Assembly (NCBI RefSeq): GCF_004944975.1
Contig: NZ_SPQG01000007.1
Location: forward strand, 25,360-89,359
Source: Halorhabdus amylolytica
GTDB lineage: Archaea > Halobacteriota > Halobacteria > Halobacteriales > Haloarculaceae
Reading direction: 5' to 3'
DNA: 64,000 nucleotides
Shown: piece after piece, positions 1 through 64,000 of the stretch
Layout of the letters: every line of letters starts with the position of its first letter
How positions within the stretch are numbered: position 1 is the first letter of the stretch
The notes under the pieces: model-generated
Database searches by the model: none
The model's input: the letters and a program-made list of their open reading frames with translations, nothing else
What the model was told of the DNA's origin: nothing
Program-made: the position numbers and the translations under genes

Positions 1-715
1 CGACGCTGCCTCGTGGAACTACGATCCAACAGCCGAGGAGTACTACTACGGCTTCGGCTGTACACTCGTCTCAACTGGCGCAAAATCCCGATAGCAGCAG
101 AATTCACACAAGCCAAGCAAGCAGATCAGGAGACGGCGATGCGCGTCACACGTGACGCGCTCGCCGTCGATACACCGATCTGGATGCTCGGAGACAGCGC
201 TTACGACATCCTCGATTGGCACGACTACCTGCTGGCCGCAGGGGTCGTGCCAATCGCTCCGTATAACCCGCGAAACACCGATGACCCGCTAGACATCGAG
301 TACAGAGTTGAAGACCGCATTGAGGAACACAGCAAGGATGTTCAGCTGAAACAATCTATCTTGGACGAGACGTACAACCACCGGACAGGAGTTGAACGAA
401 CTAACGACGCGGTCAAGGACTGCGGCCTCGTGCACGTCCGCGCCCGAGGCCGCGTCCACGTACGAACAGACGCTCTCGTGAAGGTGATTGTTGATACTGT
501 TGTCCGGAGTCGATTGATACCTGAACCCGGTCGTGTGAGTGCTTGGCGCGTCCGTTCTCGTTTCGCATCCCTCAGCATAGAATCGCAAGAGGGCACTACA
601 TCAACAACGTGCTTCACAAGAGCGACGAACAGAAGTGTTCCTTGCACTGTGTCTCCGACTCGTCATTGCCATCACCAACTTTGAGCGGGGAGACGACCCT
701 GGCCGCGAGAAGCTC
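1..715 (+). pseudogene. Broken DDE transposase of a haloarchaeal insertion sequence
   Basis: This is the C-terminal part of a cut-and-paste transposase; the 5' end lies outside the window. Visible family features are the WMLGDSAYDILDWHDYL block and the later ETYNHRTGVERTNDAVKDC segment, which look like the second Asp and the Glu region of an IS4/IS5-superfamily DDE enzyme. The gene is dead in two ways. Near base 80 the reading frame changes: bases 2-79 read DAASWNYDPTAEEYYYGFGC in frame 2, but the rest continues in frame 1, consistent with loss of one A in the run gcaaaatccc. It is then split at base 470 by a 154-bp MITE. Removing the MITE and one target copy restores HVRTEVFLALCLRLVIAITN. 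The exact IS family is not determined. Confidence 0.8.
471..624. mobile_element. 154-bp MITE with 9-bp target-site duplication
   Basis: The element lies inside the transposase gene. It is flanked by the direct repeat acgaacaga at 462-470 and 625-633. Its ends are inverted repeats: the left end begins cgctctcgtgaag and the reverse complement of the right end begins cgctcttgtgaag. Over 25 bases, 20 match, including ttgttgat at the inner edge. It has no coding capacity of its own. Deleting the element plus one 9-bp copy rejoins the transposase reading frame exactly, which confirms the insertion boundaries. The parental transposon was not identified. Confidence 0.85.
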
Positions 716-988
716 AAGCGGATCGACAGCGAGTACAAGTCGATCCTCCAGTCGGACGCCTGCAAGGCCGAGACGAACTTCATCTTCGACCTCGAGGGGG
801 CGTCGGCCGAAACCGCGGCGGCGTTCGCACAGCGACTCCGAGAGCACAAGACCATCTCGCTCCGCCGAGAGACGCCCAACGGTTTTCCACGTCGCACCGA
901 CCCGTTCGACTACTCGACGCTCTCGACGGACGTGGAGTACGAGCTGAAGACCGACGACATGGTGTTCGTCGACTTCATCGGCGAGTGA
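716..988 (+). CDS. Unrecognised 90-residue 3' gene remnant fused to the transposase tail
   Basis: The frame of the transposase tail runs on without a stop for about 90 more residues, from KRIDSEYKSILQSDACKAET to the end KTDDMVFVDFIGE. This part is acidic and soluble, has typical haloarchaeal codon use, and does not resemble a transposase. It is probably the 3' end of a resident gene cut by the insertion sequence, although a natural C-terminal extension of the transposase is not excluded. No domain was recognised and it lacks a start of its own. Confidence 0.4.
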   Translation, partial: KRIDSEYKSILQSDACKAETNFIFDLEGASAETAAAFAQRLREHKTISLRRETPNGFPRRTDPFDYSTLSTDVEYELKTDDMVFVDFIGE

Positions 989-1082
989 CGCAATGCCACG
1001 AGAGCGCTTGGCACGGTAACAGTACGGTACAGCCGGCGTCGACGCGTCACGAACCGCACGCCACGACCAGCGGTACTGATAA

Positions 1083-2282
1083 ATGTCTGTTAGCAGTAAT
1101 CGTTCAACCATGGGGTCGCGAGTTTCACGTCGGGCAGTCATCGGGTCGGTAGCGGCAGTGATCAGCACCGGGATCACCGGCGGGTGTCTGTCAACGCAGG
1201 AAGACGGCAGCGCCGACCGACCGCCGACACCAGAACTCGAGGGACTACATCCGGCATACGGCGTGACACCGGAGCGAACACACTGCAACCCCGACGCCAG
1301 TCTGCCCGGAGAAGCACCCACCGTCGACTGGACGTTCGACGGCGGTGGCCCGTTCAGTTCGACGCCGGCCGTCGTCTCGCAGACGGCGTACGTGGGTTGC
1401 GACGACGGCAGCGTCTACGCCGTCGCCCTTGCGGACGGAACGAAGGTCTGGCAGTACGAGACACAGAGACGAGTCGTCTCTTCCCCCGTGATCTTCGAAG
1501 ACACGATCTACGTCGGCAGTACGTCCGGAACGGTCCACGCGATCGCAGCCGACGACGGAACGGAGCGGTGGACCTACGAGACAGGGGGGACGGTCGTCTC
1601 TTCGCCGATGGTCGGATACGGATCGGTGTACGTCGGCTCCTACGACGCCAGCGTGTACAGTCTCGCGCTGGACGACGGGAGCCAGCAGTGGACCGTCGAC
1701 GCTACAGAAGGGATCGCCTCCTCCCCTGCCGTCGCGAACGGACGGGTGTACATCGCGAGCGGCGACGGCGTAGTGCGAGCGATCGAAGCGGCGAGCGGCG
1801 ACGTCCAGTGGACCTACGACACGAACGCGACCGTCCTGGGGACGCCGGCCGTCGCCGACGGTGCGGTGTACGTCGGCAGCTCCGGCAGCGGTTCGGAGCT
1901 CCTCCGGATCGACGCACAGTCGGGGTCAAAAGACTGGGCAGTCACGACCGGCGACAGTGTCATCGCCTCACCCGCAGTCACAGACGGACGGGTGTTCGTC
2001 GGCTCGTCCGACGGGAACTGCTACGCCGTTGCCGCAGGAAGCGGTGAGGTCGAGTGGCAGACCGAAATCGGGTCCGAGGTAAACTGGTCACCGCTCCATA
2101 CCGGGGACGGCCTTTGTGTCGCAGACGACCAGGGAACACTGTACGAACTCGCACCGGCGGACGGATCGATCCGCTGGTCGGACGCGTCGCTCGGGATCAC
2201 GTCCGCACAGGTGGCGGGTGACGGGACGATCTACGTCGGTGGCAAGAACGATCGGCTGTACGCGCTCACTGCTCGTTCGTGA
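1083..2282 (+). CDS. PQQ-like beta-propeller lipoprotein (Tat exported)
   Basis: The 399-residue protein has an N-terminal twin-arginine signal (SRRAVIGS near residue 15) followed by a lipobox-like GGCL near residue 34, so it is predicted to be exported folded and lipid-anchored. The rest consists of about seven blades of about 40 residues with the pattern VYVGSxDGxVYALxxxDGxxxWxY, typical of the PQQ/BamB-type beta-propeller superfamily. Family members include quinoprotein dehydrogenases, but most haloarchaeal copies have no known enzyme activity and may be scaffolds; no catalytic residues could be assigned. The start at 1083 gives a short extension, and the ATG at 1110 is an equally good start just before the signal. 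No operon partner is visible. Confidence 0.85.
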   Translation: MSVSSNRSTMGSRVSRRAVIGSVAAVISTGITGGCLSTQEDGSADRPPTPELEGLHPAYGVTPERTHCNPDASLPGEAPTVDWTFDGGGPFSSTPAVVSQTAYVGCDDGSVYAVALADGTKVWQYETQRRVVSSPVIFEDTIYVGSTSGTVHAIAADDGTERWTYETGGTVVSSPMVGYGSVYVGSYDASVYSLALDDGSQQWTVDATEGIASSPAVANGRVYIASGDGVVRAIEAASGDVQWTYDTNATVLGTPAVADGAVYVGSSGSGSELLRIDAQSGSKDWAVTTGDSVIASPAVTDGRVFVGSSDGNCYAVAAGSGEVEWQTEIGSEVNWSPLHTGDGLCVADDQGTLYELAPADGSIRWSDASLGITSAQVAGDGTIYVGGKNDRLYALTARS

Positions 2283-2365
2283 ACCGCCTCGAGGCACTCG
2301 GCCTGCTCCGCCTGTAGACGCCCTACTGCCGTCAGAGGGCAGAGACGAACGCGGCAACCGGACCG

Positions 2366-5300
2366 TCAGTTCGCCCGGAGAACCGTCGGGCCGGCCATCC
2401 GGACGTCCGCGTCGATGGCACTGCCCTGGTACCGTTCGATCCGGTCCGCGAAGGCACTCATCCCGTCGTTGGTCGCCGTCAAGACGAGATCTTCCGCGGG
2501 GGAACTGCTGACGCCGAGCTGGCCCTCGATCTTCCCCTTGGCGTACTCGTAGATCGCGTATCGGATCGCTCGCCGGACGCCTTCACCGCGCGCGCTGGCT
2601 CGCAGCGTCCCCGCCTCGGCCGCCAGGGCGATCTCGGCACCCTCGCTGTAGATCGTCTGTGCGTCGTCGACAGTCTGTGCAGTCTCATCGAGCAACGCCG
2701 AGCCGACACCCGAGTATTCGACCTCAGTATTCGGATCAGCGTCGCGTTCGGCGGGGGTTCCCTCGAGCCCGTCGACATCGTGTTCCAGTTTCATCGCCTT
2801 GAACGGCCGTTCCTCGGCGATCGCGTCGAGCGTATCCTGGTTGACAGAGATCGTCACAGTGACCGTCCGCGCTTCGTTCGCACCGACAGAACTCGGATAG
2901 TCCATCATGACGTAGGTGCTGCGCATGCTATCGAATAAGAGATCGGATTCGAACTCGGAGAGATCGAAGTTCTCCATCGCCGCGTCGTTGGCCGACGCGT
3001 ACACCACGACGTCGACTTTCTGGACGAGCATGTCGTCGCTCGTCGAGTACGACTCTTTGGCATCGTAGACCAGGTCGTCGCCACGACCCTGGTTGTTGTT
3101 GTACGGCAACCGATCTATCCCACAGCACTGGTCGAGTTCGTTGACGGTCGATGGTTTCGACCCGTCGGGATCACTCAACACCGGCATGTAGTAGCCGGCG
3201 GTGACGATTTCTGCCTCCATCGGGTCGGAGCCGTTCTCTCGCTCTTCAGTGTCGTTGAGTCCGTGGTCGTCGGAGTTTTTATCTGTTGGGTCGCTGTGAA
3301 CTGTGTAATAGTTCAGCTCGTAGGTGTGGCCGTAGAGGCTAACGTCACGCTGGACGTAGCTGCCGAGTTCCTCGTCGTCGTCGAGCCCGTCGTCGTCGGT
3401 GTCGGTCGCCTCCGGGTTCGTCGTGACGTACGCGAGTTGCGTGTCGTCGCTGGGGTCGATCCGTCCCTCGTCGAGCTGAGGAGCGACCAGCGGCGAGACG
3501 GGGATCCCGTTCTCCTCCAGACTGTCGGAGAACTCGTCGTCGTCGCTGTTGGTCTCCGAGACGTCGTCGGCGACGCGGGAGAACACCTCGGGGAGTTCGT
3601 CGGCACTCCCGACCGACGAGTACTCACCGCCGGTCGTTTCGGCGATGGTCTCCAGTTTGTCGCCGTCGGCGGATCCGAAGCCGATCGTGTAGATCGTCGT
3701 CCCCCGGTCGGCAGCCGTTTCGGCTTCGTCGATACCGCCTCGCCCCTGGCCGTCGGTCAGCAAGATAGCGACCTGTGATCGCGAGTCGTCGCTAGCGGAC
3801 GCGAAGTGATCGTTCGCCGCCTGGACGCCCGCCCCGATGTTCGTGCCGCCGTTGGCGTCGAGACTTTCGACGGTGACGTTCACGTCCCCGAAGTCGGTCG
3901 TCAGCTCCTGTGCGACCTCTGCATCGCCGTCGAAGTCGACGACACCGGCCCGATCACCGTCGATCAGCGCACTGACGAACTCCTTGGCCGCCTGTTTCCG
4001 GAACTCCTCGGGGTCGTTCCAGGACATCGAGCCAGACGAGTCGATGACCAGCATGACGTCGACACTCGCGGTGCTACTGCTACCGTCGTCGTCCGACGTG
4101 TCGCTCGGCGTCCGAGCATCCAACATGGTCTGCCAGTTCGACACGCGGAAGACCGTAAACCGCGAGAAGTGTTCGGTTTCGCCTTCTATCGTGTTGTTGG
4201 CCCGGTCGACGGTCGTCGGCAGCGCCTCGAAGCCCTGGATCGACTCGTTGTACCTGACGACGACGAGGTCGGACTCGTTGGTTCCGAGGTCCGACTCGTT
4301 GTACGAGAACTGCACCGTCGCGTTGTCGAAGTCTCGTTCCGTCTCGAGATCGACGATCGGCGCCGCAGTCAGGTTGTCGACCAGTGGCTGGTTGAACCGG
4401 TCTTCGGTCTCGTTCTCGATGCTGAGTGTGCTGGCGAGGTCGCCCTCACCGGTCAGGCTGACAGCGACGTCGAGCGACTCGCTTTGTTTCTCCGTGGTGA
4501 AGGTTTCGTTGCCGTCGAGCGTCCCGTCACCGTCCGTATCGGGATCGAGCGGATCGGTCCCGAGCGCGACTTCCTCGCCGTCGAGCAGACCGTCGTCGTC
4601 AGTATCCTCGTCCGTCGGCTCAGTCCCGAGCGCGAGCTCGCGGCTGTCGTTGAGCCGGTCGTCGTCCGTGTCCGCACGACGGGGAGCAGTGCCTGCGGAC
4701 TGCTCTTCGCGGTTCGTGAGCCCGTCCTGATCCGGATCTTCGGCGGCGTCCGGCGTGCCGTCGCCGTCAGTGTCCTCCACGAAGGGCATCGTCTGGCTGT
4801 CGTCGAGTTCGAACCCGTCGGTGAGTCCGTCACCGTCGGTGTCCTTCGACAGCGGATCGCCACCGAACGCGTACTCGTCGACGTTGTCGAGCCCGTCTGC
4901 ATCGAAGTCCTGATCGCCGTCGATGACGCCGTCGTCAGCCTGGTCACCCGAGACCACGGTCGAATCGCTGTCCGGATCCAGCGGGTCCGTCCCCGTCACG
5001 TTCCTCTCGTAGGTATCGGGCAGGCCGTCGCCGTCCAGTCGAAGCACGACCGTACTCGCTCGGGACTCCTGGTTACGCCCGGGTGGCCCACCACCGTTGC
5101 CGTTACCTCCCCGTCTCCCCGTTCGTTTCCTCTTCTTCTTGCCCCTCTGTTTGCGGTTGCCACGGCGTTTCGCCGTTTGAGTGCCGTGGCTCTCGACGAC
5201 GTTCACTTCGATCGTGTTGACGCGCTCGGTGAGATTGATCGTCGTCCCAAAGGAGGCGTTGGTGTATCCGCCACGAAGCGAGAGCGGGACGGTCCGGTCG

Positions 5301-6124
5301 TCGTTGATCGTCGCCGTGACGTTCACCGCGTCGAGCCCTGTCGGATCCGTCACGCGACCCACCAACGTGTACGGCGTCCGTTCGGAACCGTTCCGGATCG
5401 GATCCGCCCGCCGCGTCAGCGTCACGTCGGGACTGGTCTCTCGATCGATCAATCGCAGGGCTGTCCGGGCCTGGTTGAGTGCCACACCGTACTGGCGGAC
5501 GGCCCGGGCCATCGTTCGGATGTATTGTGCGCCCTCCTGATTTTGCGCCCGCTCGCGAATCCGTTCGGTGCGATCGAGTTGTCGACGAGCGTTGTCGATG
5601 TGGGCCTCTGCGCTGTTCGTGATTCCCGGACCGAGCCGGTCCTCCGTCGCCACAAACGCGTTCTCGGCGTCGCGGATCACCTGTCGGGCCGACCGGTTGT
5701 CCGCCCGCGCCACCAGAGTGACGATCCGCTGGAGGCGCTCGTCCTGCCCGGTCCCATCGAACGCCGCGAGTGCCCGCAATCCAACGGCGTCCTCGACGAA
5801 GAGGTGCTGGTCGGTCACTCGTGTTGGCCCCTGGTAGTACACGAACGAGTGGTTCAGGCGCGAGCGGGCGCGATCGCGGGCTGCTGCCAACCGATTACTC
5901 TCCGCCGAGAGATGCTCGATCGTCGTGATCGCTTGCCCCTTCAACACGACCGGCGGGCCCTCGATCGCCTGGTCGGATCGGTTTCCGCTGTCGATCAGTG
6001 CCGTGTTCCCCGCGTTCCCCGCGGCCGCGCTGGCGGGGATCGTCCCCGCCGGGACACTCGCCACGATGATCAACACTGTAGCCGCGAGCGCGAACAGCTG
6101 CCTCGTTCCCCCACTACCAGACAT
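2366..6124 (-). CDS. Large secreted vWA / thrombospondin type 3 repeat protein
   Basis: This 1,252-residue surface protein starts with a Sec-type signal ([20 protein letters not shown]). Residues 40-320 are a helical and then beta-rich region. At about 315-345 there is a strongly basic, Gly-rich segment ([20 protein letters not shown]) that is exceptional in an acidic proteome. Residues about 378-535 hold repeated DxDxDGxxD calcium-binding motifs of thrombospondin type 3. A von Willebrand A domain follows at about 690-865, with the MIDAS signature DSSGSMS and GGTNIGAG. One more [12 protein letters not shown] repeat is near 910, before a C-terminal region of unknown fold. No C-terminal membrane anchor is evident. 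A role in adhesion or cell-surface architecture is inferred from the domains. It is a single gene, transcribed towards the propeller gene. Confidence 0.85.
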
Positions 6125-6254
6125 TATTGCCGCAAATACGAACCAGCCGTAAATATTTTTCTCACTGTATTTCTATACTATATATTCAGTTCATACTCTT
6201 CGAGTTCGAGACAGTTCAACAGAACTGTTCGGGAGTTCAGTGTCGCTTGTAAGC

Positions 6255-6690
6255 TACCCATGACTGAAGTCAAGGGCTTTCCCCGTGGAGGTTTCCGCCC
6301 TCGCTCCATCAGCCGTCATGGGCGGGTTGCACGATGCCGTGATTCTTCCCGACCAAACTGTTCTGTTTGGTCTGGCGTACTCTCGCCGGGCTTTATCCGG
6401 CGAGGGCAGCTGGCGCCAACACACCGCTTTAATTCAGCGTGGACTCGGACGCTTCGCACCACCAGAACGGCGGTCGGAGCGGCGTCGTCAGCGTCCCGCT
6501 GTTTGGGGCCGGCCTACGGCAGCCCCTCCGAGGCGTCCATTTTGGCCGCCCCGGAATGTAGGGTAACATACGGCACAGAGCGGGGTAAATGTCCCGATAC
6601 CGAAACCGTCGCCGGCCAGAGCGCGGTGGCCGCCAGCGCATCCGACGCGCTTCCTCACGACTGAAGTCGTGGCCTTCCGCGCTACACAAC
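6255..6690. mobile_element. Probable decayed IS200/IS605 (TnpB-type) remnant
   Basis: This stretch lacks a convincing gene. It contains two similar motifs in the same orientation, actgaagtcaagggctttcc near 6263 and actgaagtcgtggccttccg near 6661. Each has the short palindrome GACTGAAGTC, a form common at the ends of haloarchaeal TnpB/IS1341-type elements. A frame ending at 6664 (CPDTETVAGQSAVAASASDA) resembles a TnpB tail, but no RuvC motif remains. I infer a deleted element with only its ends left. A transcribed guide-type RNA could in principle survive here, but the sequence does not show that. Confidence 0.4.
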
Positions 6691-6723
6691 TATGACGATC
6701 GATCTCCCCGGCGTTTTCGTCGA

Positions 6724-7530
6724 TCACTCGACGACGTGACGCGTGTCGTAGGAACCGAGCCGACGCACCCAGCCCTCGCTGGCCAGTTCTTCGACATCCT
6801 CCAGGGCTTCCTGTAGCCGTTGCTCGTACAGCCCCGCTTCGACGTCGATGTGGAACAGGTAGTCCCCGAGGCGTTCGCCGCTGGGCCGCGATTCCAGCCG
6901 CGTCAGGTTCACGTCCCGCTCGGCAAAGGGTTCCAGCAGTTCCAGCAGGAGGCCGGGGTAGTCGACGTTGGGGTAGACGATCAGCGAGGTTTTCCCGCCC
7001 TCGATCGAGCGTTCCTCGGGACCGGCGATGACGAAGAATCGCGTGGCGTTCGAGGATCGGTCCTGGATGTCCTCGGCGAGCACGTTCAGACCGTCGCCCG
7101 CGTTGTCGGGATGGCCGATCGCTGCAACCGTCGGGTCTTCGCGGGCGTGTTCGACGCCGCGGGCGGTGCTTGCGACCGCTTCCAGGTCGGCCTCGGGGTA
7201 GTGTTCCTCGAGATAGTCGCGACACTGGGCCAGTGCCTGGGCGTGGCTGGCGACGGTTTCGAAGGACTCTCCCTGGGCGACCAGGGCGTGGCGGATCGGC
7301 GTGATGACCTCCGCGACGATAGCCACGTCTGACTCGGTCAGACTATCCAGGGACTCGGTGACACTCCCCTCGATGCTGTTCTCGATGGGGATGACGCCGC
7401 GGTCGTACTCGCCGTCGGCGACGGCCTCGACGATGGCCGAGACCGATTCGGTGAATTCCACGGGCTCCGAGACCGCCGAGGCAGCCCGATGGGAGTAGGT
7501 TCCCTCGGGCCCCAGCGTGATCGTTCGCAT
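6724..7530 (-). CDS. pheA: Prephenate dehydratase
   Basis: The enzyme converts prephenate to phenylpyruvate in phenylalanine biosynthesis. The 268-residue protein starts with GPEGTYSHRAA, the usual start of the dehydratase domain. The catalytic SSNATRFFV motif (TRF) is near residue 165. A C-terminal ACT domain (about 185-265) contains LTRLESRPS, the ESRP motif linked to phenylalanine feedback. It is a monofunctional enzyme with no chorismate mutase domain, and its length is normal for archaea. The start MRTITLGPEG at 7530 leaves no extra N-terminus. It is transcribed alone, divergently from the pseudokinase gene. Confidence 0.95.
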   Translation of the reverse strand: MRTITLGPEGTYSHRAASAVSEPVEFTESVSAIVEAVADGEYDRGVIPIENSIEGSVTESLDSLTESDVAIVAEVITPIRHALVAQGESFETVASHAQALAQCRDYLEEHYPEADLEAVASTARGVEHAREDPTVAAIGHPDNAGDGLNVLAEDIQDRSSNATRFFVIAGPEERSIEGGKTSLIVYPNVDYPGLLLELLEPFAERDVNLTRLESRPSGERLGDYLFHIDVEAGLYEQRLQEALEDVEELASEGWVRRLGSYDTRHVVE

Positions 7531-7771
7531 GCGGGAGGGTTCGACGCTCCGGCCCTAAAGCGTCGCGGTCGGGTAGCGAATTGGACGCGCACGGCGAACG
7601 CCACGTGGTCGCTTCTGCCCGTGCGTCCGCGTGGCACTTCCGGCCGAACCGAAAACCGCCGATCCCACGGTGTCAGCTACCCGTTCACCCGCGTGACGGC
7701 GGGGTATCATCGCTGTCGTGTGACGGCCGTCTGACTGAGGTTCTTGAGTCCGCGGGTGAATTGATCGGACG

Positions 7772-9337
7772 ATGGGAGCCGACCAGGTGGACGCAAGCAA
7801 GGGCGCCCTTCGCCCGGGCGAACCCGATGCGGCGGACGTCCTCTCGCTGATCCTGCCGTCGGTGCTCGACGGGCTGGCCGCCGAGGGCCACCGGTCGCGC
7901 GTCAGCGCGGCCTGGACGGCCTGTCGGCTGGCCGACGAGCGCCCCGAACTGGGTGCCGAACTCGCCGATCGTCTCGTCCGTTCGGCGGATCGGACGCCCA
8001 GGGAGCCGCTGGTCAGGACCCTTTCCTCGCTACACGAACGACACCCCGAGTCAGTCGGCGACGCGTTGCGCGCCTTCGACGGGACGGTCGTGCGGGCGGT
8101 CCGGCGGGCCGACAGCTGGGACTTTGACGCCGAACTGCGGGCCGACGGGGGCGGTGCGGCCGTGGCCGATCACCAGCGGGTCGTCGACGCCGACGCCCCT
8201 GGTGTGACGGTCTATCAGCGCCAGATGCCCGACGAACCCACATCGCGGGACACTTCCTCTCCGGGATCCGAGACGTCGTCTTCCGTCGATGCCGGCGTCG
8301 AACCCTCGGGAGTCGACGCAGCCGGGTCCACCGACACTGACCGGGCCGAAACCACGACTGTCGAAGGGGCACGAAAGGGCGACCCCGCCAACACTGACCG
8401 GGCCGAAACCGCGCCCGTCGCGGGGACGGCGACGACTGAATCCGATGGGGCCGACGTGCCGGATACCGCCGTTGAGCGACGACGTCGGATCCAGGCCGCC
8501 GAGAACTCCGAGTCCTTCGCCGCGGTGCAGCTGGTCAGCGACTTCGACGAGGTGAGCGTCGTCGACCCCCCGCGTCGCGGCCGGTACGGCCACGTTCTTC
8601 CCTCGCGGGGCCGCATCGACCAGGCCGAGTACGGCGTCGACCTGCTGTTCTTCGACGAACCCGGGGCCGAGACCCGGTCGTTCGGGTCCACGATGGCCAA
8701 GCGCCTCCGACAGTGGTACTGTGCCGACGAGGCGTCCGGGATCGCCGCGGTGGCGGACTACGGCGATCACCCCCGCCCCTGGGTGGCGACGCCCCGGGCC
8801 GAGACGACGCTGGCCGACCGCGATCCGTCGGCTCTCGGCGTCGCGTTACGGGACGCCCGTGAACTCGCTGCAGGACTGGTGGCTGCTCACGAACGCGGGC
8901 TCGTTCACGGCGGTATCGATCCCCACGACGTTGTGTATCCCGCGACCGGATTCTCATCCGAGCCCGCCCCGAGCCTCTCGCATCTCGGGGTGATGACCGT
9001 CTTTCGTAAGTACTTCGGGCCTGCCGAGTACGTCGATCCTCGCTACGCCGCCCCGGAATACTTCGACGACAATTATGGCGACGTCGATCACGCGACCGAT
9101 GTCTATCACCTCGGCGCCGTCCTCTTCCGGCTGTTCACCGGCGAGCCACCGTACGACGGGGACTACGAGGTCGTCCGCGAATCGATTCTCGCGGATGGAA
9201 CGCCCTGCCCCAGCGACGTTCGCCCCGAGATACCCGAGGCCGTCGACGAGGTGATCGCCAAGGCCATGGCACCACGGAAGCTCACCCGCTACGAGGCCGC
9301 GACGCAGCTCTCACAGAGTCTCGATCGTCTCGGATGA
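7772..9337 (+). CDS. Predicted pseudokinase with helical-repeat N-terminus
   Basis: The 521-residue soluble protein has three parts. Residues 15-115 are helical, HEAT-like (VSAAWTACRLADERPELGAE). A low-complexity linker at about 145-240 carries the repeated phrase TDRAET. Residues 250-515 resemble a Ser/Thr protein kinase. The C-lobe keeps the APE region (RYAAPEYF) and DVYHLGAVLFRLFTGEPPY. The catalytic loop reads HGGIDPHDV where active kinases have HRDLKPEN, so the catalytic Asp, the Lys and the metal-binding Asn are all changed. The DFG position reads HLG. Catalytic activity is therefore unlikely, and a scaffold or allosteric role is inferred. A TIM-barrel isomerase gene begins 30 bases downstream and may be cotranscribed. 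Confidence 0.75.
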   Translation: MGADQVDASKGALRPGEPDAADVLSLILPSVLDGLAAEGHRSRVSAAWTACRLADERPELGAELADRLVRSADRTPREPLVRTLSSLHERHPESVGDALRAFDGTVVRAVRRADSWDFDAELRADGGGAAVADHQRVVDADAPGVTVYQRQMPDEPTSRDTSSPGSETSSSVDAGVEPSGVDAAGSTDTDRAETTTVEGARKGDPANTDRAETAPVAGTATTESDGADVPDTAVERRRRIQAAENSESFAAVQLVSDFDEVSVVDPPRRGRYGHVLPSRGRIDQAEYGVDLLFFDEPGAETRSFGSTMAKRLRQWYCADEASGIAAVADYGDHPRPWVATPRAETTLADRDPSALGVALRDARELAAGLVAAHERGLVHGGIDPHDVVYPATGFSSEPAPSLSHLGVMTVFRKYFGPAEYVDPRYAAPEYFDDNYGDVDHATDVYHLGAVLFRLFTGEPPYDGDYEVVRESILADGTPCPSDVRPEIPEAVDEVIAKAMAPRKLTRYEAATQLSQSLDRLG

Positions 9338-9367
9338 AGCGATGATCCCCGTCCTACCGGAGGATTC

Positions 9368-10234
9368 ATGCCTCATCCCGCTGACTCTCCGACCGTGTTC
9401 TGGAATCTCGATCCGGGGGCGATCGGCGTCGATCGGCCGTTTCCCGAGGCGGCCACACTGGCGGCTACGCACGGTTTCGCCGGTATTCAGGTCGACCTCG
9501 GATACCTTCGCGAACACGGTCGATCGGACTATCGGGCTGTACTGGACGACCACGACCTTCGGTCGGGAGCGCTCGCACTCCCGTTCGAAATCAGTGCCGA
9601 TCGCGCGGACTACGAGGCCGGTCTCGAACAGTTGGAGGTAGACGCCGCCGCAGCGGCCGCGATCGGCTGTGAACAGATCTCGACGTATATCTTCTCGTTC
9701 AGCGACGAACGCCCCTTCGCGGAGAACCTCGCGTTTCACCGCGAGCGTATCGAACCTGTCGCCGAACTCCTGGCCGAACACGACCTGGAACTCGGTCTGG
9801 AGTACCTCGGTCCCGACACGCTTCGGGATGGTCACGAGTACGAGTTCGTCCACACCGCAGAGGGGATGGTCGACCTCCTCGCCGGACTGGAGGCGTCGAA
9901 CGTCGGCCTGCTGCTGGACAGCTGGCACTGGTACACCGCCGGTGACAGTGCCGACGCTCTCCGGGAACTCGATCCCGGGGCTGTCGTCGACGTGCACCTC
10001 AACGACGCGCCGGACCGCCCGCGGCAAGCCCAACAGGACACCGACCGGCGGCTCCCCGCCGAGACGGGCGTAATCGATATCGAGACGTTCCTCGCAGCAC
10101 TCGATCGACTGGACTACGACGGGCCGGTGACTCCCGAACCGTTCAGCGACCGGGTCGAAGCCATGGACGACGATGCAGCCGTCGCGGCCACGAGCGAAGC
10201 GCTCTCCGCTACGTTCGATCAGATCGAGCGCTGA
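9368..10234 (+). CDS. Sugar phosphate isomerase/epimerase-like TIM-barrel protein
   Basis: The 288-residue protein belongs to the xylose isomerase-like AP-endonuclease 2 superfamily. Features are the strand-end acids LGLEYLGPD, LLLDSWHWY (Asp and His in the metal site), VVDVHLNDAP (His and Asp) and the C-terminal PVTPEPFS (Glu). These residues would bind a divalent metal. The substrate is not evident; relatives are hydroxypyruvate isomerases, inosose dehydratases and sugar epimerases. The start at 9368 (MPHPADSP) is 30 bases after the pseudokinase stop on the same strand, which suggests cotranscription. Confidence 0.8.
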   Translation: MPHPADSPTVFWNLDPGAIGVDRPFPEAATLAATHGFAGIQVDLGYLREHGRSDYRAVLDDHDLRSGALALPFEISADRADYEAGLEQLEVDAAAAAAIGCEQISTYIFSFSDERPFAENLAFHRERIEPVAELLAEHDLELGLEYLGPDTLRDGHEYEFVHTAEGMVDLLAGLEASNVGLLLDSWHWYTAGDSADALRELDPGAVVDVHLNDAPDRPRQAQQDTDRRLPAETGVIDIETFLAALDRLDYDGPVTPEPFSDRVEAMDDDAAVAATSEALSATFDQIER

Positions 10235-10382
10235 GCGGAGGAAAGACGTCGAAGCGGATGATTTCGCGTCGCTATTTTTGCTTCCGGAGCGGCGGCTGCG
10301 AGCGTGAACGCAGAAGAAAAGTGGTTAGAACGTCACTGTGGGGCGCGAGGCGCTGGTCGGGATGGGTGTTCTCAGGCAGCGA

Positions 10383-12074
10383 TCACATCATGCCGCCCAT
10401 GCCGCCGCCCATGCCGCCCATGCCACCGGGGCCGCCGCCCATGCCGCCGGGGCCGCCAGCGGGTGGTCCTTCGTCCTCGTCGTCGTCGCCGGAGCCACCC
10501 TTGAGGTCGCCCGCGGCGATGACGTCGTCGATGCGGAGGATCATCACGGCGGCTTCCGTCGCGCTTTCGACGGCCTGAGTCTTCACGCGCAGCGGCTCGA
10601 CGACGCCGTCGTCTTCCATGTCGACGATGTCGCCGCTGTAGGCGTCCAGTCCGACGCCCGTCTCGCCGCCGTCGTGCTGACTGCGCAGGTCGACCAGCGA
10701 GTCGATCGGGTCGAGGCCAGCGTTCTCAGCGAGCGTACGCGGGACGACGTCGATGGCGTCGGCGAAGGCCTCGACGGCCAGCTGTTCGCGGCCGCCAACG
10801 GAGTCGGCGTGGTCACGGAGTCCGAGAGCGAGCTCGGCTTCGGGGGCCCCGCCGCCGGGCAGGACCTTGCCGTCTTCGAGCGTGACGCGAACGACGCCCA
10901 GTGCGTCCTCGACGGCGCGCTTGACCTCGTCGGCGACGTGCTCGGTGCCACCGCGGAGGATGAGCGTGACGGCTTTGGCGTCCTCGACGTCCTCGACGAA
11001 GATCCGGCTGTCACCGGCGACTTCTTTCTGGGCGACACTGCCCGCGAAGCCAAGATCGTCGGCGGTGACGTCGTCGATGTTGGAGATGATCCGTGCGCCG
11101 GTCGCTCGCGAGAGCGCCTTGATGTCGGACTTCTTGGCACGCCGGACGGCGAGAATGCCCTCCTGGGCCAGGTAGTGCTGGGCCATGTCGTCGATACCCT
11201 TCTGGCAGAAGACGACGTCCGCACCGGCCTCCTTGAGGGTGTCGACCATGTCCTTGAGCTGTTCCTCTTCCTGATCGAGGAACTCCTGAAGCTGGTCGGG
11301 ATCGGTGACGTTGACCTCGGCGTCGACCTCGGTCTCACGGACCTCGATCGCAGTGTCGAGTAGCGCCACATCGGCGTCCTCGACGGCGTAGGGCATGTTC
11401 TCGTGGACGCGCTCCTTGTCGACGAGGACGCCCTCGACGAGTTCGGACTCGTCGATCGACCCGCCGACGACGGTCTCGATTTTGACGTTGTCGGTGTCGA
11501 TCTCCTCGTCGTCGGCGACCGACTGGACGGCCCGGACGACCAGTTCCGAGAGGGTGTCCCGGGCGGACTCGGCGCCCTTGCCCGTCATCGCCGTCGCGGC
11601 GATGGACTCGAGCTTCTCGGTGTCCTCGGGCGACACCTCGATGGCGTTCTCTTCGAGGATCTCCTTTGCCTTCTCGGCGGCCTGGCGGTAGCCCTGTGCG
11701 AGGATCGTGGCGTGAATGTCCTGGTCGAGGAGATCCTCGGCTTTGCTGAGGAGTTCGCCCGCGATGACGACCGCAGTCGTCGTGCCATCGCCGACCTCGT
11801 CCTCCTGGGTCTGGGCGACCTCGACGATCATGTTCGCCGCCGGGTGCTCGATGTCCATCTCGTCGAGGATGGTGACGCCGTCGTTCGTGACGACGACGCT
11901 GCCCGCGTCGTCGACGAGCATCTTGTCCATCCCTTTGGGACCGAGTGTGGTCCGTACGGACTCAGCGACGGCCGTCCCGGCCGTGATGTTCATCGACTGG
12001 GCGTCCTTTCCTGAGGTCCGCTGGCTATCCTCTGAGAGTACGATAAGGGGCTGATTACCCATCTGTTGAGCCAT
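10383..12074 (-). CDS. thsA: Thermosome subunit (group II chaperonin)
   Basis: This is a subunit of the archaeal CCT-like chaperonin that refolds proteins inside an ATP-driven double ring. The 563-residue protein has the ATP-binding [12 protein letters not shown] and the catalytic GDGTTTAVV, an apical domain in the middle, and GGGAPE and AGLDPID in the lower equatorial domain. It ends in a GGM-rich tail ([12 protein letters not shown]), typical of haloarchaeal subunits. The start is placed at the ATG at 12074, not the upstream TTG at 12080, because a TATA box at 12101-12109 fits a leaderless or near-leaderless transcript. Assignment as the alpha rather than another subunit is tentative. It is monocistronic. 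Confidence 0.95.
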
Positions 12075-12100
12075 AGTCAAGCAAGGATTGAATGTGATTC

Positions 12101-12109
12101 TATAAAAAA
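12101..12109 (-). promoter_or_regulatory. TATA box of the thermosome gene
   Basis: On the minus strand the element reads ctttttta followed by tag, centred about 30 bases before the ATG at 12074. This places transcription start at or within a few bases of the start codon. Haloarchaeal thermosome promoters are known to be heat-inducible; heat control of this copy is inferred from the family. Confidence 0.6.
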
Positions 12110-12258
12110 GTAACGTTCCGCTTTCCGACCGAGGGGGCTGGATAGGGGACTGGGCCCCGCCATGTGAGGTTATGGCAGGCTTTTAAGTATCGTTTCGTCG
12201 CGTCGAAGCGGTGGTTCGGGACCGGAGAGATCGGCCGGCCGTGTTCCCGTCCGGGCCG

Positions 12259-13320
12259 TCAGCGGTCCATGCCGAACCGACGGTGACGGAGTTCGGGGGT
12301 GATCCGGATCCGGTCGACGTCCTGGCCGGTCCGGTACCAGACGAACGCCGCGCGCGTGAACAGTTCCCGACACTCCAGTCGGACGTCCCTGGGATTGCCG
12401 CCGGTCCGTTCGTGGACGTCCGCGATGGCCGAAGACTCGAAGAGGTCCGGCGACTTGCCGTCGTACTCCTCTCCCCGGAAGAACGCGAGCGAGCGGGCGA
12501 CGTACTCGGCAACGTCCTCGACGCCGAAGGGCTCGATCCCCTCGTAGTAGCGCAGTCGGGAATCGAGCGTGGCCTTGGCGTCTCCGAGTCGTTCCTTGCC
12601 CTCGGGCGTCCCGCTGAGGAACAGCCGGACCCCGGCGTCGCCCGCTATCTGGATCGCGGTGAGCAACTCCTCGGGGAGGTCCTCGATCTCGTCGACCAGC
12701 AAGAGCAACGTCACGTCCTCTTCCCGGGCGGCTTCGGCGACCTCTTTGACGGCCTGTTTCGTCTCGGCGGTTGCCCACGGGATGCCGTCGCGGATCTGCC
12801 AATAGTTCTCGGGGTCGATCTCGTATCCCGCGTCGCCGGCCGCCCGGAGGACCTTCTCGTAGAGACCCCGGGGAGTGGTCTCCCGGGGGTTGTCGACGTG
12901 CGCGACCGCGAAGTCCTCGCGACGTCCCAGATCACGCTTGAGGATCTCCCGGAAGGCCGTCTTACCGGTCCCGTACTCGCTGACCAGCCCGATGTGCTGG
13001 CGCTGGAGCAGCCAGCTGGTCACCTGATTGAGCAACATTCGGTCGTGGCGGACATACAGCGGCTCGGGCATGCCGTCCCGGCCGGCCTCCTCGGTGAACG
13101 GGAGGTCCTCGACGTCCTCGGGATCGCCCCCCATCGCCCGCCCGAACGCGAGCAGACGCTCCTCGACCGCGTCGAGTTGGTCCAGCACGACGCCCTCTTC
13201 GGAGTGCTCGCGTCGCTGTCGGTCGGCCGCTCGTAACTCCCTGAAGCGATCGACGACGCTGCCGACGCGCTCCCCAACCTCGTCGTCCCCCTCGGCGTGT
13301 TCATCGAATGTATCAGCCAT
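12259..13320 (-). CDS. AAA ATPase, haloarchaeal conserved
   Basis: This 353-residue P-loop ATPase has Walker A SEYGTGKTA near residue 115, Walker B LLLLVDEIEDLP near 205 and a sensor-like LFLSGTPEG near 237. The C-terminal part (TGGNPRDVRLECRELFTRAA) resembles the winged or lid region of ExeA/Orc-type ATPases. The first 90 residues are acidic and helical. No origin-binding winged helix of Orc1/Cdc6 was clearly recognised, so the substrate is unknown. A role in DNA or membrane-complex remodelling would be a guess. The gene stands between the thermosome and KH-protein genes, all on the minus strand but separated by promoter-sized gaps. Confidence 0.8.
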   Translation of the reverse strand: MADTFDEHAEGDDEVGERVGSVVDRFRELRAADRQRREHSEEGVVLDQLDAVEERLLAFGRAMGGDPEDVEDLPFTEEAGRDGMPEPLYVRHDRMLLNQVTSWLLQRQHIGLVSEYGTGKTAFREILKRDLGRREDFAVAHVDNPRETTPRGLYEKVLRAAGDAGYEIDPENYWQIRDGIPWATAETKQAVKEVAEAAREEDVTLLLLVDEIEDLPEELLTAIQIAGDAGVRLFLSGTPEGKERLGDAKATLDSRLRYYEGIEPFGVEDVAEYVARSLAFFRGEEYDGKSPDLFESSAIADVHERTGGNPRDVRLECRELFTRAAFVWYRTGQDVDRIRITPELRHRRFGMDR

Positions 13321-13429
13321 CGACTCGTTCAGTGAGACATTGTTCAGTGAAGCGAAATAAGTTTCGGCGAAGCGGGACGCGCGGAGTTACTGTGACCTGC
13401 TCATCCAGTGAACCGGGCAGCCGACCTGT

Positions 13430-13978
13430 TCAACCCGTGAACTGGTGGTACTCGAGGCCGGCGTGTTTCATCTCGTTGTGGCGCCGTTCGAGGAACGAGT
13501 AGACCGAGCCGTGTGGTGCGCCGTCCAGCAGCATCTCGACGGCCTCCCGGACGGCGTCGACCTGTTCGGGACCCCCGATGATCGACAGCGTCGAGCCGTA
13601 GATTACGACTGCGGCACCGGTCAACTCCTCCATCAACTCCCGCGTGCGGCCGTTCTCCCCGATGAGCCGGCCCTTGATCCGTTTGAGGTCGTTGGGATTG
13701 CGAGCGGCGGCGTCGATGTCGATCACGTCGAACATGATCATGTCGTCCTCGAGTAGCCGGAAGGCGTCCTCCGGGGCGAACCCGCGGCCGATGGCCTTGA
13801 CGATGTCGGGGCCTTTCAGCGCCGTCACGGGATCACCGACGGACTCGACGGCGACCTGCCCGGTCTCGCTGTCGATGTCTAAGCGCACCTCCGCGCGTTC
13901 CTCGATCTCGCGCATCGTCTCACCCCCCTCGCCGATCACCACGCCGATCCGGTCCTGCGGAATCTTCACGTGTTGCAT
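13430..13978 (-). CDS. KH-domain RNA-binding protein, Dim2/Pno1 family
   Basis: This 182-residue protein has two KH domains. The first begins VKIPQDRIGVVIGEGGETMREI with a GEGG loop, and the second has RIKGRLIGENGRTRELMEEL with GENG. This is the layout of archaeal Dim2 and eukaryotic Pno1, which bind the 3' end of small-subunit rRNA during maturation. The C-terminus (FLERRHNEMKHAGLEYHQFTG) is also typical. The length is normal. Family knowledge supports a ribosome biogenesis role in the cytoplasm. The usual neighbours, eIF1A and a Rio kinase, are absent here. Confidence 0.9.
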   Translation of the reverse strand: MQHVKIPQDRIGVVIGEGGETMREIEERAEVRLDIDSETGQVAVESVGDPVTALKGPDIVKAIGRGFAPEDAFRLLEDDMIMFDVIDIDAAARNPNDLKRIKGRLIGENGRTRELMEELTGAAVVIYGSTLSIIGGPEQVDAVREAVEMLLDGAPHGSVYSFLERRHNEMKHAGLEYHQFTG

Positions 13979-14053
13979 GTGCGAGACGTAACGCCCGCGT
14001 TCAGTTAAGTATCTCGCACTCCCCTGGTCTGGAGTGCGACCGCCTTTCGGTTC

Positions 14054-14956
14054 TCAGACGTTCGGCGGTTGCAGATCGCGGTCGAACTCGTCGAAGGTAT
14101 CGAGGTCGTCGGGCAGGTCGTCCTCGATCCGTCGTTGCTCCCGCCGGTCCTCGTTGGCTTCTTCGATCGGCCGGGCGATCGACTCCCAGCCGTCCTTGAC
14201 AGCGATGGATTTCGCCGGCGTCCCGGCGGCGATGTGGTGTGGGGGAACGTCCTTCCCCGTGATGCTCTTGGCGGCGAGGACGGCGTTTTCGCCGACTTTC
14301 ACGCCCGCCCGGACCATCGAGTCGTAGGTGAGCCTGACGTCGTCCTCGATGATCGTGTGGTAGTTGCGCACCTCCGTCTGGTCGACGACGTCGTGATCGT
14401 GGCTGTAAACGTGGACGTCGTCGGCGATCGAGACACGGTCGCCGATCGTCAACCCTCCCCGGTCGTCCAGGTGGACGTCGTCGTGGATTACGACGTTGTC
14501 TCCGACCGAGATGTTGTGTCCATAGGAGAACGTGATGCCCTTGAAGAACCGACAGTTTTCCCCGCAGGATTCAAAGAGGTGGGAGGCGAGCATTCGCCGG
14601 AAACGCAGTGCGAAGGCGACGTTGTCGGCCATCGGCGTCGAGTCGAACTGTCGCCAGAGCCACTGGAGGTACTTCGATTCCTCGTAGCGGTCCTCGTCTT
14701 TCTCGGCGTAGTACTCGCTCTCGAGGGTTGCGTTACAGGGATCGTACCCTTGCAGGCGGACTCGCTCGGCAGGAGTGACTTCCTCGCCGGCCTGCCAGCG
14801 TTCATAGGCCTCTCTATCCCCGTGGAGGTCGACGAGGACATCCTCGACGACATCGCAGGTGTCCTCGTCGCTCTGGAGACGCTCGTTCACCTCGTGGAGA
14901 AACTCCCGGAGTCCGTCCTCGGCGAAGGGCGGAAGGGAAACGTGGCGCTTCGTCAT
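14054..14956 (-). CDS. Hexapeptide-repeat acyltransferase
   Basis: The 300-residue protein has a helical acidic N-terminal half followed by a left-handed beta-helix (about 155-255). Hexapeptide turns are seen in ISVGDNVVIHDDVHLDDRGG and LTIGDRVSIADDVHV. The motif YSHDHDVVDQ supplies the catalytic His region, and AAGTPAKSIAV is the typical end of the LbH domain. The fold matches maltose/galactoside O-acetyltransferases and related acyl-CoA enzymes. The acceptor is not evident; lipid or sugar modification is possible. The N-terminal 130 residues are not typical of the short acetyltransferases and may set specificity. No operon partner. Confidence 0.85.
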   Translation of the reverse strand: MTKRHVSLPPFAEDGLREFLHEVNERLQSDEDTCDVVEDVLVDLHGDREAYERWQAGEEVTPAERVRLQGYDPCNATLESEYYAEKDEDRYEESKYLQWLWRQFDSTPMADNVAFALRFRRMLASHLFESCGENCRFFKGITFSYGHNISVGDNVVIHDDVHLDDRGGLTIGDRVSIADDVHVYSHDHDVVDQTEVRNYHTIIEDDVRLTYDSMVRAGVKVGENAVLAAKSITGKDVPPHHIAAGTPAKSIAVKDGWESIARPIEEANEDRREQRRIEDDLPDDLDTFDEFDRDLQPPNV

Positions 14957-15045
14957 GGCACCCCGTACGTGGGTCGGGAGTGAAATGGATTGTCGTTACG
15001 GTGGGGTCACCTGGTGACGCTTGTCTCACCGGGCGACGTGTCCGC

Positions 15046-16092
15046 TCACTCGGCCATCAGGCCGCCTTCTTCGACGCGCATGACGCCCTCGCCGTCAGGC
15101 AAGTTCGGGGCGTCGACGAGGCGGACGATCCGCTTGTCGCCTTTGGACTTCCGGAGGTACAGCCGGAACGTCGAGGTGTGGCCGAGGATGTTACCGCCGA
15201 TGGGCTGGGTCGGGTCGCCGAAGAACGAATCCGGATTCGCCGCGACCTGGTTGGTGACGACGACGGCGGTGTTGTTGAGGTCGCCGACCCGCATCAGGTC
15301 GTGGAGGTGCTTGTTGAGCTTCTGCTGGCGATCAGCCAGTTCACCGCGACCCACGTACTCCGCCCGGAAGTGAGCAGTCAGTGAGTCCACACAGAGCAGG
15401 CGGACGGGGAACTCCTCGTCCTGGCCCTCGCTTGCGAGTTCCTGGGCCTTCTCCGCCAGTAGGATCTGGTGGTTGGAGTTGAACGCTTTCGCGACGTGAA
15501 TCTTGTCGAGAACGGATTCGACGAGGTCGTCGAATAGTTCGTCGTCCGCGGGATCGGCCTCGCCCTCCTCGGCGACGCCGTGGAGGACCATCGTGTCCGC
15601 GATCACGTCCTCGGCGAGACCGTCAACCATTTGCTCGATACGTTCTGGCCGGAACGTGTCCTCGCTGTCGATGAAGATCGAACTCCCTTCGAGGCCGCCG
15701 TGCTCGGCCGGGAGCTGAACGTTGACCGCCAGCTGGTGGGTGACCTGGGACTTGCCGGCGCCGAACTCGCCGTAGACCTCCGTGATCGACTGGGTCTCGA
15801 CGCCGCCGCCCAGCAACTCGTCGACTTCCTCGACGCCCCAGGTGAGCTTGCCGATCTCTTCGCGGCGTTCCAGCACCTCCGCGCCGCTCTCGAACCCACC
15901 GATATCGGCGGCCTCACGGGCAGCCTGGATGATATCCGCGGCACTGGACTCCCCGATGTCCGCCGTGTTCGAGAGTTCTCCGGGACTGGCGACTGCGATC
16001 CCCTGATAGGAGTCGAACCCGTTCTCGATGAGCTTCTCGGCCGTCGCCGGACCGACGCCCGGCAGGTCTTCGAGATCTTCTGATGCTGCCAT
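15046..16092 (-). CDS. radA: DNA repair and recombination protein RadA
   Basis: RadA is the archaeal Rad51/RecA recombinase that forms filaments on single-stranded DNA and carries out strand exchange. The 348-residue protein has an N-terminal helix-hairpin-helix domain ([18 protein letters not shown]). The ATPase core has Walker [10 protein letters not shown] near residue 109 and Walker [17 protein letters not shown], followed by the L2 region ([20 protein letters not shown]). No intein is present. A TATA box at 16115-16124 predicts a nearly leaderless mRNA starting just before the ATG at 16092. It is transcribed as a single gene. Confidence 0.97.
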
Positions 16093-16114
16093 ACCACGCC
16101 GTTGCGCCCCCTGT

Positions 16115-16124
16115 TATTTAAAGC
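16115..16124 (-). promoter_or_regulatory. TATA box of radA
   Basis: The minus strand reads ctttaaataaca, about 25-30 bases before the radA ATG at 16092. It is one of the clearest archaeal TATA boxes in the window, and its spacing implies a leaderless or very short leader transcript. Confidence 0.6.
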
Positions 16125-16195
16125 CTCGTTAACACCGGAGTGAAAGTGAAACGCGGAGGACGACAGTTCAGACTCTCCCCACTCGACGGGGTCGG

Positions 16196-16537
16196 TCACC
16201 GTGGCTCGGGCGGCGAGTCCTCGGAACGCTCGGGCAACTCGACCTCCTCGGGCGCGGGCATCCAGAAGTAGTCGAAGGTCATCCCGAGCGCCAGCGGCCC
16301 GACGATCGTCACGACGACGACGGCGGCGGGACTGACGAGGTCCGCTCCGAGGTCCAGGAAACCGCCCAGGACGAGCGTCGAGACGAGCAACGCCACTGAT
16401 CCGAGCAGGACGGCGTACAGCGGTCCGGCCCAGGCGGTGACCATGCGCACGCGAAAAAAACGAGTGAGGAGCGCGGCGATCGCCGTGTTCGCGAGGACGA
16501 TCGCCGCGAGGCCGATCGCATCGACGGCGCCCACCAT
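16196..16537 (-). CDS. Small membrane protein of unknown function
   Basis: The 113-residue protein starts MVGAVDAIGLAAIVLANTAI at 16537. About three hydrophobic segments follow: residues 5-25, 32-56 (AGPLYAVLLGSVALLVSTLVL) and 66-88 (SPAAVVVVTIVGPLALGMTF). It ends in an acidic, Pro-rich tail (WMPAPEEVELPERSEDSPPEPR). A longer reading from 16639 adds 34 polar residues that look untranslated, so the shorter start is chosen. No family function is recognised. It lies upstream of radA on the same strand, with about 100 bases and a radA promoter between. Confidence 0.65.
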   Translation of the reverse strand: MVGAVDAIGLAAIVLANTAIAALLTRFFRVRMVTAWAGPLYAVLLGSVALLVSTLVLGGFLDLGADLVSPAAVVVVTIVGPLALGMTFDYFWMPAPEEVELPERSEDSPPEPR

Positions 16538-16762
16538 ACCCGACTCGACGCTCCCCACTCTCTTTGTCGTGTCGTTCCCGGCACGATCGTGACCGGTTCG
16601 GATCGGTCGACCAGATCCCACCGCTCGTTCCACTTTCACGGATCACTTTGCTCACGGATTACTCCGCTCTCACTGGTCTCTCTTTTCGAATTGCCGAACT
16701 CTCGCCTGTTTCGAGGCCTCGCTCTGCTCACGGGTCGCCGTGCTCCTCTTTCGCGTTTGTCC

Positions 16763-16853
16763 AGACGCTCGCTTCGCTCGCGTCTCGCTGTTCGCGGGTC
16801 ACTTCGTTCCCCGCTCGCTCGTTCCGAGACGCTCGCTTCGCTCGCGTCTCGCT
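16763..16853. repeat. 27-bp direct repeat pair in a gene-free stretch
   Basis: A 27-base sequence built from gacgctcgcttcgctcgcg occurs identically at 16763-16789 and 16827-16853; its outer AGACGC and GCGTCT can pair. The surrounding 16640-16852 is rich in tcgct/cactc words and has no believable gene. The second copy touches the stop codon of the minus-strand Lrp-type gene, so a 3' end or terminator role is possible. Confidence 0.55.
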
Positions 16854-17083
16854 TACTCCAGACAAATGTACGTCCGCGTGTCGGCGACCCCGTCGAGATC
16901 CCGAATCCCGCTGGCAACCGACTCCATGATCTCGTAGACGCTGTCCCGTTCGGCCTCGACGATGAGGTCGTACTGTCCCGCGACGATATGGGCTTCCTTG
17001 ACGCCGAGCGCGTCCCGTACGTCGCCCAGAAGCCCCTCAGCCTTGCCGGCCACAGCCTTCACCATGATGAACGCTCGGACCAT
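16853..17083 (-). CDS. Stand-alone Lrp/AsnC ligand-binding (RAM) domain protein
   Basis: The 76-residue protein (MVRAFIMVKAVAGKAEGLLG) is only the C-terminal sensor domain of Lrp/AsnC regulators, without a DNA-binding helix-turn-helix. Family features are VxAFIMVK at the start, the AHIVAGQYDLIVEAE core and the ending VADTRTYICLE. Such RAM domains bind amino acids or other small ligands and assemble into rings, and may modulate full-length Lrp proteins or enzymes. The start at 17083 is chosen because the frame upstream has no family similarity. A paralogue follows the TrkA gene at 19245. Confidence 0.85.
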   Translation of the reverse strand: MVRAFIMVKAVAGKAEGLLGDVRDALGVKEAHIVAGQYDLIVEAERDSVYEIMESVASGIRDLDGVADTRTYICLE

Positions 17084-17207
17084 CGTGGCCTGTGGTACGA
17101 TGTGACATATCATGAAGGTTTCCCCCGGTTCGGTCGGACCAGTGGTTGTCCCGTCGCTTGCAACGCTGACACCGGCGTGGGAATCGAAAATACGGTCGGC
17201 AACGGCG

Positions 17208-18320
17208 TTACTCGGCGACGATCGACTCGGCGATGTCCATCGCCGTTTCGTTCTCGATCTCCCCGTAGAGGGAATACGCCTGTTCGTCCGCCCAGTGCAG
17301 CGACGTGAACTCGTCGCTGGCGTAGCGGTACCCCATCGTGTCACCGATCTCGACGGCTTCGTACCGATCCGACTCTTCGTAGATCGACTCGTTGAAGGAG
17401 TCGGTGCGGGTGTTGACGCTGATCGTCTCCTCGCCGTCGGTGTATCTGAGACTGATACTGTAGTAGTCTTCACCGTCGACGATCGTGCCCTCTTCGAAGT
17501 TGAACCCCGCCGCGAGTTCTTCAGCTGGGAGCGACAGGGTGGCCGATGTCGAGAGGTTATCGTAGCTCTCGTACGACGAAACGTCGGGGCCGACGTATTC
17601 CGACGGTTCAGACGCGTCCGCCGGCACGTCGAGTTCGAACGTCGAATCCGGAATCTCTTCGTCGAGCGTGACGTTCCTGTGTGTGATCGTCGAACTGTAG
17701 GTGTACTTCTCGCCCGTGCTTTCGCTCTCCATCCTGACCGGGAAATACGTCTCCGTGTCGACGTAGACTGTTAGCGACGTTTCCCCTTCAGTCTCCCCTT
17801 GCAGTTGGGGTGTCCCTTCTAGGACGTAAGCGTTCTCTCCCTCGACAGTCTCCGTCCCGGTGAACTCGTAGCTAACGAGTGACTCGTTGGAGAGGGCGTT
17901 TAGCGTCGGCAACAGGATCCGGTCCCCGCTGACCTCGAACTCGGTGACGGTGTTTTCGTCCGCGTTGTACGTGAGGACCGTACTCTCGTTCATCACTGTC
18001 GTGGTGTTGCTCCCGACAGTCGTGTTCACGGTCTCGGTTCGCTTCTGAAAGTCTCCGAAGTCGGCGAAGACGTGAACCGTGCGCGTGCTCGTCTCGTTAC
18101 CGAACTCCGATTCGCTCGTCCGGGTAAACTCGGCGGTTTCGAGCGTCGAGAGGCGTTCGACGAACGAGTCGATCACCTCGTCTCCATCGAGTTCTTCTGT
18201 CGTCTGTGCGTCGGTCGTGGAGGGCGTCTCGGCGAACGTGATACCTGCGATACCGCTGGTCAGCAACGCGGCCGCGAGGAGTATCACGAGGACCGCCGGG
18301 CGGCGATTGGTCGAAGCCAT
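17208..18320 (-). CDS. Exported LolA-like / DUF4367 protein
   Basis: The 370-residue protein begins with a signal-type hydrophobic stretch (VLVILLAAALLTSGIAGITFA) after basic residues. Residues 45-225 show the beta-rich pattern of LolA/RseB-like lipoprotein carriers (FxxRLSTLETAEFTRTSESEFG, then YVDTETYFPVRMESEST). The C-terminal 80 residues (MGYRYASDEFTSLHWADEQAYSLYGEI) resemble DUF4367. No lipobox Cys follows the signal, so it is secreted or held by the uncleaved helix. Haloarchaea carry several such proteins and their lipid or protein client is unknown. It stands alone, divergent from the TrkA gene. Confidence 0.75.
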   Translation of the reverse strand: MASTNRRPAVLVILLAAALLTSGIAGITFAETPSTTDAQTTEELDGDEVIDSFVERLSTLETAEFTRTSESEFGNETSTRTVHVFADFGDFQKRTETVNTTVGSNTTTVMNESTVLTYNADENTVTEFEVSGDRILLPTLNALSNESLVSYEFTGTETVEGENAYVLEGTPQLQGETEGETSLTVYVDTETYFPVRMESESTGEKYTYSSTITHRNVTLDEEIPDSTFELDVPADASEPSEYVGPDVSSYESYDNLSTSATLSLPAEELAAGFNFEEGTIVDGEDYYSISLRYTDGEETISVNTRTDSFNESIYEESDRYEAVEIGDTMGYRYASDEFTSLHWADEQAYSLYGEIENETAMDIAESIVAE

Positions 18321-18556
18321 TGCGAGCGCTCTTTGGTCTCCCCATCATAAATCAGCCGGGCGGCGTTGCGCTACCGGCAGGTCGACCCAAGCCTTAAGAG
18401 CCCTGACTATCCTGACACCGCCCCGATGGACACGTGTGACTGTCGGCGAGCGTCGTCCCGCCGGAACCGGATTCCCGCTCCGGGTGACGCTCGGATCACG
18501 GATCGGGTTTCGCCGGCGAGGATAGCTTTATTCGTCCCCGTGCAGTTAATCGATAT

Positions 18557-19243
18557 ATGCGATTCGTTATCGTGGGTGCCGGCCGCGTCGGGTTGCGGAC
18601 GGGCCGGGCGCTCCGGGAGAGCGGCCACGAGGTCGTCTTCGTCGAGGTCGACACGAAGACGGCCGGAGGGGCCCGCGAAGCCGGTTTCGAGGTGATCGAG
18701 GGCGACGGCTCCCTGGAGGCGATCCTGGAGCAAGTCGACCTCGCGTCGACCGACGTCGTCGGCGCGCTCACCGGTGATCTCAACGACAACTTCGCCACAT
18801 GTCTAATAGCTGATAATTATGGCTGCCGGACCGTCATGCGTATCGACGAGGACTACCGCGAGGAGATCTACCGGCAGTACGCCGACGCCGTCGACGAAGT
18901 GATCTATCCCGAGCGACTCGGTGCGATCGCCGCGAAGAACGCCCTGCTGGGAGGTAACAGCGTCGCGATCGCGGACATCGCTCAGCACCTCCAGCTCATC
19001 GAGTTCACCGTCACCGAATCGGCGCCGGTCAACGGCTACAGCCTGAGCGAACTCGAACTCCCGGCGAACGCCCGCCTGCTCGCGTTCGGCAAGCGCGACG
19101 GTCCGGTGGGTGTCCCGGATGTCGACGACTCACTGGAGGTCGGTGACCGGCTGGTCATCCTCGCGGATTTCGCCGTCCTCTCGGACGTCCGGCAGTTGAT
19201 CGTCGGCGAGAGCACGACATCACCCGCATTGGGGGAGGTCTGA
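18557..19243 (+). CDS. TrkA-type RCK regulator of potassium transport
   Basis: The 228-residue protein has an N-terminal RCK domain starting MRFVIVGAGRVGLRTGRAL, with the Rossmann GxGxxG motif for NAD(H) or nucleotide. A C-terminal TrkA-C domain lies at about 140-220 (APVNGYSLSELELPANARLL, LEVGDRLVILADF). Such cytoplasmic subunits gate TrkH-type potassium transporters, which are central to salt-in osmoadaptation. The transporter gene is not in this window. An Lrp-type RAM gene starts one base after the stop, so the two are almost certainly cotranscribed. Confidence 0.9.
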   Translation: MRFVIVGAGRVGLRTGRALRESGHEVVFVEVDTKTAGGAREAGFEVIEGDGSLEAILEQVDLASTDVVGALTGDLNDNFATCLIADNYGCRTVMRIDEDYREEIYRQYADAVDEVIYPERLGAIAAKNALLGGNSVAIADIAQHLQLIEFTVTESAPVNGYSLSELELPANARLLAFGKRDGPVGVPDVDDSLEVGDRLVILADFAVLSDVRQLIVGESTTSPALGEV

Positions 19244-19244
19244 C

Positions 19245-19475
19245 ATGGTCATTGCGTACATCATGGTCAAAGCACACACAGGCGAGGCGGATCGACTCAA
19301 GAACACTATCGCGGCCATCGACGGCGTCGTGAGTACGCACGTCGTCGCCGGCGACGTCGACCTCATCGCCAAGGTCGACGTCCCCTCGCCGGCCGACGTC
19401 AAAGACATCGCCGCCACCGAGATCCAGGACGTCGACGGCGTCGAGGACACCCAGACCTACATCGCGATGGACTGA
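19245..19475 (+). CDS. Stand-alone Lrp/AsnC ligand-binding (RAM) domain protein, TrkA partner
   Basis: The 76-residue protein starts MVIAYIMVKAHTGEADRLKN and ends DTQTYIAMD. It is a lone Lrp sensor domain with the VVAGDVDLIAKVDV core and no DNA-binding part. It begins one base after the TrkA-type gene, so translation is likely coupled. The same length and pattern occur in the gene at 16853-17083 on the other strand. TrkA-RAM pairs suggest ligand-controlled potassium transport, but the ligand is not known. Confidence 0.85.
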   Translation: MVIAYIMVKAHTGEADRLKNTIAAIDGVVSTHVVAGDVDLIAKVDVPSPADVKDIAATEIQDVDGVEDTQTYIAMD

Positions 19476-19557
19476 CGCTACTCACCCGGATACTATATCT
19501 CGTCTATCATTTTCCACAAGCAGTATTACCGACTCGCGTCAACGGTTTCCTAGACGG

Positions 19558-20091
19558 ATGTTTCACCTCGAGTACCGGGGGATGACCTCGGTCGTCGGCA
19601 TTATCTTGCTCGTCGCAGTCACTGTCATCGTCGCCGGGACAGTGACGGTGTTCGTCTTCGATCTCGGGTCCGGCCTGCAACCCAAAGCGCCGTACGTCGA
19701 GACGAGTCACGAACTCGTTGAGGACGGAAGCGAACAGACGATCGCGATCACGCTCGAAGCCGGCGACACGGTCGACGTCGATCGCCTCTACGTGGCCGGA
19801 TCGAAGCCGGTCGACATCGGCGGTGCCCCCGGGAGCGGCCGTGCCGCCGACGACGCCCACGCGAGCCCTATCGAGAACTTCACTGAAACACCGGGAGGGA
19901 CACCACAGGTGGCGATCGGCAATACGTGGGACGCCGGCGAGACCGTCTACGTCGATCCCCAGGGAAGCGTCGACGGCGTCACGGTTTCGATCTACTGGAT
20001 CAGCGGTTCAGTGCAGAACTATAACCCTGGCGAGCCGGATGGTGACGATTCGTATCGACTTACGACGATGACGATCCGGAGTTCCGGGTGA
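19558..20091 (+). CDS. Archaeal type IV pilin-like protein
   Basis: The 177-residue protein has the archaeal pilin N-terminus: a short basic leader ending RG, then MTSVVGIILLVAVTVIVAGT, a hydrophobic helix of about 25 residues. Prepilin peptidase would cut after the Gly of YRG. The rest is a polar beta-rich head with Gly/Pro loops (GGAPGSGRAADDAHA). The match is to the archaeal type IV pilin N-terminal domain family (DUF1628-like). No PilB/PilC assembly genes are nearby, so it would depend on machinery elsewhere. Confidence 0.8.
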   Translation: MFHLEYRGMTSVVGIILLVAVTVIVAGTVTVFVFDLGSGLQPKAPYVETSHELVEDGSEQTIAITLEAGDTVDVDRLYVAGSKPVDIGGAPGSGRAADDAHASPIENFTETPGGTPQVAIGNTWDAGETVYVDPQGSVDGVTVSIYWISGSVQNYNPGEPDGDDSYRLTTMTIRSSG

Positions 20092-20145
20092 GCTGTTCGT
20101 TGCTCGGGATCGCCGTATCGGGACTGTGGTAGCCCGTCACGTCGA

Positions 20146-20664
20146 TCAGAGCGGCGTTCCGCCGCGTTCGGCGTCGCTACCGGTCGTCTTCGCACGATGC
20201 AGGAGGTCCGCTACCGGCGACTCGTAATCGTATCCCGGGATCACCCCCTCGACGTACGTCCCCTCGACGTACTCGACGATCGTCTTGGCGATCTCGGCCC
20301 CCCGGTTGGCGTCGCCGTATTCGAAGACGAACCGTGCTACAGCCTGGCCACCATCGTCCTCGACGGTGTATTCCTCCAGGTCGACCTGGCTCCGCGTGGC
20401 CATCGTCGCGTCCTCGAGGCGCCGTTCGTACGTCTCGAACCACCCATCCTCGACCGCCGGACCGACCACCTCGTTCCCGACAGCCTCCCTGAGCATCGGT
20501 GCCCGGACCGTCACCGTAAACTGGTAGCCGACCCCGTCGATGTCGGTCGCCGTCACTGTCGCGTCGAAGACGGTCGTCGTCACGCGATATCCCTCCTCGC
20601 TCGCTTCGAACGCCTCGTGGTCGTCGAACGCCGAATCGACAGCCTGCGGCAGCGTGTCAGTCAT
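20146..20664 (-). CDS. Conserved haloarchaeal protein (DUF5813-like)
   Basis: The 172-residue acidic soluble protein starts MTDTLPQAVDSAFDDHEAFE. Its core has alternating strands (YRVTTTVFDATVTATDIDGVGYQFTVTVRAP) and an acidic helical second half ending SDAERGGTPL. The pattern matches a family restricted to haloarchaea, with no known function. The start at 20664 is preferred to the upstream ones because the preceding 48 codons are basic and unlike haloarchaeal protein. Convergent with the pilin gene. Confidence 0.7.
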   Translation of the reverse strand: MTDTLPQAVDSAFDDHEAFEASEEGYRVTTTVFDATVTATDIDGVGYQFTVTVRAPMLREAVGNEVVGPAVEDGWFETYERRLEDATMATRSQVDLEEYTVEDDGGQAVARFVFEYGDANRGAEIAKTIVEYVEGTYVEGVIPGYDYESPVADLLHRAKTTGSDAERGGTPL

Positions 20665-20802
20665 CGGTACCCCGTTGGTTCGGAAGCCAAAAAAGTACGT
20701 CGCGTGAGTCCTCCTCGCCCTGTTTTCTCGCTTACAGTCGTTCTCCGGTCGTCGAAATGTGAACCACAAAACCCATACCCGATTCTTGTGACTCTTGCTC
20801 AC

Positions 20803-21684
20803 ATGCAACGCCGCTCAGCCCTCCTCACCGCCCTGGTCCTCCTGGTAGTCGGTCTCTCGGGGTGTTCGGCGGCCGGATCGCTCTCCATGCAACCGGTCCC
20901 GAACGCAACAGCTATCGCCGAGCACGCCTCGATCGACGTGACTGACCTCGACGACGAATCACATCGGCTCGCCGTCGGTGCTGTCAAGGGCTCCGGCCCC
21001 ACTGTGGAGGATGACCATCCACCGTTCACGCCCGACCGTCCGATCGCGGTCGACGGGACGTACTACAACGTCACGTGGTCGGGGATCGACTCTAGACAGG
21101 TCCCCCAGTTTGCACTCACGCTCGAGAAGGACCCGACGAACACGACCGGTCAGTCTATCGCGTATGAGGACCTCCCGGCCGTCGATCGGCGCGCGCTTCC
21201 TGCCCCTGATTCGGGATTGATAGCGGGAGACGAGGACATCGCGACGCTGGCCGTCTACAACGAGAGCGAGCAGGGGTCGTCCGTGTTGGTGTCGGAACCC
21301 CGCTACGAACTCGTCGAGTTTGAAGATCGGACGGTCCGCATCACGGTGGACGGCCCGTCGCCGAAGACGATCTATACCTATCGATACGACGCGTCGCCGG
21401 TGGCCGACAGCGGCGAGGAACTCGCCGCTCGGATCGAATCGGCATATTTGTTCTCGCTTTCGAATCTCTCCTCGACTGAAAAGGAAATCGTAGACAAGGC
21501 GATCGGGGAGACCCACTACGTGGAGGACGAGTCGGACGCATGGACGCGCCTCGTCGGGCGGTTCGACGCGGCTGAACCGGTCTACGATGCTGATCCGGAC
21601 GGCGAGGATTACGTCGACGGCGAGTACCTGGTCCGCTACGACGGCATCGTCTACTGGGCCGATATCTCCGGTTACACGGAGTAG
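20803..21684 (+). CDS. Lipoprotein of unknown function
   Basis: The 293-residue protein has a short basic start (MQRRSALLTALVLLVVG) and a lipobox LSGCS at residues 19-23, so it is predicted to be lipid-anchored outside the membrane by the Sec or Tat route. The remainder is acidic and beta-rich (YYNVTWSGIDSRQVPQFALT, VRYDGIVYWADISGYTE), with no recognised domain and no catalytic motif. The start at 20803 directly precedes the signal. It is divergent from the DUF5813-like gene and is followed by the tRNA-Leu repeat region. Confidence 0.7.
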   Translation: MQRRSALLTALVLLVVGLSGCSAAGSLSMQPVPNATAIAEHASIDVTDLDDESHRLAVGAVKGSGPTVEDDHPPFTPDRPIAVDGTYYNVTWSGIDSRQVPQFALTLEKDPTNTTGQSIAYEDLPAVDRRALPAPDSGLIAGDEDIATLAVYNESEQGSSVLVSEPRYELVEFEDRTVRITVDGPSPKTIYTYRYDASPVADSGEELAARIESAYLFSLSNLSSTEKEIVDKAIGETHYVEDESDAWTRLVGRFDAAEPVYDADPDGEDYVDGEYLVRYDGIVYWADISGYTE

Positions 21685-21705
21685 GGACGTAGGCGATCCT
21701 CTCCT

Positions 21706-22134
21706 TCGAATCGCCCTCCATAGTAATTCGGCGCGGCGCGAACATGCGCCGCGCACGGACTCACGGCTCGCCTCGCTCGCCGTTCGCAAAATCGAGGTTT
21801 CACGTTCGTTCGACCTCGCCATGCGAGGGAGGGGATTCGAACCGAAATCAGACGGTCGGCCTCACTTCGTTCGGCCGCTGCGACTGATAGGCTTCGAATC
21901 GCCCTCATGTTGATTCGGCGCGGCGCGAACATGCGCTGCGCACTCGCTCGCGGTTCGTTTCACTCACCGCTCGCAAAATCGAGGTTTCACGTTCGTTCGA
22001 CCTCGCCATGCGAGGGAGGGGATTCGAACCACGGTCGCTCCCGTTCGCTCGTTGTACTCGCTCACCTCCCGCTCTCTGATTCGAATCGCCCTCCATAGTA
22101 ATTCGGCGCGGCGCGAACATGCGCCGCGCACTCA
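21706..22134. repeat. Tandem repeats carrying copies of the tRNA-Leu 3' end
   Basis: This is non-coding. The 22-base 3' end of tRNA-Leu (real copy at 22135-22156) recurs at 21822-21843 and 22009-22030 in the same orientation. A second repeated block contains a 9-bp perfect stem, gcgcggcgc/gcgccgcgc, at 21731-21754 and 22106-22129, with a one-base variant near 21918-21941. A third shared block (cacgttcgttcgacctcgcc) precedes the first two tRNA-end copies. The periodicity is about 187 and 126 bases. Such structure is expected from repeated integration and loss of elements at the tRNA attachment site, or from local duplication. Confidence 0.75.
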
Positions 22135-22217
22135 TGCGAGGGAGGGGATTCGAACCCCTGGACCCCTTCGGGAGCGGGTCTTAAGCCCGCCGCCTTTGGC
22201 CGCTCAGCCACCCTCGC
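22135..22217 (-). tRNA. tRNA-Leu (anticodon UAA)
   Basis: The 83-base minus-strand sequence folds as a class II tRNA. Its acceptor strand GCGAGGG pairs with CCCTCGC; the D-loop is GGCTGAGCGGCC; the anticodon stem is GCGGG/CCCGC around loop CTTAAGA, giving anticodon UAA; it has a long variable arm (CTCCCGAAGGGGTC) and the T-arm AGGGGTTCGAATCCCCT. The discriminator is A and CCA is not encoded. No intron is present. Its 3' end is copied twice downstream. Confidence 0.95.
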
Positions 22218-22307
22218 TCATCTGTGTCTGAGGCGGTGAGCGGAAAAGCGGTTTCGATCACGGAACGCCCGCGACCAACGGCCGAGGACTCATCCAGATC
22301 ACCTACG

Positions 22308-23888
22308 TTACCCGGAGGCCCCACCGGACTCGCAGTCCTCAATGTATTGACTCGCGTACGGATGCTCAGGGTAGAGTTCGAGCACGCGATCCATGCGCTC
22401 GACTGCCATCTCGCAGTCCCCACGCCAGTAGGCCGCGATCCCCTCGTCGAAGGCGGTATCCATCTCGCCCGAACGGTTCTCGATGCCGAGGTCGTCGAGC
22501 ATCGTTTTTCCGACTTCGACCGGCAGGCCGAACTGGACGTCCTCGATGCCCGCATCGGACGGGCCAAAGGTCGCGATCCCGACGACCTCGCCGCTGTCGT
22601 CGTACATCGGCCCACCGCTGTTGCCGCTGTTGATCGCTGCGTCGGTCTGGATCGTCTCGATACCGGAATTGAGCGTCCGGCGGGCACTGACGACGCCCGT
22701 GGTCAACGTCGGTTCGAGGGCGCGGTCGCGATCCTCGAAGAGATCGTGGATGCCGATGTCCGGGTAGCCGATCACGTACAGGTCGTTTCCGGTGGTGAGG
22801 TCCGACGAGCTGCCCAGCGTGACCGACGGGAGGTTCTCGCGGTCGACCTTCATGACGGCGATGTCCCGTCCCCAGGTCCGCTGGCCACCGACTTCCGTGA
22901 CGACTGTCCCCGCGGCTTCGACGGTCGCCTCCCAGCTAGCCACTTTAATGTCGTCGTCGGGCGTCGCCCGGCCGTTGAGTACGTTGAACGCCGTCTCCGT
23001 GTTCGAGATGCGGGTGTATTCCCCGAAGTACGCCAGCAACTTGTCGAACAGCACCTGTTCGATCTCGGCCCGCTCGGCGTCGGTCAACTCGGCGCCAGCC
23101 AGGTTCTCCCGGAGTGACTCCTGGAGACTCGTCGCCGTCCGACGGGCCAGGCGCTGGAAGAGTAACTGTCGTGGATCAGTGTCGGCCAGGACGACGTGAG
23201 CGTTCGTGAGCAGGTATCCGTCGGGTGTGACGAAGAAGCCGGACCCGGTCGCACCGCTCTCCAACTGGTTACCTTGTGTCGTCGCCGTCTCGCTCCGGTC
23301 GCGCTCGACGCGCAGATCCTGGACCGCGTCGACCGGATCCATGTCGGGGGTACTCCGGCGGCGGTACCGGTCGACGACGTTTCCGTCTCGGAGGAATTCC
23401 ATGACGACTCCCGAAGCGTCGGCCGCCCGTCTGTAGGTGTATCGGACGGTGCCGTTGTCGGTCTTGAGGAGCAATTCCCGGCCCTGGTTGATCCGGTACT
23501 CGCCCCCGATCGTCTGCTCGGAGGTCTGTATCGTGAACTCCCCGTCGGGTGCGAACTGGATAGCGTCCTGACCGTCGATCTGATCCCACATCCCGTAGAT
23601 CTGGGTCGGATCGATGACTGTCAGTGATGGCCAGGTAACATCTCCCGATACGCGGGCGTTGACGTGGGTGATCGCGGCCCGGTCGCGCTGGACGATTCGG
23701 GTCTGGACGTTCGGTAACTCGGGCGTCGATGTGGGTGTCGCGGTCGGTATCGCTGGCTGGTCTGTCGTCGTCACCGTCGCCCCGTCGTCGGAGCCGCTAC
23801 AGCCTGCGACTACCCCTGTCAGTACCGCTGTCACGCCACCAAGTAGCCGCCGCCTGGTGACCGTCCTCGTCCGATCCTGTCGCTCCAT
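22308..23888 (-). CDS. HtrA-like serine protease, Tat lipoprotein
   Basis: The 526-residue protein has a twin-arginine signal (TRRRLLGG) and the lipobox VVAGCSG, followed by a Thr/Pro linker. The trypsin-like domain has the triad His in LLTNAHVVLAD near 229, Asp in GRDIAVMKVD near 341 and Ser in NSGNSGGPM near 424. There is an unusual helical insertion of about 90 residues between His and Asp. The C-terminal 50 residues (FDEGIAAYWRGDCEMAVERM) look like one TPR unit; there is no PDZ domain. Residues 50-200 hold a separate exported beta-rich region. A role in extracytoplasmic protein quality control is inferred. It is transcribed away from the trp operon. Confidence 0.9.
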   Translation of the reverse strand: MERQDRTRTVTRRRLLGGVTAVLTGVVAGCSGSDDGATVTTTDQPAIPTATPTSTPELPNVQTRIVQRDRAAITHVNARVSGDVTWPSLTVIDPTQIYGMWDQIDGQDAIQFAPDGEFTIQTSEQTIGGEYRINQGRELLLKTDNGTVRYTYRRAADASGVVMEFLRDGNVVDRYRRRSTPDMDPVDAVQDLRVERDRSETATTQGNQLESGATGSGFFVTPDGYLLTNAHVVLADTDPRQLLFQRLARRTATSLQESLRENLAGAELTDAERAEIEQVLFDKLLAYFGEYTRISNTETAFNVLNGRATPDDDIKVASWEATVEAAGTVVTEVGGQRTWGRDIAVMKVDRENLPSVTLGSSSDLTTGNDLYVIGYPDIGIHDLFEDRDRALEPTLTTGVVSARRTLNSGIETIQTDAAINSGNSGGPMYDDSGEVVGIATFGPSDAGIEDVQFGLPVEVGKTMLDDLGIENRSGEMDTAFDEGIAAYWRGDCEMAVERMDRVLELYPEHPYASQYIEDCESGGASG

Positions 23889-23975
23889 GATTGAATGTGA
23901 TTAACTAACAAGTAAAGCTCTTTGGATGTTGACAACCTCCATCGATCGCTGCGTGGTTATGGCTCCCCGTCCCGA

Positions 23976-24028
23976 CACGCTTAAGTCGGTGTACGAAGTT
24001 GTACATTACAACCCGAATAAGTACAACG
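23976..24028 (+). promoter_or_regulatory. trp operon promoter with TGTACA-like boxes
   Basis: A TATA-like cttaagt at about 23979-23985 precedes three short related boxes: tgtac (23990-23994), tgtaca (24000-24005) and gtaca (24021-24025), ending 3 bases before the trpD ATG. The middle box sits in the near-palindrome ttgtacattacaa. TGTACA is the TRP box bound by the TrpY repressor in Methanothermobacter. Whether a haloarchaeal counterpart acts here is inference, but the boxes overlap the expected transcription start. Confidence 0.5.
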
Positions 24029-25039
24029 ATGTCCACGATACAGACACACATCGAGCGCGTGACCGAGGGCGAGGATCTGACCGTCGAACAGGCGCGAGAA
24101 GCATCAAGTGCCGTCTTCGAGGACGCGACGGAGGCCCAGATCGGGGCACTGTTGAGCGCACTCCGGGCGAAAGGGGAGACCGAGGCCGAGATCGCGGGTT
24201 TCGCCCAGGGGATGCGCGAGGCCGCACGGACCATCGACCCCGATCGTGACCCACTGGTCGACATCGTCGGGACCGGCGGCGACGACTACGATACGATCAA
24301 CGTCTCGACGACGAGTGCGATCGTCGCCGCGGGCGCGGGCGTCCCGATCGCCAAACACGGCAACTACTCGGTGTCCTCCTCGTCGGGCAGCGCGGATGTC
24401 CTCGAAGAGGTGGGCGTCACCGTCGACGCCGAGCCGCCGGCTGTCGAGGATGCCATCGACCGCGAAGGGATCGGATTCATGCTCGCACCCGTCTTCCATC
24501 CGGCGATGAAGGCCGTCATCGGGCCACGGAAGGAACTCGGCATGCGAACTATCTTCAACATCCTCGGCCCGCTGACGAACCCCGCCAGCGCGGACGCACA
24601 GGTCCTGGGGGTGTACGATCCAGACCTGGTTCCGCTGATCGCAAATTCCCTGGCGCACATGCCCGTCGAACACGCCCTGGTCGTCCACGGTGCAGGTCTC
24701 GACGAAATCGCCGTCCACGACGAGACCACTGTCGCGGAAGTCGAGGGGGAGTCTGTCGAGGAGTACACCCTCTCGCCGGGCGACATGGGCGTCGACCGCC
24801 ACGACATCGCCGACGTCGCCGGCGGGACACCCGCAGAGAACGCCGACGCCCTTCGAGAGATTGTCCGGGGCGAAGCCAACGGTGCGAAGCGGGACATCAT
24901 CCTCGCGAACGCCGGCGCAGCGATCTACGTCGCTGGTGAGGCCGATTCGTTGGAAGACGGCGTCGAGGTCGCCCGCCAGGCCATCGACTCGGGGGCGGCC
25001 GGCGAGAAGCTCGGCGATCTCCGCGGCGTGATCGCATGA
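24029..25039 (+). CDS. trpD: Anthranilate phosphoribosyltransferase
   Basis: TrpD transfers the phosphoribosyl group from PRPP to anthranilate in tryptophan synthesis. The 336-residue protein has the conserved glycine-rich IVGTGGDDYDTINVSTTSAI motif, AKHGNYSVSSSSGSADVLE for anthranilate and phosphate binding, and GPLTNPASADAQVLGVY. The length is typical. The ATG at 24029 is chosen over one ten codons upstream because MSTIQTHIERVTEGEDLT fits the family start. It is the first gene of trpDFEG; its TGA overlaps the ATG of trpF (ATGA at 25036). Confidence 0.96.
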   Translation: MSTIQTHIERVTEGEDLTVEQAREASSAVFEDATEAQIGALLSALRAKGETEAEIAGFAQGMREAARTIDPDRDPLVDIVGTGGDDYDTINVSTTSAIVAAGAGVPIAKHGNYSVSSSSGSADVLEEVGVTVDAEPPAVEDAIDREGIGFMLAPVFHPAMKAVIGPRKELGMRTIFNILGPLTNPASADAQVLGVYDPDLVPLIANSLAHMPVEHALVVHGAGLDEIAVHDETTVAEVEGESVEEYTLSPGDMGVDRHDIADVAGGTPAENADALREIVRGEANGAKRDIILANAGAAIYVAGEADSLEDGVEVARQAIDSGAAGEKLGDLRGVIA

Positions 25040-25674
25040 CGCGCGTGAAGATCTGTGGGCACACGCGGATCGAGGACGTCCAGGCGACCGTCGACGCCGG
25101 GGCGGACGCCATCGGAGTTATCAGCGAGGTTCCCGTCGAAACGCCCCGAGAAGTCCCCCGTGAGCGCGCCGCCGACCTGTTCGATGCGGTCCCGCCACTC
25201 GTCTCGGGCGTCCTCGTGACGATGCCCGAGACAATCGAGGACGCCCGGGAACTCGTCGCGGCCACGGAGCCGGACACCGTCCAGGTCCACGGGACGCTCG
25301 ACCCCGATGAAGTCCAAGAGTTCACGGAGTCGATCCCCCAGTCGGTCCTGGTCGCACTGGATCACGATGCCGACCTGGGGGCGTACGCCGCGGCCGCCGA
25401 CGGGCTCGTGGTCGACTCGCTGGACGAGGCGGGCGGCGGCGGGACTGGTCGGACACACGACTGGGACCGAACAGCAGAAATCATCGAGACCCTTGGGGTT
25501 CCAGTCCTGCTGGCCGGCGGACTCACGCCCGAGAACGTGACCGATGCCGTCGAGACCGTTCGGCCCTTCGGCGTCGACACTGCAAGCGGCGTCGAGCGGG
25601 AGGGCGGGATCAAAGATACCCACGCAGTCACACAGTTCGTCGAGCGGGCCGACACCGATCAGGTGGTCGCATGA
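25036..25674 (+). CDS. trpF: Phosphoribosylanthranilate isomerase
   Basis: TrpF carries out the Amadori rearrangement of phosphoribosylanthranilate. The 212-residue TIM-barrel protein has the catalytic Cys in KICGHTR (usually KICG), the Asp in GLVVDSLDEAGGGGTG, and phosphate loops LLAGGLTPENV and FGVDTASGVE. It overlaps trpD and trpE by four bases each, so translational coupling is likely. The only departure from the usual family motif is His rather than Ile after KICG. Confidence 0.95.
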   Translation: MTRVKICGHTRIEDVQATVDAGADAIGVISEVPVETPREVPRERAADLFDAVPPLVSGVLVTMPETIEDARELVAATEPDTVQVHGTLDPDEVQEFTESIPQSVLVALDHDADLGAYAAAADGLVVDSLDEAGGGGTGRTHDWDRTAEIIETLGVPVLLAGGLTPENVTDAVETVRPFGVDTASGVEREGGIKDTHAVTQFVERADTDQVVA

Positions 25675-27368
25675 CTGGCGAGCCGTCGCTGTCCCGCGAG
25701 GAGTTCGTGGCTCACGCTGACGCCGAGGAGCCGGGTGTCGTCCGAGTTGCCGTCGAACTCGACGTCGACGTCGATCCACTCTTCGCGTACGCGGCGGTAA
25801 CCGGCCGGAAGAGCGACGCCGACGACGTTCACGCTGACGACACCGGCTACGCGTTCTTGCTCGAAAGCGCCGAGAAAGTCGCCTCCAGCGATCCGAACGG
25901 CGCGTTCGCACCCTCGACAGACGACCGCCACGCGCGATACTCCTTCGTCGGCTACGATCCCGTCGCGGTCGCGACCGTCGATCCCGACGAGACGGATCTG
26001 GACGTCTTCGACGACCGATACACCGATCTACTCGAAACCAACGGCGGCGATGTCCTCGACGACCTCCGGGCGACGCTGCCTGACGTCGAGCGTCGTGGAT
26101 TCCCGGACCACGACCGCCAAACACTCTCGGGTGGTCTCGTCGGCTTTCTGGCCTACGAGGCCGTCTACGATCTCTGGCTCGACGAAGTGGGCATCGATCG
26201 GCCGGACTCGCGATTCCCGGACGCTCAGTTCGTGCTCGCAACGAAGACGCTGGTGTTCGACCACGTCGATGAGACTGTCTCGCTTGTGTTCACTCCGGTC
26301 GTCAAACCCGGGGAAGACGCCCACGCGCGGTACGACGAGTTGCTCACAGAGGCTGAACGCGTCGAAACAGCACTGACCGACGCCGACGATCCCGAGACAG
26401 GCGGATTCGCCCTCGTTCGAGAGGATGCCGGGCCACAGGACGAGTACGAGCGGGCGGTCGAGCGCGCCAAGGAACACGTTCTGGACGGCGACATCTACCA
26501 GGGTGTAATCTCCCGGAAACGCGAGCTCTACGGCGACGTTGACCCACTCGCGCTGTACGACTCGCTGCGATCGATCAACCCCTCGCCGTACATGTACTTG
26601 CTGGGGTACGACGACCTGACGATCGTCGGCGCGAGCCCGGAGACGCTCGTCTCAGTAGGGGGCGACCTCATCACGTCGAACCCCATCGCTGGCACGTCTA
26701 CGCGGGGATCCAGCCCCGTCGAGGATCGCCGACTGGCGGGGGAGATGCTCGCCGACGAGAAGGAGCGAGCCGAGCACACGATGCTGGTCGATCTGGCACG
26801 CAACGACGTCCGCCGCGTGGCCGAACCGGGGAGTGTTCGCGTCGAAGAGTTCATGAACGTCCTGAAGTACAGCCACGTCCAGCACATCGAGTCGACAGTA
26901 ACGGGGACACTCGCCGAGGACAGAGCTGTCTCCGAACTACGTTCGGAGGCCCGAAAGAGCGCGTCTTTCGATGCTTTCGACGCGACGCGGGCGGCCTTCC
27001 CGGCGGGGACGCTCTCGGGTGCGCCGAAGATCCGCGCGATGGAGATTATCGACGACCTCGAAGTCGACCCCCGCGGAATCTACGGCGGCGGCGTGGGTTA
27101 CTTCTCCTGGAACGGCGACGCCGACTTCGCGATCGTCATCCGGTCGGCGGCGGTCGAACACGGTGTCGATATCGCCGACGCCCACGGCGGCAACGACCGA
27201 ATCACCGTCCAGGCGGGGGCGGGGATCGTCGCCGACAGCGATCCCGCAAGCGAGTACGAGGAGACCGAACAGAAGATGGGGGGCGTGATCGACGCCCTCG
27301 AACGGATCGAGTCGGATCCGGACGTCGAGGCCGACACTGAGGCCCCGATCGAGGAGGTGTCCCGATGA
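25671..27368 (+). CDS. trpE: Anthranilate synthase component I
   Basis: TrpE makes anthranilate from chorismate with ammonia supplied by TrpG. The 565-residue protein has the N-terminal LLES motif of the tryptophan feedback site (residues 63-66). Chorismate-enzyme motifs include IVGASPETLVSVGG, ITSNPIAGTSTRG, DLARNDVRRVAEPG and FPAGTLSGAPKIRAMEIID, then GGVGYFSWNGD and ITVQAGAGIVADSD. Feedback inhibition by tryptophan is therefore likely. It overlaps trpF by ATGA and the trpG start by four bases (ATGA at 27365). Confidence 0.96.
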   Translation: MTGEPSLSREEFVAHADAEEPGVVRVAVELDVDVDPLFAYAAVTGRKSDADDVHADDTGYAFLLESAEKVASSDPNGAFAPSTDDRHARYSFVGYDPVAVATVDPDETDLDVFDDRYTDLLETNGGDVLDDLRATLPDVERRGFPDHDRQTLSGGLVGFLAYEAVYDLWLDEVGIDRPDSRFPDAQFVLATKTLVFDHVDETVSLVFTPVVKPGEDAHARYDELLTEAERVETALTDADDPETGGFALVREDAGPQDEYERAVERAKEHVLDGDIYQGVISRKRELYGDVDPLALYDSLRSINPSPYMYLLGYDDLTIVGASPETLVSVGGDLITSNPIAGTSTRGSSPVEDRRLAGEMLADEKERAEHTMLVDLARNDVRRVAEPGSVRVEEFMNVLKYSHVQHIESTVTGTLAEDRAVSELRSEARKSASFDAFDATRAAFPAGTLSGAPKIRAMEIIDDLEVDPRGIYGGGVGYFSWNGDADFAIVIRSAAVEHGVDIADAHGGNDRITVQAGAGIVADSDPASEYEETEQKMGGVIDALERIESDPDVEADTEAPIEEVSR

Positions 27369-28048
27369 GCGAATCGATCAGTGCGGGTACGACTGAGACG
27401 GTTACCGGTGAACTCGACGTGCTGTTCGTGGACAACTTCGACTCGTTCACGTACAACCTCGTCGAATACACCGAAGTGGCGCTGAGCGCCACTTCGAGCC
27501 ACGCAGAATCCGTTGATTCTGCGGACGTCTCCGAACACGCGAGCACGACCGTCGTGAAGAACACGGCCTCGCTGTCGGATGTCCGGGCAGCCGATCCGGA
27601 CGCCATCATCATCAGTCCCGGGCCGGGTCACCCGAAGAACGACCGCGACGTCGGTGTGACGACGGACGTCCTCCGGGAGATCAGTCCCGGGGTGCCGACG
27701 CTGGGCGTCTGTCTCGGCCTCGAGGCCGCGGTCTACACCTACGGCGGGACGGTCGGCCACGCGCCGGAGCCGATCCACGGGAAGGCAGCCTCGATTTCCC
27801 ACGACGGCGAGGGCGTCTTCGACGGCCTCGACCAGGGATTCCAGGGCGGGCGATATCACTCGCTGGTCGCCAGTGACGTCCCGGACTGTTTCGAGGTGAC
27901 TGCGACCACCGAGGCCGACGACGGGACTGCGCTCGTCATGGGGATCCGTCACCGTGAGCACCCCATCGAAGCCGTCCAGTTCCACCCCGAATCCGTGTTG
28001 ACCGCCGTGGGCCACGACGTGATCCGGAACTTCCTATCAGGGGTCTGA
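27365..28048 (+). CDS. trpG: Anthranilate synthase component II (glutamine amidotransferase)
   Basis: TrpG releases ammonia from glutamine for TrpE. The 227-residue class I amidotransferase has VDNFDSFTYNLVEY at the start, IIISPGPGHPKN, the nucleophile Cys in LGVCLGLEA and the catalytic His-x-Glu in AVQFHPESV. Family members read directly from VEY to about VSEHAxTTVVKN; here about 19 extra residues (TEVALSATSSHAESVDSAD) are inserted, encoded by two hairpins. The catalytic residues are intact and the frame is open, so the protein is probably functional. The nucleophile region reads CLGLEA, where many amidotransferases have CLGHQ. It is the last gene of trpDFEG. Confidence 0.93.
   Translation: MSESISAGTTETVTGELDVLFVDNFDSFTYNLVEYTEVALSATSSHAESVDSADVSEHASTTVVKNTASLSDVRAADPDAIIISPGPGHPKNDRDVGVTTDVLREISPGVPTLGVCLGLEAAVYTYGGTVGHAPEPIHGKAASISHDGEGVFDGLDQGFQGGRYHSLVASDVPDCFEVTATTEADDGTALVMGIRHREHPIEAVQFHPESVLTAVGHDVIRNFLSGV
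27472..27523 (+). repeat. Two perfect hairpins inserted in frame in trpG
   Basis: The first hairpin (27472-27496) has an 11-bp perfect stem, cgaagtggcgc and gcgccacttcg, with loop tga. The second (27502-27523) has a 9-bp perfect stem, cgcagaatc and gattctgcg, with loop cgtt. Five bases separate them. Together they account for the extra residues in TrpG. The arrangement looks like a small palindromic mobile element that tolerates insertion in coding sequence. Confidence 0.75.
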
Positions 28049-28382
28049 GGATAGGACCGGTCGGCTGCGGAACCCACCCCTTCCGTTCGACTCCGGGCCG
28101 CCGGACGTGAGCGGTTCCTCGACGGCAACGTTCACTTTCACTCCGGTCTGGCAACCCTTATATGGCATCGTCGCTTTGCTTGCCAGCGTGCGCGCTACTC
28201 CCCTGAGTCGGGAGTTTCGCAGTCACGTATCCATATCGTGACACGAGTTGGATCGCACGTGATCGCCAAGCCAAACGGTTATTCGAGAGCAGAGCGAATG
28301 AATTTCAGCTACAAATGACACGAACGGACACGCGAACGACGGGTCGAAGCGACGAGCAGCCGAGTGGACGGGGGGTCGAACA
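28049..28382. other. Intergenic region upstream of nrdJ
   Basis: This 334-base spacer separates trpG from nrdJ. A TATA-like cccttatatgg at about 28154-28164 could drive nrdJ with a long leader, and gcgaatgaattt lies near 28295. Only the small leader ORF at 28315 looks translatable. I did not recognise a riboswitch, and cobalamin elements are not expected in archaea. Confidence 0.4.
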
Positions 28383-28386
28383 ATGA
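28315..28386 (+). CDS. Possible 23-residue leader ORF overlapping nrdJ
   Basis: A short frame (MTRTDTRTTGRSDEQPSGRG then VEQ) begins with ATG at 28315 and ends in TGA at 28384-28386, overlapping the nrdJ ATG as ATGA. The overlap is the same type that links the trp genes, which makes coupled translation plausible. The peptide is basic and Thr-rich, with no recognised family, and could be a chance frame. Confidence 0.3.
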   Translation: MTRTDTRTTGRSDEQPSGRGVEQ

Positions 28387-31300
28387 GCGACGCCGACCTG
28401 GGCGTCGACGAGGTGACGCTGCCGATCAAGCGCACCGAGGGCGAGACGCTCACCGACCGGCTCACCGACAACGCCTATCACAACATTCTGCCGGCACGGT
28501 ACCTCCGGAAGGACGCCGACGGTGAACTCGTCGAGGATCAGGAGGACCTTTTCGAGCGCGTCGCAAAGAACATCGCCCTGGCCGAGGCCGTCTACGAAGC
28601 TCGAAACGAGGACGTCGAGATCACCGTCACGCCCGAGCAGCTCAAGCCCGATCATCCACGGCGCGACGAGCTCGCCGAGGAAGTATTCGGGAAGGGAACC
28701 ACGGTGACTGACGACGCCGAGACGACCCTCTCGATCTACAACGTCAACAAGTTCGCCTACGAGACGGTCGTGCCCGAACTCCCGCCGGCCGTCCGCGAGC
28801 ACGTCGAGGACACCGCCGCGGAGTTCCGGACGCTGATGGGAGATCTTTCTTTCATGCCGAACTCTCCTACATTAATGAATGCCGGCGACGAACTCCAGCA
28901 ACTATCTGCCTGTTTCGTCGATAGCCCCGAAGACGACATTGATGACATTCATCAGACAGCAAAAGAAGCCGCACAGGTTTTCCAGTGTCTGACAGAAGAC
29001 ACGACCGTTACCGTCGAGGGAAAAGGCGTCGTTTCCATCGCTGATGTCGAGCCCGGTGATCGGATCGTCCAGCGCGACGGCGACGATCATCGCGTCCAGA
29101 ATGTTGACGAGACCCACGCCTACGACGATTCACCGGTCAAGCGCGTCGAAACGAAGGCCGGTGTGGAACTGACGGGGACGCCGAACCACGAGCTGCTCGT
29201 TGGGGAGGACTGGACGCGCATCGACGAGATCGAACCCGGGGACGCGCTCTCGCTTCGACTCGGCTGGATCGACGGTGCGAACGAGACTCCCGAACTCACG
29301 ACCGTCGCCGGCGGTGCGCAGTGGGCCGAGAACCGTACTGTTTCGAACGACGACGTCCTCGAGCTGTATGCCGATGGACTCAGCGACTACGAAATCGCCG
29401 AGCGACTCGACAGTTCGGCCTCGACGATCCAGCGCCGGCGCTCGCTCGAACTCGGTCTGGATCCGAACGGCAGCGGCGGACGTCCCGGCGGGAGCGTGAG
29501 TTTCGACGAGAGCGAATTCGAGACGCTCTATGAGGACGGTCACTCCGACGGTGAGATCGCCCGGGAACTCGGCGTTTCGACCCGGAGCGTGGCCCGGTAC
29601 CGCGAGAACCAGTCGATCGAATCCAACGGTGAGGCCGTCACGGTCGTCGACCAACCGACCGAATTGACGCCGGACCTGGCCGAACTTGTCGGGATGTGGG
29701 TCGGCGACGGTTCGAAACACGAAGACGGGATCCGATTTCATCTCAATCGCGAGGAGACGCTCGAACGCGCCGATCGACTTGCCCGCGATCTCTTCGACGT
29801 CGGTCTCGACTGGCGCTGGGACGAAGGCTGTTACGACGCTGTCGTCCACAGCCACGAGGTCAAACGCTGGTGGCTTGCGAACTTCGGAGATGCCAAGCCC
29901 GACGCGACATCGGCATCCGTTCCGGAATCGGTCTGGAAGGCGGACCGCGAGACGATCGGTGCATTCCTCCGGGGACTGTACTCGACCGACGGCAGCCTCC
30001 AGAAAGACGTCTATCCACGGCTGTGGAGTTCCTCGGAGGATCTGATCGAGGGTGTCCAGCAGTTGCTTCTCGGTCTCGGCATCCCTGCAATCAACTGGGA
30101 GTACGATACCGAAGATCGTGATTACTTCAACGTCGGGCCGACCGGCGAACGCGGACTCGAACAGTTCAGCAATCTGGTCGGATTCGTCGACTCCCGGTCG
30201 GAGACGATGGCAGAGACGCTCGCCTCGATCGACTCGGAGGGGCCGAGCGTCGGCACGCTCGACGGTTCGACGTGGCACGTCCCCGTCGAAGCCGTCGAGG
30301 ACGCAGGAACGGCTACCGTCTACGACGTGACCGTCGCCGATAATCACGAGTACGTGGCAAGTTCGGTCGTCTCGCACAACAGCGGTGGCGGAATGGGCTA
30401 TGCATTCTGGCGATTACGGCCCTATGGAGATGCTGTCGGCTCGACGGGAGGAATTGCTTCTGGTCCGATTACGTTCATGCGGACTTTCGACCAGATGTGT
30501 GAGACGATTGCCCAGGGTGGTGCCCGACGGGGTGCCCAGATGGGGGTCATGCGGATCTCCCATCCGGACGCCATCCAGTTCATCCACGCCAAGAACAAGG
30601 ACGTCTCCCTCGCTCATACCCTTCGGCTGAACGACCCTGATGACTTCACGCACACCTCTTTTGCCGACGCCTTAGAGGAAGCACGAGAGTTGATCGACGA
30701 CGAGGGTCGTGTGCCCGAACACCTCCGCAACGCCGTCGAGGGGCATCTCTCGAATTTCAACATCTCAGTGGGTGTCACCGACGACTTTATGGAGGCCCTG
30801 CAGAACGGCGAGGAGTTCACCTTCACGAACCCCCGAACCGGCGAGGCTCACATCGTCACCGAGGAAACCAAAGAACTGTACGACATGTTCGGCCTCGGCG
30901 AGTACGTCACGGTCGGCGAGGAGCTGTCCGTGCCCGCCGAGGAACTCTGGGACGACATCGTCGAAGGTGCCCACGAGAACGGCGAACCCGGCGTGATCTA
31001 TCTAGAGCGCGTCAACAAGGAACACTCCTTCGACGTCGAGGCCGAACCTGACCACCAGATCCTCGCGACCAACCCGTGTGTCACCGGTGACACGCTCATC
31101 AGTACCGAAAACGGGCTCGTCCCGGCCGAAGAACTGTACGAGCACGGTGTCGCACAGGATGTCGTCGTCGACGGTCGGTTGAGCGAGGATCGAGTCAAGG
31201 AGGCCAGTAGCGTCTTCAAGACCGGCGAGAAGGACGTCTACGAACTCACAACCGAGGAAGGATACGAACTCCGACTCACTGCTGACCATCGCGTGATGAC

Positions 31301-34300
31301 CGACGATGGCTGGATCGAAGCGCAGAACCTCGAACCCGGAGATACTGTTCACGTCCAAAACCAGAAGGGCGAGTTCGGTCAACACGGGTCGGCCGAAGAG
31401 GGTCGCGTCCTCGGCTGGCTCGTCGGTGACGGCCATCTCAAGCACGGCGAGGAACGTGCAGTACTGAACTTCTACGACGAAGATGCGACCGTTTCCGAGC
31501 AGTTCGCCGACGACGTGAACGAGATCGTTCGCGAACCACTCGGAAACGCCGACTACGAGGTCGGCGTCAGCGACATCAGTCGGAGTGACGACTATCGAGG
31601 TGCCCAGGCACTCGAACAGCGCATTCGGTCGGCACGTCTCTACGAGTACGCCGAGGAGACTGGACTTATCGAGGAGAAACTGCAGGTTCCGGACGCCGTC
31701 ATGCGTGGCAGTGAAGAGATGGCTCGTGGATTCCTGCGAGCACTGTTCAGTGCCGACGGGAGCGTACAGGGCGACGTCGAGAAGGGGGTCTCCGTGCGAC
31801 TGGCGAGCGTCGACGCCGGTTTCCTCACAGACGTGCAGCGATTGCTTCTCAACTTCGGCATCGCCAGCAAAGTCTACGAGGACCGGAAAGAGCCGGGGAC
31901 AGTCGAACTACCCGACGGTACCGGCGACACAGCCGAGTACGAGACTGAAGGGTTCCATGAACTCGTTGTCGTCAAGGACAACCTCGTTCGCTTCGCCGAG
32001 GAGGTCGGATTCCTGCTGGACAGCAAAGACGAGACCCTTGCGGAGCGACTCGCAGAGTACGACCGGGGCCCGTACAGCGAGCGCTTCGAGGCGACGGTCG
32101 AATCAGTCGAGTTCGACGGACACGAAGCCGTCTACGACCTGACGGAGCCGGACACGCACTCGTTCATCGCGAACGGGCTCGTCTGTCACAACTGTGGTGA
32201 GCAACCCTTGGAGGAGTACGAGGCCTGTAACCTCGGGCACATCAATCTCTCGACGGTCGCCGACACGGACGCGCCGGACTGGCGCGTCTGGTCTGACCGC
32301 CACGCTGAGGACTATGCGGACTTCGAGGATGCGATCGATGCCTACCTCGAAGAAGCGATCGACTTCGAGGAACTCGACCATCGTATCGCGATGGGGACGC
32401 GGTTCCTCGAAAACGTCGTCACGATGTCGGATTTCCCGGTCGACGAGATCGAGGAGAAAGTCCGGCACATGCGCAAGATCGGGCTGGGCATCATGGGCCT
32501 GGCGCAGCTGTACATCCAGCTCGGCGTCAAATACGGCAGCGAGGAGGCCGACGAGATCGCTCGGCAGGTCATGCAGCACATCAACTACGAGTCCAAATGG
32601 ACGAGTCACGAGCTCGCCGAGGAACGCGGCTCCTTCGCGGAGTGGGACGATTCGAAGTACGCCGATCCCACGGAATATAGCGAGTGGTTCGAGCATTACG
32701 TCGGCGAGGATGCAGAGGACTGGGCAGATGGCTTCCCCATCCGCAACCACAACACGACGACGATCGCTCCCACTGGCTGCGTGGAGGAGAGTTCCCTCAT
32801 CTCGACTGACGAGGGGCTCGTCCCGATCGAGGACCTTGACGAGACGACTGCGGAGTTCCAGCAGTGGGACGAGATTGACGTCGGTGTTGCGACCGATGGC
32901 GGCACGAAAGCTGCGACCGCCATTTATGACAATGGGTTCACATATGTCCGGAAAATCGAAACCGAGGGCGGATTTAGCGTTGCTTCGACGCCGGACCATC
33001 GGTTCAGAACACTCACCGAAGATGGCGAGTACGCATGGAAAGAGGCCGGCGAGTTCGAACCTGGCGACAGGATTTTGCTTCAACGGAACACCTTCGAAGG
33101 CGGAACCAGGGCCACACTGGACACGAGCGAACGGGACAACTACCATCACAACACGGACGACGATCTGACGCTCCCGGAGGAGATGACGCCGGAACTGTCC
33201 GAGTTCCTCGGATACTTCATGGGCGACGGCTACGTTCACGACGAGGTTGGAGTGAAAGTCGTCGTCGAGTCCGACGCGACAGAGCTCGATGAACATCTTC
33301 GCGAACTCGGTCGGTCCCTGTTCGGAGTCGCTCCGACTGTCGAGGACCAGGATACCCGGCACACGCTCACGTTTGGGGGCCGACACCTGTCGCGATATTT
33401 CGAGGACAACGGCTGGAAGAAGGCACCGGGCAATGAAGGGCAAGGGGCTGCAAGCGCCTTCGTCCCGGACGAGGTCCTCAGCGGTGACGAACCGGTCGCG
33501 AAAGCGTTCCTCAGAGGTCTATTCGAGGCTGATGGGACTGCATCGCGGAAGGTCGAGCTGTCAACGGTGTCAGCGACGCTCGCCGAAGAAGTCCAGACGC
33601 TACTGTTGTCGCTTGGCTGTGTCTTCGTCCAGGACGTGCTCGAAACCGAAGACATGGACGACCACTACGGAGACCGGCCGCGACACAGCGTGCGTGGAGC
33701 CAACAGGCGCGAAGACGCACGATTTATCGACGAGATTGGATTTATCACCAAGTCCACGGAGTTCGATCTCGGGCCACAGTCGTACAAGAACGACACGTAC
33801 CCACCGGAGATAGTCGAAACGCTTCGGGCCGTCGACGGATACGATTCGGTGAGCAAGCCGGTCAAGAAACGAGTCAATCAGTCTCCGATTAACGGGGCTG
33901 TGAGTCGAAAACTCGTCAAAGACGTCGAGACCGAGACCGACCAGGTCGTCAGGGTCGCCGGTCGTCGTCTCACCGATTTCTATGCAGCGACGGTCGGGTC
34001 CGTCACCGAAGAGAAAGCCTACACCAAAGACATCAGTGTCCCATCGAACAACACGTACGTCGCCAATGGATTCGTTACCCACAACACCACCTCGATGGTC
34101 GGGAATACGACAGGAGGTTGCGAGCCCGTCTACAACGTCGCGTACTACAAGAACGTCTCCGACGACGTCCAGGGCGACGAAATGCTCGTTGAGTTCGACG
34201 ATTACTTCCTTCGGGTCTTAGAGGAGAACGACATCGACGTCGAGGCCGTCAAGCGGGAGGCCCAGGAACAGATGGCCGACAACGCCTTCGACGGCGTCGA

Positions 34301-35333
34301 AGGGCTCTCGACGGTGCCCGACGCCATCGGCGAACTGTTCGTCACGACCGGCGATCTCTCGCCGAAACAGCATGCCTCGATCCAGTGTGCCCTGCAAGAC
34401 GGCGTGGACTCGGCAATTTCAAAAACCGTCAACGCCCCCAACGATTCGACGCTCGGGGACGCAAAAGATGTCTTCGAGTACATCTACGAACACGGTGGCA
34501 AGGGCGTCACCTACTACCGCGACGGCACCCGGAGCAAGCAGGTGCTGACCACGCGGGCCGAGAACACCGACTTCGCGGACATGGACGAGGACGAGGCCGC
34601 CGAGACGATCGTCGAGCGCATCGACGAGGTCTTCGGCGGGCTGGAGGGGTTCCTCGACAACGAGGACGTTCGCGAGCGACTCACGGCCGACATCGAGGAG
34701 CTACTGGACGGGGACACCGCCCGGCAGTACGCCGAGAAGAAACCCCGCCCCGATCAGCTTCACGGCGTCACCCAGCGTATCGAGACGGGCTACGGCAAAC
34801 TGTACGTGACGATCAACGAGGACCCCAAGACCGGCGAACCGTTCGAGCTGTTCGCCAACACGGGTCATTCGGGCGGGTTCACCAACTCATTCACCGATGC
34901 GCTCGCGAAGACCATCTCCGTCGCGTTGCGCTCGGGGGTCGATCCCGACGAGATCGTCGACAAGCTCCAGGGCATTCGGTCGCCGAAGGTCGCCTGGGAC
35001 AAGGGCGAGCAGATCAACTCCATCCCGGACGCCTTCGGAACGGCTCTGCGGCGGTATCTCGACGACGAGATCGACCGGACCTATCCCCAGCAGCGCACCT
35101 TAGAGGAGACAGCTGACGAAGATCTCACTGCGGAAGAACAGGCTGCCCGGTCACGTTCGGAGGACCGATCGACCGACGGCGGTTCGACCGCCACGGAGTC
35201 GACCATGGTTGACGATCAACAGGACATCATCGCCAACGGTGAGAGTCCCGAATGTCCCGAATGTGGCTCGATGTCGCTGTACTACTCTGAGGGCTGTAAG
35301 ACCTGCGAGTCCTGTGGCTGGTCGGAATGTTGA
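28383..35333 (+). CDS. nrdJ: Class II ribonucleotide reductase with three inteins
   Basis: NrdJ reduces ribonucleotides to deoxyribonucleotides using adenosylcobalamin. The precursor is 2,316 residues; removing inteins of 465, 372 and 436 leaves an enzyme of 1,043. Extein motifs include [12 protein letters not shown], the redox Cys in [13 protein letters not shown], the active-site [20 protein letters not shown], and [20 protein letters not shown]. A C-terminal zinc ribbon ([22 protein letters not shown]) follows. Intein 2 separates P and C within NPCGE and intein 3 interrupts APTGT, so no activity is possible before splicing. Each insertion site is at a conserved catalytic sequence. It may be translationally coupled to a leader ORF. 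Confidence 0.96.
   Translation: [2316 protein letters not shown]
28986..30380 (+). other. Intein 1 of NrdJ (465 residues, LAGLIDADG, with HTH motifs)
   Basis: It starts at Cys202 ([20 protein letters not shown]) and ends SSVVSHN before Ser667. Splicing block B is [13 protein letters not shown] and block F is [15 protein letters not shown]. Two [9 protein letters not shown]-type motifs, [13 protein letters not shown] and [13 protein letters not shown], indicate a homing endonuclease. Between block B and the endonuclease are two extra segments like resolvase helix-turn-helix motifs, [20 protein letters not shown] and [20 protein letters not shown]. These may add DNA recognition. Key Cys, His and Asn are intact. 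Confidence 0.92.
31077..32192 (+). other. Intein 2 of NrdJ (372 residues, inside the NPCGE active-site motif)
   Basis: It starts at Cys899 ([20 protein letters not shown]) and ends ANGLVCHN before Cys1271. Block B is [17 protein letters not shown] and block F is [25 protein letters not shown]-type motifs are [11 protein letters not shown] and [12 protein letters not shown]. The upstream extein ends ATNP and the downstream one begins CGEQPL, so the intein sits between Pro and the active-site Cys. All splicing residues are present. Confidence 0.92.
32778..34085 (+). other. Intein 3 of NrdJ (436 residues, inside APTG-TTS)
   Basis: It starts at Cys1466 ([20 protein letters not shown]) and ends ANGFVTHN before Thr1902. 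Block B is [14 protein letters not shown] and block F includes [23 protein letters not shown]-type motifs are [15 protein letters not shown] and [14 protein letters not shown], so the endonuclease looks intact. The downstream residue is Thr rather than Ser or Cys, which is allowed. The region between the endonuclease and block F is longer than in intein 2. Confidence 0.92.
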
Positions 35334-35429
35334 ACGCCCACTGAGCTAACCCGTTTTTCCTGCTTCTCGTTCGCTTCTTCGTTTTCCGCCTCCCGAACTG
35401 TCAAGCGCCCGCTCACCAATCCTACGCGT

Positions 35430-35549
35430 ATGGACGACCACGGCGGCCGCCCGTGTCCGCGCTGTGGCCGTCCACTCTTCGAACGACACTGCAAGTACGT
35501 CTGCCCGGTTCACGGCGTCGTCTACGACTGTGCGGACACGTTCTATTGA
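35430..35549 (+). CDS. Small zinc finger protein (HVO_2523-like)
   Basis: The 39-residue protein reads MDDHGGRPCPRCGRPLFERH and continues CKYVCPVHGVVYDCADTFY. It has CPxC, a second CxxxC and a further Cys and His, enough to bind zinc. The pattern matches a tiny haloarchaeal zinc-finger family often missed in annotation. The function is unknown; several such proteins affect stress or biofilm behaviour in Haloferax. It lies about 100 bases after nrdJ on the same strand, in a gene-poor gap. Confidence 0.8.
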   Translation: MDDHGGRPCPRCGRPLFERHCKYVCPVHGVVYDCADTFY

Positions 35550-35589
35550 GATGGACTACTCGACAGGGCTGCTTTCGCCGCCCGCCACG

Positions 35590-36267
35590 TCAGGAACTCA
35601 GCGATTCCAGACTCGGGAGTCGATCCTGTGCCTGGAGGTGGCGGACTGCCGGGCCGGCCAACACGAGGACGCCCAACCCGGCCGTTCCGGCGAGCAGCGG
35701 GAGGCCCGCCGAGGCACCTTCAAGCGTGAGCGTCCGCATCGACGAGCCAGTCACGACGCCCGTGACGACCCACGGAATCTCCCCGAAGAAGGTGCCGACG
35801 ACGAACGCCCGCCCCGAGACAGTCGAGAGGCCGGCGCCGTAGGAGATCACGTCCGCGGGCAGCGGCAGCAACCTCGCGGCCACGACGCCGCGGAGCTCGC
35901 CGATCGCCGCGACGACCTCTTGACTTCGGCGGTGGAGCCGACCGAAGATGCCCGTCTCCCGCGGTGCGCGTCTGGCGAGCAGGTATGGCGGAATACAGGT
36001 GAGGACCGCACCAGCGAGTGCGACAGGTACACCCAGCGTGACGCCGAGTCCGTACCCCGCGAGGATCGAGAGTGCGGAGATCGGCCACAGCACGAGCGGC
36101 CGGACGGCGTACAGGCCGGCAAGGACACCTACGAGGGCGAGGGGCGATCCGGCGACCGTCTCGACCGTTTCAAGGACAGCGGCGGGCGAACTCGCGAGCG
36201 TCGCGACGGCTGCGACGCTGAGAACGAAGACGACCGCCGTCACCTGCCGACGGACCGCGGGATGCAT
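35590..36267 (-). CDS. TVP38/TMEM64-like VTT-domain membrane protein
   Basis: The 225-residue protein starts MHPAVRRQVTAVVFVLSVAA. It has about five or six hydrophobic segments, and the conserved VTT core is visible as ALSILAGYGLGVTLGVPVAL, then LPADVISYGAGLSTVSGRAFVVGTFFGEIPW. The VTT/DedA-like family is linked to lipid flipping, but no substrate is known here. The start at 36267 is chosen because the 133 upstream codons have no hydrophobic or family signal. It is convergent with the small zinc finger and divergent from the DUF5830-like gene. Confidence 0.8.
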   Translation of the reverse strand: MHPAVRRQVTAVVFVLSVAAVATLASSPAAVLETVETVAGSPLALVGVLAGLYAVRPLVLWPISALSILAGYGLGVTLGVPVALAGAVLTCIPPYLLARRAPRETGIFGRLHRRSQEVVAAIGELRGVVAARLLPLPADVISYGAGLSTVSGRAFVVGTFFGEIPWVVTGVVTGSSMRTLTLEGASAGLPLLAGTAGLGVLVLAGPAVRHLQAQDRLPSLESLSS

Positions 36268-36345
36268 CACCCCACAGTGGGGGCGAACCCGCCAAACCTC
36301 TTGTGGTCGCTGCTCGTTTCCGAGCGATCGGATCCACGACGGCCG

Positions 36346-36741
36346 ATGATACTTGTCCCTGGGGTCCGAAACCCCGCTGTGGCAGACGACTCGGACCCGA
36401 TCGAACTCGGCGTGGCGTTGCTCTCCCACTTCGAGGATCCCGAACTGTCCGTCGCGGAGGCCGTCGATCGCCTGGAGAGCGTTACCACGGACCCCCGTCT
36501 CACGCGGGAGATACTGGAGACGGCGGAGGCGAGAGGCATCATCGAGCGCGAGGACGCGACCATCGAGCCGGTCGCCGGCAACTACGTGAGCTTCGAGAGC
36601 CAGGTAGTCGTCCGCGAGGGGGATTTTTCCTGTCGACGCTGCGGGGCCTCCCTCTCGACGGGCCACTTCGTCAAGTTCGACGCCGGGGAACTGGGACCGT
36701 TCGGCTCGTCGTGTATTCGGAAAGTGACGGGGCGGGAGTGA
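36346..36741 (+). CDS. Conserved haloarchaeal zinc-binding protein (DUF5830-like)
   Basis: The protein has 131 residues as called. The N-terminal half is a winged-helix-like region (LGVALLSHFEDPELSVAEAV, TREILETAEARGIIERED), and the C-terminal half has CRRCGASLSTGHFVKF and GPFGSSCIRKVTGRE, with three Cys. It matches a haloarchaeal family of unknown function. The GTG at 36379 (VADDSDPIELG) is an alternative start that fits the family better than the ATG at 36346. Its start is close to the divergent VTT gene, so both promoters share about 80 bases. Confidence 0.7.
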   Translation: MILVPGVRNPAVADDSDPIELGVALLSHFEDPELSVAEAVDRLESVTTDPRLTREILETAEARGIIEREDATIEPVAGNYVSFESQVVVREGDFSCRRCGASLSTGHFVKFDAGELGPFGSSCIRKVTGRE

Positions 36742-36786
36742 ACAGTCCGGCGTGGCGGACGGATCGACCGGAGTCCGCCGTCGCGA

Positions 36787-37881
36787 TCACTGCTCGCGGA
36801 GTTCCTCGACGAGTTGTTTGATCGCGTTGTGTTGTTTCTTCAGGAGCTGGTTCTGGCGTTTGACTGCGGTCGAGAGTTCGCCGACCTGTTCACGCAGCGA
36901 GCGGAGGTCCTCCTCGGAGGCCACGTCGGCGTCCGCGAGCAACGCTTCGAATGTTTCGGCGTCCGGGGGAGAGTCCGGCTCGCGACTCGATTGGTCTCTG
37001 GTTTGTTGGGCCGCTGTACCGCTCGCTTCCTCCCCGATTTCGTCTCCAACCTCGGTGGTCGCGACCGCCGTGTCGCCGGTCGCTTCGGACGTGGTCGCGG
37101 TCGTCTCCGACATCGTACCGACGTCCGTGTCCAAGAGCCCCTCGTCTCCGTCGTCTTCGGCCACCAGCGGATCGATACCCGAACCGAGGGTGAGGTCGTT
37201 CTGGTCGTCCTCTGGCCGTTCTTCCGCTGTCTCCGGTTCCTCGTCGACGCCGACGACGCGTCGTAACTCCTCGAAGGAGGCCACGTCGTAGAACTCGAAG
37301 ACGGCCGTCTTGACCGTCTCCTCGACGAGGCGGGCATCCTCACGAGGGATCTTGATCCGCTGGGGACGGTTGTCGATCGAGACGACCAGTTCCGTAGCGA
37401 CGCTTCCCTCCTCGAAGGCGATGTCCGTCACCCTCTCGTAGGGGTAACTCTCGTAGTCCTCGGCCCAGACCGTCCCGCCGATGTGTCTGACGAGGCGCTT
37501 CTCGGCGACGATCAGCGTCATCTCGCTGAACCGGAAGGCCCCGACGATCGACTCGTCAGCGTCGATGACCTCGTGGGCACCGAGCATCCCCTCGAGGAGT
37601 AGCGTGAGGACGTCCCGCGTATGGTCGGTCGGGACCGAAAACGAGCGTGTCTCGTCGAAGTAGTCGACGTGGAACTTCGATTTGCGTCGCCCTTCGGAAA
37701 GCTTGAGCCGATCGGCCTCGTGGGGATAGGAATCGACGCGCTCGTCGCTGATCAGTCCCTCGGAACGATAGACGATGGTCCGGGTGGGCGTCAGACAGAC
37801 CACGTCTTCGTCCCCAATCGACACGCCGGCGAGGATGTCCTCGTCCCCGAGCTCCTCCCGGACGAGGTCTGGTATGTCCAT
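36787..37881 (-). CDS. Conserved haloarchaeal protein with PH-like repeats and coiled coil (DUF7115-like)
   Basis: The 364-residue acidic protein has two related beta-rich modules, residues 1-95 (ILAGVSIGDEDVVCLTPTRT, IVYRSEGLISDERVDSYPHE) and 95-205 (IVGAFRFSEMTLIVAEKRLV, YESYPYERVTDI). These resemble bacterial PH-type folds. A disordered acidic linker (215-300) and a C-terminal coiled coil (LRSLREQVGELSTAVKRQNQ) follow. No catalytic motif is seen. The family is confined to haloarchaea and has no known role. It lies between DUF5830-like and tRNA-Met genes. Confidence 0.7.
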   Translation of the reverse strand: MDIPDLVREELGDEDILAGVSIGDEDVVCLTPTRTIVYRSEGLISDERVDSYPHEADRLKLSEGRRKSKFHVDYFDETRSFSVPTDHTRDVLTLLLEGMLGAHEVIDADESIVGAFRFSEMTLIVAEKRLVRHIGGTVWAEDYESYPYERVTDIAFEEGSVATELVVSIDNRPQRIKIPREDARLVEETVKTAVFEFYDVASFEELRRVVGVDEEPETAEERPEDDQNDLTLGSGIDPLVAEDDGDEGLLDTDVGTMSETTATTSEATGDTAVATTEVGDEIGEEASGTAAQQTRDQSSREPDSPPDAETFEALLADADVASEEDLRSLREQVGELSTAVKRQNQLLKKQHNAIKQLVEELREQ

Positions 37882-38002
37882 GCTCTTGGTGTACCCGTCC
37901 GTGGCTATAAATCCGCGGGCTTGGCGCCGCGAGGCTCGGTCACGCTTCGAGTTGGCGACAACTGACTCACGAGGCTCTGCCCTCGGGTGACCCGGAGATG
38001 AG

Positions 38003-38012
38003 AAGCTTAAAG
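38003..38012 (+). promoter_or_regulatory. TATA box of tRNA-Met
   Basis: The sequence aagcttaaag is about 27-36 bases before the first base of the tRNA at 38039, the usual distance for an archaeal TATA box. No other gene could use it in this orientation. Confidence 0.55.
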
Positions 38013-38038
38013 ACGACCCTCACGCAAGCAACGAGTGC

Positions 38039-38173
38039 GCCCGGGTGGCTTAGCTGGACATAGCGCCGCACTCATAGGGTCTTCCCACGTGTGCGCCATC
38101 GCATACCCGTCGGGGTTCGTGACCCCGGACCTGGGTCATGCGGAGATCGAGGGTTCGGAGCCCTCCCCGGGCA
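38039..38173 (+). tRNA. Elongator tRNA-Met (CAU) with a 61-base intron
   Basis: Acceptor GCCCGGG pairs with CCCGGGC (38166-38172), the discriminator is A, and CCA is not encoded. The T-arm is GAGGG-TTCGGAG-CCCTC. The anticodon stem is CCGCA (38066-38070) with TGCGG (38139-38143), and the anticodon CAT is at 38073-38075. After position 37 there is an intron at about 38077-38137, the standard archaeal site, removed by the splicing endonuclease. Haloarchaeal elongator tRNA-Met genes are known to carry such introns. The mature RNA would be about 74 bases. Confidence 0.93.
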
Positions 38174-38324
38174 CTTCTCAAAGCCGCCACTCACTCCGTT
38201 GAGTGGCAACTCCAGAGTGTGCCGGTGGAGGGCGATGAACCCAGCAAGGTCTCGCGCGAACGCCAGTGAGCGCGAGGGATGGAAATCTTCGATTTCCTGT
38301 CGTTCGGAGCCCTCCCCGGGCACT
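38153..38324. repeat. Duplicated tRNA-Met 3' end (possible attachment sites)
   Basis: The last 21 bases of tRNA-Met plus two more (38153-38175) recur exactly at 38302-38324, in the same orientation, 149 bases apart. The DNA between contains no gene; it has cactcactccgttgagtgg and ggaaatcttcgatttcc, both with hairpin potential. The structure matches the attL/attR repeats left by an integrated element, reduced here to a 149-bp unit, or a local duplication. Confidence 0.7.
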
Positions 38325-38778
38325 CCTCTGAAACTTAATATATCCACGGAGAACCGACTCCCAGCGGCGCGTTTTGACCTATCGACTTCGTAGGGATGTC
38401 GGGGCGTGAGTCACGGACTCCAGCCGGCAAAACCTGTGCCGAGAGGGGTGTCGACGCCCGATCGCGGTACACGTTGTGGTTCTTCTCACAGTGTTCTCGA
38501 TCGGATTTTAGTAAGCAGATCGCTCAGTGCAGGCAAGCCAGGTAACGGAGCAATATTCTCTCTAACCAATAGCTGTCAAGAACAACATGCTGCATAGAGG
38601 CCCTGAGTTCAGCAAGGCGATCATCGTCATCAATTCAGTATGTTCTACTGCCGATTAAATTATTTTATATAAGTGGTCGTGTTTTCATCATTCTGGCTCA
38701 TGTCGACACTATGTCAGCCACCAATAAATCATGTTTATCCATTAAGTTTATAGGTTTGCGCTGTGTAAATTTAAATCT
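38325..38778. other. AT-rich intergenic region before the UspA gene
   Basis: This stretch of about 450 bases has lower GC than the rest of the window and no convincing gene. A short minus-strand frame at about 38530-38632 (ASMQHVVLDSYWLERILLRY) looks like a gene remnant, but it has no start or family. From 38640 the sequence is very AT-rich (aaattattttatataagtgg), followed by the UspA promoter. Confidence 0.45.
38747..38752 (+). promoter_or_regulatory. TATA box of the UspA gene
   Basis: The sequence tttata lies 27 bases before the ATG at 38779, so transcription should start at or next to the start codon (leaderless). Confidence 0.5.
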
Positions 38779-39180
38779 ATGTATCAGATATTGATGCCGA
38801 TCGATGGCAGCGAATCGCGTGGACAGGCACAGGCCGAGACAGTCATCGGTTTACCTGCTGCAGCCGACCAGATCGAGGTATCATTGCTCCACGTGTTCGA
38901 AGATGAAGATCGGGAAGAGTCGACAGGAATCACCCAAATAGCGGGTGGTAGTGAAGCCAGTTCCCGATTACGGGAGGAGAGAGTCACTGTAACCGAGATC
39001 ACCCGCGTTGGAGATCCAGCCGAAGAGATCCTGGCGGCAGCCGACGAAATCGATGCGGACCATATCGTCCTTGGTGGTCGGAAACGGTCGCCGGCACAAT
39101 CACTGCTTTTCGGAAGTGTTAGTCAAGAGGTCATGCTCGACGCTGATCGCCCCGTCACGATCACCGGCGGAGAAAAGTAA
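38779..39180 (+). CDS. Universal stress protein (UspA family)
   Basis: The 133-residue protein starts MYQILMPIDGSESRGQAQAE, the typical UspA strand and loop. It has the nucleotide-binding signature near the end: ADHIVLGGRKRSPAQSLLFG then SVSQEVMLDADRPVTI, close to the usual G-x2-G-x9-G(S/T) pattern. It is a single-domain, cytoplasmic protein that probably binds ATP and is active under stress. Its AT-rich flanks are unlike those of its neighbours and suggest an accessory region between two tRNAs. Confidence 0.9.
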   Translation: MYQILMPIDGSESRGQAQAETVIGLPAAADQIEVSLLHVFEDEDREESTGITQIAGGSEASSRLREERVTVTEITRVGDPAEEILAAADEIDADHIVLGGRKRSPAQSLLFGSVSQEVMLDADRPVTITGGEK

Positions 39181-39399
39181 CTCTGTACTTACAGCCACCC
39201 ATTCCCGAAACAAATCGTCGAGTGATGGGATTCACGCCAGGCCTGAAGGCCAGGATTCTCTCGCTGTTCACAGATCGCAAGCAACACCAGCACCGATCTC
39301 AGTCAGTGTAAATCTACGAAAAACGTCCGGATTCCCAATTCTTCAGAAAGTACACTATCTTTAATGTTATACTGCCCGTAAGTATATGGGGGAATCCCA
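39181..39399. mobile_element. Short gap with a hairpin resembling an IS200/IS605 end
   Basis: Around 39222-39262 the sequence gggattcacgccaggcctga, with ggcctgaaggcc forming a hairpin, resembles the ends of haloarchaeal TnpB-type elements. Downstream, catctttaatgttatactgc supplies an AT-rich promoter for the CBS gene, with a possible TATA at about 39358-39365. No coding region is present. Confidence 0.35.
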
Positions 39400-39819
39400 A
39401 TGCCGATCAACGACCTTGCTCGAAGCGATACCGTGACTGCTGGTCCTAACACTCCCGTCACCGAACTCGCAGGGACCATGGACGAAGAGAACGTCGGAAG
39501 TATCGTGATCACGAACGATGAGACGCCCATCGGAATCGTTACCGATCGAGACCTGGCCGTTCGCATCCTCGGGGAAAAGCGTGACCCGACCGAACAGACC
39601 GCCGAAGACGTGATGACCGACGACCTCTGTACAATCGAGCCTGGCGCCGGCTTCTACCAGGCGGCCAACCTGATGGCTGATCACGGGATTCGGCGGCTCC
39701 CAGTCTGTGAAGATAATACTCTCGTCGGAATCATTACTGCTGATGACGTGACAGAACTGCTCGCCGACGAACAACAAAAGCTGGGAAACATCATCCGGTC
39801 TCAGCGACCTGAATACTGA
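39400..39819 (+). CDS. CBS domain pair protein
   Basis: The 139-residue protein has two CBS motifs: residues about 8-58 (TVTAGPNTPVTELAGTMDEE, VGSIVITNDETPIGIVTDRD) and about 70-125 (DDLCTIEPGAGFYQAANLMA, GIRRLPVCEDNTLVGIITAD). CBS pairs bind adenine nucleotides such as AMP or ATP and act as energy or ionic sensors. There is no attached enzyme domain. The partner is unknown. It is cotranscription-independent of UspA, as a separate promoter is likely. Confidence 0.9.
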   Translation: MPINDLARSDTVTAGPNTPVTELAGTMDEENVGSIVITNDETPIGIVTDRDLAVRILGEKRDPTEQTAEDVMTDDLCTIEPGAGFYQAANLMADHGIRRLPVCEDNTLVGIITADDVTELLADEQQKLGNIIRSQRPEY

Positions 39820-40051
39820 ATTTTATCTATCTTTAAGTGACAGGTTCTCTGGCCGGATGATGAATTTACCGATTGTTCTCAGACCCTCGCTGTCACGTGG
39901 TATCCGGTTCCACGTGGTCGCACTCACTACCTCACGGTTACGCGGTTTGGCTTTCGAAGTCGCTTCACAATCGCATTACCGTTCGTGCGCTACAACTGTG
40001 ATACTGATCCCGGGTCGCATTTGCGACTCACGAGTTAGTTCGTCGCAAAAG

Positions 40052-40126
40052 TGCTCCGGCAGGGATTTGAACCCTGGTCCTTGCCGTGAGAGGGCAAGAT
40101 GATTGGCCGGACTACACCACCGGAGC
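40052..40126 (-). tRNA. tRNA-Glu (anticodon CUC)
   Basis: The 75-base minus-strand sequence has acceptor GCTCCGG/CCGGAGC with discriminator A, D-arm GTGTAGTCCGGCCAATCA, anticodon stem TTGCC/GGCAA around loop CTCTCAC (anticodon CUC) and T-arm CAGGG-TTCAAAT-CCCTG. No intron. CCA is not encoded. Confidence 0.93.
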
Positions 40127-40191
40127 GCATTCTACGGTTGCGAAGAGACGGGTTTAACGGTTCCGCTTTCCACCGATTACGGCAGGCACTC

Positions 40192-41490
40192 TCAGGGAGG
40201 GTCGTCGTCGAGATCCTCAAAGGGGGACCGTGCGGCTTCGGGTTCGGCTCCCGGCAAACTGATGATGTTCTCGCGGCCGACCCGCAGCTTCGTGATCTCG
40301 CCCTCTTCTTCCATCTCGGAGAGCAGCATGCTCACCTTCGACTTCGACCACTCCGTGGCGTCGACGATCTCGGTCTGTTTCATCCGGCCGCCATTGTCTT
40401 CGAGCAACTGCCTGACGCGGTCCTCGTCGTCGAGCAGTGCCGTCTCCGCCCCGCTGCTCGTATCCGTCGCGGCCGTCCCGGCAGGATCGTCGCCTGAATC
40501 GTCGTCAGTCGCGATCGTCTCGTCCTCGGCCGGTTCGAGATACCCGTTTACCCACGCCGCAACGACGACTCCGAGCGCGACCAGCGCCAGTGCGGCGATT
40601 GTCACCAACATCCCGATTCCCGTCGAGGCGTCTCCAGCGGCTGTCGTCGTCCGGTCCGTCTCGGACCCGTCGGTCGATCCCTCGCCGGCGTTCGTCGTGT
40701 CCTCGGAAAGCGTCGTTCCGGCCCCGTCGGTCGCCTCCGTTCGGACCGCCGAGGCGGGCTGGAACGTCACTGTGGGTCGCCGATCGGCGAACGACTGTTC
40801 GCCAGTCCAGGCGACCCACTCGCTTTCGGGAAGCGTCGGCCCGGAGGTGTTCGTCGGCTGCGGGTCAACCGTCTCGAAGGCGAGGCCCGGACCGGTGACG
40901 AACCGCAGGCGCTGATCCGATCGGATGTAGATACCGCCCTCGAAGACGTCGCTGATGAGCACACCGCCATCCTCGCGTTGCTGCCCGAAGTTCGTCCACG
41001 TGAAAGACATTTCGACGATGCCACGATTACCGAACGGTGTGACCCGCGCGCCCCGGTCGAAGGCCGTCGCGTTCATCGGTCGGCCGGTGACGTTACTCCC
41101 GGCGGCCGTCAGCGCTTGGGCCTGCTTGACGAACTGTCGATAGAGCTCCGTTTCGTTCGTCCGGAAATCGGCCGCGAAGCCTTCGAAGTTCGCCTCCTCG
41201 GTCTCGTTTTCGAGCAATCGGGTGTACTGGAACGTCCACCTGGCTGACCCGTTCTCGAAGACGTGGATGCTGAACAGCGTCCGGTCGAAGTCCCCCGTCG
41301 TCTGCTGGAGCAACGCCGGCTGGCTGTCCGCCGGCTGTGGCCGATCCTCGAGGCGGTCCGTCTCGTCAGCGCTCGGCAGCGTCACGGGGTCGACTGTCGC
41401 CCCGTTACTCCCGCCTGCGATCGCGATCGGAACCACGATGAGCCCGACAATGACCATCAGGAGACCAACCACAGCTACCCGTCTGGACAT
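40192..41490 (-). CDS. Membrane-anchored winged-helix regulator
   Basis: The 432-residue protein has an N-terminal hydrophobic segment (VAVVGLLMVIVGLIVVPIAI), a large extracellular beta-rich region (60-230, with FSIHVFENGSARWTFQYTRL), a Thr/Asp-rich linker and a second membrane helix at about 293-315 (IGMLVTIAALALVALGVVVA). At the C-terminus (about 350-412) there is a winged helix (VRQLLEDNGGRMKQTEIVDA, WSKSKVSMLLSEMEEEGEIT). It would sense something outside and act on DNA or RNA inside, as a one-component system. Similar proteins are common in haloarchaea and mostly uncharacterised. It ends 65 bases from tRNA-Glu. Confidence 0.8.
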   Translation of the reverse strand: MSRRVAVVGLLMVIVGLIVVPIAIAGGSNGATVDPVTLPSADETDRLEDRPQPADSQPALLQQTTGDFDRTLFSIHVFENGSARWTFQYTRLLENETEEANFEGFAADFRTNETELYRQFVKQAQALTAAGSNVTGRPMNATAFDRGARVTPFGNRGIVEMSFTWTNFGQQREDGGVLISDVFEGGIYIRSDQRLRFVTGPGLAFETVDPQPTNTSGPTLPESEWVAWTGEQSFADRRPTVTFQPASAVRTEATDGAGTTLSEDTTNAGEGSTDGSETDRTTTAAGDASTGIGMLVTIAALALVALGVVVAAWVNGYLEPAEDETIATDDDSGDDPAGTAATDTSSGAETALLDDEDRVRQLLEDNGGRMKQTEIVDATEWSKSKVSMLLSEMEEEGEITKLRVGRENIISLPGAEPEAARSPFEDLDDDPP

Positions 41491-41615
41491 CTACCTGAGA
41501 TACATCCCACGCCAACATAAAAGGACTGTGACTGGCCTCAGACGGTCCATCCGGCGATCACCGTCGAGTTGTCGTGGGGTGTTCGGATCGTCTGCCCTTC
41601 TTGGGGGAAGGGATG

Positions 41616-44600
41616 TCAATCGGCCAGTTCCTTGGCGAGTACCTCGATGGGGTGTGGCGGGTCGTCGCTCGCCGTCTCGCCCTCGCCGATCTGGTGGCGA
41701 CAGGAGGCTCCCGGAGCGATCACGCGTTCGCCGTGGCTGTCCTCGATCTGATCGAAGAGGATCCCGGCGACGGCCTGGCTGAGCGAGTAGTGTTCGGCTT
41801 CGTAGCCGAACGACCCCGCCATGCCACAACAACCGCTGTCGAGGTGATCGACGTCGAAGCCGACTGCCGAGAGTACCGAGGAGGTGTGATGATCCTTCTT
41901 GACGGCCTTCTGCTGGCAGTGGCCGTGATACGTCAACGGCTCGCTTCCGGCCTCGACCGCGAGCTCGTCGACCAGCCCTTCGGTTTCGAGGTATTCGAAG
42001 ACACCGTAGCTGTTCTCGGCGACGGCCTCGACGTCCTCGCCCGCGAGTAGATCCAGGTAGTCCAGCTGGAACATCACGGCGACGGAAGGCTCGACGCTCA
42101 CGACATCCCAGCCGTCGGCCACGCGTGGCGCGAGGACATCGACGTTCTCGCGGGCGTGATCTTTCGCTTTGTCGAGAAAGCCCTTCGAGTGGGCTGCCCG
42201 ACCGCTGTCGGTCACGTCGACGGGCACCTCGACGTGCACGCCGGCCGCCTCCAACGCTTCGACGGCGGCCTTGCCGGCCTGGGGTCGGTTGTAGTTCGAG
42301 AACGAATCCGGGAACAGCAAGACCTTCCGGTCGGCCGCCGACTCCGGGACCTGTGGGCCGCGATCGGCGAACCAGTCGACGAACGTCTCCCGGTAGAAGG
42401 TCGGCAGGCCCCGTTCGCGGGCGATCCCGAGTACCTTCTCCTGGACGATCCCGGTCCCGGGCAGTCGCTGGGCCCAGTTCGAGACGGGGGCGAGTGCACT
42501 TCCGAGCGGGAACAGTCGATCGACGTTCGCGAAGAGTTTGTCCCGGAGACTCGAGCCGTGTTCCTGGTGGTGCTGGTGGACGACTTCGGCCTTGAGCTTC
42601 GCCATGTCCACCTCGCTGGGACAGTCCTTCGCACAGCCCTTACAGCCGATACAGAGGTCAAGCACCTCGGTGACGAACTCCTCGTCGGTGACGTCGTCGG
42701 GCAGGTCGCCGCTCATGGCCTGCCGGAGCATGTTCGCCCGGCCACGCGTGGAGGTGATCTCTTCCTCGCTGGCACGGAAGGTCGGGCACATCACGCCGCC
42801 GGTGGTGTCCTGGGGGCCACGACAGCCGCCACAGCCGTGACAGAGTTCGACCATGCCCTGCATGCCGTTGTCGTTGTCCCAGTTGAGGGTCGGCTCGAAC
42901 CCAAGATCGAGGTCGTACTCCGGGCTAAATCGGAGGTTCTCGGTCATGTCGTGGTCACCACAGACATTGCCCGGGTTGAGCAACCAGTCGGGGTCGAAGG
43001 CCGTCTTCAGGTCCTCGAAAGTCTCCCAGAGATCGTCACCGTATAGCTTGCGGTTGAACTGCGAGCGGGCGCGGCCGTCGCCGTGCTCGCCCGAGACGCT
43101 GCCGCCGTACTCGACGACGAGGTCGGTCGCACCCTCGGCGATGGCCTCGAACTGCTCCATCCCCTCGGTCGTCTTCGTGTTGACTAAGGGTCGGATGTGC
43201 AGACAGCCCGGTCCGGCGTGAGCGTAGAACGCCGCGAACGTGCCCACGTCATCCAGCAGATCCTGGAAGTCCGCGACGTACTCGGGGAGGTTCTCCGGCG
43301 GGACGGCAGTATCCTCGATGAAGCTGATGTGTTTCTCGTCGGTCGTCCGGCCCAGTAGGATCGGGTTCCCGCTCTTGCGGAGCTTCCAGAAACGCTTGCG
43401 TTCGTCGTCGTCGTGAGCCTCGCGTGCGTGGAAGGCATAATGGGACTCGTCGGTGATATCGCTCGCGCCGTCGCTGGGCTCGAGTTCGCTGTCGCCGTCG
43501 GGTACTCGATCGGCGATCAGGTCGGCGACCTTCTGACGACCTTTCTCGTCGCTGTCGGCGTAGAACTCCACCAGCAACATCGCGCCGGTCCCCTCCGGCA
43601 CGATCTCCTCGACTAGTGGCCCGAACTCCTCGGTCTTGCCCGCCAGCTCCAGTAGAACGTCGTCGAGGACTTCCAGTGCCGAGGGATCGTGTTCGAGGAT
43701 GATCGAGACATCCTCCATCGCGTCGATGAGATCCTCGTAGGCCAGCAGCGCGATGGACTTGGTTTCGGGAACCGGCTCTAAGGAGACTTCGGCCTCCGTG
43801 ATCACGGCGAGGGTCCCCTCGCTGCCGGCCAGCAGGCGTGCGAGGTTGACTGATCCGTCCTCGGCCTCCTCGATCAGGCGATCCAGGTTGTACCCCGAGA
43901 CGTTCCGTTTCAGGTCCGGGAACCGCTCGTCGATGGTGTCGGCCTCCTCTTCGACGATCCGCTCGACCTCGGCGTAGATCCGCGCCTCGAGGTCGCCGTC
44001 CGGGTCAGCACGTGCCTCGAGTTTGGCGAGCGTGACTTCGCCGAACTCGGTGACGGTCCCGTCGGCGAGGACGACCTCACATGATTCGACGTAGGCGTCG
44101 GTCTTCCCGTACTTCAGGGAGTGTGAGCCGGTGGAGTTGTTGCCGATCGCGCCGGCGACGGCGCTCTTGTCGCCGTAGGCGGGGTCGGGCGCGAACTTGA
44201 GATCGTGCTCGGCGAACGCCGCGTTCATGTCGCCGATGTACGTCCCGGCCTGAACCCGGGCCCGAGCGTTCTCGGGATCCGTCTCCAGCACGCTGTCCAT
44301 GTGGCGGGTAAAGTCTAGGACGACCGCCTCGTTGACGGTCTGGCCGGCGAGACTGGTTCCCCCTCCCCGGGGCAGGACCGGAATCTCCCGCTCGGCGCAG
44401 TACTCGACGACGCTCGCGACGTCGGCGGTCGATCGGGGGAAGACGACGCCGATCGGCAGGACCTCGTAGGCGCTGGCGTCCGTCGCGTACAGTTCCCGGG
44501 AGTACTCGTCGAAGCGCACGTCTCCGTCGATCAGCTCCCGGAGGTCGGCGACCAGTCCCGGTCGCTTTACGTTCTCACTGGCGTAATCGTAGTCCGCGCG

Positions 44601-44663
44601 GGCGTCGCTCGCCGGATCCGGAACGCTCGGCTCGGCGAGACCGACATTGTCGCTGGTTCCCAT
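41616..44663 (-). CDS. FAD-linked and Fe-S oxidoreductase (GlcD/GlpC fusion, D-lactate dehydrogenase-like)
   Basis: The 1,015-residue protein fuses two units. An N-terminal FAD-binding type 4 domain (LPIGVVFPRSTADVASVVEY, VLPRGGGTSLAGQTV) and an FAD oxidase C-terminal domain occupy residues 50-540. They are followed by Fe-S motifs CHGCGGCRG near 608 and CIGCKGCAKDCPSEVDMAKL near 669, and CCG-type segments YHGHCQQKAV near 917 and DSGCCGMAGSFGYE near 944. This matches membrane-associated D-lactate/glycolate-type dehydrogenases feeding electrons to quinone. The actual hydroxy-acid is not determined by sequence. No partner genes lie next to it. Confidence 0.88.
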   Translation of the reverse strand: MGTSDNVGLAEPSVPDPASDARADYDYASENVKRPGLVADLRELIDGDVRFDEYSRELYATDASAYEVLPIGVVFPRSTADVASVVEYCAEREIPVLPRGGGTSLAGQTVNEAVVLDFTRHMDSVLETDPENARARVQAGTYIGDMNAAFAEHDLKFAPDPAYGDKSAVAGAIGNNSTGSHSLKYGKTDAYVESCEVVLADGTVTEFGEVTLAKLEARADPDGDLEARIYAEVERIVEEEADTIDERFPDLKRNVSGYNLDRLIEEAEDGSVNLARLLAGSEGTLAVITEAEVSLEPVPETKSIALLAYEDLIDAMEDVSIILEHDPSALEVLDDVLLELAGKTEEFGPLVEEIVPEGTGAMLLVEFYADSDEKGRQKVADLIADRVPDGDSELEPSDGASDITDESHYAFHAREAHDDDERKRFWKLRKSGNPILLGRTTDEKHISFIEDTAVPPENLPEYVADFQDLLDDVGTFAAFYAHAGPGCLHIRPLVNTKTTEGMEQFEAIAEGATDLVVEYGGSVSGEHGDGRARSQFNRKLYGDDLWETFEDLKTAFDPDWLLNPGNVCGDHDMTENLRFSPEYDLDLGFEPTLNWDNDNGMQGMVELCHGCGGCRGPQDTTGGVMCPTFRASEEEITSTRGRANMLRQAMSGDLPDDVTDEEFVTEVLDLCIGCKGCAKDCPSEVDMAKLKAEVVHQHHQEHGSSLRDKLFANVDRLFPLGSALAPVSNWAQRLPGTGIVQEKVLGIARERGLPTFYRETFVDWFADRGPQVPESAADRKVLLFPDSFSNYNRPQAGKAAVEALEAAGVHVEVPVDVTDSGRAAHSKGFLDKAKDHARENVDVLAPRVADGWDVVSVEPSVAVMFQLDYLDLLAGEDVEAVAENSYGVFEYLETEGLVDELAVEAGSEPLTYHGHCQQKAVKKDHHTSSVLSAVGFDVDHLDSGCCGMAGSFGYEAEHYSLSQAVAGILFDQIEDSHGERVIAPGASCRHQIGEGETASDDPPHPIEVLAKELAD

Positions 44664-44724
44664 GGGCGTACCCTACGACGCTACCGAGATTAATGTCACG
44701 CTCCATAGCCGACGCGCGAACGGG

Positions 44725-46224
44725 TCATTCGGGAGTCGGTGTGGTACCTTCCTCGCCGGCTCCGCTCGTCTCGTCGATGACGGCCTCCTTCCAGGTACCC
44801 CGGGTGAACCACAGCGCCGCGACGATACCGCCGATGATATCTCCGGCAGCGAACCCGATCCAGATGCCGAACTCGCCGAGTATCCCGGGGTTGACGGCGA
44901 GTAAGTACACCAGCGGGACCCGACCCAGCCACAGCGCGACGATCGCGAGGACCATCGCGATCCGGGTGTTGCCTGCCCCGCGGAACGCCCCGAGGATGAC
45001 CTGGAACAGGCCCATGAAGCCAAACTCGACGGCCCGAACCTGGAGGTACGTCGCGGCGAACGCGAGCGTGATCGCTGCCTCCTCGGTGCCCGTCCCGAGG
45101 AACACGCCCACGATGGGTTCGGGGAAGACGAAGGCGACGACGGCCGCGACCAGCAGGACGCCGACGGCGACCTTCGAGGCGAGCCAGGTCGCCCGCTCGG
45201 CGCGATCGGGTTTGCCGGCCCCGAGGTTCTGGCCGACCATCGTGTTGGTCGCCCGGCCGAGCCCCATCGACGGCAGGAACACGATCGTCCCGATGCGGTT
45301 AGTCAGGCCGTAGGCCGCGACGACTGCCGGCGAGAACATCGACACCATCGCGGTCATCGTGATCATACCCAGGGCCGCGGCGGACTGTTCGGCCGTCGTC
45401 GGCAGTCCCAGGTCCACGAGTTTGCGGATGACGTCTATGTCCGGCCACAGGTGCGTCGGTCGCACGTCCGGGCCGTAGCCGCCGAAGAACAGGAGGGCAA
45501 TCCCGACGACGGCACCCAGTCCCCGCGTCGAGACTGTCGCGATAGCGGCCCCCTCGATGCCGAGGCCGGAGAAGGTCGTCAGCCCGGCGAGCGTCGCGCC
45601 GATCGCATCCAGTCCCGGCGGGGCGAACAGGGGGTTGTCAGCGAACCCGAAGATGAGGATCGGGTCGATGATCACGTTCAGGCCCACGCTGCCGGCCATG
45701 ACGTACATCGGCGTTTTGGTGTCGCCGTAGCCGCGCATGACCGTCGAGAAGACGAAGAACGTGAACAGGAACGGGAGCCCGAGGTAGAACACCTCCATGT
45801 AGTCGTTGGCCATCGGAATGATCCGCTCGGTCGTCGCCGCACCCGAGGGCAACAGCGCGAGCAACTGATCGGAGAGGAAAAAGCCCGCGACACCCAGAAT
45901 GGCGGCCATCCCGACGACGAACGTGAGCTGGTTGCCGGTCACTTTCCCGGCGGACCCCTCGCTGTCGGCCCCGGTATACTGGGCGACCAGGATCGCCCCC
46001 GCGGAGTTGAACCCGCCGGCGATCGAGATGAACAGGAAGATCAGCGGCCAGGCGATGCTCAGCGCACCGACTGCGTCGGCGGAATAATGGCCGAGCCAGA
46101 TGGTGTCTGTCACGTTGTACGCGACGTTCAGCAGTTGAAAGACCACCAGCGGCCACGCAATGGCCAGCATCGGGCGAACGAGCGCCCCCTCCGTGATATC
46201 TTCCTGGGGCTTGGACTCCTCCAC
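44725..46224 (-). CDS. MATE family efflux transporter
   Basis: The 499-residue protein has about twelve hydrophobic segments and the internal two-fold repeat of MATE/NorM-DinF transporters (YNVTDTIWLGHYSADAVGAL; MGLGRATNTMVGQNLGAGKP). The latter region also shows GQNLGAG, a familiar MATE loop. It would export cations or organic compounds by sodium or proton antiport; the substrate is unknown. The start MEESKPQEDITEG at 46224 gives a normal cytoplasmic N-terminus. No regulator is linked to it. Confidence 0.93.
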   Translation of the reverse strand: MEESKPQEDITEGALVRPMLAIAWPLVVFQLLNVAYNVTDTIWLGHYSADAVGALSIAWPLIFLFISIAGGFNSAGAILVAQYTGADSEGSAGKVTGNQLTFVVGMAAILGVAGFFLSDQLLALLPSGAATTERIIPMANDYMEVFYLGLPFLFTFFVFSTVMRGYGDTKTPMYVMAGSVGLNVIIDPILIFGFADNPLFAPPGLDAIGATLAGLTTFSGLGIEGAAIATVSTRGLGAVVGIALLFFGGYGPDVRPTHLWPDIDVIRKLVDLGLPTTAEQSAAALGMITMTAMVSMFSPAVVAAYGLTNRIGTIVFLPSMGLGRATNTMVGQNLGAGKPDRAERATWLASKVAVGVLLVAAVVAFVFPEPIVGVFLGTGTEEAAITLAFAATYLQVRAVEFGFMGLFQVILGAFRGAGNTRIAMVLAIVALWLGRVPLVYLLAVNPGILGEFGIWIGFAAGDIIGGIVAALWFTRGTWKEAVIDETSGAGEEGTTPTPE

Positions 46225-46323
46225 GAAGAAAAAGTTCAGCCGCTGTGGTTTAATAGTCTTCTGATCGTTCCCTCACCGGCGGTCGCCCGTCGCCGGGACG
46301 GGACTGTTCGATCGCGATCCGCT

Positions 46324-47676
46324 TCAGATGTCCTCCTCGAAGCGGTTACGATCGGGCCAGGAATCGACGTTGCTCATGGCCCGGATGAGCGTTCGCTGGG
46401 CGGCGACGTTGAACTGTCCGAACAGCGGGTCCGGTGCTCGGCCGTTGAACAGGGCGACGAGGGTCCGGGACTCGTTTCGATCGTGGAACAGGAAGGCGTA
46501 ACTGCCCGGCAGAGACCCGTTGTGCCAGAGTACCACTCCGTCTTCGGGGCGTTCGACGTACCAACCCAGTCCGTAGTACTGGTCGGCCCCTTCCCAGCGG
46601 CTCACGTCGGGACGGGCGAGCATCGTCTCCGTGGTCTCGGTCTCGAGGATGTCCGGCACCCCATCGATCCCGTCGACGCCGCGCACGAACCGTAACAGGT
46701 CGGGTGCCGACCCGACCCAGCCGCCGTCGGCGTCCAGGGCTTCGCTCAGCACGCCGGTGCCGTACGGACGCGGGACTGTCCCCTCGCCGGGAAACGGGGA
46801 TTCGACCGTGGTGTGACTCAGATAGCGGACCTCGTCCTCGCGGAGGTTCTCCCTTCGAGTTGCACCGATCGCCATTCCGTCCGCGTTGAGGGGCGCAAGG
46901 ATGGCCTCCCGGACGTGTGTCTCGTAGTCTTCGCCGGTGACACCCTCGATGATCCGCCCCAGGACGCAGTAACCGAAGTTGGAGTACTGGAAGTCCGTCC
47001 CGGGATCGTATCCCAGTTCCCGGGTCAACATGAACTCGACCGTGGTTTCGGCACTGGCCGGCGGCTCGGTCTCTTCTGCCTGGGCCACCTGATTCGGCGC
47101 GAAGACCGGATCGAACCCCACGGTCGTGGTACTCCACCCGGCCGTATGTGCCAGCAACTGTCGGACCGTGATTTCCTCGATGCGGGGGTCGGCCGGACCT
47201 CCCTCGGAGAGCAGATCGGATCTGATTTCGAAGGCACGATCGTCGAGAGACAGGTCTCCCTTCTCGACGAGGTCGAGGGTCGCGACGGCGGTGATCGGTT
47301 TCGAGAGACTGCCGATACGGAACGGCGCCGTCGGTTGAACCGGCTCGTCGCTGTCCGGACCGACGGTCCCGTACCCGCGCGTGAACACCAGCCGTTCGTC
47401 AGCCATCACGGCCACCGTCGCTCCCGGGAGTTCCCACTGTGTCAGGAACGCCGGAATCGCCTCGTCGAAGGCCTCGATGTCACCCGGGTGCCCGGTCCGC
47501 GCAACCTCCGCGGCCGCTTCCGTGGTGTCCACTGGGGTCTTCCCCTCGCTCGGGGTCGTCGGCTCCGTGGTCGTCTCGCTGGTTGTGGTCGATGTGTCGG
47601 TGTTCGAACACCCGGCGAGCCCGGTGAGTGCCGAGCCGAGCCCAGCGAGTACTGACCGTCTGGAGGGCCTGTCCAT
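46324..47676 (-). CDS. Serine hydrolase of the beta-lactamase (class C / DD-peptidase-like) family, lipoprotein
   Basis: The 450-residue protein has the Tat motif SRRSVLAG and a lipobox (LAGCSN), a Thr/Glu linker, and the beta-lactamase fold. The nucleophile motif is SLSKPITA near residue 124 (SxxK) and the YxN motif is in YSNFGYCVLGRII near 231. A late motif near LWHNGSLPGSYAF corresponds to the third conserved box (HxG-like). It hydrolyses peptides or esters outside the cell. Archaea lack peptidoglycan, so an esterase or peptidase role is more likely than antibiotic resistance. Confidence 0.88.
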   Translation of the reverse strand: MDRPSRRSVLAGLGSALTGLAGCSNTDTSTTTSETTTEPTTPSEGKTPVDTTEAAAEVARTGHPGDIEAFDEAIPAFLTQWELPGATVAVMADERLVFTRGYGTVGPDSDEPVQPTAPFRIGSLSKPITAVATLDLVEKGDLSLDDRAFEIRSDLLSEGGPADPRIEEITVRQLLAHTAGWSTTTVGFDPVFAPNQVAQAEETEPPASAETTVEFMLTRELGYDPGTDFQYSNFGYCVLGRIIEGVTGEDYETHVREAILAPLNADGMAIGATRRENLREDEVRYLSHTTVESPFPGEGTVPRPYGTGVLSEALDADGGWVGSAPDLLRFVRGVDGIDGVPDILETETTETMLARPDVSRWEGADQYYGLGWYVERPEDGVVLWHNGSLPGSYAFLFHDRNESRTLVALFNGRAPDPLFGQFNVAAQRTLIRAMSNVDSWPDRNRFEEDI

Positions 47677-48070
47677 GCACTTCGTGCCCTTGACACCTCA
47701 ATCAAGGTTTGGGAGTCGGCAGGTGATTGGGAGATCGGGACTGCCCGTCAGTCGACCTCCCGGACACCTGACCGGGAGATCCTCGCACGGATACGCTTCG
47801 ATCAGATCTGTCTCGACCTCGCCAGAGGACTGGTGGTCCGGTATGATCCGGACGGTCGTTCGAGCCGTTCGAGTCGGACGTGTGTTGGACGTCACTCGTC
47901 CTCTCGGACTGCGATCGGACCGGAGGTCGACTGGTCGAGGCGCTCACGAGGATCCGGTACCCGATTGCTGATCGACCCGATCCGGTCCCGACGCTGATTG
48001 ATTCGACGGTCTCGAGGGAGTGCCAGCGAGTGTACCGATCGCTACTTTGATTAGTTCCGACTCGGATCGA
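47677..48070. other. Gene-free region
   Basis: About 390 bases between the serine hydrolase and the stress protein gene. No believable open frame, repeat or RNA gene was recognised. The last 30 bases (ctactttgattagttccgac) hold the likely promoter of the downstream gene. Confidence 0.6.
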
Positions 48071-48538
48071 ATGAACATGGCATTGTCATTGGCCGTCGTC
48101 ATGACCGGCAGCGACAAGGAGATCGATCTGCTCGAGACAGCAACGGCGTTCAGCGAGTGTCGAGACTCGGGGCTGGTCGTCTTGCGACTCGCATCGCCCG
48201 ACGAGTTCGAGGAAGTCGCTGACACGATGGAGACTATCGGCGACGTCGAACAGACGAGCTACGGGGACGACGACATCCGGGAGGGACTCAAAAACGACGC
48301 TCAGAAGGCCGCCGCCGAGGCGACTGCTGACACCGATATCTCTACAGACGTTTTCCTGCGTGTCGTCGAGGACGACGAGCGGGCCGACGCGATCCTGGAG
48401 GTCGCCCGCGAGAACGACTGCGATCACGTCTTCCTCGTCGGCCAGCGCCGCTCGCCGACGGGCAAGGCGCTGTTCGGGGACGTAACCCAGAAAGTCATCC
48501 TGAACTTCGACGGCGAGATCACCCTCTCGATGGAGTGA
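48071..48538 (+). CDS. Universal stress protein-like domain protein
   Basis: The protein has about 155 residues (start MNMALSLAVVMTGS at 48071; the ATG at 48077 is an alternative). It ends with HVFLVGQRRSPTGKALFGDV then TQKVILNFDGEITLSME, a pattern like the phosphate-binding G-x2-G-x9-G(T/S) loop of UspA. Its N-terminal half (FSECRDSGLVVLRLASPDEF) lacks the standard IDGS start, so ATP binding is uncertain. It is a cytoplasmic stress protein by family. It is followed within 116 bases by a small zinc finger gene. Confidence 0.75.
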   Translation: MNMALSLAVVMTGSDKEIDLLETATAFSECRDSGLVVLRLASPDEFEEVADTMETIGDVEQTSYGDDDIREGLKNDAQKAAAEATADTDISTDVFLRVVEDDERADAILEVARENDCDHVFLVGQRRSPTGKALFGDVTQKVILNFDGEITLSME

Positions 48539-48653
48539 TCGGTGTCGCTGCCGGTCGTGCTCTCCCCGTTCGTTTCGACTGCGAGCGGGAAGAAAACCTC
48601 ACGGTTTTGCCTCTTCTGTAAGTTCTTTGTGTCAGGTGGTCGGAGAGACCTCT

Positions 48654-48797
48654 ATGGCAGCGAGCACTTCCCCCCTCATGGCCTGTCCGGAATGTGGAAG
48701 CGACCATCGAGAACGCGTCGGGACCGACCAGGTTCCCGGTGGCACCGACTGGCGGTACTTCGCCTGTGAAGACTGTGGCCACGAGTGGCGGGTCTGA
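48654..48797 (+). CDS. Small CPxCG-type zinc finger protein
   Basis: The 47-residue protein reads MAASTSPLMACPECGSDHRE, continues with RVGTDQVPGGTDWRYFACED and ends CGHEWRV. Two CPxC/CxxC pairs, 26 residues apart, form a treble-clef or zinc-ribbon site. Such tiny proteins are abundant in haloarchaea; their roles are mostly unknown, and many are missed because of their size. An internal ATG (MACPECG) is an alternative start. It precedes the DUF1405-like gene by 72 bases. Confidence 0.7.
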   Translation: MAASTSPLMACPECGSDHRERVGTDQVPGGTDWRYFACEDCGHEWRV

Positions 48798-48869
48798 CAG
48801 ACGTCGGGACACACCCTTGGATCGACGCGGATCCGCATCGTTTTGGCGCTGCCGGCCGTCGCCACGCAC

Positions 48870-49649
48870 ATGGCAGGCGATGGCGTCGGTCGACGTCTCG
48901 AACGAGTGGTTGCGCGGTATTTCGACGCGGAACTGCCGTCTTCCGGCCAGCGGCCGCGATACGTCGCGCCCCTGCCTGGCTGGTTCGAGGACCTCGGTCT
49001 CCGGCTCGCCTGGCCGATCGCCCTGATCAACCTCCTCGGGACGGCCTTCGGGTTCTGGTACTACGCAGGACGGCCGCTGGAGGTCGCGCCGCCGCTGATC
49101 GAAGGACAACTCGGCGCCGCCCCATTGGCAGCCTGGCCGCTGATCCCTGACAGTCCGGTCGCGACGTTGTTGATCGGCCTCTCGTTGCTCGCCTGGCGAC
49201 TCGACGTGCGGGCGAACTGGCTGGCCGTCCTCGCCTTTTTCGGCTGTATCAAACTCGGGTTCTGGACGCCGTTCGTTCAGTTGTTCCTCAACGGACCGGG
49301 GGGGATCGCCACCTGGTTGTACGTCTTCTTGATCACCAGTCATCTGGCGATGGCCCTCGAAGCGTTCTTGATCCATCGTTACGCCACCTTCTCGCTACCG
49401 GCGATCGGGCTGGCCGTCGGCTGGTTCGGCCTCAACGATCTCGTCGACTACTTCTGGCCGGTGCTTTCGGGGCCACAACACACCTGGCTCCGGGCCGAAC
49501 CGTACGTGAACGGGGCGATCGATCACAGCGTCCCTGCTCACGATCTGGCCGCCGCCGCGGCGATCGGCCTCACCATCCTCGCGACGGCACTGGGGCTCCT
49601 GACGCGTCGGGTCCAGCTACGGGAGCGAGGATCTCACGACGACGCGTGA
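48870..49649 (+). CDS. DUF1405 family membrane protein
   Basis: The 259-residue protein starts MAGDGVGRRLERVVARYFDA, a cytoplasmic basic-acidic part, followed by six or seven membrane segments. Diagnostic stretches are LINLLGTAFGFWYYAGRPLE, then PDSPVATLLIGLSLLAWRLD and WFGLNDLVDYFWPVL, matching DUF1405. Function is unknown. The ATG at 48870 is favoured over one nine codons upstream. Neighbouring small membrane gene 49650-49841 ends on the other strand directly adjacent. Confidence 0.8.
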   Translation: MAGDGVGRRLERVVARYFDAELPSSGQRPRYVAPLPGWFEDLGLRLAWPIALINLLGTAFGFWYYAGRPLEVAPPLIEGQLGAAPLAAWPLIPDSPVATLLIGLSLLAWRLDVRANWLAVLAFFGCIKLGFWTPFVQLFLNGPGGIATWLYVFLITSHLAMALEAFLIHRYATFSLPAIGLAVGWFGLNDLVDYFWPVLSGPQHTWLRAEPYVNGAIDHSVPAHDLAAAAAIGLTILATALGLLTRRVQLRERGSHDDA

Positions 49650-49841
49650 TTACTGTCCGGCGCGGTACTCGCCGTGTTTGACGCCCAACAAGAGCGTTAC
49701 CAGACCGAAGACCGCCAGTCCGCCCGAGACCATCGCGACAGTGCTCGTTTGCATCGGACTCATGACGGTCCCGCCGATCAGAACGCCGAGCAGGACCAGA
49801 AAGGCGATGCCGGTCGTGAGCGCGTCGAATTCGAGTGCCAT
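49650..49841 (-). CDS. Small two-helix membrane protein (DUF7333-like)
   Basis: The 63-residue protein has two hydrophobic helices (LTTGIAFLVLLGVLIGGTVM and TVAMVSGGLAVFGLVTLLLG) separated by a short turn, and a basic end. No function is known; similar small proteins are conserved in haloarchaea. It is convergent with the DUF1405-like gene, whose stop codon directly adjoins its own. Confidence 0.65.
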   Translation of the reverse strand: MALEFDALTTGIAFLVLLGVLIGGTVMSPMQTSTVAMVSGGLAVFGLVTLLLGVKHGEYRAGQ

Positions 49842-49921
49842 CGCACGGACGTAGTATCTCGACGGATAACCCCCGTCGGGAAGCGGCGAAGGCTGTCGGG
49901 ATTCGACGATCCCGAACGCTC

Positions 49922-52645
49922 TCAGTTCTGGACGACGACCGCCAGATCGCCTTCGGTCTCGATCAGTTCACCCTCGCCGGCGTAGGTGTGCTCCTCCCGA
50001 ACCTCGAAAGCCTCGTCCTCCAGCGTGATGTCGCCAGCGTGTAACTGGTCGCCGTCGATCTCGTAGTCACCCTGACCGATCGCCGCCTCGATGTCGCCGA
50101 CCTGATCCCCGTACTTGGGCCCGATGATCGAATAATCGAGGTCGATGTCCGCTATTTCGGTGCCGATCTCCGGCGCGTCGTCGCTGACGACCAGTTCGCC
50201 CACGTGCATCGCGCCGCTGATGGCATCGGCGAAGCCATCGACATCGGCGAAGACCTCCACGCGATCGAGATCGGCGTTCAGCGCGAGTCCCTGCTCGGTC
50301 TTGTATCGACGGAGCGCCCCGATGACGGCCATCGCCTGCTCGCCGGCCGCGATATCGGCCTCGTAGCCCCGTGGCTCGGGCCAGTCGGTGGTGTGGATCG
50401 AACCCGTCGTCGCGCTGTCGGCGTAGCGGGCCTGCCAGATCTCTTCGGTGACGTGGGGAAGGAACGGTGCGAACAGCTTCAGGAACGTCCGGTGGGCAAC
50501 CGAGAGCGCGTAAGCCGCCGAATCGTCCTCGCGCTGCTTGGCGATCTCGAGGTAGTCGTCACAGAACGTCGACCAGAAGAAGGTCCGCAGCTCGTCACGG
50601 GCCTTCGAGAACTCGTAGCTTGCGAGTTTCTCGGTGATGCTCTCGACCGTGTCGTCGAGACTCGCCAGCAGCCAGCGATCGATCGCCGCGAGGTCATCAG
50701 GCTCGGCGGGATCCGTCTCGGGAGCGAGTTGATCGACGAGCTTCGAGGCGTTCCAGAGCTTCTGGAGCAAGCGCTCGCCAGCCTCCAGGTCGTTCTCCTT
50801 GAAGGGGAAATCATCACCGATGGAGGTGCCGGCGGCCCAGTAGCGGGCGGCGTCGACCGGGAACTCCGCGAGAACCTCCGCGGGCGTGACGACGTTGCCC
50901 TTCGATTTGGACATGGCTTCGCGGTTCTCGTCGAGCACCATGCCGTTGACCATCACCGACTCGAAGGGGACCTCGCCGGTGTGCTCGTAGCATTTCACGA
51001 TCGTGTGGAACAGCCAGAAGGAGATGATGTCGTGGCCCTGGGGCCGGAGGTTCATCGGATAGAGTTCCGGATTGTCGAAGGTGAACTTCCCGGACTCGGC
51101 GTCCACCGAGTCGGCTGTCTCTGCCGACTCGTCGGCATCTTCGTTCCAGTCCCATCCCGAATTGATCAGCGGCGTCAACGACGAGGTGGCCCAGGTGTCG
51201 AAGACGTCCTCCTCGGGGGTGACCGACTCGCCGCCACACGCCGGACAGCTCTCGACTGGCGGGTCGTCGCTGAGGGGATCGACCGGCAGGTCCCCGCGGT
51301 CGGCGAAGATCGCCTCGCCGCAGTCGTCGCAGTACCACACCGGGATCGGGATGCCCGAGTCCCGTTGACGGGAGATACACCAGTCCCACTCCAATCCCTC
51401 GATCCAGTGTTTGTACCGGGAGAACATCTTCTCGGGGTACCACTCCATCTCCCGGCCGGCTTCGAGGTATTCGTCGGTCCGATCGAGCATCTCGACGTAC
51501 CACTGCTCGGTGACGAGATACTCGACCTCGTGCTCACAGCGTTCGTGGACCTGGACCGTATGCTGGTGGTCGCGACTCTCAAGGAGGTGGCCCTCGCTGT
51601 CGAGGTCCTCGATGATAGCTTCGCGGGCGTCCTCGGTGCTCAGGCCCTCGTACTCGCCCGCGCGGTCGGTCATCGTCCCGGACTCGTCGATGGCGATCCG
51701 GAGGGGCAGGTCGTGGGCCTGGTACCACTCGATGTCGGTCTGGTCGCCGAAGGTACAGCACATGACCACGCCGCTGCCCGTCTCCAGGTCGACCCGATCG
51801 TCCTCGATGATCGGGACTTCCTGGCCAAACAGGGGGACTTCGGCGGTGCCGCCGACGAGGTGCTGGTTTGCGTCGTCGTCCGGATGGACGAAGATCGAAA
51901 CACAGGCCGGCAGGAGTTCTGGCCGGGTGGTGGAGATAGTCAGCGTTTCGCCGTCGTCGGCCGCACCGTTGCCGTCTTCGATCAGGGGAAACGCGATGTC
52001 GTTGAACGTGGTGGCTTTGTCCTTGTCTTCCTGTTCGACCTGGGAGATGGCTGTCTCGCAGTCGGGACACCAGATCGTCGGCGCGCGCTGACGGTACTCC
52101 CGGCCCTGCTCGTACAGATCGAGGAAGGAAAGCTGCGAAAGGCGCTGAACGCGAGGTTCGATCGTCTTGTAGGTGTTATCCCAGTCGACCGAAATTGCGA
52201 GTGACTGGACATTCTCGGTGAAGGCGGCCTCGTAGTCGGCACAGACCTCCCGGCATTTCTCCTGGAACTCCCGGCGCTCGTAGTCCTGATGACGGATGCC
52301 CAGTTCCCGCTCGGTCAGCCGTTCGGAGGCGATGCCGTTGTCGTCGTAGCCGAAGGGGAAGTACGTCGTGTCCTTCGCCATCCGGTGGTAGCGGGCCACG
52401 AAGTCCTGTAAGGTGAACTGATAGAGGTGGCCCATGTGCAGATCGCCCGAGACCGTCGGCGGCGGCGTGTCGATGCTGAACTGCGTGTCGGCGTCCGGTA
52501 TGTCAGATTCCTCGTAGGCGTAGGTGTCCGTCTCGACCCAGTAGTCTTGCCACCTGGGCTCTACCTCGCTGGGATCGTAGTCCCCGTCGAGGGTCGCCTC
52601 GGGCGTCGATTCGTCGGCGGTGTCGGCTGCGTGATCTGTGCTCAT
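49922..52645 (-). CDS. valS: Valyl-tRNA synthetase
   Basis: ValS charges tRNA-Val. The 907-residue class I enzyme has HMGH (PPTVSGDLHMGHLYQF) near residue 70, the Rossmann catalytic core, an editing domain (about 200-350) and KMSKS-type AMSKSKGNVV near 578. An anticodon-binding helical domain (NASKLVDQL, FWSTFCDDYLEIAKQR) and a C-terminal region follow. The ATG at 52645 (MSTDHAADTADES) is preferred to the upstream one at 52684, whose 13 codons look untranslated. It is monocistronic. Confidence 0.96.
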   Translation of the reverse strand: MSTDHAADTADESTPEATLDGDYDPSEVEPRWQDYWVETDTYAYEESDIPDADTQFSIDTPPPTVSGDLHMGHLYQFTLQDFVARYHRMAKDTTYFPFGYDDNGIASERLTERELGIRHQDYERREFQEKCREVCADYEAAFTENVQSLAISVDWDNTYKTIEPRVQRLSQLSFLDLYEQGREYRQRAPTIWCPDCETAISQVEQEDKDKATTFNDIAFPLIEDGNGAADDGETLTISTTRPELLPACVSIFVHPDDDANQHLVGGTAEVPLFGQEVPIIEDDRVDLETGSGVVMCCTFGDQTDIEWYQAHDLPLRIAIDESGTMTDRAGEYEGLSTEDAREAIIEDLDSEGHLLESRDHQHTVQVHERCEHEVEYLVTEQWYVEMLDRTDEYLEAGREMEWYPEKMFSRYKHWIEGLEWDWCISRQRDSGIPIPVWYCDDCGEAIFADRGDLPVDPLSDDPPVESCPACGGESVTPEEDVFDTWATSSLTPLINSGWDWNEDADESAETADSVDAESGKFTFDNPELYPMNLRPQGHDIISFWLFHTIVKCYEHTGEVPFESVMVNGMVLDENREAMSKSKGNVVTPAEVLAEFPVDAARYWAAGTSIGDDFPFKENDLEAGERLLQKLWNASKLVDQLAPETDPAEPDDLAAIDRWLLASLDDTVESITEKLASYEFSKARDELRTFFWSTFCDDYLEIAKQREDDSAAYALSVAHRTFLKLFAPFLPHVTEEIWQARYADSATTGSIHTTDWPEPRGYEADIAAGEQAMAVIGALRRYKTEQGLALNADLDRVEVFADVDGFADAISGAMHVGELVVSDDAPEIGTEIADIDLDYSIIGPKYGDQVGDIEAAIGQGDYEIDGDQLHAGDITLEDEAFEVREEHTYAGEGELIETEGDLAVVVQN

Positions 52646-52952
52646 GGTTGTGCGTTGTCGGGTGGTGATTTCCGTGTTCCGCATTCACTGGCTGGTCGGT
52701 GTCCGATCCTGCGCTGGGACAGAAGGTGAGGAGAGTGGTGGGGCTAGGCCGCCCCTACTTCGGTACGTGCGTCCACGGCAGGCTCGGTCGGCGGCGTGGC
52801 GCGGCCGGCGGACTGGGTGTACCGTCGCATATGCCCGATTCGACGTTCCTCCGGATTGAGTGTTTCGTGTTGGCCCGGGCGGGAGTTGGTCCGGGGAGCG
52901 CGTGGATTGTCACGAACACAACCCCTTTGGCCGTTCATCGGTCAGCGGGAGC

Positions 52953-53213
52953 ATGGACCCCGCCGAAGTCGAGTCCCGCATCGAGGCGGCGATCGATGAC
53001 GCGGAAGCGACGGTCACTCACCCGCGTCCCAACGACACCGAGCACCTCGCGGCCACGGTCGTCTCGCCGGCCTTCGACGGGAAGTCCCTCGTCGAACAAC
53101 ACGAACTGGTCTACGACGCCCTGGAAGATGCGATGACGACGGAGATCCACGCGTTGAAAGTGACGACCCGCACGCCGGAAGACGTCGGGGTGGGCAACGA
53201 CGATCGGGGTTAG
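52953..53213 (+). CDS. BolA-like protein
   Basis: The 86-residue protein (MDPAEVESRIEAAIDDAEAT) shows the BolA pattern: short helix, beta hairpin (HLAATVVSPAFDGKSLVEQH) and a C-terminal helix with the conserved VYDALED and MTTEIHALKVTTRTPED, ending in the expected ALxxxT region. BolA partners CGFS glutaredoxins in iron-sulfur handling. The ATG at 52953 is chosen because it starts the family domain. An aldo/keto reductase follows after 60 bases and the CGFS glutaredoxin is 1.2 kb downstream on the same strand. Confidence 0.85.
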   Translation: MDPAEVESRIEAAIDDAEATVTHPRPNDTEHLAATVVSPAFDGKSLVEQHELVYDALEDAMTTEIHALKVTTRTPEDVGVGNDDRG

Positions 53214-53273
53214 TTTCGCGTCGAGAACCGGGGCATCCAAAGGACTATCAGGGTCACTTGCCAGCGATCGTGT

Positions 53274-54080
53274 ATGCAACTTCCGGAACTCGGACTCGGC
53301 ACCTGGCAGAACACCGATCCGAAGACCTGCGAACGGACCGTCAGGACGGCTCTGGAGATGGGATACCGTCACGTCGATACCGCACAGTACTACGGCAACG
53401 AGCAAGCGGTCGGCGCCGGCATCGCGGCGGCCGACGTGCCGCGGGAGGAGGTGTTCGTCGCCTCGAAAGTCCACCCCGAAAAGTTCGGTCTCGCCTACGA
53501 GGACGTGATCGAGGGCCTGGAAGTGTCCCTCGACCGCCTCGGCCTCGACTCTCTGGACCTGCTGTACGTCCACTGGCCGGTCGGGGACTACGACGCCGCG
53601 GAGACGCTGCCGGCGTTCGACGAACTCATCGACAGGGGACTCATCGATCACGTCGGCGTCAGCAACTTCAGCGTCGAACTGCTCGCGGAGGCCAGCGACC
53701 ACCTCGAGCACCCGCTGTTCGCCCACCAGGCCGAGACCCATCCGCTGTTACCACAGGACGAACTCGTCTCCTACGCCCAGGAGCACGGGATCCACCACGT
53801 CGCGTACTCTCCACTCGCCCGGGGCGACGTCTTCGAGGTCCCCGAAATCGAAGCGGTCGCCGAGAAACACGGCGTCAGCCCCGCCCGCGTCAGCCTCGCG
53901 TGGCTGCTGGAGCGGGACAACGTCAGTGCCGTCCCGAAAGCGACAGGCGAAGCCCACCTCCGGGACAACCTCGGGGCGACGACACTCGAACTGGATGCGG
54001 AAGACAGAGAGCGGATCCGCGCCGTCGACCGGACCGAACGGTTCGTCGAGCGTGAGGGAGCGCCCTGGATTGAGGACTGA
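53274..54080 (+). CDS. Aldo/keto reductase
   Basis: This 268-residue NADPH-dependent TIM-barrel reductase starts MQLPELGLGTWQNTDPKTCE. Catalytic tetrad positions are visible: Asp in HVDTAQYYGNE, Tyr in the same segment, Lys in VASKVHPEKF and His in LYVHWPVGD. NADP contacts include VPKATGEAHLRDN. The C-terminus is short, as in small archaeal members. The substrate is unknown; aldehydes or ketones are likely. It is placed between BolA and glutaredoxin genes, with a BolA stop 60 bases upstream. Confidence 0.92.
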   Translation: MQLPELGLGTWQNTDPKTCERTVRTALEMGYRHVDTAQYYGNEQAVGAGIAAADVPREEVFVASKVHPEKFGLAYEDVIEGLEVSLDRLGLDSLDLLYVHWPVGDYDAAETLPAFDELIDRGLIDHVGVSNFSVELLAEASDHLEHPLFAHQAETHPLLPQDELVSYAQEHGIHHVAYSPLARGDVFEVPEIEAVAEKHGVSPARVSLAWLLERDNVSAVPKATGEAHLRDNLGATTLELDAEDRERIRAVDRTERFVEREGAPWIED

Positions 54081-54181
54081 TACGGATTATTGTAGATTAT
54101 TTCCGAATGACGCCGACCCGGGGTCGACGGATACCGGTAAATCACGACAATAATGAGACACGCGCGTCCGGACGGTTACCA

Positions 54182-54256
54182 CATTCGCCGGGAGTGAGGA
54201 ACCATATGCACTCGCCGGGAGTGAGGGACCATATGCACTCGCCGGGAGTGAGGAAC
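54182..54256. repeat. 27-bp tandem repeat upstream of the glutaredoxin gene
   Basis: Three near-identical units occur: 54182-54202 (partial), 54203-54229 and 54230-54256. Each full unit starts catatgcactcgccgggagt and ends with gaggaac or gagggac. They lie about 120 bases before the glutaredoxin ATG and have no coding meaning. They may come from slippage or serve as repeated operators. Confidence 0.7.
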
Positions 54257-54372
54257 GGGCGGTCGTGAAATATCGTATCGACTTCGTCCGGGCGAGGTCG
54301 GGTCACTCGTCAGAAGAGGCACGTGTTGCTCGTTCCCCAACCGATAGGCGGTTTCGAACTCTGTACCTGACG

Positions 54373-54735
54373 ATGTCATCAGACGCCACGTCAGGGTCCG
54401 AGACCGTCGCCGACCGGGTCGATCGAGTTATCGCGGACAACGAGGTCGTCTTGTTCATGAAAGGCACGCCACAGCGCCCGCAGTGTGGCTTCTCCCAGCG
54501 GGCGGTCGGATTGATACGTGAGCATCGCGAGGACTTCACAACAGTGGACGTCCTCGAATCGTTGCCCGCCTATCGGGACGCGCTTGAGGACCACAGCGGC
54601 TGGGAGACGATTCCCCAGACGTACATTGAAGGGGAGTTCGTCGGCGGGAGCGACATTTTGCAAGAACACGAGGAGAACGGCGACCTCGCCGAGATTCTGC
54701 CGCCTGAGAACGCGGGCGATGGGCGTCCGGGATAG
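54373..54735 (+). CDS. Monothiol glutaredoxin (CGFS type)
   Basis: The 120-residue protein has the thioredoxin fold with the monothiol active site in QRPQCGFSQRAVGLI and the later segments SGWETIPQTYIEGEFVGGSD typical of Grx4/GrxD. Such proteins bind [2Fe-2S] clusters with glutathione or a low-molecular thiol and with BolA. In haloarchaea the thiol is probably gamma-glutamylcysteine (family knowledge). The start at 54373 (MSSDATSGSETV) removes a poor upstream extension. A BolA gene is on the same strand 1.2 kb upstream. Confidence 0.92.
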   Translation: MSSDATSGSETVADRVDRVIADNEVVLFMKGTPQRPQCGFSQRAVGLIREHREDFTTVDVLESLPAYRDALEDHSGWETIPQTYIEGEFVGGSDILQEHEENGDLAEILPPENAGDGRPG

Positions 54736-54752
54736 TCCAGATCGGTTCGTGG

Positions 54753-55676
54753 TCAGGGCTGGGTACCCGAGACGGCGACATCGGGCCGTTCCCCAGAGTG
54801 GGCGCGGACCCAGAGTTCGCCGATCCGGGAGAGGCGGGTCCGGTAGGACTTCCCGTGCTCCTCTTGCTCGATGTAGCCTTTTCCGCCCGGGCCGAGGCGA
54901 TCGACATTGTACAGCACTTTCGAGCGGAAGCTGTCGGTGTACTCCTCGCCCAGGTCCTCGGCCAGCGCTTGGGCGAGTTCCGAGACGGACTCGAACTCGC
55001 CGTGTTCGCCCAGCGTGAAGAGGATGAGTTCCTCGAAGGGTTTGACGTTCGAAAAGGAGGCGACGGGGATCTCGACCATGTAACTCCCGTCAATCTCCTT
55101 GGCGCCGATGGTCGTCCCGCGTTCGTCGAACTCCTCGACGAGATCGCGGGCACTCGCGAGACGCTCGTCGATCCGCTCCCCGTCTGCGTCCGCCGAGAGT
55201 CCCTCCAGCAGATCGATCTGTTTCCGCAACTCTTCGGCGAGTTCGGTTTCGAGGTACTTCTCGGGGGCGGTGTAGTAGGTGTGGATGCGCTGGCGGTCGC
55301 CCTCGCGCTCGACGGCGATCGAGTGGGCCGCGGTGGCGAACGCGAAGCTGACCGTGCGGGGCATCGCGGAGATATTGAGCCAGACCTCGGCGTCGGGGTC
55401 GCGATCGAGTTCGGCGCTGATCAGCGAGAAGCCCTGCTCGAAGGCGGCGTCGTAGTCGTAGACGTCTTCGACGAGGATCCGTTCGGTGTTCGAGCCCAGC
55501 AGGTTCTGGAAGTCTTTCTCCAGTTGGCTCGTCAGCAGGCGGGAGTACTCGGCGTTTGCCTCGTTGCCGATGGCTCCCTCCAGTAAGATGGCGCGGTCGA
55601 CGGTGCGTTGCTCCCGGACCAGCGGCGCGATCAGCCGGTCGTAGTCGAATCCGACCGGGACGATGTGTGTTTGCAT
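54753..55676 (-). CDS. CARF-like/winged-helix regulator (HFX_2341/DUF6293-like)
   Basis: The 307-residue protein begins MQTHIVPVGFDYDRLIAPLV, a Rossmann-like start seen in CARF-type sensor domains, with AEVWLNISAMPRTVSFAFAT as another conserved strand/loop. The C-terminal third (FEELILFTLGEHGEFESVSE, LAQALAEDLGEEYTDSFRSK) is a winged helix. It resembles HFX_2341-type regulators in haloarchaea, for which a cyclic-nucleotide ligand has been suggested but is not shown here. There is no CRISPR locus in the window. It stands alone, convergent with the glutaredoxin gene. Confidence 0.75.
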   Translation of the reverse strand: MQTHIVPVGFDYDRLIAPLVREQRTVDRAILLEGAIGNEANAEYSRLLTSQLEKDFQNLLGSNTERILVEDVYDYDAAFEQGFSLISAELDRDPDAEVWLNISAMPRTVSFAFATAAHSIAVEREGDRQRIHTYYTAPEKYLETELAEELRKQIDLLEGLSADADGERIDERLASARDLVEEFDERGTTIGAKEIDGSYMVEIPVASFSNVKPFEELILFTLGEHGEFESVSELAQALAEDLGEEYTDSFRSKVLYNVDRLGPGGKGYIEQEEHGKSYRTRLSRIGELWVRAHSGERPDVAVSGTQP

Positions 55677-55711
55677 GGTGGTGAGTTCTCAGGTGGTTGG
55701 TTTAAACGTGT

Positions 55712-57181
55712 TCAGTCCGCACGCAGTCCCTCGTAGAGCGTCGCGTCGGCGTCGGTGCCGGCCGTGGTCACCAGCGAGACGCCGACCGTCAAGACGAGCC
55801 CGATCCCCATCCCGACGAGGCCGGCCTGCCAGCCCCAGTAAGTCCCAGGGACCCACGAGGTGAACGTCGCCAGTAGATAGAACGCCTGACTGACGCCGAT
55901 CCCAGCGAGCATCCCTGCCCGCGTCGTCCCGTGCCAGTACAGCGCGACGAGCACCGGCAGGGTCAACTGGGCGTAGCCCTTGAAAGCCGTCGCGCCGATC
56001 TCGATCAGCGTCAGGTTCGTCCCCAGACTCATCAGGAGGGCGATCAGCGCGAAGGCGACGACCGCAAGCCTGGCGACGATGTCCTCCCGACGGTCGCTCG
56101 CGTCGGGATCGACGAACGGTCGATAGAGGTCCCGCGTCAGGTACGACGACCCCGACAGCAACATCGAATCACTGGAGGACATCATCGCAGCCATCGCGCC
56201 CGCGACGACCAGGGCGGCGAACCACGTCGGCGTGTAGGCGTTCAACAGCGGCGGGAGGATGTTTCCCCTGGCGTTGGGCGTGACCCCGAGTCCCGTCGCC
56301 CACGCGCCGAGGATGAACGCGGGGACGAAAAGCAGGATGACCAACAGTGGCCACAGAGCCAGCGACCGCTTGAGGACGCGCTGGCTCCGGGCGACGAAAA
56401 AGCGCTGGTTGATCTGGGGAAACATCGCGACACCGAATCCGATCGCGATCGCCATCGAGAGCATGTACTGTGGCGAGTACAGTCCCCCGCCGAGCGAGAG
56501 GAACTCGGGATTCGCCTTCCCCATCGCCGCCGTCAACTCGCCGGGGCCGCCCACCGAGACGACGATCCAGATGAGCGCCAGCCATACGAGGGCGAGCATG
56601 AACACGCCCTGGAGTGTGTCCGTCCAGGCGACGCCGCGCATCCCTGCGAGGACGACGTACCCGATCATGAACACGGTGATCAGTGTCGCCCCCGCCCAGT
56701 AGGGGATCGCTCCCTCCGTCAGCGATTCGAGGGCACGACCGGCCCCGACCTGCTGGAGCATGACGTACTCGAGCAACCAGAAGAGGCTAATCGCCGCGAC
56801 CAGCCCGCGCAATGTCCGGGACCCGAAGCGATCACCCAGCATCTCCCCGAGCGTGACATAGCCGTGTTTCTGACCGATCAACCACTGCTTGTAGCCCATC
56901 ACGTACCACAGAATCCCGAATATGACGCCGTCCATCAGCCCCATGACGAGGATCCACTCCGGGCCGGCCCCAAAGGCCAGGTTGGGGCCGCCGAAGAACG
57001 TAAAGGCCGACAGCAGCGTCGCGAAGGTCGTAAAGAGGAGCACGACAGTTCCGATCGTCCGATTCGCCAGGTAGTAATCCTCCGCCGAGCGCTCGGTCAG
57101 GCGGTAGGCGATCAGTCCGACCGCCAGGGCCAACAGGAGGTATCCGACGACGATACTCAACTGCAGGGCGACGTCAGCCAT
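55712..57181 (-). CDS. Sodium:solute symporter
   Basis: The 489-residue protein (from MADVALQLSIVVGYLLLALA at 57181) has about twelve to thirteen membrane segments with the SSS family features: FATLLSAFTFFGGPNLAFG, QINQRFFVARS, and SSSDSMLLSGSSYLTRDLY (the sodium-site region of helix 8). It takes up an unidentified organic solute with sodium. It is the second gene of a pair: its ATG overlaps the DUF3311 gene end by eight bases, a layout known for PanF-type symporters. Confidence 0.92.
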   Translation of the reverse strand: MADVALQLSIVVGYLLLALAVGLIAYRLTERSAEDYYLANRTIGTVVLLFTTFATLLSAFTFFGGPNLAFGAGPEWILVMGLMDGVIFGILWYVMGYKQWLIGQKHGYVTLGEMLGDRFGSRTLRGLVAAISLFWLLEYVMLQQVGAGRALESLTEGAIPYWAGATLITVFMIGYVVLAGMRGVAWTDTLQGVFMLALVWLALIWIVVSVGGPGELTAAMGKANPEFLSLGGGLYSPQYMLSMAIAIGFGVAMFPQINQRFFVARSQRVLKRSLALWPLLVILLFVPAFILGAWATGLGVTPNARGNILPPLLNAYTPTWFAALVVAGAMAAMMSSSDSMLLSGSSYLTRDLYRPFVDPDASDRREDIVARLAVVAFALIALLMSLGTNLTLIEIGATAFKGYAQLTLPVLVALYWHGTTRAGMLAGIGVSQAFYLLATFTSWVPGTYWGWQAGLVGMGIGLVLTVGVSLVTTAGTDADATLYEGLRAD

Positions 57182-57395
57182 CGCCGACACCTCCCTCGAC
57201 ACCGATACCCCAGGCGGTCCTGGTGAAAGTGTAGAAGACGATCGCCGTCAGTCCCATCCAGCCGACGTGCCACCACAGCCACAGCGGCAAGCCGGCGACG
57301 ACGGCGTCACTGCTCCACAGGAACCAGGGGATCGCCAGGGCACTCAGGACGAACCCGACGGATATCCAGAACAACTCCTCGCGCGTCGGCGCCAT
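57174..57395 (-). CDS. DUF3311 small membrane protein, symporter partner
   Basis: The 73-residue protein starts MAPTREELFWISVGFVLSAL and has two membrane helices (LFWISVGFVLSALAIPWFLW and LWLWWHVGWMGLTAIVFYTF). DUF3311 proteins regularly precede SSS symporters and may act as a small subunit. The ATG at 57395 is preferred to one fourteen codons upstream. Its stop overlaps the symporter start, so coupled translation is likely. Confidence 0.85.
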   Translation of the reverse strand: MAPTREELFWISVGFVLSALAIPWFLWSSDAVVAGLPLWLWWHVGWMGLTAIVFYTFTRTAWGIGVEGGVGDG

Positions 57396-57830
57396 ACGTA
57401 CGTGGTTTTGTTTACGTCCGGGTATAATAGTTGCCACTCGCCACCAATCTGCCGGATCGAAAAGAAAAACTGTTCAAAACGGCCGACGGCCGGGCGTCCC
57501 CCGCGGGATCCGTCCCGTTCGCTGGGGACCGACTGTGTCCCGTGGCGTCGACCGGGTCGCGCGGAACTTGCTTCCGGAATCGGCCGTATCGGCGGATGCT
57601 TCGCTTCTCGGGATCGGCCGTATCGGCGGATGCTTCGCTTCTCGGGATCGGCCGTATCGGTGGATGCTTCGCTTCTCGGGATCGGCCGTATCGGCGGGTG
57701 TTTCACCACCGGTCTGGATCCCGGTTTGTCTCTCACCCGACAGACATTTGCTGGCCCGTCACGTACGCGTGTCTGTCCATGCATTCGGCCATGGCATCAT
57801 CATCACGTCCCACACCGGGACAGATCACCA
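57396..57830. other. Intergenic region before dnaG, holding 34-bp repeats
   Basis: About 435 bases lie between the divergent DUF3311 and dnaG genes. Apart from the 34-bp repeats (57579-57703) no believable gene was seen. The last part (catggcatcatcatcacgtc) and upstream segments presumably carry the dnaG promoter. Confidence 0.5.
57579..57703. repeat. 34-bp tandem repeat, about 3.7 copies
   Basis: Units start at 57579, 57613, 57647 and 57681 (the last partial, to about 57703), each beginning atcggccgtatcggcgg. The first two are identical apart from the flanks, the third differs by one base (ggtgg for gcgg) and the fourth diverges after atcggcggg. There is no start codon or family in any frame. 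They lie about 130 bases before the dnaG ATG. Confidence 0.75.
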
Positions 57831-59357
57831 ATGCAAGATTCAGCGAAATATCTCATTCACGCGCGCTTCGAGGCAAACGGGGTGGTCGAGCGGAGTGACG
57901 TCGTCGGCGCCATCTTCGGCCAGACCGAGGGCCTTCTCGGCGACGACCTCGACCTCCGGACGCTCCAGGAGTCTTCGAAAGTCGGGCGCATCGACGTCGA
58001 AGTACAGACCGAGGCGGGTCGCTCGCGTGGCGAGGTGACGATCGCCAGCGGGCTCGACCGCGTCGAGACAGCGATACTGGCGGCCTCTCTCGAGGCGATC
58101 GATCGGGTCGGACCCTGCCGGGCCGAGGTCACCGTCACCGAACTCGAGGACGTCCGGACCGCAAAGCGTCGGGAGATCGTCGACCGCGCCGAGCAACTGC
58201 TGGCGGCCTTCGACGAGGAGGCCGTCTCCAGCGACGAACTCGTCGAGGAGGTCCGTCGACGGGTCCGGGTCGATCGCATCACCGAGTACGAAGAATTGCC
58301 GGCCGGCCCGCGCGTCGCGGACAGCGACGCGATCATCGTCGTCGAAGGGCGAGCAGACGTATTGACGCTGCTGGAGTTCGGGATCAAGAACGCCGTCGCG
58401 GTCGAAGGCACCGACGTTCCCGACGTGATCGCCGATCTCACGCGCGAGCGGACCGTCACCGCTTTCCTGGACGGCGACCGCGGTGGCGACCTCATCCTGA
58501 AGGAACTCGCTCAGGTCGGCAGCGTCGACTACGTCGCCTTCGCTCCGGAGGGGCGCTCGGTCGAAGACCTCTCCAGATCGGAGGTGACCGGCGCACTCCG
58601 CGAGAAAGTGCCCTACGAGGCCGTCGCCGACGACAGGTCGATCGCGGCTGGCGACGGGCCGACCGAAGACGGCCCGGTCGCGACCGACGTCGGACCGACC
58701 GAGAACGCGGGTGACGCAGCGTCCGACCCGGACGACGAACGGACGACGGGTCCCGACGATCCTGACGCGACGCAACCCGATGAGGAGGCCGCTTCGGCAG
58801 ACGGACAGTCGGCCGATCGGGTGGAAACGGCCACGGACGGCGACGGCGGGGTCGTCGCCGCGACGGGGGAGGGCTCGGCCGTGGCGGGGACTCCATCGTC
58901 GGACACTGGAAGTGAGTCCGCCGACGAAACGGATGACACGACATCGACGAACTCAGCGGCGTCGGCAGACGAAGCGGATGAAACGGCATCGACATCGACG
59001 AATTCAGCGGCGTCGGCAGACGAAACGGACGGGGCCGAATCGGCGGCCGAGGCGACCGATCGCGCCGCCGAGACGCTCGACGATCACGTGCAGGCGGTGA
59101 TCGGCGACGGAACCGGGGCCGTCCGGTTGCTCGACGACTCTCTGGCGACGCTCGCGGAGGCACCCGCGGGGGAAGCCTTCGAGGCCGTCCGGGGCGCCGA
59201 CCCGGTCCCGGCGACGGTCGTTCTCGACGGCGAGGTCACCCAGCAACTGCTGGACGTCGCCGCCCAGCGCGGAGTCTCCCGCATCGTCGCCACGTCGGCC
59301 GGCGAATTTGTCAAACAGCCGACGAGCGTCCGCGTCTCGGTTGCCAGCGAGGCTTGA
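57831..59357 (+). CDS. dnaG: Archaeal DnaG-type primase/TOPRIM protein
   Basis: The 508-residue protein begins MQDSAKYLIHARFEANGVVE, the archaeal DnaG start. The TOPRIM domain lies at about 164-223: IIVVEGRADVLTLLEFGIKN holds the Glu and VTAFLDGDRGGDLILKEL the DGD motif. Archaeal DnaG binds the exosome and can make primers. Residues about 285-415 are a highly acidic, low-complexity linker with repeats such as TNSAASADE. The C-terminal 90 residues (DDHVQAVIGDGTGAVRLLDD) are conserved in archaeal DnaG. The start at 57831 follows the repeat region by about 130 bases. Confidence 0.94.
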   Translation: MQDSAKYLIHARFEANGVVERSDVVGAIFGQTEGLLGDDLDLRTLQESSKVGRIDVEVQTEAGRSRGEVTIASGLDRVETAILAASLEAIDRVGPCRAEVTVTELEDVRTAKRREIVDRAEQLLAAFDEEAVSSDELVEEVRRRVRVDRITEYEELPAGPRVADSDAIIVVEGRADVLTLLEFGIKNAVAVEGTDVPDVIADLTRERTVTAFLDGDRGGDLILKELAQVGSVDYVAFAPEGRSVEDLSRSEVTGALREKVPYEAVADDRSIAAGDGPTEDGPVATDVGPTENAGDAASDPDDERTTGPDDPDATQPDEEAASADGQSADRVETATDGDGGVVAATGEGSAVAGTPSSDTGSESADETDDTTSTNSAASADEADETASTSTNSAASADETDGAESAAEATDRAAETLDDHVQAVIGDGTGAVRLLDDSLATLAEAPAGEAFEAVRGADPVPATVVLDGEVTQQLLDVAAQRGVSRIVATSAGEFVKQPTSVRVSVASEA

Positions 59358-59416
59358 AGCCGGGAACCCGACGGACGGCTATGCGGTCTAGAGCGGGAAC
59401 CCGACGGAAGTGTCGC

Positions 59417-59938
59417 CTAGAGCGGGCGCCCGAGTAACAGTCCGGTCCCGGCTCCCGCCTCGTAGTGATCGGGCAGTTCTTCGAGCAACTCGAAGCCACG
59501 CTCCCGATAAAAGGCCCTGGCGCCCCCGTCGGCGGCCCGCACCGTGAGGCGAATCTCAGTCGCTCCGTCCGCCGTCGCCCGTTCACAGGCCCCCTCTATA
59601 AGTTCCGTCCCGACCCCCTGTCGTTGCCAGGCTGATGCGACGGCCAGTTCCGGGACGTACGCGACATCGCCAGCCGTCAGCACGAGGACGTATCCGACCG
59701 GGTCGTCCGATCGCGCGGGCCGATCGACTTGCGCGACCAGCGCTAGCCCGGCCCCGTCGACGATATCCGCGTCAGTCGCATTCCTCGTTCCAGTCGACGG
59801 ACTGGCCGCCGCTGTCCCGTCGACGGCGGCGGCCAGGAGGTCGGGTGTGGGCTCGGCGAGGACGTCACGCTGGATCACACGCAGCCGTGGATGGTCCTCG
59901 GCGGTGGCCGGCTCGATCGTGATCTCACTCGACGTCAC
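59417..59938 (-). CDS. GNAT family acetyltransferase
   Basis: The 173-residue protein has the GNAT core: VGYVLVLTAGDVAYVPELAV, then the acetyl-CoA loop ASAWQRQGVGTELIEGACER (Q/RxxGxG/A), and the late strand ADGGARAFYRERGFELLEEL. The acceptor is unknown. The start MTSSEITIEPATAED is at 59938 and overlaps by four bases the stop of the DUF92-like gene, so it is the downstream gene of a two-gene unit on the minus strand. Confidence 0.88.
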   Translation of the reverse strand: MTSSEITIEPATAEDHPRLRVIQRDVLAEPTPDLLAAAVDGTAAASPSTGTRNATDADIVDGAGLALVAQVDRPARSDDPVGYVLVLTAGDVAYVPELAVASAWQRQGVGTELIEGACERATADGATEIRLTVRAADGGARAFYRERGFELLEELPDHYEAGAGTGLLLGRPL

Positions 59939-61275
59939 ACCACCAGCCCCGAGAGAGCGAGGGTCCCGCCGACGAGTCCCGCGGCCAGTGTCGCCAGGAA
60001 GTTCACGCCCTGGTTGCCCAGCCAGCGCCCCTCCAGCGTCGCCCCGAGCAGGCTGTCGACCGTCATACCGAGAAAGCCACTGAGGGCGATCGCCGCCGCG
60101 CCGACCGTCCCGACCGTCCCGAAAGCGAGCAAGGCGATAGCCGCGATGATCGTCGCTCCCGCGATCCCGGCGAGTTCGCCTTGCCAGGTGATCGCGCCGT
60201 CGGTTCCCGGCTCGACCCGCTCGAAGGAGGTAATAAGTCGCGGCGCGTCGTAGAGGCCGCCGAACTCACTGGAGAGGGTGTCACTCATCGCCGCCGCGAC
60301 CGATCCGGCGAAGACGTACAGGAACACCTCGGGGGTGAGACCCGTCAGTTGCGGGCTGGCCGCAGCCGCGAGGACGGCCACCAGCGCGACCAGCGAGTTG
60401 GCGAGGACGTTCCCGCTGCCACGCGCTCCCTCGTTCTCCTGGGCGATGCCGCGCTGAACCTTCTCGTCGTATCTGAACTTGCTGGCGAGCCCACCCCCGC
60501 CGAAGAAGGTGATCAGCATGGCGAACCAACCGTAGTCCCCGACGACGATCGTCAGCAGGCTGAGAAATACACCCGTCAGCATGCCCGGTAGCGAGGCCGT
60601 CTCCAGGATGTAAGAGACGTACCCCAACGCGACCGTGATCGCCAGCGCGACGGCGATGCCGGTCGTCGTTACCGAGATCGCGAGATCCGAGAACAGCCAC
60701 AACAGGAGGCCGACTGAGACGAGCACCAGCGGGTCGTCCCGCTCGAACAGTACCGATCGGAGGAGGGCGCCCAGCAGGGCGGCGCTGACGGCGAGAAAGA
60801 CCGTCTCGGGGAGCGAAACGCCGCCGTCCGCGATCGCGGCACTGACCAGCATCCCCCCGACGCCCGCGAACGAGCCAGCGGCGACGAACCCCGCTGTCGC
60901 GCCGAACGGATCGGCTCCCATACCGCGCCCGACGTGGGTGGCGAGGTTCCCGGCGCCGAGGACGAAGGCGGCGGCCACGGGCACGGCGACGGGCATGTCG
61001 AACTGGAAGGCGAGCAGGCCGAGGCCGGCGATCGCGAGCGCAAAGCCGGCGAGGCCGTAGAGGCGACCGTCCCGTCGATCCCCGGGCCTGGCGAACAGCT
61101 CGAAGAGGACGCCCGAGTCGAGGACTCGGAGTGCGGCCGCCGCCAGCAACAGGAAGGGCGCTGTCCCCGCCATCGTAGCGAGAGCCGGATCGGCCAGGTG
61201 ATCGGCGATCGGCACAATGACCGATCCGGCCGCGACGACCGCGAACGCCCCCGCACGTCGGACTGCAGTGGTCAC
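59935..61275 (-). CDS. DUF92 family membrane protein
   Basis: The protein has about 446 residues if it starts at the GTG at 61275 (VTTAVRRAGAFAVVAAGSVI); a longer frame to 61356 adds 27 polar residues that are unlikely. There are about ten or more membrane segments. The C-terminal 240 residues match DUF92 (ITFFGGGGLASKFRYDEK, SGNVLANSLVALVAVLAAAA, AMSDTLSSEFGGLYD). Distant homologues make phytyl phosphate in plants; the archaeal function is open, and isoprenoid lipid metabolism is an inference. It overlaps the GNAT gene at its end. Confidence 0.85.
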   Translation of the reverse strand: MTTAVRRAGAFAVVAAGSVIVPIADHLADPALATMAGTAPFLLLAAAALRVLDSGVLFELFARPGDRRDGRLYGLAGFALAIAGLGLLAFQFDMPVAVPVAAAFVLGAGNLATHVGRGMGADPFGATAGFVAAGSFAGVGGMLVSAAIADGGVSLPETVFLAVSAALLGALLRSVLFERDDPLVLVSVGLLLWLFSDLAISVTTTGIAVALAITVALGYVSYILETASLPGMLTGVFLSLLTIVVGDYGWFAMLITFFGGGGLASKFRYDEKVQRGIAQENEGARGSGNVLANSLVALVAVLAAAASPQLTGLTPEVFLYVFAGSVAAAMSDTLSSEFGGLYDAPRLITSFERVEPGTDGAITWQGELAGIAGATIIAAIALLAFGTVGTVGAAAIALSGFLGMTVDSLLGATLEGRWLGNQGVNFLATLAAGLVGGTLALSGLVV

Positions 61276-61379
61276 TGTCGGCGGTTTCGCCGAGAGGCAC
61301 TTACCAGTTCCGACCTGTAACGACGCCAAAGCGCTCTTCTCGGGCGATTGTATCACCCCGAGTAAACGACTTCGACCGC

Positions 61380-62605
61380 CAGTACGGGGGGTCGCTCACA
61401 TCACTCACCGGCCGTTTGACCGAGATTGACACCAGAGACGGCACCGAATGGCCGGCACAGGACCTCTTCCGTGAGTGGCTCGCTACCCACGGCTTCACCG
61501 TCTATTCCTGGGCGTCCGATGGTGACCAGCTGGGAGACATCCCAGAATTCCAGGCTGTGGGAGCTTTGCCGGTCGACGGCCGGCCGAATGTCGCGGGCGT
61601 TCTCAAGATGGGTGACCCGGGGGCGGGACGGACGCTGGTCCTCAATGGGCACGTCAACGTCGTGCCGGCGAACGACGAGCACTGGACGGGCGCCCTTCGA
61701 GGTCAGACGGAGTGATGGACGGCTCTACGGCCGCGGTGTGGTCGACATGAAGAGCCAGCTGGCGATACTTGCCCACGCGGCCCTAGCCGTTCGAGACAGT
61801 CCGACGGACGTCGACGGTCGGATCGTTGTCGAGAGTGTCGCCGGTGAGGAGGCTGGCGGGGACGGCGCGGCGACGGCCGCAGCACGGAACCCTTACCCGT
61901 TCGAGCGTGACGCCGCCATCGTGGCCGAACCGACCGCCGGTCGGATCGTGACGGCCACCGAGGGTGCGCTGATGGTTCGCGCCTCGTTCAAGGGGCGATC
62001 GGCCCACGCCGCCCGGAAGTGGGAGGGAGAGTCGGTCTTTCCGGCCTTCCGGCGATTTCGAAAGGCCGTGGCCGCCCTGGAAGCCGATCGAGCCAGGCGC
62101 GTCGACCATCCCTCTACGAAGACTTCGAGATGCCCTGGCCGATCGTGATCGGGCGGGTCAGGGCCGGCAACTGGGCGTCGAATGTCGCCGGATCGCTCGA
62201 TGCGGCATTCCGGGCCGGCGTGGCACCGGGCGAATCGCTGGCCGCAGTCGAGTCGTAACTCAGCGAGGCAGTCGCGTCGAGTAGCGACGATGCCGGCCGT
62301 GGCGCGCACCTGGCGTCGATCGAGCGCGTGGGCATCCAGTTCGAGTCCGCCGAAATCGACGCCGAGGAGCCGATCGTTTGGGCACTACAGACGGCTATGA
62401 CTGAGCATGGCCGCGGCGATACCGCTCCGACCGGAGAGACCAACGGCTCTGACGCTCGCCATTACATCCGGGCCGGTATCCCGACAGTGGTCTTCGGCCC
62501 CGGGCGGATCGAGCAGGCGCACTTCCCCGAGGAGTCGATCGAGTGGCCATCCGTTCTCGAGGCCGGTGCGACCGTCCCGAGATGCCGCGATCGCGTTTTT
62601 GAACC
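61380..62605 (+). pseudogene. Broken M20-family peptidase (ArgE/DapE-like)
   Basis: The remains of a zinc amidohydrolase of the ArgE/DapE type are spread over two frames. They include NGHVNVVPANDEHWTGA, DGRLYGRGVVDMKSQLA (metal Asp), VVESVAGEEAGGDGA (catalytic Glu), IVAEPTAGRIVTATEGAL, GRSAHAARKWEGESVFPAFR and ARHYIRAGIPTVVFGPGRIE. The frame is lost near 61690 (a C-run short by one base), shifts back near 62105, and a TAA interrupts it at 62256. Inactive as it stands. A bacterial-like origin is possible but not shown. Confidence 0.85.
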
Positions 62606-62639
62606 GGGGCGGGCTATCGTGATCAGCAAAATCTATACA

Positions 62640-63023
62640 TTCGATTGCGTATCGTCTGATAACTGTTAGCAGAGCCCTGCGAGATACCGGGCGCGTATCT
62701 TGTACGAATTAGCTCCTGTCTTTCGGGTAGCTGGATCGTTCAACACCGATAGGTGGGTGTGGGAAATCTACGGGGCAGAAACTGGTCTCTTGAGCTAGAG
62801 TGGACAACTAGCGAATATAGAATCAGTGATTATTTTGTCTGTTTGTGAATATTTATTGATATATCTACAACAATCTCGAAACCGTGCAACGGGTTATCGA
62901 AACGCGACAATGTGACAGCCGTCGTTAGTATAGTATTGGACCTAACGACCTAACCAGACCGTCGGCCATAAATCCTCACTCAAAAATATTTTCTGTATTG
63001 TCTATACCGACAGAATTTTATAT
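62640..63023. other. AT-rich gene-free region before the end gene
   Basis: About 380 bases without a gene. GC falls towards the end (tgaatatttattgatatatc near 62850; aaaatattttctgtattgtc near 62983). A TATA-like ttttatata at 63016-63024 abuts the next gene's ATG. No RNA gene or repeat was recognised. Confidence 0.55.
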
Positions 63024-64000
63024 ATGTCCAATGACGGGGTAAGTCATGAAGGGGGGCCTGAAACACTGGTGATAGAGAGTAGACGAAATGTACTGAAGGC
63101 CGTTTCCGGGGGGATACTCGGGAAAAGCGTGTTGCAACACGCGTCGGATCTTGCTTCGGCGACGTCATATTCGCCCGATCAGTCTCAGGGAGCGCTTCTG
63201 GGAACCACGGGACCAGCAGAGGTTTACAGACGCGATGGTGATTCTTCCTGGATGCAGGTCGGAGGGACCCTTGTCTCGGATACCGACGCATCGGTTACGG
63301 ATATCACTAGCTACGACGGAACGTTGTACGCTGGCGTCACGACGAACAAAGACATGAATTTCGGATCTGGCCAAGTGTGGAGATACAATGATCAGGGATC
63401 CATCCCTGACCATTGGGAGAAGGCTGCGGACGGACTGCAAAATGAAGTCACGACGTTGGCGGTATACGACGGCGATCTCTATGCAGGAACCGCCTGCGGT
63501 TCGGCGCAACTGTTCAAACGGGAGTCGAGTGGGTCGTGGACGAAAGTCCTTGAGGAGTCACAATGGCATGGGTTCGCGGCCTCGCAGCCGTTCGACGGGG
63601 ATCTGTACCTTGGCGATAGTCAGTACGACAAATTCGGTCGGTTCGATGGCTCGCAGTTCGTTCAAGAAGCCAACCAAGGCGGGAGTTGTGTGTTCGACCT
63701 GGTCGCTTACAACGGTGAGCTATTCGGAGGCGCGCTCTTCGGGTATATGTACGAACGAAACGGCGGTTCGTGGGACCGGGTGTCGGCAGACACCGACTCC
63801 GGTCTGTTCGCATACGGCGTGTATGACGGCACAATGTATGCTGGCGACGAGAACGGCACGCTCTACGAGTGGACCGGAAACGACCTCTCGGAGATACACA
63901 AGTTCGACGACAGCGTCGTCGCTATGGAGGGGTCAAAATACGGCCTCCTCATCGGGACGGGGGTGAACGCAGCCGAGTACACCGGCACGGGGGAAGACGA
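63024..64000 (+). CDS. Tat-exported beta-propeller protein (partial, runs off window)
   Basis: An open frame of at least 325 codons starts at ATG 63024 (MSNDGVSHEGGPETLVIES) and has no stop before the window end. The segment IESRRNVLKAVSGGILGKSV is a twin-arginine type signal. Repeats of about 50 residues have the pattern YDGTLYAG, YDGDLYAG, FDGDLYLG, YNGELFGG, YDGTMYAG, consistent with a propeller fold, and suggest an extracellular protein. The TATA at 63016-63024 overlaps the first ATG, so the GTG at 63069 (VIESRRNVL) is a plausible true start. Function is unknown. Its AT-rich flank suggests an accessory region. Confidence 0.7.
   Translation, partial: MSNDGVSHEGGPETLVIESRRNVLKAVSGGILGKSVLQHASDLASATSYSPDQSQGALLGTTGPAEVYRRDGDSSWMQVGGTLVSDTDASVTDITSYDGTLYAGVTTNKDMNFGSGQVWRYNDQGSIPDHWEKAADGLQNEVTTLAVYDGDLYAGTACGSAQLFKRESSGSWTKVLEESQWHGFAASQPFDGDLYLGDSQYDKFGRFDGSQFVQEANQGGSCVFDLVAYNGELFGGALFGYMYERNGGSWDRVSADTDSGLFAYGVYDGTMYAGDENGTLYEWTGNDLSEIHKFDDSVVAMEGSKYGLLIGTGVNAAEYTGTGED

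Follow-up and report, generated by a model that had tools for sequence, protein, structure and literature searches.

The tRNA-Leu(TAA) locus and its downstream array

The window that we analyzed, a stretch of 64,000 nucleotides from the haloarchaeon Halorhabdus amylolytica (assembly GCF_004944975.1, contig NZ_SPQG01000007.1, positions 25,360 to 89,359), contains on its minus strand a tRNA-Leu(TAA) gene, which is followed by two complete repeat units and one partial unit (Table 1). Each complete unit ends in an exact 22-nt copy of the 3' end of the tRNA (GGTTCGAATCCCCTCCCTCGCA read on the minus strand), such that with the tRNA itself this sequence occurs three times. Before each copy lie, in order, a spacer with a hairpin, an inverted copy of the T-loop half of the tRNA and a 49-nt inner segment. 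The flanks of the copies are likewise shared: a 125-nt block is repeated at 89% identity, and a 58-nt block holding a hairpin occurs three times, the third time in the partial unit, which has the spacer hairpin and the inverted arm but neither an inner segment nor a tail copy. A sequence-only reading of this locus had noted the three exact 22-base copies, the hairpins and the long shared flanks between them, and this observation is confirmed by our analysis. It had, however, missed the inverted T-loop arm in each unit and the recurrence of the arrangement at other tRNAs. Elsewhere in the window (28383-35333, plus strand) we found a 2316-aa ribonucleotide-reductase-like ORF whose translation shows, on inspection by eye, three intein-like insertions.

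Table 1. Features of the array downstream of tRNA-Leu(TAA), in coordinates of the window
Coordinates	Strand	Feature	Remarks
22135..22217	-	tRNA-Leu(TAA)	predicted by ARAGORN and Rfam RF00005; positions 54-73 = 22135-22154
22009..22134	-	complete unit 1 (126 nt)	spacer hairpin, inverted arm, inner hairpin, tRNA 3'-end copy
22106..22129	-	spacer hairpin of unit 1	perfect 9-bp stem
22080..22094	-	inverted copy of the tRNA T-loop/T-stem half, unit 1	2 of 12 mismatches
22031..22079	-	inner segment of unit 1 (49 nt)	orthologous inner segment in locus L041
22009..22030	-	direct copy 1 of tRNA 3' end	positions 52-73, exact
21822..22008	-	complete unit 2 (187 nt)	
21918..21941	-	spacer hairpin of unit 2	
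21893..21908	-	inverted arm of unit 2	
21844..21892	-	inner segment of unit 2 (49 nt)	..CAGTCGCAGC..GACCGTCTG.. family
21822..21843	-	direct copy 2 of tRNA 3' end	exact
21705..21821 (about)	-	partial third unit	no inner segment or tRNA copy
21731..21754	-	spacer hairpin of the partial unit	
21705..21720	-	inverted arm of the partial unit	

Distribution of the units

To determine whether this arrangement is local we sampled tRNA genes and searched within 900 nt downstream of each for a copy of its own tail at no more than 4 of 20 mismatches. In the same genome 21 of 43 tRNAs (33 copies) have such a copy, each with its own tRNA's tail, whereas 0 of 43 have one upstream and 0 of 43 have one with a shuffled core, which excludes chance. 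Of the tRNA-Leu(TAA) orthologs in relatives 18 of 29 carry copies, with 0 to 4 per locus and differing unit types. A sample of two further genomes of the order Halobacteriales gave 7 of 32; among the loci inspected these are in one genome (G113), with none in the 15 tRNAs inspected of the other (G043), indicating that the units are not universal in the order. Two genomes outside the order gave 0 of 29, with 2 upstream hits in the control. A signature pattern, GGATTTGAA-N20-50-GTTCAAATCC, occurs in 64 of 392 genomes of the phylum, namely 64 of 81 in the order and 0 of 311 outside it, and the reversed control pattern occurs in none.

In a scan of named genomes with this type of pattern 80 of 117 stretches were examined: 62 are haloarchaeal by title and 18 are others. 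Of 68 haloarchaeal sites (counting locus L318, titled only "Euryarchaeota archaeon", as haloarchaeal) 63 have a tRNA just upstream on the same strand, and the remaining 5 lie at or near locus or contig ends; all 10 distinct listed sites of the genome under study also have a tRNA just upstream. Of the 18 others, two Woesearchaeota loci (L298, L308) also lie behind tRNAs. In those two genomes (G428, G429) 4 of 30 sampled tRNAs carry tail copies, some with the same inverted-arm hairpin and with GA hairpins of the haloarchaeal type in a 43-46% G+C background. Searches of phage and plasmid collections gave no match to the array. Searches of viral contigs reported 24 and 104 stretches, and most of those scanned were phage tRNA genes overlapping the pattern, terminal inverted repeats or chance matches. 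A single genuine unit was recovered, behind a tRNA-Glu on an IMG/VR contig (L137:13744-13909), near the end of the stretch examined. In the window, Rfam searches at gathering scores matched only tRNA; in five unit loci searched to E<=1 there was no RtT hit and no plausible family, the sub-threshold hits being CRISPR repeats, SRP and two tRNA-overlapping matches. The CRISPR matches (CRISPR-DR60) mark a CRISPR-like array with a period of about 73 nt, which begins a few hundred nt behind the tRNA-Val(TAC) unit (L004:1882-3006; G000:C21, about 71740 onward). The units of the arrays behind tRNA-Ser, -Lys and -Gly of the genome under study (L002, L013, L024) contain runs of N, which are perhaps assembly gaps caused by the repeats or masked stretches.

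Conserved architecture and predicted structure

A comparison of the units showed that: 1) The tail copy has sharp ends. In 113 first copies, identity to the tRNA is 85% at position 52, 94-100% from G53 to N73 and mostly 30-50% outside; the identity of the core is conditioned by the search but that of the flanks is not, and this set includes loci recovered by the palindrome pattern, the two Woesearchaeota loci and one Bifidobacterium locus (L338). 2) The inverted arm is complementary to positions 54-63, with mismatches rising in the outer three positions (90, 80 and 48 of 160). In the tRNA-sampled subset, which like the tRNA samples above is free of the pattern choice, 51 of 71 copies have an arm with no more than 2 of 9 mismatches, against 56 of 710 shuffles. 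3) Both arm and tail follow the neighboring tRNA. Where neither the acceptor part nor agreement between arm and tail was required, the acceptor part of the tail matches the local tRNA at <=3 of 11 mismatches in 60 of 65 sites (including the two Woesearchaeota loci), versus 88 of 1257 comparisons with other tRNAs, and base 57 of the arm agrees with the tRNA in 61 of 65. A tail carried over from another tRNA, as in a simple IS605-style right end, is thereby rejected. 4) The median unit is 123 nt, too short for genes.

The inverted and direct copies pair, so that the tRNA-sense strand is predicted to fold into one long imperfect hairpin. This strand is the more stable one in 128 of 160 units with DNA parameters and in 134 of 160 with RNA parameters. 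Likewise, hairpins with tandem-GA/GNA loops number 101 on the sense strand and 9 on the antisense strand, in a pool with some sequences counted twice; such GA motifs are especially stable in DNA. A subfamily of 57 units shares the motif xGWCGC...CGTCT. In 56 of these, two positions of stem 2 vary freely yet remain Watson-Crick in 53 and 52, with no G.T pair in the 112 cells, and a T.T mismatch is retained in 40. In 20 members chosen by us from the 57, 22 pairs are predicted, of which 7 show changes on both sides; 38 cells are changed on both sides against a shuffled mean of 8.4, 98.4% of cells pair versus 89.3% in shuffles, and no slid version exceeds 55.8%. The stems therefore covary, but whether the folded form is RNA or single-stranded DNA is not settled by these data, since in A1 G.T cells (13) outnumber A.C cells (2), and in the arm the changes giving a sense G.T (71 of 791) exceed those giving A.C (46 of 1129), thereby favoring sense wobble.

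Turnover of the arrays

The units turn over. At tRNA-Leu(TAA) the genome under study and a relative (G006) share the same two inner segments in the same order but with different spacers, while three other relatives (G003, G008 and G025) have other units. Distal tails are more diverged than proximal ones in 34 pairs, less so in 7 and equal in 35. Blocks are also duplicated, as seen in the A-B-A-B' order in locus L042 and in locus L399, where units 2-3 are repeated as 4-5. In G113 an identical core, GGATTTGAA-inner-TTCAAATCC, sits behind Pro-tgg and Ser-tga with different spacers and with tails that follow each tRNA (2 and 0 mismatches, respectively), whereas Val-cac and Val-gac of the genome under study share a whole identical unit. 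Hence, joints lie at the T-loop core and modules reassort, as is also seen for spacer and inner segments within the genus of the genomes G045 and G113, and transposition of whole units as the only process is rejected. In one case, behind tRNA-Phe (L089), the inner segment is inverted relative to the tRNA between the two inverted T-loop arms, suggesting that inversion is possible but rare.

Comparison with integrase elements and other repeats

The sequence-only reading had interpreted the copies as a stack of attachment-site scars from integration and excision, or as products of unequal crossing over, without any remaining integrase; this interpretation is supported only in part. We examined 30 integrase loci from 8 genomes, drawn from a longer list of places with PF00589 genes. 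The elements directly behind tRNAs (L243, L246, L251, L265) and the attR-like tails (L253, L261) lack the inverted arm and the hairpin, and integrase elements sit beside, not in, the units. In L261 a unit lies beyond the attR of the element, and L256 and L270 look alike, although there the presence of the matching tRNA at the other end is inferred. Attachment-site scars are thus not supported as the origin, whereas the block duplications support unequal exchange as a contributor to array growth. The outcome that had been set in advance as speaking against the scar reading, namely all relatives being alike, was not observed, as the orthologous loci carry 0 to 4 copies.

We then compared the units with previously described systems: 1) The E. 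coli tyrT/tyrV repeats (RttR RNA, tpr) have the same plan. The tyrT locus of K-12, the single E. coli locus examined, has three near-identical 178-nt units behind tRNA-Tyr, annotated as the small RNA RttR, each ending in the tRNA tail. We find that each also has an inverted arm (best 12-nt arm with 2 mismatches in all three), with a 10-nt exact inverted match in the unit tested that is reached by 4 of 5000 shuffles, and GA-type hairpins on the sense strand. The copied tail, however, starts at position ~58 and includes CCA. 2) Integron attC sites, and cassette arrays without integrase (CALIN), share an imperfect hairpin between inverted half-sites, organization in arrays, apparent proximal insertion and a joint at G|TT. 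They differ in that our units have no cassette genes, no integron integrase has been linked to them, the half-site is the tRNA T-loop and the core consensus is distinct. 3) REP/REPIN and PATE-type repeats are short, gene-less, single-strand hairpin elements, and PATEs occur in haloarchaea (PMC3119063). In REP/IS605-derived elements the hairpin is recognized by a Y1 transposase and a guide pairs with the cleavage site. The pairing of arm and tail in our units would fit such a guide, but the units are bound to tRNA 3' flanks and carry a local tRNA tail, and no IS605-type end has been shown. 4) The tRNA attachment sites of SNJ2-like and other archaeal integrase elements share the direct repeat of the tRNA 3' end (PMC8371274), but have no inverted arm or hairpin at the att ends examined. 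5) In Methanopyrus a 10-bp palindrome lies downstream of about half of the tRNAs (PMC5217627), but it is short and without a tRNA tail copy. Our literature searches (see also PMC9668308), in which most subscription papers were out of reach, showed no description of the haloarchaeal units.

Possible origin and function of the units

The above observations indicate that the array is one case of a haloarchaea-wide family of gene-less repeat units directly behind tRNA genes, each of the form [spacer hairpin][inverted copy of tRNA positions ~54-63][inner hairpin][direct copy of positions 53-73]. This descriptive class is secure: the architecture, the pairing of the inverted and direct copies, the dependence of arm and tail on the local tRNA, the recurrence of inner segments at different tRNAs and the turnover of arrays are all shown by the sequences. 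The mechanism is not secure, and mobility, recognition by a recombinase and, in the rival view, transcription and release of the units as RNA are inferred. We tentatively favor, at somewhat less than even confidence, the view that the units are non-autonomous mobile or recombinogenic elements whose folded tRNA-sense single strand would be recognized by a recombinase that joins at the T-loop core (G53|T54), in the way integron integrases use folded attC sites or Y1 transposases use REP hairpins. In this view the inverted arm would act as the target-matching part, and tandem growth would afterwards proceed by unequal exchange between tail copies. The sharp ends, the restriction to tRNA 3' flanks, the covariation, the strand bias, the movement of inner modules and the greater divergence of distal copies favor this proposal. 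However, no recombinase or transposase was linked to the units, only one genuine unit came from viral contigs and none from the phage and plasmid collections, and the reassortment of spacer and inner segments implies that units do not move only as wholes. The G.T excess in A1 would also be given by RNA folding, and tRNAs with units have fewer downstream T-runs (TTTT within 60 nt in 7 of 43 versus 12 of 29, the tRNAs compared being partly orthologs of one gene and hence not independent), which suits a transcribed hairpin.

A role at the RNA level is a strong rival, albeit one that we consider rather doubtful on present evidence. Here the units would be transcribed as trailers of the tRNA and folded, terminated or processed into small RNAs at the tRNA-like tails, as reported for the E. 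coli tyrT/rttR repeats. The better folding of the sense strand with RNA parameters, the sense wobble in the arm, the scarcity of T-runs and the shared plan of the tyrT units are consistent with this. Against it, half of the tRNAs have no units, orthologs carry 0 to 4 copies, the two freely varying positions of stem 2 have no G.T pair, and no Rfam family other than tRNA matches the array in the window, nor a plausible one the five unit loci. A neutral origin, in which the near-palindromic T-loop sequence shared by all tRNAs acts as a joint for template switching, gene conversion and unequal exchange, and quasi-palindrome correction keeps the arms complementary, appears less likely still. It would account for joints at the T-loop core, the reassortment, the block duplications and T-loop differences that track the local tRNA. 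However, the conserved internal loops (T.T mismatch in 40 of 56), the GA/GNA tips and the fixed orientation are not expected of neutral joints, and the units are restricted to Halobacteriales within the phylum, although every genome has T-loops. Scars of tyrosine-integrase elements are very unlikely: although the copies start at the T-loop and end exactly at position 73, as integrase att duplications do, and integrase elements do use these tRNAs, the att ends lack the inverted arm and inner hairpin, a unit lies beyond the attR in L261, and the units are only about 123 nt.

A more speculative possibility, which we regard as unlikely but not excluded, is that the units are minimal tRNA-guided mobile elements. 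The inverted arm would be a guide that pairs with the T-loop of the target tRNA gene, the folded sense strand would be the substrate, and a hypothetical recombinase would insert the element behind that tRNA while duplicating positions 53-73; the E. coli tyrT repeats would then be a bacterial outpost of the same architecture. Irrespective of mechanism, about half of the tRNA genes in this genome carry these units and most haloarchaeal genomes examined have them, in what looks like an overlooked family of small spreading DNA elements rather than scars left by viruses. They offer an account of many apparent "att scars" and tRNA fragments behind haloarchaeal tRNAs without invoking lost viruses, and provide an archaeal counterpart, with many natural variants, to the old puzzle of the E. 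coli tyrT repeats. If the inverted arm proves to be a guide, a new target-programmable element would become testable.

Follow-up and report, generated by a model that had tools for sequence, protein, structure and literature searches.

The window, a stretch of 64,000 nucleotides of Halorhabdus amylolytica DNA, carries the genes for both components of anthranilate synthase on its forward strand, trpE (component I, positions 25671-27368) and trpG (component II, positions 27365-28048), and each of the two genes bears an insert. The trpG open reading frame is unbroken and encodes 227 amino acid residues, and the protein matches NF041322, the NCBIfam model of haloarchaeal anthranilate synthase component II, with 341.9 bits against a cut-off of 320. 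Within this gene, positions 27469-27525 of the forward strand hold an in-frame insert of 57 nt that encodes 19 residues, TEVALSATSSHAESVDSAD, between LVEY and VSEH. The ribonucleotide reductase gene beside trpG (window positions 28383-35333) encodes 2316 residues and contains three inteins, as seen from three intein-splicing and three LAGLIDADG matches.

The trpG insert contains two perfect hairpins, both given here on the forward strand. Hairpin 1 (positions 27472-27496) has an 11-bp stem and the loop TGA (CGAAGTGGCGC-TGA-GCGCCACTTCG), hairpin 2 (positions 27502-27523) has a 9-bp stem and the loop CGTT (CGCAGAATC-CGTT-GATTCTGCG), and the linker AGCCA (positions 27497-27501) joins them. The native trpG sequence directly 3' of the insert, GTCTCCGAACAC (forward strand, positions 27526-27537), encodes VSEH, and its first ten bases are the left end that is common to many copies of the family described below (GTCTCCGAAC). 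These data confirm the coordinates, stems and frame given in an earlier note on this DNA, which had reported hairpins of 11 bp and 9 bp, five bases apart, adding about 19 in-frame residues between LVEY and VSEH. When a pair is defined by stems of 9 bp or more, loops of 3-4 nt and a gap of at most 8 nt, the trpG pair is the only one in 464 kb of the H. amylolytica genome, and no such pair is found in 18.6 Mb of triplet-shuffled sequence, which excludes a chance origin. The genome comprises 3.46 Mb in 26 contigs, and our genome-wide statements rest on searches together with this 464-kb sample. A repeat search of the genome found no second copy of the trpG stem sequences, a like search with the trpE sequence was also negative, and the core of trpG hairpin 2 is present in 4 of 292 genomes of the class. 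A classical, sequence-conserved repeat was therefore ruled out for the trpG and trpE inserts.

Comparison of trpG with its close relatives shows that the insert is missing from all six Halorhabdus congeners, in which LVEY runs directly into VSEH, TSEH or a near variant (for example, ...GTCGAGTAC GTGTCCGAACAC...). Longer TrpG loops do occur at the same site in Halorubrum, Halonotius, Halohasta, Halorubellus and one MAG (L102, L112, L120-L123, L130). Their residues are unrelated to those of the insert and they lack a hairpin pair, indicating that the site tolerates changes in length. The claim that other TrpG proteins have no extra residues here thus holds for the congeners and is too broad for a few other haloarchaea. 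The same residues encoded by unrelated DNA in many haloarchaeal TrpG proteins, which would have pointed to an ancestral loop, were looked for and not found.

Gain of the trpE insert

The trpE insert, which the earlier note missed, bears most of the evidence. It lies 540 bp upstream of the trpG insert, at positions 26925-26969 of the forward strand, and consists of 45 nt in frame, AVSELRSEARKSASF, that are absent from six of six congeners. Its first hairpin (forward strand, positions 26930-26948) has an 8-bp stem and a 3-nt loop (CTCCGAAC-TAC-GTTCGGAG), its second (forward strand, positions 26952-26970) has a 7-bp stem and a 5-nt loop (CGAAAGA-GCGCG-TCTTTCG), and the linker between them is GCC. 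Among the congeners, the TrpE of Halorhabdus salina (L055) is identical to that of congener G002. Comparison of 84 non-overlapping ortholog pairs with congener G004 (28,322 aligned residues) revealed 15 indels of 8-60 residues; only those in trpE and trpG are bordered on each side by 12 residues with 10 or more identities, and in both cases the gained side is that of H. amylolytica. None of the other 13 indels of 8-60 residues against G004 contains a hairpin pair.

An insert is present at the identical site in nine of 80 TrpE rows, including those of eight other haloarchaea, and measures 45 nt in eight of the nine and 48 nt in Halostella. Seventy rows have exactly the empty length, and in the remaining row, a MAG (L089), the loop is longer and unrelated. 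In a maximum-likelihood tree of 79 TrpE rows, computed with the insert left out, the presence of the insert needs eight changes, all of which are forced by well-supported branches. The two trpE stems also covary: 90% of cells are paired, against 78% after shuffling and 30-44% in slid controls, and double changes are seen at 9 of 16 pairs, with pairing lost in some copies (Halapricum, Halorientalis). Taken together, the forced changes and the covariation indicate that the trpE insert was repeatedly gained (or cleanly lost, or exchanged) and that its pairing outlives its sequence.

An ancestral loop that was lost in most lineages would place the insert at one site in several families and give related peptides, as is observed in TrpE. 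However, the carriers (nine of 79 rows) sit at the tips of the tree and force the eight changes, H. amylolytica is the only bearer of the trpE insert within Halorhabdus and is nested among empty congeners, and losses would need to have brought the segment back to precisely 17 residues in 70 of 80 rows. We consider this explanation extremely unlikely.

Paired-hairpin inserts in other haloarchaeal genes

The earlier note had proposed a search for paired hairpins in other genes, and such hairpins are found in frame in about 18 further conserved genes. The covariance model R1, built from nine copies in trpE, three in the C-terminal linker of ribonucleotide reductase and one between genes, matches 70 of the 116 genomes of the taxonomic family at E <= 0.02, with up to nine matches per genome. 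R1 also found the copies in histidine kinases, in which the peptide VEHGSTSSRTQSDDAVEHG is repeated one to several times. In these kinases (L157-L186, L300), which are by far the commonest host gene seen, one to several tandem inserts lie at the N-box (VEHGST...DAVEHG). Reading of 49 loci from the family search gave in-frame copies in trpA, nadB, folD, birA, pheA, mre11, ribE and kae1, as well as in genes for a MerA-like reductase, an aldehyde ferredoxin oxidoreductase, an aldo/keto reductase, a DEAD helicase, an S9 peptidase, a photolyase-related protein and one more conserved protein. Ten of these hosts are named by NCBIfam (TrpA, BirA, MerA-like, FolD, NadB, Mre11, RibE, Kae1, PheA and aldehyde ferredoxin oxidoreductase); the aldo/keto reductase and the last conserved protein were identified from sequence. 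Besides its paired-hairpin insert, the NadB of one haloarchaeon (L263) has a second extra segment, VSSSEARRRSEELRSSG.

In every case with a clear host gene, the coding copies in these approximately 18 different genes lie on one strand and in one frame, which encodes V[AS]E-x-x-S-x-x-[RS]-[QE]-T-[QE]-S-[DPG]-[DG]. At the FolD, TrpA and PheA copies the longest open reading frame is in another frame, and protein alignments still give the common one. Across 56 distinct copies, 96.1% of pairs are standard, against 72.3% after shuffling and 30-42% in slid controls, and double changes occur at 15 of 16 pairs; since this alignment was fitted to the structure, these covariation counts are biased towards it. 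In the hairpin-1 arms of the histidine kinases, the synonymous third positions of Val and Ser match in 34 of 39 cases and those of Glu and Gly in 35 of 39, where 19 would be expected for each and the maxima among 5000 shuffles are 29 and 31. This matching of synonymous third bases indicates pairing at the level of the nucleic acid, which selection on the protein cannot explain.

Compensatory change of this kind, which affects both stems in several families and includes synonymous positions, would also be expected of a functional mRNA structure, that is, of a hairpin pair kept by selection for regulating translation, folding or mRNA decay. Against such a function stand the scattered presence of the insert (eight changes on the TrpE tree, four of 30 TrpA proteins and none of six congeners), the functionally unrelated host genes, the lack of a match between the inserts and any family in Rfam 15, and the trpE copies of Halapricum and Halorientalis that have lost pairing. 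We therefore regard a conserved mRNA function as a highly doubtful explanation.

Hairpins of this kind are also seen between genes. An intergenic array in another haloarchaeon (L188, positions 1471-1682) contains at least seven different perfect hairpins, each with a 9-bp stem, a 3-nt loop and its own sequence. One hairpin, TCAGAACGC-GAA-GCGTTCTGA, is identical in a histidine kinase insert (L162, approximately 1637-1680) and in this array (L188, 1634-1682), which links the coding and the intergenic hairpins. A different intergenic hairpin pair, conserved in several Halorhabdus genomes (L141, L146, L149, L156), reads, for example, GTGCAGGCT-CAC-AGCCTGCAC GT CGTCAGAC-GTA-GTCTGACG GAACCCTCAACG and is possibly a terminator or a small RNA. 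The MutS of H. amylolytica has a hairpin-bearing loop, DGEPRSPSSSGSSSR (L037, 285-329). We left this loop out of the family as ambiguous, since three congeners have similarly long loops that lack such a pair and three have short ones.

The two inserts of the window fit this family to different degrees. The trpE insert scores 43.9 bits (E = 6e-7) against the broad covariance model in a search of the window and is clearly a member. The trpG insert scores 15.2 bits (E = 0.002) against the family models in a targeted 401-base search and 12.9 bits (E = 0.74) over the window, in which it ranks 11th by the broad model. With its second hairpin, AATC-CGTT-GATT, and its 57 nt, it lacks the GAC-NNN-GTC core and the 45-nt length of the main subfamily, and it shows no clear duplication of its target, the best flank score being 9 of 18. 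On the other hand, it is a clean in-frame gain of two perfect hairpins (11-bp stem with 3-nt loop and 9-bp stem with 4-nt loop) whose 5-nt linker falls within the 2-8 nt of the family, and it has the phase and the downstream GTCTCCGAAC of the other copies. In the intergenic array of L188, one hairpin has the 9-bp stem of trpG hairpin 2 with GAC after it. Second hairpins also vary among the histidine kinase copies, with an 11-bp stem and 4-nt loop in L161 and a 9-bp stem and 3-nt loop in L162, indicating that this part of the family is variable. We conclude that the trpG insert is probably a divergent, longer member. The earlier reading of a small palindromic element adapted to coding DNA accordingly stands for the class, whose architecture recurs in frame in the other genes; for trpG itself it is weakened by the unrepeated stems, the rarity of the core in the class and the low model scores.

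Target duplication and the origin of the inserts

The structure of filled sites is clearest in TrpA, where the insert is present in four of 30 proteins. The empty site reads VGSALVDIVAEGHENGD and the filled site VGSALVDI[VAEGASAGSQTGSGD]VAEGHENGD, a gain of 45 nt, and the filled DNA is ATC[GTTGCCGAAG-gag-CTTCGGCA-ggca-GCCAGAC-ggg-GTCTGGC-gac]GTCGCCGAGGGC. Here the target is duplicated, and the target copy together with its own inverted copy forms hairpin 1. Similar target duplications are found in BirA (DVLVP...DVLVP), in histidine kinases and in ribonucleotide reductase. As a general rule, similarity of the flanks is weak: over 21 genes the summed score is 207, against 195.3 when permuted, and 105 of 5000 permutations reach as high a sum. 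The DEAD helicase gene offers a filled and an empty site within Halorhabdus, in G006 and G004, respectively.

In a typical member of 45 nt, the target copy and, 3-4 bases later, its inverted copy form hairpin 1; the linker, GCA, GGCA or GCC, leads to the second hairpin, commonly xGTCAGAC-NNN-GTCTGACx, after which come GAC and the target once more. The stem letters change among copies while pairing is kept. Copies would presumably spread between genes, hairpin 1 may be built from the target through a fold-back or single-stranded step, and selection may keep only the frame that gives a hydrophilic surface loop rich in Ser, Thr, Gln and Asp.

Local events might also produce such structures. Template switching during replication at a quasi-palindrome in trpG could have duplicated and inverted nearby bases and so made perfect hairpins in place with no mobile element, which would suit the lack of any other copy of the trpG stems in the genome, the weak family-model scores of trpG, the occurrence of CCGAA on both sides of its insert and the hairpin 1 of TrpA, the histidine kinases and BirA, which is built from the target copy itself. 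It leaves unexplained, however, why a second hairpin whose core is common to the copies follows in about 18 unrelated genes, always on one strand and in one frame, and why a second gain, clearly of the shared family, lies 540 bp away in trpE. We thus judge a purely local origin unlikely.

On balance, we favor the reading that the H. amylolytica lineage gained the trpG insert, a short pair of hairpins, in frame and that this insert is part of a haloarchaea-wide class. The inserts are gained, their stems pair and covary, they keep to one strand and one frame, and they recur in many unrelated genes; they are best explained by recurrent in-frame palindromic insertion, probably of a mobile kind. 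The analysis turned up neither a transposase nor a donor for the inserts, nor any transposition event within a single strain lineage. A bolder and more tentative proposal, to which we give some but not great weight, is a new mode of transposition or copy-repair: an insertion process that would make hairpin 1 from the target, add a second hairpin and deliver 45-57 nt in one strand and frame into essential genes, with the stem sequence set by the target and not by the element.

The presence of such small inserts across haloarchaea, in one fixed frame in trpE, trpA, nadB, folD, mre11, birA, kae1 and numerous histidine kinases, suggests that archaeal enzymes routinely acquire surface loops through DNA insertion. 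That the stem letters track the target in some genes gives a handle on a mechanism of insertion or copying outside the current classes of mobile elements, and haloarchaeal genetic systems make paired-hairpin insertion testable.

Comparison with known palindromic elements

We found no description of in-frame palindromes in haloarchaeal genes, or of their peptide motifs, in the literature searched, most subscription papers being outside it, and paired-hairpin in-frame insertions in haloarchaeal genes appear to be a previously undescribed class. PATEs are short haloarchaeal palindromic elements that have no transposase gene, measure approximately 52 bp at their smallest and have ends in common with IS605-type transposons (PMC3119063). 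The inserts resemble them in being short and palindromic and in lacking a transposase gene; they differ in their variable stems and in the duplicated targets of TrpA and others, and the PATE study describes no in-frame coding inserts (PMC3119063). We considered whether the inserts are themselves terminal-only remnants of IS200/IS605 elements that were moved as single-stranded DNA by a hairpin-recognizing TnpA. Haloquadratum has PATEs as short as 52 bp with near-terminal palindromes (PMC3119063), the H. amylolytica genome contains two Y1 transposase genes, and several tnpA genes of its genus are flanked by hairpins. Yet PATEs have no target duplication and keep a recognizable palindrome, of which the 52-bp forms hold one (PMC3119063), whereas targets are duplicated in several insert-bearing genes and the stem letters of the inserts change freely. 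We discounted the tnpA-flanking hairpins as a link to IS200/IS605, because similar hairpins at the ends of other genes make them unspecific. An origin as PATEs is therefore very unlikely. In the window, a hairpin pair at positions 6351-6404 lies in the apparent end of an IS200/IS605-type element.

REP sequences and BIMEs or REPINs are dispersed palindromes of 20-40 bp that are often paired (PMC3733652, PMC12306157). REPs are extragenic and have a common consensus (PMC12306157), often with a GTAG or CGTC tag, whereas the haloarchaeal copies studied here are intragenic and variable in their stems. MITEs are small non-autonomous insertions that can be joined in frame to genes and in some cases have target duplications (PMC10969869). 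They keep terminal inverted repeats that match a transposon; none is visible in the 57-nt trpG insert, and the genome contains no second copy of this region.

Rickettsia and Wolbachia provide the best-known examples of in-frame palindromic elements within essential genes, and the haloarchaeal version is far smaller. Rickettsia palindromic elements place palindromic DNA in frame in many unrelated conserved genes and encode a similar peptide each time; they measure 100-150 bp and are recognized as sequence-similar repeats in Rickettsia and Wolbachia (PMC10969869, PMC3767692). Like them, the haloarchaeal inserts enter conserved genes in frame with a similar peptide. Unlike them, they measure 45-57 nt, consist of two hairpins with no conserved stem sequence and are accompanied by target duplication in some genes. 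The haloarchaeal family operates as the Rickettsia elements do, yet it does not belong to them.
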